This document shows positions 1 through 21,111 of a DNA stretch of 21,111 bases, one piece after another. Position 1 is the first letter of the stretch, and each line of letters opens with the position of its first letter. The stretch spans positions 1 to 21,111 of the IMG/VR virus record IMGVR_UViG_3300044527_000208. One strand, given 5' to 3'. The notes under the pieces are model-generated. The model saw only the letters and a program-made list of their open reading frames with translations, was not told the origin of the DNA and did no database searches. The translations under genes were made by a program, and so were the position numbers. Origin of the DNA: a virus.

Positions 1-704
1 CCCTCGTACTGCAGGATCTGCCTACGGAAGTTCTCAGACAGGTTATCCAGGTTTGAGTACGTGGTAGCTGTTGTGAGCACCACATCATCACCCTCACGGC
101 CAATCAGATCGATGATCAGGTCCTTAGGCTTGGGTGTCGTCGTGCAGATCAGCCTCGTCTTCATGTCGGTAAGCTTTAAGCGCATACCAAACTGGATCTG
201 ATCCCAGGCGTCAGTGATGTACTCCCAGGCTGCCAACTCATCGAGCCAGCCGCCGTGGAACTGTGGACCGCGAAAGCGCTCAGGCTCCGAGGCTGGGATG
301 CCTTTGATCAGTGAGCCATTGGTCAGCTTGATCTCATGCAAGGCCTTGTTGTAATCAGCGATCAGGGCTGCAGGAATCACGCTCAGAAGGCCTGAATCAC
401 CCTCGAAGCATGTACTCCTCACATCACTGCTTGTTGGGGCCGCCACGAGCCATCTGGTGGCTTTGTAGGACCATGCCCACCATCCAATCTGCTCGGCTGC
501 TGTCCTGGTCTTGCCAGCACCGCGGCCTGCAAGCAGAAGCCATATGGACCACCAGTCACCATGGGGCAGGATCTGGTGCTTGAGTGCTCGTGTGAGCCAC
601 ATCATGCGCCAGGCCCAAGCAGCAGCAGCCTGTGGCTCTAGCCTGGTGTACTGCTCGCGGATCGCTGGATCTTTGAGCAGGGCTTCAAGGTCACTTGTCC
701 CCAA
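1..704 (-). CDS. terL: Terminase large subunit (TerL), N-terminal ATPase part, truncated by window edge
   Basis: The phage packaging motor ATPase and headful/cos nuclease, which pumps DNA into the procapsid. I translated the reverse complement directly; about 234 codons are open and continue past position 1. A Walker A GRGAGKT lies near residue 60, a Walker B-type segment WLDELAAW near residue 145, and a coupling motif CTTTPKP about 35 residues later. This pattern fits the GTA/HK97-like TerL group (Terminase_6/COG5323, from memory). The C-terminal nuclease domain is outside the window. An in-frame stop lies just upstream, so the first usable start is TTG at 704 (MGTSDLEALLKDP...), overlapping the end of the small subunit by 14 nt, consistent with translational coupling. 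The next ATG is at 605 and would remove conserved-looking sequence. The family call is firm; the start is less so. Confidence 0.93.
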   Translation of the reverse strand, partial: MGTSDLEALLKDPAIREQYTRLEPQAAAAWAWRMMWLTRALKHQILPHGDWWSIWLLLAGRGAGKTRTAAEQIGWWAWSYKATRWLVAAPTSSDVRSTCFEGDSGLLSVIPAALIADYNKALHEIKLTNGSLIKGIPASEPERFRGPQFHGGWLDELAAWEYITDAWDQIQFGMRLKLTDMKTRLICTTTPKPKDLIIDLIGREGDDVVLTTATTYSNLDNLSENFRRQILQYE

Positions 705-1236
705 GCTGCCTCTTGGTCTCTAAGTTCTTGAGCATGGCGTCAAAGATGCTGACGTCAGCCTGCACAGCCACAGGATTGTCAGCGTCACCAGCATGAGTGA
801 TCCTGTCGCCATACTTGCGTGGCTTGAGTTTGGCAGCAATCCACTTGCGTGCGTCCACTCGATTGCGCTGCCATTGGATGTAAGCGCTGTTCAGTTCAAT
901 GCCGATCGGCTCTCCCTGCTTGTTGAGCACCGGCCTAGTCTCTGGCGTTTCGTCGGCAATGGCTTGTATCTCATCGGCTAGCGTGTCAGCTTGATCTTCC
1001 CGTGCGCGGGTGTACATCTCTTGGAAAGTCGGGTGCTTCGCCAACCACACATACACAGTCGCCTGCGATGGCATCTTCTCATCCATGCAAATTCTTCTTA
1101 GTGGCTCTCCATTACTTAGTCTTACGCAGATCTCTGCTGCTAAGTCATCGTCGTACCCTGATGGCCTGCCTAAAGGTTTTTGTGCGGCCTGGGCCTTTGG
1201 TTTCGAGGTCTTGCTCATCACATCTTCCAGTGACAT
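691..1236 (-). CDS. terS: Terminase small subunit (TerS)
   Basis: DNA-recognition subunit that brings TerL to the packaging site. The 181-residue product starts with a basic leader, then GRPSGYDDDLAAEICVRLSN and a helix-turn-helix segment (SQATVYVWLAKHPTFQEMYT, about residues 57-76). An acidic helical stretch rich in D/E/A (REDQADTLADEIQAIADET) follows, then a basic segment (RVDARKWIAAKLKPRKYGD). This order is typical of TerS proteins of Burkholderiales and other proteobacterial phages. It directly precedes and overlaps the TerL frame. Start: ATG at 1236 has no clear Shine-Dalgarno, whereas ATG at 1218 (MSKTSKPK...) has GGAAG four to five bases upstream and may be the true start. Confidence 0.92.
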   Translation of the reverse strand: MSLEDVMSKTSKPKAQAAQKPLGRPSGYDDDLAAEICVRLSNGEPLRRICMDEKMPSQATVYVWLAKHPTFQEMYTRAREDQADTLADEIQAIADETPETRPVLNKQGEPIGIELNSAYIQWQRNRVDARKWIAAKLKPRKYGDRITHAGDADNPVAVQADVSIFDAMLKNLETKRQLGDK

Positions 1237-1255
1237 TGATGCGCGGATTATGAGG

Positions 1256-1462
1256 CTAATCCGAAATTAATTCACTAAGGGTTTTTTTGATGATGGGGTC
1301 AAGCAGTAAATAGGTGCTGGCTCTTACGCTGCCCGGCGATTCTTCGAGCCTTGCTATCGTGGGGCGCGAGAGGCCTACCATCTTTGCGAACTCGTCCTGG
1401 CTCATGTTAAGCGCGGCGCGAGTGGCTCGTAACATTGCTGGGATTTTGTCAAGCGTAATCAT
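1256..1462 (-). CDS. Small XRE/Cro-type HTH DNA-binding protein
   Basis: A 68-residue protein that is almost entirely one HTH_3/XRE domain: LRATRAALNMSQDEFAKMVG, then LSRPTIARLEES as the recognition-helix region. It ends 19 nt before TerS, so it is the first gene of the packaging block. It is likely a DNA-binding regulator acting as a dimer; its target cannot be read from the sequence. No strong Shine-Dalgarno precedes ATG 1462. A TAAAAT resembling a -10 box lies just upstream (about 1471-1476, minus strand), but with no convincing -35. An intrinsic terminator sits immediately upstream, so the gene probably opens a separately controlled unit. The domain call is firm; the role is unknown. Confidence 0.85.
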   Translation of the reverse strand: MITLDKIPAMLRATRAALNMSQDEFAKMVGLSRPTIARLEESPGSVRASTYLLLDPIIKKTLSELISD

Positions 1463-1489
1463 AAGTGATTCATTTTACTACGCTTTGTA

Positions 1490-1518
1490 CAAAAAAAGAA
1501 CCCCCAATTGCTGGGGGT
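1490..1518 (-). terminator. Intrinsic terminator of the leftward early operon
   Basis: On the minus strand a perfect 6-bp stem CCCCCA/TGGGGG with a 5-nt loop (1501-1517) is followed by TTC and seven T residues (1491-1497). This is a classical rho-independent terminator. It lies between the early leftward genes (ending at 1579) and the HTH-TerS-TerL block, and so separates early from packaging transcription. In the plus direction there is no U-tract after the hairpin, so it acts on leftward transcripts only. Confidence 0.85.
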
Positions 1519-1578
1519 CAACATCTGCGGGGAAGTGCAGAGGATTTCAGGAGAACACATCAACATGGACTGCAATCA

Positions 1579-1680
1579 TCAGTCTAAGCTCTCTTCCTCC
1601 TCTTGGCAATCTTCTTCGCGCTCTTCACGCTCCATGTCGTATTCGTAAAGCTGCCGGTCAAGCCATGCGTCGTAATCCAT
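1579..1680 (-). CDS. Very acidic 33-residue phage microprotein
   Basis: A 33-residue ORF, MDYDAWLDRQLYEYDMERE followed by a run dominated by glutamate, ending in ESLD. Support: a GGGGAG Shine-Dalgarno eight bases before the ATG in the leader GGGGAGTAAACAAATG, and position in the operon immediately after the 60-residue gene (4-nt gap). About half the residues are acidic or tyrosine, suggesting a soluble highly charged peptide. Acidic peptides starting MDYDAW are, to my recollection, seen in other betaproteobacterial phages, but none has a known function. It is the last gene before the terminator at 1490-1518. Confidence 0.6.
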   Translation of the reverse strand: MDYDAWLDRQLYEYDMEREEREEDCQEEEESLD

Positions 1681-1684
1681 TTGT

Positions 1685-1867
1685 TTACTCCCCGAGGAAT
1701 TTGTTGAGGGCATCACGCAACTCAATGACTTTGTCGCGGCTCATGGGTGCTGATACATACGCACCGATCTTCCATACTGACAGCCACAGGCCATCTTCAT
1801 GCTCGCTCAACGAAAGACGGTCATAGTTCTCAAGTTCGATGCGGGTTTCAAATTCTTGTTTGCTCAT
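1685..1867 (-). CDS. Hypothetical 60-residue phage protein
   Basis: I start this at ATG 1867 (MSKQEFETRIELENYDRLSL...), because GGAG sits eight bases upstream in the leader GGAGCAAACACC. The longer in-frame extension to 2041 lies over the neighbouring gene in another frame and looks like out-of-frame sequence. The product alternates charged and hydrophobic residues (ETRIELENYDRLSLSEHEDG, LWLSVWKIGAYVS) and ends in a probable helix (SRDKVIELRDALNKFLGE). This suggests a small beta-beta-beta-alpha fold. No known family recognised. Confidence 0.7.
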   Translation of the reverse strand: MSKQEFETRIELENYDRLSLSEHEDGLWLSVWKIGAYVSAPMSRDKVIELRDALNKFLGE

Positions 1868-1886
1868 GGTGTTTGCTCCAGGTGGT

Positions 1887-1900
1887 GGGGCCGTAGCCCC
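1887..1900 (-). other. GC-rich intergenic hairpin GGGGC-N4-GCCCC
   Basis: A perfect 5-bp GC stem with a 4-nt loop lies between the stop at 1908 and the start at 1867, with no T-run after it on either strand. It is therefore not a standard terminator. It may be a translational spacer or a 3'-end stabiliser of the upstream cistron. An almost identical stem (loop CTA) lies at 10297-10309 in the opposite operon, also between a stop and a Shine-Dalgarno. Confidence 0.55.
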
Positions 1901-1907
1901 GGTTTGA

Positions 1908-2405
1908 TTAGATTGCTGCGAACTTTGATGCGGGGGTGAACTTGCCATCGACATAAATGCGGCTTGGGTACTGGTTGAACAGCGTGCCCTTCGATGAGCA
2001 GTTGATGATTTGCTGTTGGTCGATACGGACACCGCGGCCATTCTTGGTGCCGGTAATCACGAAGTTGGCTGAGCCTGCGTACACAACATTGGGATCGGTC
2101 AACTCGCCAACCTTTGCATCAACTTTGTTAAGAACCTCGGTGGCCCACTGGTCTGCCAATGCTGCTGCAAACTTTGCAAGACGCTGCTCGCAAAGCATGA
2201 AAGGCTCGTCCCTACGAGTGCCTGTCCCTGTTCTTACAACGCAAAATTGCACGGTATTGCGCCACACGCTAGCGCTGCGAGAGTTGTACACACCGCTGAC
2301 TGTGGGACCGAATCTTTCAACGAGGTTGTTGAAGGTGCTGGTGACGCTACGGGTGATTTGTGCGGTGAACTCTTTGACCAATTCAGCTTTGAGGTTTGCG
2401 TTCAT
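1908..2405 (-). CDS. Hypothetical 165-residue phage protein, first gene of an accessory transcript
   Basis: ATG 2405 is preceded by AGGAGCAAACAAC, a strong Shine-Dalgarno, and by upstream copies of AGCAAAC. The N-terminal 40 residues are helical (LKAELVKEFTAQITRSVTST). The middle is mixed, with a helical segment CEQRLAKFAAALADQWATEV. The C-terminal half looks beta-rich, with GSANFVITGTKNGRGVRIDQ and QYPSRIYVDGKFTPASK. No motif identifies a family. A candidate promoter at 2463-2491 would make this the first gene of its own transcript, together with the 60- and 33-residue genes and ending at the terminator at 1490-1518. Function unknown. Confidence 0.8.
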   Translation of the reverse strand: MNANLKAELVKEFTAQITRSVTSTFNNLVERFGPTVSGVYNSRSASVWRNTVQFCVVRTGTGTRRDEPFMLCEQRLAKFAAALADQWATEVLNKVDAKVGELTDPNVVYAGSANFVITGTKNGRGVRIDQQQIINCSSKGTLFNQYPSRIYVDGKFTPASKFAAI

Positions 2406-2408
2406 GTT

Positions 2409-2451
2409 GTTTGCTCCTGGTGTTTGCTATAAAAGTTAAATGTTGTTTGCT
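2409..2451 (-). promoter_or_regulatory. Leader with repeated AGCAAAC boxes upstream of the 165-residue gene
   Basis: On the minus strand AGCAAAC occurs at 2451-2445, 2428-2422 and 2415-2409. The last copy is fused to the Shine-Dalgarno (AGGAGCAAAC) and ends three bases before the ATG. The same tandem pair, with 12-13 nt between box starts, precedes the genes at 7319 and 9780. It may be a ribosome-binding enhancer or a binding site for a translational regulator. The repetition is seen directly; the role is inferred. Confidence 0.5.
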
Positions 2452-2462
2452 ACTGAGACTCC

Positions 2463-2491
2463 ATCGTACATACTTTTAATCCACTTGTGTA
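2463..2491 (-). promoter_or_regulatory. Candidate sigma70-type promoter, leftward, at end of the Ref-like gene
   Basis: Minus-strand -35 TACACA (2486-2491, 4/6 of consensus), a 17-nt spacer, and -10 TACGAT (2463-2468, 4/6). Alone this would be weak. However, 14 bases (ACAAGTGGATTAAA, covering part of the -35 and the spacer) are identical to the stronger promoter at 9704-9732, with the -10 in the same position. It overlaps the last codons of the upstream nuclease gene and would drive the three genes down to the terminator at 1490-1518. Confidence 0.5.
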
Positions 2492-2802
2492 GACACTTTC
2501 CATCCATCCGACAAGTGGTCGTGATACGCAACTAAACGGCGTGTCACATGAAGCAGTTCAGCCTCATCCACTTGGTAGTGGCTTGTAAAAGCTTTGATGC
2601 CCATGCCGTGAATGCCCGTCTTGCCGCGGTGGTGCTCAGGGCACAGGGGTATCGCATCCCAGTGACTGGCACGTTGAGCCATGCCGGTGCCTTTGCGCGG
2701 GTGATGGATCTCTGCTGGCGTACCAGGTGTGCCTTGAAGATGGCACAACACGCAGCCAATGGCAGCCACCTTACTCAGGTGCTTTTTCTCTTCCTGGTTC
2801 AT
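2476..2802 (-). CDS. Ref-like RecA-dependent HNH/zinc nuclease
   Basis: The 108-residue product has a zinc/HNH-type metal site: CVLC near residue 18, EIHHPRKGTGMAQRASHWDA, IPLCPEHHRGKTGIHGMGIK. The spacing of CxxC, HH, RASH, PLCxxHHR and HG is that of the phage P1 Ref family (recombination enhancement function, a RecA-dependent nuclease; RecA_dep_nuc), though I could not align it. Ref-type enzymes cut DNA in RecA-bound filaments and fit beside RusA and the exonuclease here. I start at ATG 2802 (MNQEEKKHL...), which has GGAG seven bases upstream; the longer frame begins at a TTG at 2820. It overlaps the end of the preceding gene by 32 nt. Confidence 0.82.
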   Translation of the reverse strand: MNQEEKKHLSKVAAIGCVLCHLQGTPGTPAEIHHPRKGTGMAQRASHWDAIPLCPEHHRGKTGIHGMGIKAFTSHYQVDEAELLHVTRRLVAYHDHLSDGWKVSTQVD

Positions 2803-2983
2803 CGATTGTCTCCACGCCAACTAAGCAATTAAGCACCTTGGTATCACCCGTGACAGCCCGGCAACTGATGAAACGGTAGTCGTCCTTCATAGGGCCAAGC
2901 TTTTGCAGCACTTCGCCCGATCGGATCAAGATGAACCAGGTACCCTGCTTGAGATTACAAAGCTTTTCGTATCTGCTCGGCAT
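2771..2983 (-). CDS. Hypothetical 70-residue phage protein
   Basis: Starts at ATG 2983 after GGGGGA (spacing five to six), within the last codons of the upstream gene. The product (MPSRYEKLCNLKQGTWFILI..., then DDYRFISCRAVTGDTKVLNC) looks like a small all-beta fold: short strands separated by glycine or charged turns. No family recognised. It sits between two small genes and the Ref-like nuclease, with overlaps on both sides, as in a tightly packed operon. Confidence 0.7.
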   Translation of the reverse strand: MPSRYEKLCNLKQGTWFILIRSGEVLQKLGPMKDDYRFISCRAVTGDTKVLNCLVGVETIDEPGREKAPE

Positions 2984-3173
2984 GTTCTATCCCCCAACCC
3001 CTGCCTTGTGATTGTGCGATCTTGGCGGCATAACCCAGGCCTGCTCGAAAGCCAGCAGCCCAGCCCTCGGCATATACCTCCTCAGTCCAGCCCTTGTCAT
3101 CTTCAAATGCCACAGCGCCCAGGAAGTCAGCCAGGTCTGCAAGCATTTGTTTGTGGCGGCCATCGTTGCTCAT
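2955..3173 (-). CDS. Hypothetical 72-residue phage protein
   Basis: I start at ATG 3173 (MSNDGRHKQMLADLADFLGA...), which overlaps the upstream stop by one base (TGATG), a standard coupling arrangement. The longer frame to 3260 lies wholly over the upstream gene and is unlikely. The protein is mostly helical, with an aromatic and glycine-rich centre (WTEEVYAEGWAAGFRAGLGY) and a basic tail. No family recognised. Confidence 0.72.
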   Translation of the reverse strand: MSNDGRHKQMLADLADFLGAVAFEDDKGWTEEVYAEGWAAGFRAGLGYAAKIAQSQGRGWGIEHAEQIRKAL

Positions 3174-3499
3174 CAGATCGTGGCCTTGCCTTCCAGTCTG
3201 AGGTTGGCTTGTTCCGTTCTCCAGATGTCCACTCTTGCTTGTGCTGCGATCAGATCCCATCTCAATTTCTCCTCGATTTCGATGGCCCGCCTGAGGCCTT
3301 TGAGCAGTTCAACGTATTCATGGTGAGCATAAGCGTCGCGCTCTTGTGCGCCAAGGGCGCCTTCAATGGATTGCTTCATCAGCAACGCCTTCTTGCTCTT
3401 CCTGAACTCTTCAAGAAAGACACGCTTCGCTTTGGCATTGGCAAATTCCTGAGCATGCGTGATGATGTGGTCAACTGCTTTGTGCGGATCACGATTCAT
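3173..3499 (-). CDS. Conserved phage protein of the recombination module, helical, unknown function
   Basis: The 108-residue product starts MNRDPHKAVDHIITHAQEFA, then AKAKRVFLEEFRKSKKALLM, then ERDAYAHHEYVELLKGLRRA, IEIEEKLRWDLIAAQARVDI, and WRTEQANLR. It is predicted to be almost all alpha-helix. I recall this arrangement (LEEFRKSKKALLM, ERDAYAHxEY, RWxLxAAQARVxxWRT) as a recurrent small protein in proteobacterial phage recombination regions, always without assigned function. ATG 3499 is preferred (GAG about seven bases upstream); ATG 3511 is possible. It overlaps the DUF3310 gene by 11 nt. Confidence 0.78.
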   Translation of the reverse strand: MNRDPHKAVDHIITHAQEFANAKAKRVFLEEFRKSKKALLMKQSIEGALGAQERDAYAHHEYVELLKGLRRAIEIEEKLRWDLIAAQARVDIWRTEQANLRLEGKATI

Positions 3500-3710
3500 G
3501 GTTTTTCTCATTCAAGATGCGTGAAATTTCCCGGTCGATGTACCACCGGGCCTTGCGTAAGTCTTCAACTTGCTCGCCCTTCAATCCAGCGCGCCAACAA
3601 TATTTAACAGCGTTGCCGATGTTGAAATTGAAGTGCTCGGTAATCTCGATGCACTCCACACCTGATGGATGTGAGTTGTAATGTTTTGGGTGATTGACAT
3701 TGTCATTCAT
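3489..3710 (-). CDS. DUF3310-family phage protein
   Basis: The 73-residue product begins NHPKHYNSHPSGVECIEITE and continues FNIGNAVKYCWRAGLKG, DLRKARWYIDREI. This is the hallmark of DUF3310: NxPxHY, then GNAxKYxxRxGxK, then DLxKAxWYL. Members are common in phages and are sometimes labelled nucleotide kinase-like; a function has not been established to my knowledge. An AAGGG Shine-Dalgarno sits six bases before ATG 3710. The 64-nt gap to RusA holds only a short GCCTC/GAGGC palindrome and no clear promoter. Confidence 0.92.
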   Translation of the reverse strand: MNDNVNHPKHYNSHPSGVECIEITEHFNFNIGNAVKYCWRAGLKGEQVEDLRKARWYIDREISRILNEKNHES

Positions 3711-3774
3711 GGATGCCCTTTCTAGCCTTGCTATGCCGCCTCAGAGGCAAAAATAATGGTTGGTTGATGTCCAC

Positions 3775-4182
3775 CTACATGCTTTTGGAAAAATCGCTTG
3801 TAGGCGTTTCTAGCTCATACACTCGGACCTTCACTATCCCGGCAATTTGTTTGTTGCGATAGATTCTCAGGTCCGAGATTTGGTTGTCGTCCTTCCACAC
3901 TTGCGCGTGAGTCAGACTGTCCAGCAGGGATTTCAACAAGTTGTCGATGTCTCGTTTCCTGCGGTCCGGTGGGAACACTTCGATCTCGACCCGTAGGTCC
4001 CCCTCGAGTGCGTAAGTCTTCACCCCATGTTCCATAAGACATAAGTTCACTGCCTTCCGATACGCCTGGCCATCTGCTGAAACGTAAACGGTGGCGAGCT
4101 TGCCAATGACTTTGTGCCGCCAATAAGAATTTACGGTGGGTGGCCATGGCAGCGTGGCCTCAAAAACTAATGGGGTTTCCAT
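3775..4182 (-). CDS. rusA: RusA-family Holliday junction resolvase
   Basis: Metal-dependent endonuclease that cuts four-way DNA junctions before packaging. The 135-residue product has the RusA pattern: N-terminal LPWPPTVNSYWRH, then FPPDRRKRDIDNLLKSLLDS with the paired aspartates of the active site, then VWKDDNQISDLRIYR carrying the third acidic cluster. Length fits the family (about 120-140). I start at ATG 4182; the longer frame uses TTG 4218. The first 23 nt overlap the helicase gene's end. Its place beside helicase, Ref-like nuclease and DUF3310 fits a replication/recombination module. Confidence 0.93.
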   Translation of the reverse strand: METPLVFEATLPWPPTVNSYWRHKVIGKLATVYVSADGQAYRKAVNLCLMEHGVKTYALEGDLRVEIEVFPPDRRKRDIDNLLKSLLDSLTHAQVWKDDNQISDLRIYRNKQIAGIVKVRVYELETPTSDFSKSM

Positions 4183-5059
4183 AGGACTGATCCGTAAATT
4201 GTTGTGAGTTTTTGTCAAACCAAAGTCTTATGACGCCCTCGTACTCACCATTTCGTTGCTTCTCAATGGCTAAGTAAGCATCAGGGATTGACTGGTCCAC
4301 AACATGGCCAGCCTCAATTTCACGCTCCTTCTTTTTGTTGCGGTGCATCAGGATCACGTTATCAACTTGGTCGGCCACTGAGCCTGAGCCTTTAAGGTCC
4401 ATCTTGGTGGGTGCGTTCTCATCGTTTTGCTGCTTGCGGATGTGATGCACCAGGTGGATGTGCGTGTCGTAATCTCGAGCCAGGGTGCAGAGTTGATCCA
4501 CAAAGTTTTTCTGGCCGTTGTAGTCGTCCTCGTCTCTTAAGCATTTCATCAGCGAGTCGATCAAGTAATGCTTGCAATCAAGCTTGGCTGCAGCGTAGCT
4601 CCCAACGCCTAGAACCTGCGCAGTGCTCACCGTGCCTTGCTGGTCATAAAACCACATCCGGTCGCCAACCCAGTCCTTGAAGGCCTCGTAATCGGCTACA
4701 GCAGGGTCTCTGCGACGAGACCATTGCCTGACCATCCTTTGAAGGGTTCGCAAGGGCTTCATCTCGAAGCTTGCAATCACAACGCGCTGGCCTTGTGCGA
4801 TCAGGCTCAGGGCAATCATGCCGGTCAGCATGGACTTGCCAGACCCGTTGGTGCCAGCAAAGACCGTGACTTCAGCAGGCCGAAACTCGAAGAGGCCCAG
4901 CGTCTTGGACCAGGGCATGGTGATGGGCTTAGTTGTAACCGGGTTCTTGACCTGATCGATGAGTTGGTCCATGCAGTCAGCCGCGGACCTAACCCGCACT
5001 TGAGCTTCCATGGAGTCATACCAAGCTTGAAAATCAATATCGTCAGGGATCTTGTTCAT
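4160..5059 (-). CDS. Replicative helicase, RecA-fold (DnaB-C/AAA_25-like)
   Basis: The 299-residue product has an N-terminal linker (about 1-50), then a RecA-type ATPase core. Walker A GTNGSGKS is near residue 71. FEMKPLRTLQRMVRQ follows, as in DnaB/T7 gp4 helicases, then Walker B HYLIDSLMKC and HLVHHIRKQQND. LKGSGSVADQVDNVILMHRN matches the DNA-binding loop and arginine-finger region. It lacks the DnaB N-terminal domain and any primase domain, so it probably needs a separate primase or loader; the DnaT-like protein two genes upstream is a candidate partner. Start ATG 5059 overlaps the previous stop (ATGA) and follows AAGGTGG. The family is clear; whether it is ring-forming is inferred. Confidence 0.88.
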   Translation of the reverse strand: MNKIPDDIDFQAWYDSMEAQVRVRSAADCMDQLIDQVKNPVTTKPITMPWSKTLGLFEFRPAEVTVFAGTNGSGKSMLTGMIALSLIAQGQRVVIASFEMKPLRTLQRMVRQWSRRRDPAVADYEAFKDWVGDRMWFYDQQGTVSTAQVLGVGSYAAAKLDCKHYLIDSLMKCLRDEDDYNGQKNFVDQLCTLARDYDTHIHLVHHIRKQQNDENAPTKMDLKGSGSVADQVDNVILMHRNKKKEREIEAGHVVDQSIPDAYLAIEKQRNGEYEGVIRLWFDKNSQQFTDQSYGNPISF

Positions 5060-5352
5060 GCGTCCACCTTGGAGTCCCAAAGAATGGGATAGCGTGATTC
5101 AGTGTAATGAGCAAAGACTCGTGCAGCACCGCAACGCAAAAGTTCTTTGGCGGCACGGGCAACTGCATCAGAGTCTTGGCCTGTAACGTGAGCCACCAGG
5201 CCTTTGATCCACCGATAATCAAAATCCCACTTGGTGACTACCACCACCGGGGCTTCAGGATAAGCATCAGGCTTGCCATCAAACTCGATGAAAACGGCGC
5301 GGGGCGGCTGTTTTTTGGCCAACAGGTCCAAGACATACTCGTGCCCTTTCAT
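5056..5352 (-). CDS. Hypothetical 98-residue protein between replication genes
   Basis: Coupled on both sides by ATGA overlaps: it starts within the stop of the DnaT-like gene and its own stop overlaps the helicase start. The product (MKGHEYVLDLLAKKQPPRAV, FIEFDGKP, APVVVVTKWDFDYRWIKGLV, ARAAKELLRCGAARVFAHYT) looks like a small alpha/beta domain. No motif I recognise. Strict coupling between two replication genes suggests a role in primosome assembly or helicase loading, but this is inference from position only. Confidence 0.8.
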   Translation of the reverse strand: MKGHEYVLDLLAKKQPPRAVFIEFDGKPDAYPEAPVVVVTKWDFDYRWIKGLVAHVTGQDSDAVARAAKELLRCGAARVFAHYTESRYPILWDSKVDA

Positions 5353-5954
5353 ACGCCACCCCGACCTGCGAAGGGATCTAGGCCTGCAGAAGATGGTTTG
5401 GCTTTACCCTCTTTTTCTTGCAGCACCCAGTTTTTGAAGGTCTTATCCCAATCAAGCTTGGTCGCGTCCTTGCCTGACTTGGCTTGCCAGTAATTGCAAA
5501 ACTTCATGATGGTATGGCTTGGATTTAGATCTGGCCGTTCCTTGCGCATGAAGGCAATCAACTCATCCGATGGCTCCCAATCATCTGGTAACCGCGAAGC
5601 TTTTTTTGGAGTGGAGGCATCCTCTCCCTCTCCCTCTGTCTCTGTCTCTAGAGGATCATCTTGATATCCACCTGATATCACGTTGATATCGCTTTGCTCC
5701 AGCCACTGAGATAGCTTTGAAATGTCATGTTTCACCTGCTGAACTGACAATCTCAGCCTAAAAGCTATGGTTTCATGGTCTGGAAGCTCGCCATCATTCT
5801 CGCTGGCTAAAAGCCAAAGCATGACGAGCATTTTGGATGCCTTGGGTTCAAGGTTATGCCACTCGCGGTCATCAAGCAGGTCACGATAAAGCTTGATCCA
5901 CGGTGGCTTACGATCGCGGAAGTGCTGAAACTTTTTCCAGTTTTTGATACGCAT
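5349..5954 (-). CDS. Phage replication protein, winged-helix plus DnaT-like C-terminal domain
   Basis: The 201-residue product starts MRIKNWKKFQHFRDRKPPWI, KLYRDLLDDREWHNL, typical of phage replication initiator/DnaT-like proteins. A helical winged-helix segment with LRLSVQQVKHDISKLSQWLE follows (about 70-95). An acidic linker (ETETEGEGEDAST, about 105-120) leads to a C-terminal domain LPDDWEPSDELIAFMRKERP, CNYWQAKSGKDATKLDWDKT, FKNWV, matching the DnaT single-strand DNA-binding domain. It probably loads the helicase at the origin or at forks. ATG 5954 is chosen because GAGGG lies seven bases upstream; the longer frame uses a TTG. Confidence 0.85.
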   Translation of the reverse strand: MRIKNWKKFQHFRDRKPPWIKLYRDLLDDREWHNLEPKASKMLVMLWLLASENDGELPDHETIAFRLRLSVQQVKHDISKLSQWLEQSDINVISGGYQDDPLETETEGEGEDASTPKKASRLPDDWEPSDELIAFMRKERPDLNPSHTIMKFCNYWQAKSGKDATKLDWDKTFKNWVLQEKEGKAKPSSAGLDPFAGRGGV

Positions 5955-6059
5955 ATACAACCCTCGTCAAAGGTTTGTCGTCACTGAAGTTGGGCGTTGG
6001 CAGGCGAGTGACGAAGTCGCTTTTCGGGAGCTACCCTAGCCATGCCCGTTGGACTTTAC
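5955..6059. other. Intergenic leader with an 8-bp inverted repeat upstream of the replication gene
   Basis: A 105-bp gap in an otherwise gapless operon. TCGTCACT (5978-5985) and AGTGACGA (6007-6014) form a perfect inverted repeat around a 21-nt G-rich spacer. On the transcript this could be a hairpin just before the ribosome site of the replication gene. No U-tract follows, and no clear promoter was found. A 20-codon ORF across it has no support. Confidence 0.35.
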
Positions 6060-6326
6060 TTAATGTTTTGTTGGTTCGCAAGCAAAAGTTTGGATCATCT
6101 CGCGCAACTTGCTATCAACGTCTGACCAATAACTTTCAAAAGCTGCGGTACCGTTATTCTCAGCAATGCCCAGGCAGATCTTGGTTAGCATCGTGAGTGC
6201 TACCGAATTGTAAACCTGCTCGGCAAAATCGCTGTCATATTGCTCGCCAATTAGGTCTACATGATGGCTAATGCTTTTGACCATCGCATAAGCAGTCTTG
6301 GCTATCTCAATCTCGGTCTTAGTCAT
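6060..6326 (-). CDS. Hypothetical 88-residue helical phage protein
   Basis: Starts MTKTEIEIAKTAYAMVKSIS and continues as a largely helical protein (EQVYNSVALTMLTKICLGIA) with a C-terminal acidic-to-basic segment (SDVDSKLREMIQTFACEPTK). ATG 6326 overlaps the upstream stop (ATGA). No family recognised. It could be a small regulator or structural helper. Confidence 0.75.
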   Translation of the reverse strand: MTKTEIEIAKTAYAMVKSISHHVDLIGEQYDSDFAEQVYNSVALTMLTKICLGIAENNGTAAFESYWSDVDSKLREMIQTFACEPTKH

Positions 6327-6550
6327 GGCTGCCCCCTTGCTCGTATGGCGGCAGATAAATCGTCACGCCAAGGTCTTTCAAACTGGCGCACATAGTCATG
6401 CTCAATAAACTTCGCACACGCCTCACGTTCATGCTTGGCGACAAGGGTAGCAAAGCGTTCAAGCTCATGCACCATCAGTAAATGGGGTGTTTCAATGGCT
6501 TGCTTAATGTTGGCCTCCCTAGCCATGCGGATGATGTCTTCCTTAGTCAT
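6323..6550 (-). CDS. Conserved small phage protein, unknown function
   Basis: The 75-residue product has the pattern MTKEDIIRMAREAN, HELERFATLVAKHEREACAK, then a C-terminal AAIRARGQ. I recall this combination as a very frequent small protein in betaproteobacterial phage early operons, with no function known. It overlaps its neighbours on both sides by 4 nt. The charged helical hairpin predicted suggests a soluble protein-protein interaction module. Confidence 0.82.
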   Translation of the reverse strand: MTKEDIIRMAREANIKQAIETPHLLMVHELERFATLVAKHEREACAKFIEHDYVRQFERPWRDDLSAAIRARGQP

Positions 6551-6828
6551 TTGTCTGTTTTCTTACTAAAAATCTCTGGCCTATAAACCCGCACGCTTGC
6601 ATCATGCAAGTAAACAACTCGGATCATGTCGTCAACTACGGTCCAACAAAATTCCACCATCTTCCCACTTGATCCGTAGCTGTAACCATCAACCAGGCTT
6701 TTGCCAAATTCCTTGCATTTGATTTGCCGCAAGGTCAGCACAATTTCTCCACCGCCCTCATTGCTGGCAGACCAAGTCTGTGCTGAGACTGCAACTGGCA
6801 ATGCCAGCAAGAGCGCGGCAATCTTCAT
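6547..6828 (-). CDS. Hypothetical exported protein with signal peptide
   Basis: The 93-residue product begins MKIAALLLALPVAVSAQTWS: a short basic N-terminus, hydrophobic core and AxA-like cleavage site (VSA|QT). It is probably exported to the periplasm by Sec. The mature part (WSASNEGGGEIVLTLRQIKC, EFGKSLVDGYSYGSSG, VEFCWTVVDDMIRVVYLHD) looks beta-rich, with two cysteines that could pair. Similar WxAxNExGGxIVLT proteins occur, from memory, in other Burkholderiales phages and prophages. A periplasmic product from an early operon could affect the host envelope, for example by blocking superinfection, but nothing proves this. Coupled to both neighbours by ATGA overlaps. Confidence 0.8.
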   Translation of the reverse strand: MKIAALLLALPVAVSAQTWSASNEGGGEIVLTLRQIKCKEFGKSLVDGYSYGSSGKMVEFCWTVVDDMIRVVYLHDASVRVYRPEIFSKKTDK

Positions 6829-7040
6829 GACTTCACAAAAAGGCGCTCAATGCCCTTCTCTTTTACAAATGCTGTGAAGTCCAATGGCGTCTTGGCAAGC
6901 ACAGCAAAAGTCATCATGTGGCACAACTGAGCAGCTTCATAGCCCGTGCAGTTCTCAGGAATTGTGATGCGGTGCATAGCACCATCAATCTCAACTTCGA
7001 TGGGGCCGATGGGCTGCAGTTCATTTACGTTCAATTTCAT
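6825..7040 (-). CDS. Hypothetical 71-residue phage protein
   Basis: Product MKLNVNELQPIGPIEVEIDG, AMHRITIPENCTGYEAAQLC, then a helical C-terminus (MTFAVLAKTPLDFTAFVKEK). It appears to be a beta-hairpin followed by helices. The start at 7040 overlaps the HTH gene by 20 nt, and its stop overlaps the exported protein's start by 4 nt. No family recognised. Confidence 0.72.
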   Translation of the reverse strand: MKLNVNELQPIGPIEVEIDGAMHRITIPENCTGYEAAQLCHMMTFAVLAKTPLDFTAFVKEKGIERLFVKS

Positions 7041-7209
7041 GCTCCTTGATTGGTGTGTGGATGAGCTTGCCCTTTGTCAGCACAAGCAGTCTAAAAAGAG
7101 GCATACGGTCATGCTTGCAGTAGTAATGGACCGTGGAAGGCGCAACGCCTAAGAGCCTGGCTGCAGCCCGTATGCCGCCAACAGATTCAATAAGTTCTCG
7201 GATGTTCAT
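7021..7209 (-). CDS. Cro/YdaS-like HTH regulator, first gene of the leftward operon
   Basis: The 62-residue product MNIRELIESVGGIRAAARLL, GVAPSTVHYYCKHDRMPLFR, LLVLTKGK is a compact HTH. IRAAARLLGVAPSTVHYYCK is the helix-turn-helix, as in the YdaS/Cro family of lambdoid control regions. It borders the divergent region 7210-7318 and is the first leftward gene, the normal place for a Cro-type repressor that would bind there and control both directions. The start has no strong Shine-Dalgarno and may be leaderless. No CI-type partner with a cleavage domain is in the window. Confidence 0.82.
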   Translation of the reverse strand: MNIRELIESVGGIRAAARLLGVAPSTVHYYCKHDRMPLFRLLVLTKGKLIHTPIKEHEIERK

Positions 7210-7318
7210 GGAGTTAGATTACTCGAACGGGCAAATTCATGCAAGCTATAGACAAATATGTTGACAAGGTGTTCGATACATGAAACACTTTAGACTCAGC
7301 AAACTTTAGAGCAAACCC
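7210..7318. promoter_or_regulatory. Divergent control region between leftward and rightward operons
   Basis: The 109-bp gap between two outward-reading genes must hold two promoters. Rightward: a perfect -35 TTGACA at 7261-7266, but only a poor -10 near 7284-7296. Leftward: TTGTCA (minus strand, over 7260-7265) with a possible TTGCAT 17 nt downstream. An 18-bp imperfect palindrome TGTTCGATACATGAAACA at 7270-7287 (dyad TGTTnnATnnATnnAACA) lies just after the -35 and is the best operator candidate for the HTH protein at 7021-7209. AGCAAAC boxes occur at 7298-7304 and 7310-7316, before the ATG. Confidence 0.6.
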
Positions 7319-7489
7319 ATGGAAAGAAATGATGAATGGCAGCAAATGTGTGAAGAGCGCGAGCAAATGACCGAGGAAGCTTTTATCCGTGCCAGGTCTG
7401 GTGCGGCAAGTGAAAACGATTGGAAATGGCTTGCAAACGAACTTGGATTAACGCTTTACAAAAAGGAACGTAAATATGCTGATCTCTGA
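7319..7489 (+). CDS. Small acidic phage protein, first gene of the rightward operon
   Basis: The 56-residue product MERNDEWQQMCEEREQMTEE, AFIRARSGAASENDWKWLAN, ELGL is not in the long-ORF set but is well supported. It has a GAGCAAACCC leader with the tandem AGCAAAC boxes, it fills the gap at the operon start, and its stop overlaps the next gene (14 nt). The EREQMTEEAFIRARSG and DWxWLANELG pattern is, from memory, shared by small proteins upstream of SSB-like genes in Burkholderiales phages. Function unknown; its position suggests an early role beside ssDNA-binding and exonuclease proteins. Confidence 0.7.
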   Translation: MERNDEWQQMCEEREQMTEEAFIRARSGAASENDWKWLANELGLTLYKKERKYADL

Positions 7490-8102
7490 AACCACGCAAA
7501 CCCGAGAATACAAACTTGTGCCTGAAGGCTCGCACTTGGCCATCTGCTATGGCATCGTTGATTTGGGCACGCAAAAGTCGAATTGGCAGGGTGAAATCAA
7601 GCACCAGCGCCAGTGCAGGATCTTGTGGGAGTTACATGGTGAGGACCACGATGGCAATGCCCTCACACTCGAAGATGGCAGGCCACTGTCTTTAAGCCAG
7701 CGCTACACGCTATCACTCAATGAAAAGGCCAAGCTTCGTAAAATGCTTGTGTCCTGGCGCGGCTCAGAGTTCACTGACAAAGAGCTTCGAGGTTTTGATA
7801 TGCGCACCATCATCGGCAAGGCTTGTATGCTGACCGTGACGCATTCACATAAAGATGGCCGCACTTATGCCAATGTCGAGTCAGTGACTGCAGTGCCAGC
7901 AGCCCTGCGCAAGCTTGGCATCCCTGAAATGATCAACAAGCGCACTTACTTTAGCTTTGCTTACTTCGAGCAGCACGAATTTGACGGGTTAAGTGATGGC
8001 TTTAAGCGCGTCATCATGCAAGCGCCAGAGTGGCAGGGTATTGCTGGAAGCATAAGCAAACCCACATCACTGGCTGATGTCGATGACGACATTCCGTTTT
8101 AG
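7476..8102 (+). CDS. Phage single-stranded DNA-binding-like protein
   Basis: The 208-residue product has an OB-fold-like pattern of beta-strands (LAICYGIVDLGTQKSNWQGE, RQCRILWELHGED, PLSLSQRYTLSLNEKAKLRK), a helix with MLVSWRGSEFTDKEL, then GKACMLTVTHSHKDGRTYAN, VESVTAVP. It ends in an acidic tail with DVDDDIPF, the signature terminus of SSB proteins that recruits partners. The arrangement GxxHAxCYxxxDLGTQ, WRG, GKACMLxxxHxxxxGxTYANV is a known phage replication/recombination protein type, probably binding ssDNA next to the exonuclease. A classical SSB would be shorter and lack the long middle. Its start overlaps the upstream stop. Confidence 0.82.
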   Translation: MLISETTQTREYKLVPEGSHLAICYGIVDLGTQKSNWQGEIKHQRQCRILWELHGEDHDGNALTLEDGRPLSLSQRYTLSLNEKAKLRKMLVSWRGSEFTDKELRGFDMRTIIGKACMLTVTHSHKDGRTYANVESVTAVPAALRKLGIPEMINKRTYFSFAYFEQHEFDGLSDGFKRVIMQAPEWQGIAGSISKPTSLADVDDDIPF

Positions 8103-8104
8103 TT

Positions 8105-8353
8105 ATGGCAACGAAACAACTCACACAAAAAGCAGCAACTCAGTCGCTGATGGCAGAACGTGACTGGGTTACTGTGTACCTCGTTGATGACGTCACGCTA
8201 GTACCTCATTACACCAAAGAAGGCTTTTGGGTGCATCCAAGTGGAGAGTCCTACGAACCACAGGCTTTGCAACATGTTGGAGCAAGACGTAGCACAACGC
8301 TTTTATGGCCTCGATATTGGTTACAGGAGCAAGCCAATGGCACAAACCCTTGA
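8105..8353 (+). CDS. Hypothetical 82-residue phage protein
   Basis: Starts two bases after the SSB-like stop (TAGTTATG). The N-terminal 16 residues are polar, then AERDWVTVYLVDDVTLVPHY, TKEGFWVHPSGESYEPQAL looks like a beta-rich core. ATG 8150 (MAERDW) is a possible alternative start, since no Shine-Dalgarno is visible for 8105. No family recognised; the stop lies inside the next gene by 17 nt. Confidence 0.65.
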   Translation: MATKQLTQKAATQSLMAERDWVTVYLVDDVTLVPHYTKEGFWVHPSGESYEPQALQHVGARRSTTLLWPRYWLQEQANGTNP

Positions 8354-8918
8354 GTCCGTTAATGCCTTCTCCAGCGCTCAAGCTGAGATTAACTTTCAGC
8401 CCGTAAAGAGAAAGCGCAGATCACAGAAGTTTTTGAAAAACGCCGAGTGGAACATCTTGATGCGCAGGGTCTTCCGCGGCGAGAGTCCAGTTGCGTTGGA
8501 GTTGGAGTTTGGTGTGTCAAGCAAGACCATCTATCACTGGCGCCGTCTGATTGTGACTAACCAGCCAATACCACGATTTTCGCTGGAAGATGCAACCAAA
8601 GAAGTTATTAGCAAAAGTCGCATGAAGTATCGAGATGAAGGAACGATTAAAGATTGGAAACCAACTGTAAAGGAAACTACGATGGAAGAAATTAGACCCC
8701 AGGCCGCCTATGTTGCACTCAACAACATGATCCGTAACGGCACATCGCACTTGCAAGAAGCAGTTAATCAGCTACCCGCGAAGATGCCAGAGCATGAGAC
8801 TTTACTGATTGCTCCCAGTGGCAATCGATTGCTGACGCCAGCCAATGACGCTCAGTTAATGCTTTTCCTGAAAGCTGAGGGTTTTGAGCTTTACCAAGTC
8901 AGCCTGAGCAAGATCTGA
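8337..8918 (+). CDS. HTH-containing phage protein, 193 residues
   Basis: ATG 8337 (MAQTLESVNAFSSAQAEINF) is favoured over the longer frame from 8241 because AGGAG lies in the GGAGCAAGCCA leader just upstream. Near residues 45-80, EWNILMRRVFRGESPVALEL, EFGVSSKTIYHWRRLI is a homeodomain-like HTH resembling transposase/regulator DNA-binding helices. The remainder (EEIRPQAAYVALNNMIRN, ..., LLTPANDAQLMLFLKAEGFE) is helical with no known motif. No transposase catalytic domain is present. Its stop overlaps the exonuclease start (TGATG). It could be an accessory to recombination or a regulator. Confidence 0.72.
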   Translation: MAQTLESVNAFSSAQAEINFQPVKRKRRSQKFLKNAEWNILMRRVFRGESPVALELEFGVSSKTIYHWRRLIVTNQPIPRFSLEDATKEVISKSRMKYRDEGTIKDWKPTVKETTMEEIRPQAAYVALNNMIRNGTSHLQEAVNQLPAKMPEHETLLIAPSGNRLLTPANDAQLMLFLKAEGFELYQVSLSKI

Positions 8919-9661
8919 TGGAAGTCAAGGCACAGCCAAGCGAAGCAGGCCACTGGTACACCCGTACCGGCGAGCCGATGTACCAGGTCAAATCCAATGC
9001 TGGCCACCTGCGCAATACAACGCTCAGAGACGCTCGCAAGTATGACCTGGTACCTTCCGTCACAACCATCCTCAACGTCGCAGCCAAGCCCGGTTTAGAG
9101 GCCTGGAAACAGCAACAGATCTTGTTGGCTGCGATGACGCTACCCAAGCGTGATGATGAGAGTCTTGATGCTTACGCTGACCGAGTCTTAAAGGACAGCA
9201 AAGAGCAGGCTTCAGAAGCCAGGGATCTGGGTACTGCCATCCATGCCAAGGTCCAAAGCGCTTTCGAGGGTGGGCCACCAAACGAGAGCTACTTAGCCGT
9301 CAAGCAGATCCTCGACAAAGCGTATGGCAAGCAGGAATGGATCAGCGAAAAAAGCTTCAGTCACCCGCAAGGCTTTGGTGGTAAGTGCGATCTGCACTGC
9401 AAGGTGGCGGTCATTGACATCAAGACCAAGGCCTTTGGTCCTAACGATGATCCGCAAGGGTTTGATGAGCACTTGATGCAGTTAGCAGCCTACCGATCAG
9501 GATTGATCCTGCCCGAGGCGGCTTGTGCCAACGTGTTTGTCTCCACTACTCATGCTGGCCTGGTATCACTCTTCGAGTGGACAAAGGCTGATGTGGAGCG
9601 TGGCTGGAAGATGTTTGAGGCCTTACTGACATTCTGGCAGGCCAAAAATAATTATCAGTAG
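8918..9661 (+). CDS. PD-(D/E)XK phage exonuclease, RecB/Cas4-like
   Basis: The 247-residue product has the motifs of this nuclease class: VPSVTTILNVA near the start, then ARDLGTAIHAKVQSAFEGG with the conserved GTxxH, GFGGKCDLHCKVAVIDIKTK with the catalytic D and DxK, and DEHLMQLAAYR with the QxxxY helix. Length and order match phage exonucleases of the PDDEXK_1 superfamily that process dsDNA ends for recombination. With the SSB-like protein upstream it resembles a recombination pair; no annealase was found here. It is followed by a new promoter at 9704. Confidence 0.88.
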   Translation: MEVKAQPSEAGHWYTRTGEPMYQVKSNAGHLRNTTLRDARKYDLVPSVTTILNVAAKPGLEAWKQQQILLAAMTLPKRDDESLDAYADRVLKDSKEQASEARDLGTAIHAKVQSAFEGGPPNESYLAVKQILDKAYGKQEWISEKSFSHPQGFGGKCDLHCKVAVIDIKTKAFGPNDDPQGFDEHLMQLAAYRSGLILPEAACANVFVSTTHAGLVSLFEWTKADVERGWKMFEALLTFWQAKNNYQ

Positions 9662-9703
9662 GATGAGTGGTAGCTCCTGGGTGGATGAATGGTTGTATAG
9701 GTG

Positions 9704-9732
9704 TTGACAAGTGGATTAAACAAGCCTAAGAT
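9704..9732 (+). promoter_or_regulatory. Strong sigma70-type promoter for the second rightward cluster
   Basis: TTGACA (9704-9709, perfect), a 17-nt spacer, and TAAGAT (9727-9732, 4/6 of consensus) in the 118-bp gap after the exonuclease gene. The spacer contains ACAAGTGGATTAAA, identical to the candidate leftward promoter at 2463-2491. Predicted transcription start is about 9739, at the foot of a 6-bp stem-loop. Confidence 0.72.
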
Positions 9733-9738
9733 TCATTC

Positions 9739-9755
9739 CATAGCAAGTCGCTATG
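9739..9755 (+). promoter_or_regulatory. Stem-loop at predicted 5' end of the transcript, or operator
   Basis: CATAGC (9739-9744) and GCTATG (9750-9755) form a perfect inverted repeat with a 5-nt spacer. The first arm begins seven bases after the -10 box, where transcription should start, so the mRNA would start with a hairpin. The alternative is a repressor operator over the start point. Confidence 0.5.
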
Positions 9756-9757
9756 TA

Positions 9758-9776
9758 AGCAAACCCAGGAGCAAAC
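9758..9776 (+). promoter_or_regulatory. Tandem AGCAAAC leader fused to Shine-Dalgarno
   Basis: AGCAAAC at 9758-9764 and 9770-9776 (12 nt apart), with AGG before the second forming AGGAGCAAAC, three bases before ATG 9780. The same arrangement precedes the genes at 7319 and 2405. This looks like a shared translation-initiation element rather than chance, because boxes and spacing recur. Confidence 0.5.
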
Positions 9777-9779
9777 CAA

Positions 9780-10073
9780 ATGCAAAACGACATCGCAAAC
9801 ATCACCGCAGCATCAGTTGACCAACTCGGCGCATTGCTCGCCCAAATCGCAGACCTGACCAAGCAGGCCGATGCCATCAAAGACGCCATCAAAGACAGTG
9901 CCAGCAACGGTGGTGCCAAGTCTGTTGAAGGCTCACTCTTCAAAGCTACGTACACCGAGACCAATCGTTGCGTCTTCGACAAAGATGCCTTCATCAAGGC
10001 TCATGGTGCCGAGGCTTATGCCAAGTTCACTAAGACCACTGCAGTCTTCTCAGTCAAAGTTACTTCACGCTAA
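9780..10073 (+). CDS. Conserved small phage protein, coiled-coil then beta domain
   Basis: The 97-residue product has an N-terminal helix (ASVDQLGALLAQIADLTKQA, DAIKDAIKDS), a glycine-rich turn (GAKSVEGSLFKATYTETNRC), then VFDKDAFIKAHGAEAYAKFT and KTTAVFSVKVTSR. The layout VDQLGxxxAQIADLxKQ, EGxLxxATxxxTxR, VxSVKVTxR is, from memory, a common small phage protein family of unknown function in Burkholderiales phages. It is the first gene after the promoter at 9704-9732, so probably abundant early in infection. Confidence 0.8.
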   Translation: MQNDIANITAASVDQLGALLAQIADLTKQADAIKDAIKDSASNGGAKSVEGSLFKATYTETNRCVFDKDAFIKAHGAEAYAKFTKTTAVFSVKVTSR

Positions 10074-10086
10074 TCAGGAGGCCAGC

Positions 10087-10290
10087 ATGAGCAAGACACT
10101 CAACAACCTGCTGGCCACCCGTCCTTGGGTGGCACACATCGATGATGAGCGCAATGAGGGCAACAGCATCATCGTAACGCTGGCCAAGGGCTGGTACTTC
10201 GCAGACGAGACTGACTGTGGCGTACGCGGGTTTGACACCGTCAATGAGGTCAAGCGCGATACATCACGCAACGCTGTAATCCAACGATAA
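10087..10290 (+). CDS. Hypothetical 67-residue phage protein
   Basis: Starts at ATG 10087 after AGGAGG (spacing six), inside an ORF whose longer 5' part overlies the previous gene and is an out-of-frame shadow. Product: MSKTLNNLLATRPWVAHIDD, ERNEGNSIIVTLAKGWYFAD, ETDCGVRGFDTVNEV. The IIVTLAKGWYF and GxxxFDTVxE pattern suggests a small beta-sheet domain. No family known to me. Confidence 0.78.
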   Translation: MSKTLNNLLATRPWVAHIDDERNEGNSIIVTLAKGWYFADETDCGVRGFDTVNEVKRDTSRNAVIQR

Positions 10291-10296
10291 ACAACT

Positions 10297-10309
10297 GGGG
10301 CCTAGCCCC
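10297..10309 (+). other. GC-rich intergenic hairpin GGGGC-CTA-GCCCC
   Basis: A 5-bp GC stem with a 3-nt loop lies between the stop at 10290 and the GGAGG preceding ATG 10323. It has no U-tract, so it is not a normal terminator. It matches the hairpin at 1887-1900 in sequence and in placement. Confidence 0.55.
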
Positions 10310-10322
10310 CTTGGAGGACACC

Positions 10323-10535
10323 ATGCACTACAAGCTAATTGAATCTGACAAATATGACCTGCGCTTGCAGGTGTGCAATGTAGTCGAGAAGGCCAACAAC
10401 TTAAATCGCACCTTGGCAAGCGAGTGGCCTGATCTTGATGGCTACCAACTCAATGCCTTCGACAACCTGGTCGGTGAAATGGAAGAGCTTGTATCAATGA
10501 TCGAGCACATTAAAAGCAGGAGGAAAGCAGCATGA
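10323..10535 (+). CDS. Hypothetical 70-residue helical phage protein
   Basis: ATG 10323 follows GGAGG with good spacing; the longer frame starts at a TTG within that Shine-Dalgarno. Product MHYKLIESDKYDLRLQVCNV, VEKANNLNRTLASEWPDLDG, YQLNAFDNLVGEMEELVSMI is largely helical and acidic, with a basic end (SRRKAA). Its stop overlaps the next start (ATGA). No family recognised. Confidence 0.75.
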   Translation: MHYKLIESDKYDLRLQVCNVVEKANNLNRTLASEWPDLDGYQLNAFDNLVGEMEELVSMIEHIKSRRKAA

Positions 10536-10729
10536 TCCCAGGCACACGCGTAAAGACACCACGAGGCTTTGGCATCTTAGAACTTGAGCACCCTGATGGC
10601 ACTTGTGCAGTTCGACTGATCAATGACCGTGAGTGGCCATTTCCTGAGTGGGTATTCCTGCCCCGAGACCAGATCAAGTGGGCACCTGTAAAAGATGACT
10701 TATCCGATGTTGAGGAGGCACCGTTCTAA
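10532..10729 (+). CDS. Hypothetical 65-residue phage protein
   Basis: Product MIPGTRVKTPRGFGILELEH, PDGTCAVRLINDREWPFPEW, VFLPRDQIKWAPV. Glycine and hydrophobic strands at the start (GTRVKTPRGFGILELE) suggest an SH3-like beta barrel, the kind seen in small nucleic-acid-binding or Tudor-like domains, but no diagnostic residue is visible. The acidic tail ends DDLSDVEEAPF. Directly abuts the next gene (stop 10729, start 10730). Confidence 0.75.
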   Translation: MIPGTRVKTPRGFGILELEHPDGTCAVRLINDREWPFPEWVFLPRDQIKWAPVKDDLSDVEEAPF

Positions 10730-11023
10730 ATGGAACAAGTTTACTTACAGCACCTGGGCACTTGCCCCATCTCGAAGTTTGAGACAAGCAAGCTTAAACC
10801 CGTAACCAAACGGCCCTACAAATTTGGCGTGAGTGCGTGTTATTCACCGGCCCCTAGGAACTACTACAGCCACGATCAGGACTGGGTTTATGACCTGATG
10901 GTACTTGACCGCACACCGTACCAAATGATTCGCTACAAGGGCCTGCAGTGGCTTTTGTACGCCCTTTTTGCTGGTGCTGTCATCTACTTCAGCAACGGTG
11001 TTGCACAGTGGGCGGTACGGTGA
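10730..11023 (+). CDS. Hypothetical membrane protein with C-terminal anchor
   Basis: 97 residues. The N-terminal 70 are polar (MEQVYLQHLGTCPISKFETS, ... NYYSHDQDWVYDLMVLDRTP), followed by one predicted membrane segment (LQWLLYALFAGAVIYFSNGV). The tail AQWAVR is short. A single C-terminal span suggests a tail-anchored inner-membrane protein. It overlaps the next small membrane gene by one base (TGATG), so the two may act together. No holin or spanin family is recognised, and the position in an early operon argues against a lysis role. Confidence 0.7.
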   Translation: MEQVYLQHLGTCPISKFETSKLKPVTKRPYKFGVSACYSPAPRNYYSHDQDWVYDLMVLDRTPYQMIRYKGLQWLLYALFAGAVIYFSNGVAQWAVR

Positions 11024-11130
11024 TGGCTGACTTCATTGACTGGCTTACAGCGATGTTTGGCGTCGGTTCGATTGGACTGATTGTGTTTTTAATTTACATA
11101 CTTTGGAGTATGCCTTATGGCGAAGAATGA
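11023..11130 (+). CDS. Short membrane peptide of 35 residues
   Basis: Product MADFIDWLTAMFGVGSIGLI, VFLIYILWSMPYGEE. Nearly the whole peptide is one hydrophobic helix (GVGSIGLIVFLIYILW). It starts at TGATG overlapping the preceding membrane protein. Small single-span peptides next to a membrane partner often form a pair or modulate the host membrane, but no evidence shows which applies. Confidence 0.6.
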   Translation: MADFIDWLTAMFGVGSIGLIVFLIYILWSMPYGEE

Positions 11131-11356
11131 TGATCGATTGACGCTGATTGCTGCAGCGCTTAACGGGATCTTGTCCCGCGGCATTGAGCATTACAAGGAT
11201 GGACCTTACTCACTAGATACGCCAGAGCGCATTGCGACATTGGCTATCCGTATTGCAGACGCAACCCTGGAGATTAGCAATGAAAGACTATCAAAACCCC
11301 GAAGTGCAAATTCAAGTCCTGATCGAGTACATGATGGTGATGATCGCCAGGCGTGA
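11117..11356 (+). CDS. Hypothetical 79-residue phage protein
   Basis: Starts inside the end of the membrane peptide gene (14-nt overlap). Product MAKNDDRLTLIAAALNGILS, RGIEHYKDGPYSLDTPERIA, TLAIRIADATLEISNE reads as a helical domain. The last 25 residues (RLSKPRSANSSPDRVHDGDD) are of low complexity and lie over the start of the next gene in another frame. The functional part may therefore be the first 55. Confidence 0.65.
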   Translation: MAKNDDRLTLIAAALNGILSRGIEHYKDGPYSLDTPERIATLAIRIADATLEISNERLSKPRSANSSPDRVHDGDDRQA

Positions 11357-11453
11357 CTGGCATGGTGTCAGTGATGCAGCCAACGACATCCGCGAACTCG
11401 AGGCCGAGCAGGAAGGGCCAAGCTTCTTGCGGAGGAGCCAAGAACATGCTTAG
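11280..11453 (+). CDS. Conserved small phage protein, unknown function
   Basis: I start at ATG 11280 (GGAG seven bases upstream). Product MKDYQNPEVQIQVLIEYMMV, MIARRDWHGVSDAANDIREL, EAEQEG is helical. The run IEYMMxMIxRRDWHGVSDAA-x-D-RELEA is one I associate with a widespread small phage protein of Burkholderiales phages and prophages. It overlaps the preceding gene by 77 nt. Its end overlaps the next gene by 8 nt. Role unknown. Confidence 0.75.
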   Translation: MKDYQNPEVQIQVLIEYMMVMIARRDWHGVSDAANDIRELEAEQEGPSFLRRSQEHA

Positions 11454-11604
11454 CGATGCTGACATCAGGGCCTGTGCTGACAGTGTCCCTGACTCACTGA
11501 CGGCTGATCACTGGCTTTATGCCTTTGCTCGTGCTGTCGAAGCAAAAGTCTTGAGCAAAACCAATAACGATGAATGGAAATTACACGCAGGAGATGCAGC
11601 ATGA
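11446..11604 (+). CDS. Hypothetical 52-residue phage protein
   Basis: ATG 11446 follows AGGAG (spacing about eight). Product MLSDADIRACADSVPDSLTA, DHWLYAFARAVEAKVLSKTN, ending GDAA. The HWLYAFARAVEAKVL helix resembles the C-terminal domain found in the 148-residue protein at 12412 (FARAIEAKLKE). The two may share a small domain of unknown function. Its stop overlaps the next start (ATGA). Confidence 0.7.
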   Translation: MLSDADIRACADSVPDSLTADHWLYAFARAVEAKVLSKTNNDEWKLHAGDAA

Positions 11605-12086
11605 ACATACTTGAATTGCTGGATGAAGTAGCTGCCGAGACTAAGAAGGAAGATTTGCAAGAGGCTTGGGATCGGTGGCTGTTGAGAAACTACTTGAGCA
11701 ATTCCCACATGGGCAAATTAGCCACCTGGTTTTGTGATGAGCACAACCTGACCTGGGAGCAGTTCAACACGCTCAAGCGAGTTCCAAAATATAAGTTTCA
11801 TACCTTTGCTACGCCTTCAAGGTATCTTGCTGCTTACCTACCTAAGATTTGGGAATGGCTGATGTCTGGCAAGGAAGCTAACGAGATCATTGGCTATCTC
11901 AAACGATTTAAGGTTCGCACGTTGGATAAACCGATTGATCTGAAGAAAACGGTCGCTGAGACCAAGGAGCGTCAGCACGATGTATTGAAAGACAAGCGCA
12001 ATGTGCTTGAGCAAAAATCACGCTTTGGTCAACGGCTTCGTGCTAGCAAAGCCAATTGGCACACCGTTAAAGCTGTGCGCTCATGA
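11601..12086 (+). CDS. Hypothetical 161-residue phage protein
   Basis: Product MNILELLDEVAAETKKEDLQ, AWDRWLLRNYLSNSHMGKLA, LTWEQFNTLKRVPKYKFHTF, ATPSRYLAAYLPKIWEWLMS and a long basic C-terminal part (DLKKTVAETKERQHDVLKDK, SRFGQRLRASKANW). The N-terminal two thirds look like helical globular sequence with many aromatics; the end is basic and could bind nucleic acid. Not recognised. Start ATG 11601 overlaps the previous stop by four bases. Confidence 0.78.
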   Translation: MNILELLDEVAAETKKEDLQEAWDRWLLRNYLSNSHMGKLATWFCDEHNLTWEQFNTLKRVPKYKFHTFATPSRYLAAYLPKIWEWLMSGKEANEIIGYLKRFKVRTLDKPIDLKKTVAETKERQHDVLKDKRNVLEQKSRFGQRLRASKANWHTVKAVRS

Positions 12087-12415
12087 TCAAGATCAATGAA
12101 CTCTTGTACGCACGGATGATCAGGATGCTGATGGATGGCTGCACTGCGTACAACATCTGCGATGAGACAGGCCTGCATGTCGTAACGGTCCAGTCTTATC
12201 TCAGGGCCTTACACAAGGAAGGTGTCATTCACATCATGGGCTGGGTCAAGAACTCCCGCGGTGTGGATACCACGCACATTTACAAGCTTGGTATCGGTGA
12301 GGACAAGCCACGGTCCAAGATGACACGGGCTGAGATTGCTAAACGGTATCGATTCAGACAACGATTACGCGCACGTATGGAGCGTGAGCGCATTGCTTTA
12401 GGGGTAAGACCATGA
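12083..12415 (+). CDS. Winged-helix-like DNA-binding protein
   Basis: The 110-residue product contains a helix-turn-helix: RMLMDGCTAYNICDETGLHV, VTVQSYLRALHKEGVIHI with a wing GWVKNSRGVDTTHIYKLG. A basic tail follows (KMTRAEIAKRYRFRQRLRAR, MERERI). The layout is that of a small winged-helix regulator, common in phage early operons; the basic tail may add DNA contacts. It overlaps both neighbours by four bases. No target is evident. Confidence 0.75.
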   Translation: MIKINELLYARMIRMLMDGCTAYNICDETGLHVVTVQSYLRALHKEGVIHIMGWVKNSRGVDTTHIYKLGIGEDKPRSKMTRAEIAKRYRFRQRLRARMERERIALGVRP

Positions 12416-12858
12416 GTGGTGATCACAATCAGCATCAAAAGGACAAGTCATATCTTGATGACATGGATCGCTATAAACAAGTGCGTGAGCTAGTCAAAGA
12501 CCCATCTTTGAGGGTCACAGAAATTGCATGGAAGACTGGGTACAACAAAGGCCATGTCAGCAGGCTACGCAAGGAAGCCATGCGCCAAGCACTTGAGACA
12601 GAGCAAGAGCCGGTGGCGTGGATGCACACAACTGGAACAGGGCATGTGTACTTCCGCAAAAAGCCACAGGACAAGGTATTCAATCCACAGCCTGTGTTCA
12701 TAGCGCCATCAAAGAAGCCGTGGGTTGGGCTGACGGATGAGGAGATTCAGGACTTGAGTTATTTGTCTCAAAAAATTGATGAAAGTAATGCGGCGTGGTT
12801 TGATCGCTGTGGTTTTGCTAGGGCCATCGAAGCCAAGCTAAAGGAGCGCAATGAATGA
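12412..12858 (+). CDS. Two-domain protein: N-terminal HTH plus common C-terminal phage domain
   Basis: Residues 20-60 (MDRYKQVRELVKDPSLRVTE, IAWKTGYNKGHVSRLRKEA) form an HTH. Residues 65-148 (QEPVAWMHTTGTGHVYFRKK, ... WVGLTDEEIQDLSYLS, CGFARAIEAKLKERN) match a recurrent phage C-terminal module, recalled as PVAWM...TGxVYF...WVGLTDEEI...FARAIEAKLKE. The combination reads as a fusion of a DNA-binding domain to this module. Role unknown. A neighbouring gene (11446) carries a lone copy of the final helix. Confidence 0.72.
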   Translation: MSGDHNQHQKDKSYLDDMDRYKQVRELVKDPSLRVTEIAWKTGYNKGHVSRLRKEAMRQALETEQEPVAWMHTTGTGHVYFRKKPQDKVFNPQPVFIAPSKKPWVGLTDEEIQDLSYLSQKIDESNAAWFDRCGFARAIEAKLKERNE

Positions 12859-13171
12859 CGCGCTGCGCTATCGAATGCTCAGACAATTGGTTGACTACCC
12901 TGATCAAATGGATGCTGACCTAGATGAGCTTATACGAGAAGCAATTGAAAATTATCGAGCGACTACACAACCAGGCGCAAAACCAAATGAAGACAGATCC
13001 TGCCTTGGCCGATCAATACTTGCACGATCTGGCCTGGAATGTTCTGGAATTGAGAAAGAGACTGCACGATGCAATGCCCATATTGTCGAAACGAGTCAGG
13101 ACGGTCCTACAAGACAACCGTCCTTGACACCAGGTCCTACTGGGAACCAAACAAGTTTAGATTTTATTTAG
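12851..13171 (+). CDS. Hypothetical protein, plausible N-terminus, atypical C-terminus
   Basis: ATG 12851 has AGGAG seven bases upstream. The first 35 residues (MNDALRYRMLRQLVDYPDQM, DADLDELIREAIENYRA) look like real coding sequence. From about residue 38 on, the sequence is rich in S, T, P, G, R (GLECSGIEKETARCNAHIVE, PTRQPSLTPGPTGN) and looks like an out-of-frame shadow of the ORF at 12924, which is wholly nested in it. The stop may once have been near residue 38 and been lost. So the N-terminal part is likely real; the tail is doubtful. Confidence 0.5.
   Translation: MNDALRYRMLRQLVDYPDQMDADLDELIREAIENYRATTQPGAKPNEDRSCLGRSILARSGLECSGIEKETARCNAHIVETSQDGPTRQPSLTPGPTGNQTSLDFI
12924..13127 (+). 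CDS. Hypothetical helical phage protein nested in another ORF
   Basis: Product MSLYEKQLKIIERLHNQAQN, QMKTDPALADQYLHDLAWNV, LELRKRLHDAMPIL: a convincing amphipathic helical protein of 67 residues. It lies entirely within the 12851 ORF in another frame, with a weak Shine-Dalgarno. The next gene starts within it at 13069. I think this frame is the coding one between about 12960 and 13070. Confidence 0.6.
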   Translation: MSLYEKQLKIIERLHNQAQNQMKTDPALADQYLHDLAWNVLELRKRLHDAMPILSKRVRTVLQDNRP

Positions 13172-13281
13172 AACGAAGACGCGAATGCAAAAAGTGCCAA
13201 ACCAGATTTCTAACGAGAGAGTTCTCACCATCGGTTCGACCACCCTCACTCTCCGCGAGTGGGCCAAACGAGGAAAGCTAA
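13069..13281 (+). CDS. NrdR-like zinc-ribbon protein, C-terminus of doubtful frame
   Basis: Product starts MQCPYCRNESGRSYKTTVLD, TRSYWEPNKFRF, LERRRECKKCQTRFLTRE. CPYC and CKKC make a zinc ribbon; the KTTVLDTR and RRRECxxCxxRFLTRE pattern is that of the NrdR N-terminus and of phage relatives. No NrdR ATP-cone follows. The last 20 residues (FSPSVRPPSLSASGPNEES) look like a frame shadow of the next gene. Possibly a small zinc regulator on its own, or the front of a longer gene that lost its frame near 13190-13230. Confidence 0.7.
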   Translation: MQCPYCRNESGRSYKTTVLDTRSYWEPNKFRFYLERRRECKKCQTRFLTREFSPSVRPPSLSASGPNEES

Positions 13282-13481
13282 GTTACTACACCCTGAAGTG
13301 GCGTGTGAATCAAGGATGGCCACCAGAGCGTTTATTTGAGCGTAGGAACGCCGTAAAGGACGGCATGAAGGTTTGCTCTAAGTGCCAGGACACAAAGCCC
13401 GTAGAGGGCTTTTATGAGCGTTCCAGGGGTGGTTGGCTGGCAGAGTGCAAAGTTTGCTTCAAGGCTCGGTATAAACGCTAG
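13185..13481 (+). CDS. HTH plus zinc-ribbon protein, last rightward gene
   Basis: The product contains ERVLTIGSTTLTLREWAKRG, KLSYYTLKWRVNQGWPPERL, a phage/plasmid HTH module of the type LxxWAxxxGxxYxTLxxRxxxGWPPE. A second zinc ribbon follows (VCSKCQDTKPVEGFYERSRG, ECKVCFKARYKR), seen in front of HNH nucleases and other DNA-binding proteins. ATG 13185 lies within the preceding zinc-ribbon gene (97-nt overlap), with only a weak Shine-Dalgarno. Residues 1-11 overlie the upstream gene's second cysteine pair. The stop TAG shares the CTAG at 13478-13481 with the opposing gene. Confidence 0.72.
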   Translation: MQKVPNQISNERVLTIGSTTLTLREWAKRGKLSYYTLKWRVNQGWPPERLFERRNAVKDGMKVCSKCQDTKPVEGFYERSRGGWLAECKVCFKARYKR

Positions 13482-14815
13482 CCACCATACCGCGAACGAT
13501 AGATAAGTGGCAGGGGCATATTGCTTTCGCGCTTGCCACGCATCTTGTCATAGAGATACATCGCAAGTGGTGATGCTGTCGCAGCAGCCGTGCCTACCAG
13601 TCTTGCAGGGCCAAATGGCGTCATGGCAGCAGCACCGCCCACCGTACCTAGGGCTGAAATGCCTGCGCCAACCATGTCATCTTCACCGACGCGGCGCTCG
13701 GTTTCCATCAAACCCTCGGCTACACCAATGCCACCAATAGCGCCTGGCAAGCGAGGCATGGCTGCCATGCGTGCAGAGCCGCGCTGAAAAGCACTTGGAC
13801 CTTTGACTTGCGGGATGGGCTGAGTGCGAGCGCCTCGAGGGCCAGCGCCTTCTTGTGATGGCAGGAATAACCCGGCACGGTTTGGTTGCTGGCGCATTTC
13901 TGGTGCCATAGCTCTGATCTTATTTTCAGCTTGAATGGCTGCCTCTTTCATTTGATGCGCCTCACTCATGCTTCGCGCTTTTTGAGCCACATCTTCGTAA
14001 GCGCCTGCGCCAGGAACATCTTGTGCTCTGATCCAATTTTGCGTCATTCGACCGCCAGCAGGCGGCCCTTGAATCGGACCTTGCGCAGGCGGCAAAGCAC
14101 CACCCGGTGAAGTGATGACGGGACTTGTTCCAGGCGCAGCAGTTGGAGCCACCGAAGGTGCTGCAGTAGGCAGCGCTCCAGCTTGAGGCTTACCGGCCAT
14201 CATGCCAGCAACTTTTGTTCCTAGGACGGCACCAGCAACGTCGGCTGATAGCTGGCCAACATCAGACTCGGCGCCCATTTCCATCAATTTCTGGCCCATA
14301 TCAGCAAACGTAACGCGCTGTCGTGGCTGCTCGGGAATCGGTGTTAATTCACCCTTGGCCTCCGTAATTTCAGGAGGCTCACGTTCTGGCTGTGGCTCAA
14401 ACACGCCAAGTGATGCAATCGACTTTACATAGTTGCGCGTACTTTCTGGCAACTGGCTTTTCTTGGGGCTGGTAAAAAACGGATGATCATGGCCTGCGTT
14501 ATACCCGGCCACTGCCATCAAAGGATCACCAAAGCGATCAATGCCCTGCCGAAGATAAGTCACACCCGCAAGGATGTTGGTATCGGGCTGTTTAAGTTCT
14601 TCTTCCTTAAAGCCCAGCATCCTGCCCGTAGAAGGGCGCACTTGCATGATGCCAATTTCACCAACACCACCAACCTTGGACTGATCAAGGCCGCTTTCTT
14701 GCAACGCTACTGCCAGCGCTAATGCTGGATCAACACCCTGACTTTTAGCAATTTCAACAATTTTCCGTGCAACAGGAAGTCTATCTTCAGGAATGCGCTG
14801 CAATAGTTGTTCCAT
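13478..14815 (-). CDS. Virion-associated lytic transglycosylase
   Basis: The 445-residue product has an N-terminal SLT domain (about 15-145): ALAVALQESGLDQSKVGGVG with the catalytic Glu of ES, GEIGIMQVRPSTGRMLG, ILAGVTYLRQGIDRFGD and MAVAGYNAG. It degrades peptidoglycan by cleaving between MurNAc and GlcNAc. A Pro/Ala/Gly-rich linker (about 205-265) is followed by a region with low-complexity Arg/Gln/Pro stretches and a hydrophobic, glycine-rich C-terminal segment (about 390-425: AGISALGTVGGAAAMTPFG). This suggests insertion into or passage across the host membrane. It fits an internal virion or ejection protein that opens the cell wall for DNA entry, rather than a lysis enzyme. It is the last gene of the late leftward group. 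Confidence 0.86.
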   Translation of the reverse strand: MEQLLQRIPEDRLPVARKIVEIAKSQGVDPALALAVALQESGLDQSKVGGVGEIGIMQVRPSTGRMLGFKEEELKQPDTNILAGVTYLRQGIDRFGDPLMAVAGYNAGHDHPFFTSPKKSQLPESTRNYVKSIASLGVFEPQPEREPPEITEAKGELTPIPEQPRQRVTFADMGQKLMEMGAESDVGQLSADVAGAVLGTKVAGMMAGKPQAGALPTAAPSVAPTAAPGTSPVITSPGGALPPAQGPIQGPPAGGRMTQNWIRAQDVPGAGAYEDVAQKARSMSEAHQMKEAAIQAENKIRAMAPEMRQQPNRAGLFLPSQEGAGPRGARTQPIPQVKGPSAFQRGSARMAAMPRLPGAIGGIGVAEGLMETERRVGEDDMVGAGISALGTVGGAAAMTPFGPARLVGTAAATASPLAMYLYDKMRGKRESNMPLPLIYRSRYGG

Positions 14816-14817
14816 GA

Positions 14818-16437
14818 TTAACGCCCCAAAATATCTCTGCGCAAGGCTTCACGAGCCTCACTATAAGGCTGCTGGCTTGTGGGCCTTGTGCCAGGCACTT
14901 GCGGATTAGCGCCTGATGTCATGCCTTGATACAAGCCACGCAGCTTTGCGTCGTACTCTTTGACCATTTCATCGTATTGCGGCGAACGCTTAAACTGCTC
15001 AAAGGTCTTATTGCTATCAAGCAAAGCGTTGCGGATCTTTTCTTCAAAATTGGCACGTTCAATCATGTGCTGGGCCTTAGCCTGAACAACCCGAGGCCGA
15101 TCGCGCACAGTCGGACCCATGCTGCTGAAGATCAACTGTTCAAAGTTAGAGATTGAACCCTGGCCTTGAGCCATTGATCTAAAGCCAAATGAGATCTCGG
15201 CAAATCGTGAAGTAAGCAACGATAAATTATCAAGCACTTGCTGCACGCGCTCGTCATACTGCTGCTTTGATTCGCCAGGATTTTTGGGTAGCGTAATCCG
15301 ATTAGCTGTCATCACATCGCGGATCTGCGGCACAGAAACTGAATACCCGCGGCCAAGGCTAATACCCTCTTCAATCAGCTTGCCCACTGCTGGTAAAACG
15401 CCAGGCCTTTCAAGCACAGCGAGCACTTGATCCATACCGGGTGCTTTAACTAATTCAACAACAGACTCGGCTGCCTGCCTGCGTTGTAGTGCTGTATCAC
15501 CCTTTTCAAGGGCTGCCTGACGCGCTTTTTCATCAGCTTCAGCACGCGCTCTTATGGTGGCTGATTCACGCTCACGCTCAAGGGCTGATTGTGTTGTAGT
15601 CTTGCGGCCAGCAGGTGATGGTGCGGCAGGTTCTTCGCCAGGCTCTCTTGGTTGTGCAGGTGCGCCAGGCTGCTTAATTTGACTTGGTTCAGTACCACCA
15701 GAGAATTGACGGTCCCAGTCATCACGCCAGCCCTCTGCCGCTGCCCTGGCCCTACTTCGAGTGGCAACTGAATACTCATTGGGGGTCATTAAAAACTTGC
15801 CCAATCCTGGAAGTTCAAACTCAGATTGAGTCTGACCCGGTATATTTTCTGGGTTGACATACTGGCCTGTACGCTTGTCAAAAACAGTGCCATTCATAGC
15901 GATCAAGTAACGATCTTGATCAAACTTGACCATGTCTTCAACAATCTTGCCGTACTCTGGTTTGATACGTTTTAATTGCGCTATGGATTGCGCTGTGATG
16001 TTAGAAAATCCTGCTGGCGCAGTAGCTGTACCACTATCTTGAACTGCAGCTTCTTGGCCTGCTTTAGGAGAGCCGCCAAGTAGACGGTTAAATTCCTTCA
16101 TGGCAGCAGCTTCTTGATAGCCAGCAACTTCTTTTGCGGCCATTTCAGCCTTTATCTGAGCTATATCAATATTGCGCTTGCGCTCAGCCTCATCAGCCGT
16201 GCCGTAAGCCTCCATGACATTGCCAAGGCTTTCACCGAAACGCCCTGATTTGGTTGGCTGCAGGAACGCTCTAGCCATCGCTAAGTTACGCGGATCAATG
16301 AACTCATTTCGAGCTTGCAAGGCATCGAGCATGGCCTGCTGCGCAGCAATATATTTTTGCCGCGATGCTGCAAGTTCTGGATCTTCGCCGGGAATTGCTA
16401 CTGGCGAGACCGTCGCTAATGGAGATTGTTTAGCCAC
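14818..16437 (-). CDS. Large virion-associated protein, probable internal/ejection protein
   Basis: The 539-residue product starts at GTG 16437 after GGAGGG (well spaced). The N-terminal 150 residues are helical (RQKYIAAQQAMLDALQARNE, NIDIAQIKAEMAAKEVAGYQ). The middle has a beta-looking stretch (RYLIAMNGTVFDKRTGQYVN), then a Pro/Glu/Ser linker (about 255-290). The C-terminal half is long helical (LERERESATIRARAEADEKA, ... FGFRSMAQGQGSISNFEQLI). The shape is like internal virion proteins of podovirus-type phages, which pass the membrane before the genome. It sits between the lytic transglycosylase and another virion protein and is reported as such by context. No enzymatic motif. Confidence 0.7.
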   Translation of the reverse strand: MAKQSPLATVSPVAIPGEDPELAASRQKYIAAQQAMLDALQARNEFIDPRNLAMARAFLQPTKSGRFGESLGNVMEAYGTADEAERKRNIDIAQIKAEMAAKEVAGYQEAAAMKEFNRLLGGSPKAGQEAAVQDSGTATAPAGFSNITAQSIAQLKRIKPEYGKIVEDMVKFDQDRYLIAMNGTVFDKRTGQYVNPENIPGQTQSEFELPGLGKFLMTPNEYSVATRSRARAAAEGWRDDWDRQFSGGTEPSQIKQPGAPAQPREPGEEPAAPSPAGRKTTTQSALERERESATIRARAEADEKARQAALEKGDTALQRRQAAESVVELVKAPGMDQVLAVLERPGVLPAVGKLIEEGISLGRGYSVSVPQIRDVMTANRITLPKNPGESKQQYDERVQQVLDNLSLLTSRFAEISFGFRSMAQGQGSISNFEQLIFSSMGPTVRDRPRVVQAKAQHMIERANFEEKIRNALLDSNKTFEQFKRSPQYDEMVKEYDAKLRGLYQGMTSGANPQVPGTRPTSQQPYSEAREALRRDILGR

Positions 16438-16439
16438 AA

Positions 16440-17486
16440 TTACCCTCCAAAATCTGCATAGTCTGACAACTCATCAATAGCTGCCTGCTCTTCTGCGCTA
16501 AGTCTTCCAGACCCTGACAAAAGTTTGTTTAATGTAGCGCCAAGCGTTTGAGATTTATTGCCGCCCTCTCCAGTTTTAATTCCTGATAGGAAGGATGTCA
16601 GTGATCCAATTTTGTCTATCGTGCTTGGACCATAACCAGCGCCTTGTAGCGGACCCTTGTACGTGTCAGTGGATGACAATGGGAACTGGTAATTTCTAAG
16701 CAATGCAGCAACATTGGCAGCCCTTGTTAAAGGCGCCTCAATCTTAGATTGCTCATATTCAAGCTGTTGTGTACCAAGATCTGACAGGGTGCCTAAAGCG
16801 CTTTTTGCAGCTTGTTGCTCTTGAGATCCCAGGCCTGTCAATGCCGTGGTGGCACCTGTCTGCCCGGTTTGCTCTCTGAGGGCAGCATCCAGTGCAGTCT
16901 CAAAGCCTTTAGACCTAGCTTCAGTTTGTTGTGCTTGAAGCTTGGAGGCAATGTCTGCAAGGGCTTGGCCACCGATGTTACCCACCCTGCTGCCACCAAA
17001 CTGGCCACCACTAATTCCTAATGCTTTTAAGCCTGGCAGTACACTGCGCTGCAAGTTGATGTCAGATTGCTTTTGCATCTCATCAATGACTTGCTGCTGG
17101 TATGGGTTGTAAAACTTTGCAATATCTGCGGAGGACACATCCATGGCAGACTGGCCAGCCGTCAATGCTTGATCCAGTGGCGTTTGATACCGAGCCAAGT
17201 CACTGAGGGCTGGCAACTGACCTGCCGCATAAGGCTTACCCGTTGCTGGGTCAATGCCGGATGTTAAGTTGGTCAGATAATCTGGCCTGCTGGCAATCAG
17301 ATCTTTGCCCTGAAAAGCCGTCATGGTTGGCTTTCCTGAAGCATCAACGCCAGTTGTGCCTAGTTGACTTTGACCTACTTGAGCAAGATTGGTCAGATAG
17401 TCAGTAAGATACTGAGGTGCTGACTGCTGCTTGGTTGTCGTTGTCGTAATGTCTGGCGGTGCAGAGCCTTCAAATAATCCGGCCAT
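16440..17486 (-). CDS. Virion structural protein with NPYQQQVIDEM...LPGLKALG module
   Basis: The 348-residue product has a low-complexity start (DITTTTTKQQSAPQYLTDYL). A central region FYNPYQQQVIDEMQKQSDIN, LQRSVLPGLKALGISGGQFG, SRVGNIGGQALADIASKLQA is helical and glycine-rich. This pattern (NPYxQxVxDEMxRxxxxNLQRxxLPxLKAxxxxxGxxGSxR) recurs, from memory, in virion proteins of marine and freshwater podovirus-like phages near the internal proteins. It probably serves in the tail/ejection apparatus. Adjacent to the giant repeat protein by two bases. Confidence 0.7.
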   Translation of the reverse strand: MAGLFEGSAPPDITTTTTKQQSAPQYLTDYLTNLAQVGQSQLGTTGVDASGKPTMTAFQGKDLIASRPDYLTNLTSGIDPATGKPYAAGQLPALSDLARYQTPLDQALTAGQSAMDVSSADIAKFYNPYQQQVIDEMQKQSDINLQRSVLPGLKALGISGGQFGGSRVGNIGGQALADIASKLQAQQTEARSKGFETALDAALREQTGQTGATTALTGLGSQEQQAAKSALGTLSDLGTQQLEYEQSKIEAPLTRAANVAALLRNYQFPLSSTDTYKGPLQGAGYGPSTIDKIGSLTSFLSGIKTGEGGNKSQTLGATLNKLLSGSGRLSAEEQAAIDELSDYADFGG

Positions 17487-17488
17487 GA

Positions 17489-20400
17489 TTATTTACCCTT
17501 CTTGATATAGTCCAGCGGTGACTTATGCGCTGGCGGTGGTAAGTCTTTGACTTTCGTGGATCTGGCTCGTGCTCGGATCTCGTGCATCATCTTGTAGAGT
17601 TTATCTGTTCCTGCCTTGGTTGAGCCATTACCAAGTGCAGAAACCACATCGGCAGGGAATACAAACTCACCATCAGCAAGCCATGCCGGGATGTCATCCG
17701 ATTGACCATCACCATCGCCAGCAACGTGTTTGCCGTCTTTGAAGTCTTCACGGCCACCGGGCAATACACCACCACGATTCATGAATTGCAAGTTCATGGC
17801 ACCGCCCTTGGCTCGAAGTGGCTCTACATAACCACCTTCAGCGTACAGGGCCTCTTCCATTTCAGGCTTCTTAGGCTCTCGAAGCCCTAAGATGTCATCA
17901 ATGGATGTTTCCTGGCCATACGTAAAAGTCGGCGCTTGCTGGGGTTGGATGCCTAAGCGCTGCGACATCACAGCAGCCAACATAGGATCAATTTGATTCA
18001 TTTGCTCTACCCTTTCCATCAAGGCTTCCAATGGATTTTTTATCCTAGTATCACCAGAAGATTTCAATACGCCCAAGTCATAGTCCGATGAGGCCATAGG
18101 CATTGAAAGTCCAGAGGCTGCAGCACTTGGCAACTTAAATGATGCTTTAGGCGCCGCTGCCTTTGGTGCCGTTGTCTTAGTAGCTTGCGCAGCTTGTACA
18201 GGAACCACTGCAGCAATTGGATCAAGCTTTGGCTTAACTGGCGCAACGTCTGCCGTCAGTGTTTCAGTGGTCTCAGGACCATCGCCAGACTTGGTCGTGA
18301 CCGTGACCGTATTATCCGCGTTCCAGGTTGTGGTCACGATCTGATCACGATCGGGATTGCTGACAATCTGCGTAACCACGCCCGTATCAACATCAGACTT
18401 AATTTCCGTTGTACTGCCTGTAGTATCTGTCGTAATGGACGTTACAGAGCCAGCATCAGACGTAATTTCAGTCTTGACGCCCGTGCTTTCATCAACAGTC
18501 ACGCTTGTTGTGACGCCCGAGTTATTCGTAGTTACGGTGGTTGTGGTATCGCCTTGAATCGTGACTTGCTTGGTCTCACCAGTTGTCGTATCAGTGGTCG
18601 TGGTGGTCACAGTCTGCGAGCCAGCATCCATCGTGACTTGCGTATTGCTTGTGCCATCCGATGCGAGCACTGTGGTGACATCACCACTTGAACCTGATTC
18701 AATCGCCAAGTTGCTATTGCTATTTGTAAGCGTCTGAATCACGGTATTAGCATCAGCGCCACTCACAATCGCTGTGGCCACCGATGATGCTGTGGCATCA
18801 GCCAGGCTTGCGCCATTGTTCACAGCACTGTTGACAACATTGCTCACAACAGTGCTGGCATCACCGCCATTGGTAATGGCCGTGCTGGTTGCAGCAATCA
18901 GCGTTTGACTCGTATCAGCACCAGCAGCAAGGCTTGCATCCACAGCAGATCCAACGGCTTGTGCTACATCACCACCTGCATTTGCTACTGCTGTCAGGGT
19001 TGAGTCTATTGCTGATGTGGAATCAGTGCCTGCATCAACAGCAGCCTTGACGGCACTATTAATAACTGCTGAAGTATCAGCACCATTAGTTATAGCTGTA
19101 GTGACAGCATTGTCAATAACTGCGCTTGTGTCCGCGTTGTTATTTGCGGCTGTGTTAATAACAGTGCTTACAACTTGCGAAACGTCAGCATTGTTGTTTA
19201 GTGCAGCCGTGATAACACTTGTAACTACTGAGGCGGTGTCAATACCGTTGTCAAGCGATGTCTTTATAACGCTGTCAACAACTGCTGAAACGTCAGCATT
19301 GTTATTCAAAGCTGCCGTAACGGTGTTTGTGATGGCGCTTGATGTGTCTACATTGTTAGTAACGGCTGCTGTGGTTGCGCTGTTGACAACTACTGAAGCA
19401 TCAGCGCCAGCGTCAAGAGCGCCCTTCACTGTGCTGTTAACAGCAGTCGTGGTATCGACGTTGTTGTTCAGGGCTGATGTCAGCGTATTGGTTACCGCGG
19501 TATTGGTATCAGTGCCTGCCGTGATTGCAGCGTTGCTTGCCGTTGAGAGCACGGTGTTTGCATCGCCGCCATTGGTGAGTGCTGCGTTGACGGCTGCTGA
19601 TGTATCACCTGTCGTGGCCACAGCACTTGATACAGCGGCTGCTGTGGCGTCGTTATTGCCTTGTGATGCAATACCTCCAACCACTTGCGTAACAGCGTCT
19701 GTAGAGCCTCCAGAGGCTGCTAGCGCGGCATTCACAGCGTTTGACGTTGTGGCGGTTACATTGCTGCCACTTGTGATTGCAGCGTTAATAACAGCCGTTG
19801 TGGCATTAGCAACTTGCGCTGTATCACCACTTGCGCTGACTGATGTAATGATGCTTGCTGCGGCATCTGCCACATTGCCACCGTTTGCGGTAACAGCTTT
19901 GAGGGTTGTATCAACAGCATCAGTTACGCTGGCACCACCACTTACAGCGCCTGTAACGATGCTTCCAGCATTGGCATTTAAGTCTGTGCCATTGGATGCA
20001 AGGCTTGACACCACATTGTTGATCACGGCTGTGGTATCGCCTGTGTTAGCAACAGCAGCAGACGTTAAGTTAGTAACACCTTGAGAGAGATCTACGCCAT
20101 TATTAATGACCGCCTTGACCGTTGAGTCAATCGTGCCACTAAGATCAGCCGTGATGTTATTGCTCACCACGCTATTAATCGAAGTCGTTAAGTCAGCGCC
20201 TGAACTCAAGTCTGCTGTCAGTGCGTTGGAAACATTCACACTTGTGTCAGTAGGCTTGATGATGTCAATTTTCAGATCAGTGGCACCTGCTGGCTCGCTG
20301 ATGCTGACCTTAGTTCCATCTGCATACGTACCAATCATCGTGTCACCGTTGATGGTGACGTTGGTCAAATTGCCAGCACCTTGCAGCGTTGCTTCAGTAG

Positions 20401-21111
20401 GACCGCCAATAAGTGCGCCAAAGGCTGCCTGGCGCAAGGCCGACATATGATCTTGGCCTGTAGCCCTTGCAATCACGTACTCTTCAATGCCCTCGCCTGC
20501 TGAGCCTTTGATCATAGTTTTGGCTATGGTGCCGCCAAATGGGATCTTATCGGCAGCAGCCGTCATCACGGCTGTGACGGCTCCAGCAGCCTTCATATCG
20601 TCCACAGCACTCTTAACTGCTTGAGCGCGTGTTAAGCCCTTGGCCAGGCCTTCATCGACCTTCTGAGCGCCTTGTAAGCCAGCAGACTCAACAACATCAA
20701 GCCCTAATCCTGCAAGCATACCGCCATATCTGATGAGGGCTGATGTGCCGCCTGTGGCCAGTGCTAATGCAATGTTGGGCAGTTCCTGCAGGCCTTCTAC
20801 GCCAATCATTTTGGCCACTGCGCCAGGATTATTCAGTATTGAATCCTTAAGAGCGCGGCCAATATCGGCGGCTGAGTTGGCACTTGCAAATCTGTTCTTA
20901 ATTTCAGATTCACTAGCCTTCAATGCTTGCGGATAAAGTTCTTGAGCGATATTTTCAAGCTTGCGGCCATAGTCAGACATCTGAGCCGTATTAAAGCCCA
21001 GTGACTCACCAATCGTGCCGAAAGCTTTGAGCGTGTTACCAGCAGCCTCTGTTGTCATGCCAAACGCTGTTTTGATGGCGTTTACAGGGATGACTGACTG
21101 CACAAGCTTAT
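17489..21111 (-). CDS. Giant virion protein with tandem 18-residue repeats, truncated 5' end
   Basis: Open past the right edge; the visible part is at least 1206 residues (numbering below starts at GTG 21103). 1-245 is a helical, Ala/Gly-rich segment with predicted amphipathic and hydrophobic stretches (LALATGGTSALIRYGGMLAG), typical of large ejection proteins. 302-790 holds about 26 copies of an 18-residue repeat with consensus D-x-S/T-x-A/V-V/I-x-S/N-x-V/T-x-x-A-V/L-x-N/A-G/N-A/V. 808-950 is Thr/Val/Ser-rich, with short strand-turn units (TGVKTEITSDAGSVTSITTD). 955-1000 is a Pro/Ala/Lys linker. 1126-1180 carries a motif also seen in other phage tail/internal proteins (GDGDGQSDDIPAWLADGEFV, FPADVV). 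The tail ends in basic residues. Likely virion component; exact role unknown. Confidence 0.72.
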   Translation of the reverse strand, partial: KLVQSVIPVNAIKTAFGMTTEAAGNTLKAFGTIGESLGFNTAQMSDYGRKLENIAQELYPQALKASESEIKNRFASANSAADIGRALKDSILNNPGAVAKMIGVEGLQELPNIALALATGGTSALIRYGGMLAGLGLDVVESAGLQGAQKVDEGLAKGLTRAQAVKSAVDDMKAAGAVTAVMTAAADKIPFGGTIAKTMIKGSAGEGIEEYVIARATGQDHMSALRQAAFGALIGGPTEATLQGAGNLTNVTINGDTMIGTYADGTKVSISEPAGATDLKIDIIKPTDTSVNVSNALTADLSSGADLTTSINSVVSNNITADLSGTIDSTVKAVINNGVDLSQGVTNLTSAAVANTGDTTAVINNVVSSLASNGTDLNANAGSIVTGAVSGGASVTDAVDTTLKAVTANGGNVADAAASIITSVSASGDTAQVANATTAVINAAITSGSNVTATTSNAVNAALAASGGSTDAVTQVVGGIASQGNNDATAAAVSSAVATTGDTSAAVNAALTNGGDANTVLSTASNAAITAGTDTNTAVTNTLTSALNNNVDTTTAVNSTVKGALDAGADASVVVNSATTAAVTNNVDTSSAITNTVTAALNNNADVSAVVDSVIKTSLDNGIDTASVVTSVITAALNNNADVSQVVSTVINTAANNNADTSAVIDNAVTTAITNGADTSAVINSAVKAAVDAGTDSTSAIDSTLTAVANAGGDVAQAVGSAVDASLAAGADTSQTLIAATSTAITNGGDASTVVSNVVNSAVNNGASLADATASSVATAIVSGADANTVIQTLTNSNSNLAIESGSSGDVTTVLASDGTSNTQVTMDAGSQTVTTTTTDTTTGETKQVTIQGDTTTTVTTNNSGVTTSVTVDESTGVKTEITSDAGSVTSITTDTTGSTTEIKSDVDTGVVTQIVSNPDRDQIVTTTWNADNTVTVTTKSGDGPETTETLTADVAPVKPKLDPIAAVVPVQAAQATKTTAPKAAAPKASFKLPSAAASGLSMPMASSDYDLGVLKSSGDTRIKNPLEALMERVEQMNQIDPMLAAVMSQRLGIQPQQAPTFTYGQETSIDDILGLREPKKPEMEEALYAEGGYVEPLRAKGGAMNLQFMNRGGVLPGGREDFKDGKHVAGDGDGQSDDIPAWLADGEFVFPADVVSALGNGSTKAGTDKLYKMMHEIRARARSTKVKDLPPPAHKSPLDYIKKGK
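18734..20200 (-). repeat. Array of about 26 degenerate 54-bp (18-aa) tandem repeats
   Basis: In the reading frame of the giant protein the Asp (or Ser/Asn) that begins each unit recurs every 18 residues without slip from residue 514 to 784 (16 units). It is also in step from 338 to 410; the units between are disrupted by a few one- to five-residue changes. Hydrophobic positions 5, 6, 9, 10, 13, 14 are spaced as one face of a helix, followed by a turn N/G-x-D. Nucleotide identity between units is moderate, so this is an old, diverged array kept at the protein level. Confidence 0.85.

Follow-up and report, generated by a model that had tools for sequence, protein, structure and literature searches.

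An array of predicted single-helix repeats as a candidate exchangeable spacer in a giant, putatively ejection-type virion protein of uncultured, probably podovirus-like phages

The viral DNA analysed here (the window, 21,111 nucleotides; positions 1 to 21,111 of IMG/VR record IMGVR_UViG_3300044527_000208) encodes an array of 18-residue repeats that is best explained, at a probability of roughly 0.55, as an alpha-solenoid with one helix per unit that acts as an exchangeable spacer within a giant virion protein of the internal, ejection type, encoded by a group of uncultured, probably podovirus-like phages. The gene position that harbours the array is called the slot, and its product the slot protein. 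Of the gene to which an earlier note had assigned the repeats, the array proved real, and the gene itself was found to be incomplete in the window: its 5' 734 codons lie beyond the edge, and the complete slot protein (P0005), encoded at L003:4579-10401 on contigs with the same gene, comprises 1940 aa. Residues 743-1190 of P0005 are ~69% identical to the slot protein of L098, and most relatives besides L098 carry other modules in place of the pre-array domain (Table 1).

Table 1. Features of the slot gene and of the genes that follow it, in window positions.
Feature	Position	Strand	Remark
Slot protein gene, 3' part (1206 aa and stop; P0001)	17489..21109	-	ORF list
Pre-array domain, P0005 about 735-1020	20252..21109	-	
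Irregular first half of helix array (P0001 about 308-514): ~12 units, ~13-20 residues each	19568..20188	-	lag 18 z = 4.5
Regular half of helix array (P0001 515-802): 16 units, each exactly 18 residues long	18704..19567	-	self-similarity
12 units of the regular half modelled with AlphaFold2	18866-19513	-	
Thr/Asp/Gly-rich segment, P0001 about 807-965	18215..18691	-	
C-terminal module (C-module), P0005 1748-1940	17492..18070	-	most conserved part of slot protein
P0002, 348 aa, next in cluster	16440..17486	-	in 45/48 relatives
P0003, 539 aa, next in cluster	14818..16437	-	in 42/48 relatives
P0004, 445 aa, SLT transglycosylase domain	13478..14815	-	Pfam PF01464, E 7.9e-20

The repeat period was determined from the mean BLOSUM self-similarity of the protein, which peaked at lags of 18 (z = 13.4), 36 (z = 13.4) and 54 residues (z = 11.6); among the 500 shuffles used as reference, z never exceeded 3.9 at any lag. 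In total, the array comprises some 27-28 units within ~495 residues, which compares well with the ~26 units over ~490 residues first reported, and the 16 units said to be in perfect register were recovered without a single indel, the last of them being degenerate. Within this regular half, unit position 2 is occupied by D and position 18 by G or N in 15 of the 16 units each, and position 14 by A in 12 of them. Hydrophobic residues fall on positions 6, 7, 10, 11, 14 and 15, which is the pattern previously numbered 5, 6, 9, 10, 13 and 14, shifted by one. The array is rich in A, T, V, S and N, contains 5 K/R as opposed to 35 D/E, and lacks F, W and Y over all 495 residues. Since the units share on average only 34% identity at the protein and 46% at the DNA level, they appear to represent an old array kept in register rather than recent slippage, and this register has probably been maintained for long. 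The segment that follows (18215-18691, minus strand) shows a weak period of its own (at lags of 33 and 12 residues, z about 3 each) and may represent a degenerate version of the 12-residue repeats (TxTNTGVTTQTT) of which some relatives build their spacer.

Unit lengths in related arrays were measured as the distance between successive unit markers. Of 82 spacings measured in 15 non-redundant arrays, 78 equalled 2 mod 4, with values of 18 (46 cases), 22 (20) and 26 (12), and units of the same length were clustered in runs, as in L080, where 22-residue units are followed by 26-residue units and then by units of 22 and 18. Hydrophobic pairs placed every four residues between packed helices would cause units to lengthen by whole turns, and the addition of one such pair per four residues suggests growth by single helical turns. 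The unit lengths of the relatives thus argue for helices independently of any structure prediction.

Structure prediction of the window array yielded the same picture. AlphaFold2, applied to 12 regular units with eight aligned rows, returned twelve regular helices (pLDDT 93.4, pTM 0.89), one helix of ~14 residues and one 4-residue turn for each unit, as expected for an alpha-solenoid. The 26-residue units of L086 were modelled mostly as helices of 22-23 residues joined by turns of 3-4 residues (best model pLDDT 85.8, pTM 0.86), a prediction that was confident in 2 of 5 models. AlphaFold2 can be over-confident on repeats, and the bias reported for near-perfect repeats is towards beta-solenoids (PMC11795689); the window array consists of imperfect units (34% identity), and its predicted fold is helical. 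The best PDB match of the 18-residue model was the designed protein 8cwy (TM 0.73 to query, E 1.2e-5), and the best natural chain noted was VPS35 (TM 0.47). For the 26-residue model, the best solved match was the designed protein DHR4 (5cwb; TM 0.70/0.81, 2.3 Å). A viral structure library contained nothing similar to the array model at E 1e-3 or better. The prediction was one of the checks proposed in the earlier note, whose suggestion of one ~14-residue amphipathic helix plus turn per unit, in an alpha-solenoid rather than a beta-helix, agrees with the all-helical model and with the four-residue length steps.

The designed repeat proteins resemble the array in being regular stacks of similar helices; the array differs from them in its natural origin, its one-helix units and a sequence identity of only 11-16%, and an evolutionary link is not implied. 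TPR, PPR and Sel1 repeats consist of two helices and span about 34-36 residues. The array shares stacked helices with these alpha-solenoids, and two of its units add up to 36 residues, whereas its repeat is a single helix whose length varies by four residues and which matches none of their Pfam families; a Pfam scan of the full protein for TPR, PPR, Sel1, HEAT, ARM and ankyrin repeats remained negative even at E 1. The array likewise lacked matches to any repeat family in Pfam, PHROG and NCBIfam, and to PDB sequences at a meaningful E-value, in keeping with the initial impression that it is not a named family. When IMG/VR was scanned with a profile of the array, 25 loci were obtained, every one in the same gene slot; a P0006 homolog lies upstream in 24 of them, and the 25th is a fragment beginning within the array. 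No match was detected in 50,697 phage records, a search in which a low-complexity filter may hide weak ones, nor in 301 genomes of the family and 399 genomes of the phylum of a metagenome-assembled genome (MAG) labelled Limnohabitans; in the search for such cellular relatives, the profile recovered 4 of 4 positive controls, which include sequences used to build it. Literature searches returned nothing relevant to helical solenoids with an 18-residue repeat or to collagen within ejection proteins, and a paper on Limnohabitans phages contained nothing on such repeats or on collagen spacers.

The gene order adaptor-P0007-P0006-P0009-slot-P0002-P0003-P0004 was constant in 48 phages, as counted wherever homologs were found on a contig. 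The adaptor encoded upstream of the slot gene is of the SU10 type (Pfam PF24175, E 3.1e-23), P0006 is similar to P22 gp10, with homologs annotated as 'stabilization protein', and an 82-aa gene separates P0006 from the slot gene. P0004 additionally matches PHROG 342, 'internal virion protein with endolysin domain' (E 2.3e-11), and the corresponding cluster of DSL-LC04 carries the annotations 'stabilization protein' and 'DNA transfer protein'. Such strictly conserved neighbours (an adaptor of the SU10 type, a stabilization protein like gp10 and an SLT-bearing protein of the ejection type) lend indirect support to the earlier assignment as a virion protein, and synteny together with distant profile matches indicates that the phages are probably short-tailed (podovirus-like). 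The slot protein itself matched no ejection family in PHROG, Pfam or NCBIfam. Membrane insertion by its N-terminal part was considered, and P0005 was found to lack a strong transmembrane segment (no 19-residue window with a mean hydropathy > 1.4). The same gene order occurs on L140, a contig in the Limnohabitans-labelled MAG, and this bin membership of a phage contig provides a weak lead to Limnohabitans as a host. L040 and L042, whose slot proteins lack a helix array, have an extra gene of 568-570 aa (L040:12518-14230; L042:12518-14224) that lies after the 82-aa gene and before that of the slot protein, and in the related genome MW202545 a gene annotated as 3-oxoacyl-ACP synthase (L006:12686-13630) lies between the gp10-like and the slot gene. 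The slot protein of MW202545 is rich in cysteine, and the next protein of its virion cluster (L006:15997-17235) contains long cysteine runs (CCSCCCSCCCSCCCCC...).

Among complete slot proteins of the group, identity of the C-module ranged from 54 to 85%. Over its final ~88-102 residues, L014, L040, L056 and L067 were 94-99% identical to the window, despite different spacer classes or unit lengths. The spacers that precede it are either helix arrays or polymers unrelated to them: Gly-x-Ser collagen-like triplets in L014 (Pfam Collagen PF01391, E 4.3e-46, 155 bits versus a cut-off of 27.2), (GT)n in L043, (GS)n in L089 and Thr-rich 12-mers in L081. Coiled-coil-like repeats (QKVASDLGITKDQLLDQIGKTE..., ARIAELVAQGQTNQQATETAIRE...) found near the C-module in the slot proteins of L118 (residues about 1880-2080) and L140 (within about 330 residues before the C-module) are possibly another class. 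On a P0006 tree of 48 phages, five spacer classes, assigned by simple scripted rules, required at least 18 changes compared with the least possible 4; the helix class alone required 13, at least 10 of them being forced by well-supported branches. Some of these loci were retrieved by means of the array itself, which biases the class frequencies and, to a lesser degree, the numbers of changes; P0006 itself may recombine. The nearest relatives of the window, L040 and L042 (P0006 98% identical), have no helix array. L014 shares 97% identity with the window in P0003 and 76% in P0006, a mismatch (L014 9680-13387; 14458 onwards) attributable to recombination within the virion cluster. One contig of 101,830 bases (IMGVR_UViG_3300047121_000347) contains two related structural modules about 55 kb apart, L064 and L103, which differ in spacer class (helix and collagen-like); it may be a joined or chimeric assembly or represent two phages.

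Spacers were generally poor in K and R, with class medians of 1.5-4.6%, compared with 6.2% for the N-terminal parts and 12.1% for the C-module, although for the 'other' and GxS classes the contrast is slight. With the exception of the GxS class, they were also poor in aromatic residues, Cys, His and Met. Because close relatives replace the rod by completely different spacers, its physical properties seem to count for more than its sequence.

Short-tailed phage ejection proteins diverge quickly and vary widely in size, according to a review (PMC8954989). T7 gp14/15/16 and P22 gp7/20/16 share with the slot protein the position in the cluster, the SLT neighbour, a fast mosaic divergence and the variation in size, whereas the slot protein has no sequence match to their families; the review section consulted does not describe a helix array or a swappable spacer. 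The fit of synteny, SLT neighbour and mosaic size variation to these proteins is the reason for reading the array as an ejection-protein spacer.

Several other explanations were weighed. The slot protein could instead be an external tail needle or fibre, with the array, collagen and Thr-rich segments as shafts swapped under host-range selection. Collagen repeats usually mark external fibres in phages, which counts against ejection, and those of L014 match tail-fibre PHROGs; the slot gene follows the gp10-like gene, where P22 has its needle gene, gp26, and the frequent changes of spacer class would also suit a fibre. However, fibres usually keep their N-terminus and vary at the C-terminal tip, whereas here the conserved end is the C-terminus, which moreover resembles the ends of tape-measure proteins. 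The helix-array, Thr-rich and N-terminal parts match no fibre family, and candidate fibre proteins are encoded elsewhere (P0007; L141 genes), so that we regard a fibre as unlikely. The last 70-80 residues of the C-module are similar to C-terminal parts of tape-measure proteins and of hypothetical proteins in other phages, which raises the alternative of a tape-measure-like ruler, in which copy number sets the length of a tail, a channel or a periplasmic reach. Homologous arrays are indeed unequal in length (about 495 residues in the window, about 680 in L098), and tape-measure proteins share with the slot protein a tandem 18-residue spacing and a related C-terminal motif. Their units, however, show an 11-11-18 spacing with W/F markers (PMC3271669), and such markers are missing from an array devoid of F, W and Y; the slot protein is in addition not conserved in length. 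The earlier note had suggested that array length could set the reach of a spike, fibre or ejection channel. This was not supported: the slot proteins of relatives whose adaptor and P0006 genes are similar range from 956 to 2507 aa and contain unrelated spacers, and the interchanged classes should differ greatly in rise per residue. Free variation of spacer class and length does not support a ruler, which we consider improbable.

Two further alternatives concern the fold. The region might be a disordered low-complexity linker, its period a relic of duplication and its model an artefact: the (GT)n and (GS)n spacers of the same slot look disordered, the array is rich in A, T, V, S and N, and AlphaFold2 can over-predict order in repeats (PMC11795689). 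Yet 16 units have kept their exact length at so low an identity, the candidate capping residues D2 and G/N18 persist in 15 of 16, and unit length changes across relatives in steps of exactly four residues, about one helical turn, all of which makes disorder rather improbable. The period by itself is equally compatible with a left-handed beta-helix of 18 residues per coil. This alternative was rejected and retains hardly any probability, given hydrophobic pairs spaced by four, unit lengths of 22 and 26 residues among relatives, and helices predicted by AlphaFold2 despite its reported preference for beta-solenoids in near-perfect repeats (PMC11795689).

In the alpha-solenoid spacer that we favour, each unit would comprise an N-capped amphipathic helix of 14 residues and a tight 4-residue N/G-x-D turn, and neighbouring helices would pack through hydrophobic pairs at four-residue spacing. 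The spacer would act as a cassette, repeatedly replaced by other polymers that are likewise simple, poor in K/R and low in contact order. The retained C-module would probably dock in the virion close to the nozzle and adaptor proteins, which are conserved. The spacer could be drawn through the narrow portal-tail channel helix by helix, unfolding and then re-extending on the far side, and would thereby keep the N-terminal modules connected to the C-terminal anchor while DNA is delivered. The array, its length steps, its restriction to one slot, the exchange of spacers and the conserved C-module are read directly from sequence and the fold from prediction, whereas the place in the virion, ejection, the passage by unfolding and refolding, and anchoring are inferred. 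More tentatively, and at less than even odds, the slot may be interchangeable because what an ejected protein needs there is a chain able to thread the portal channel and re-extend, not a specific sequence, a natural one-helix solenoid, similar in construction to designed helical repeats and lengthened in whole helical turns only, standing in for collagen, Thr-rich or Gly-rich polymers.

A natural family whose helix length appears quantised in single turns (18, 22, 26) would offer a comparison set for designed repeat proteins. Some 50 related phages with at least four unrelated polymers in one position would likewise amount to a natural experiment on what an ejection-type protein requires of its spacer. 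Ejection proteins are poorly understood, and whether sequence or polymer physics is decisive in them would become a directly testable question.
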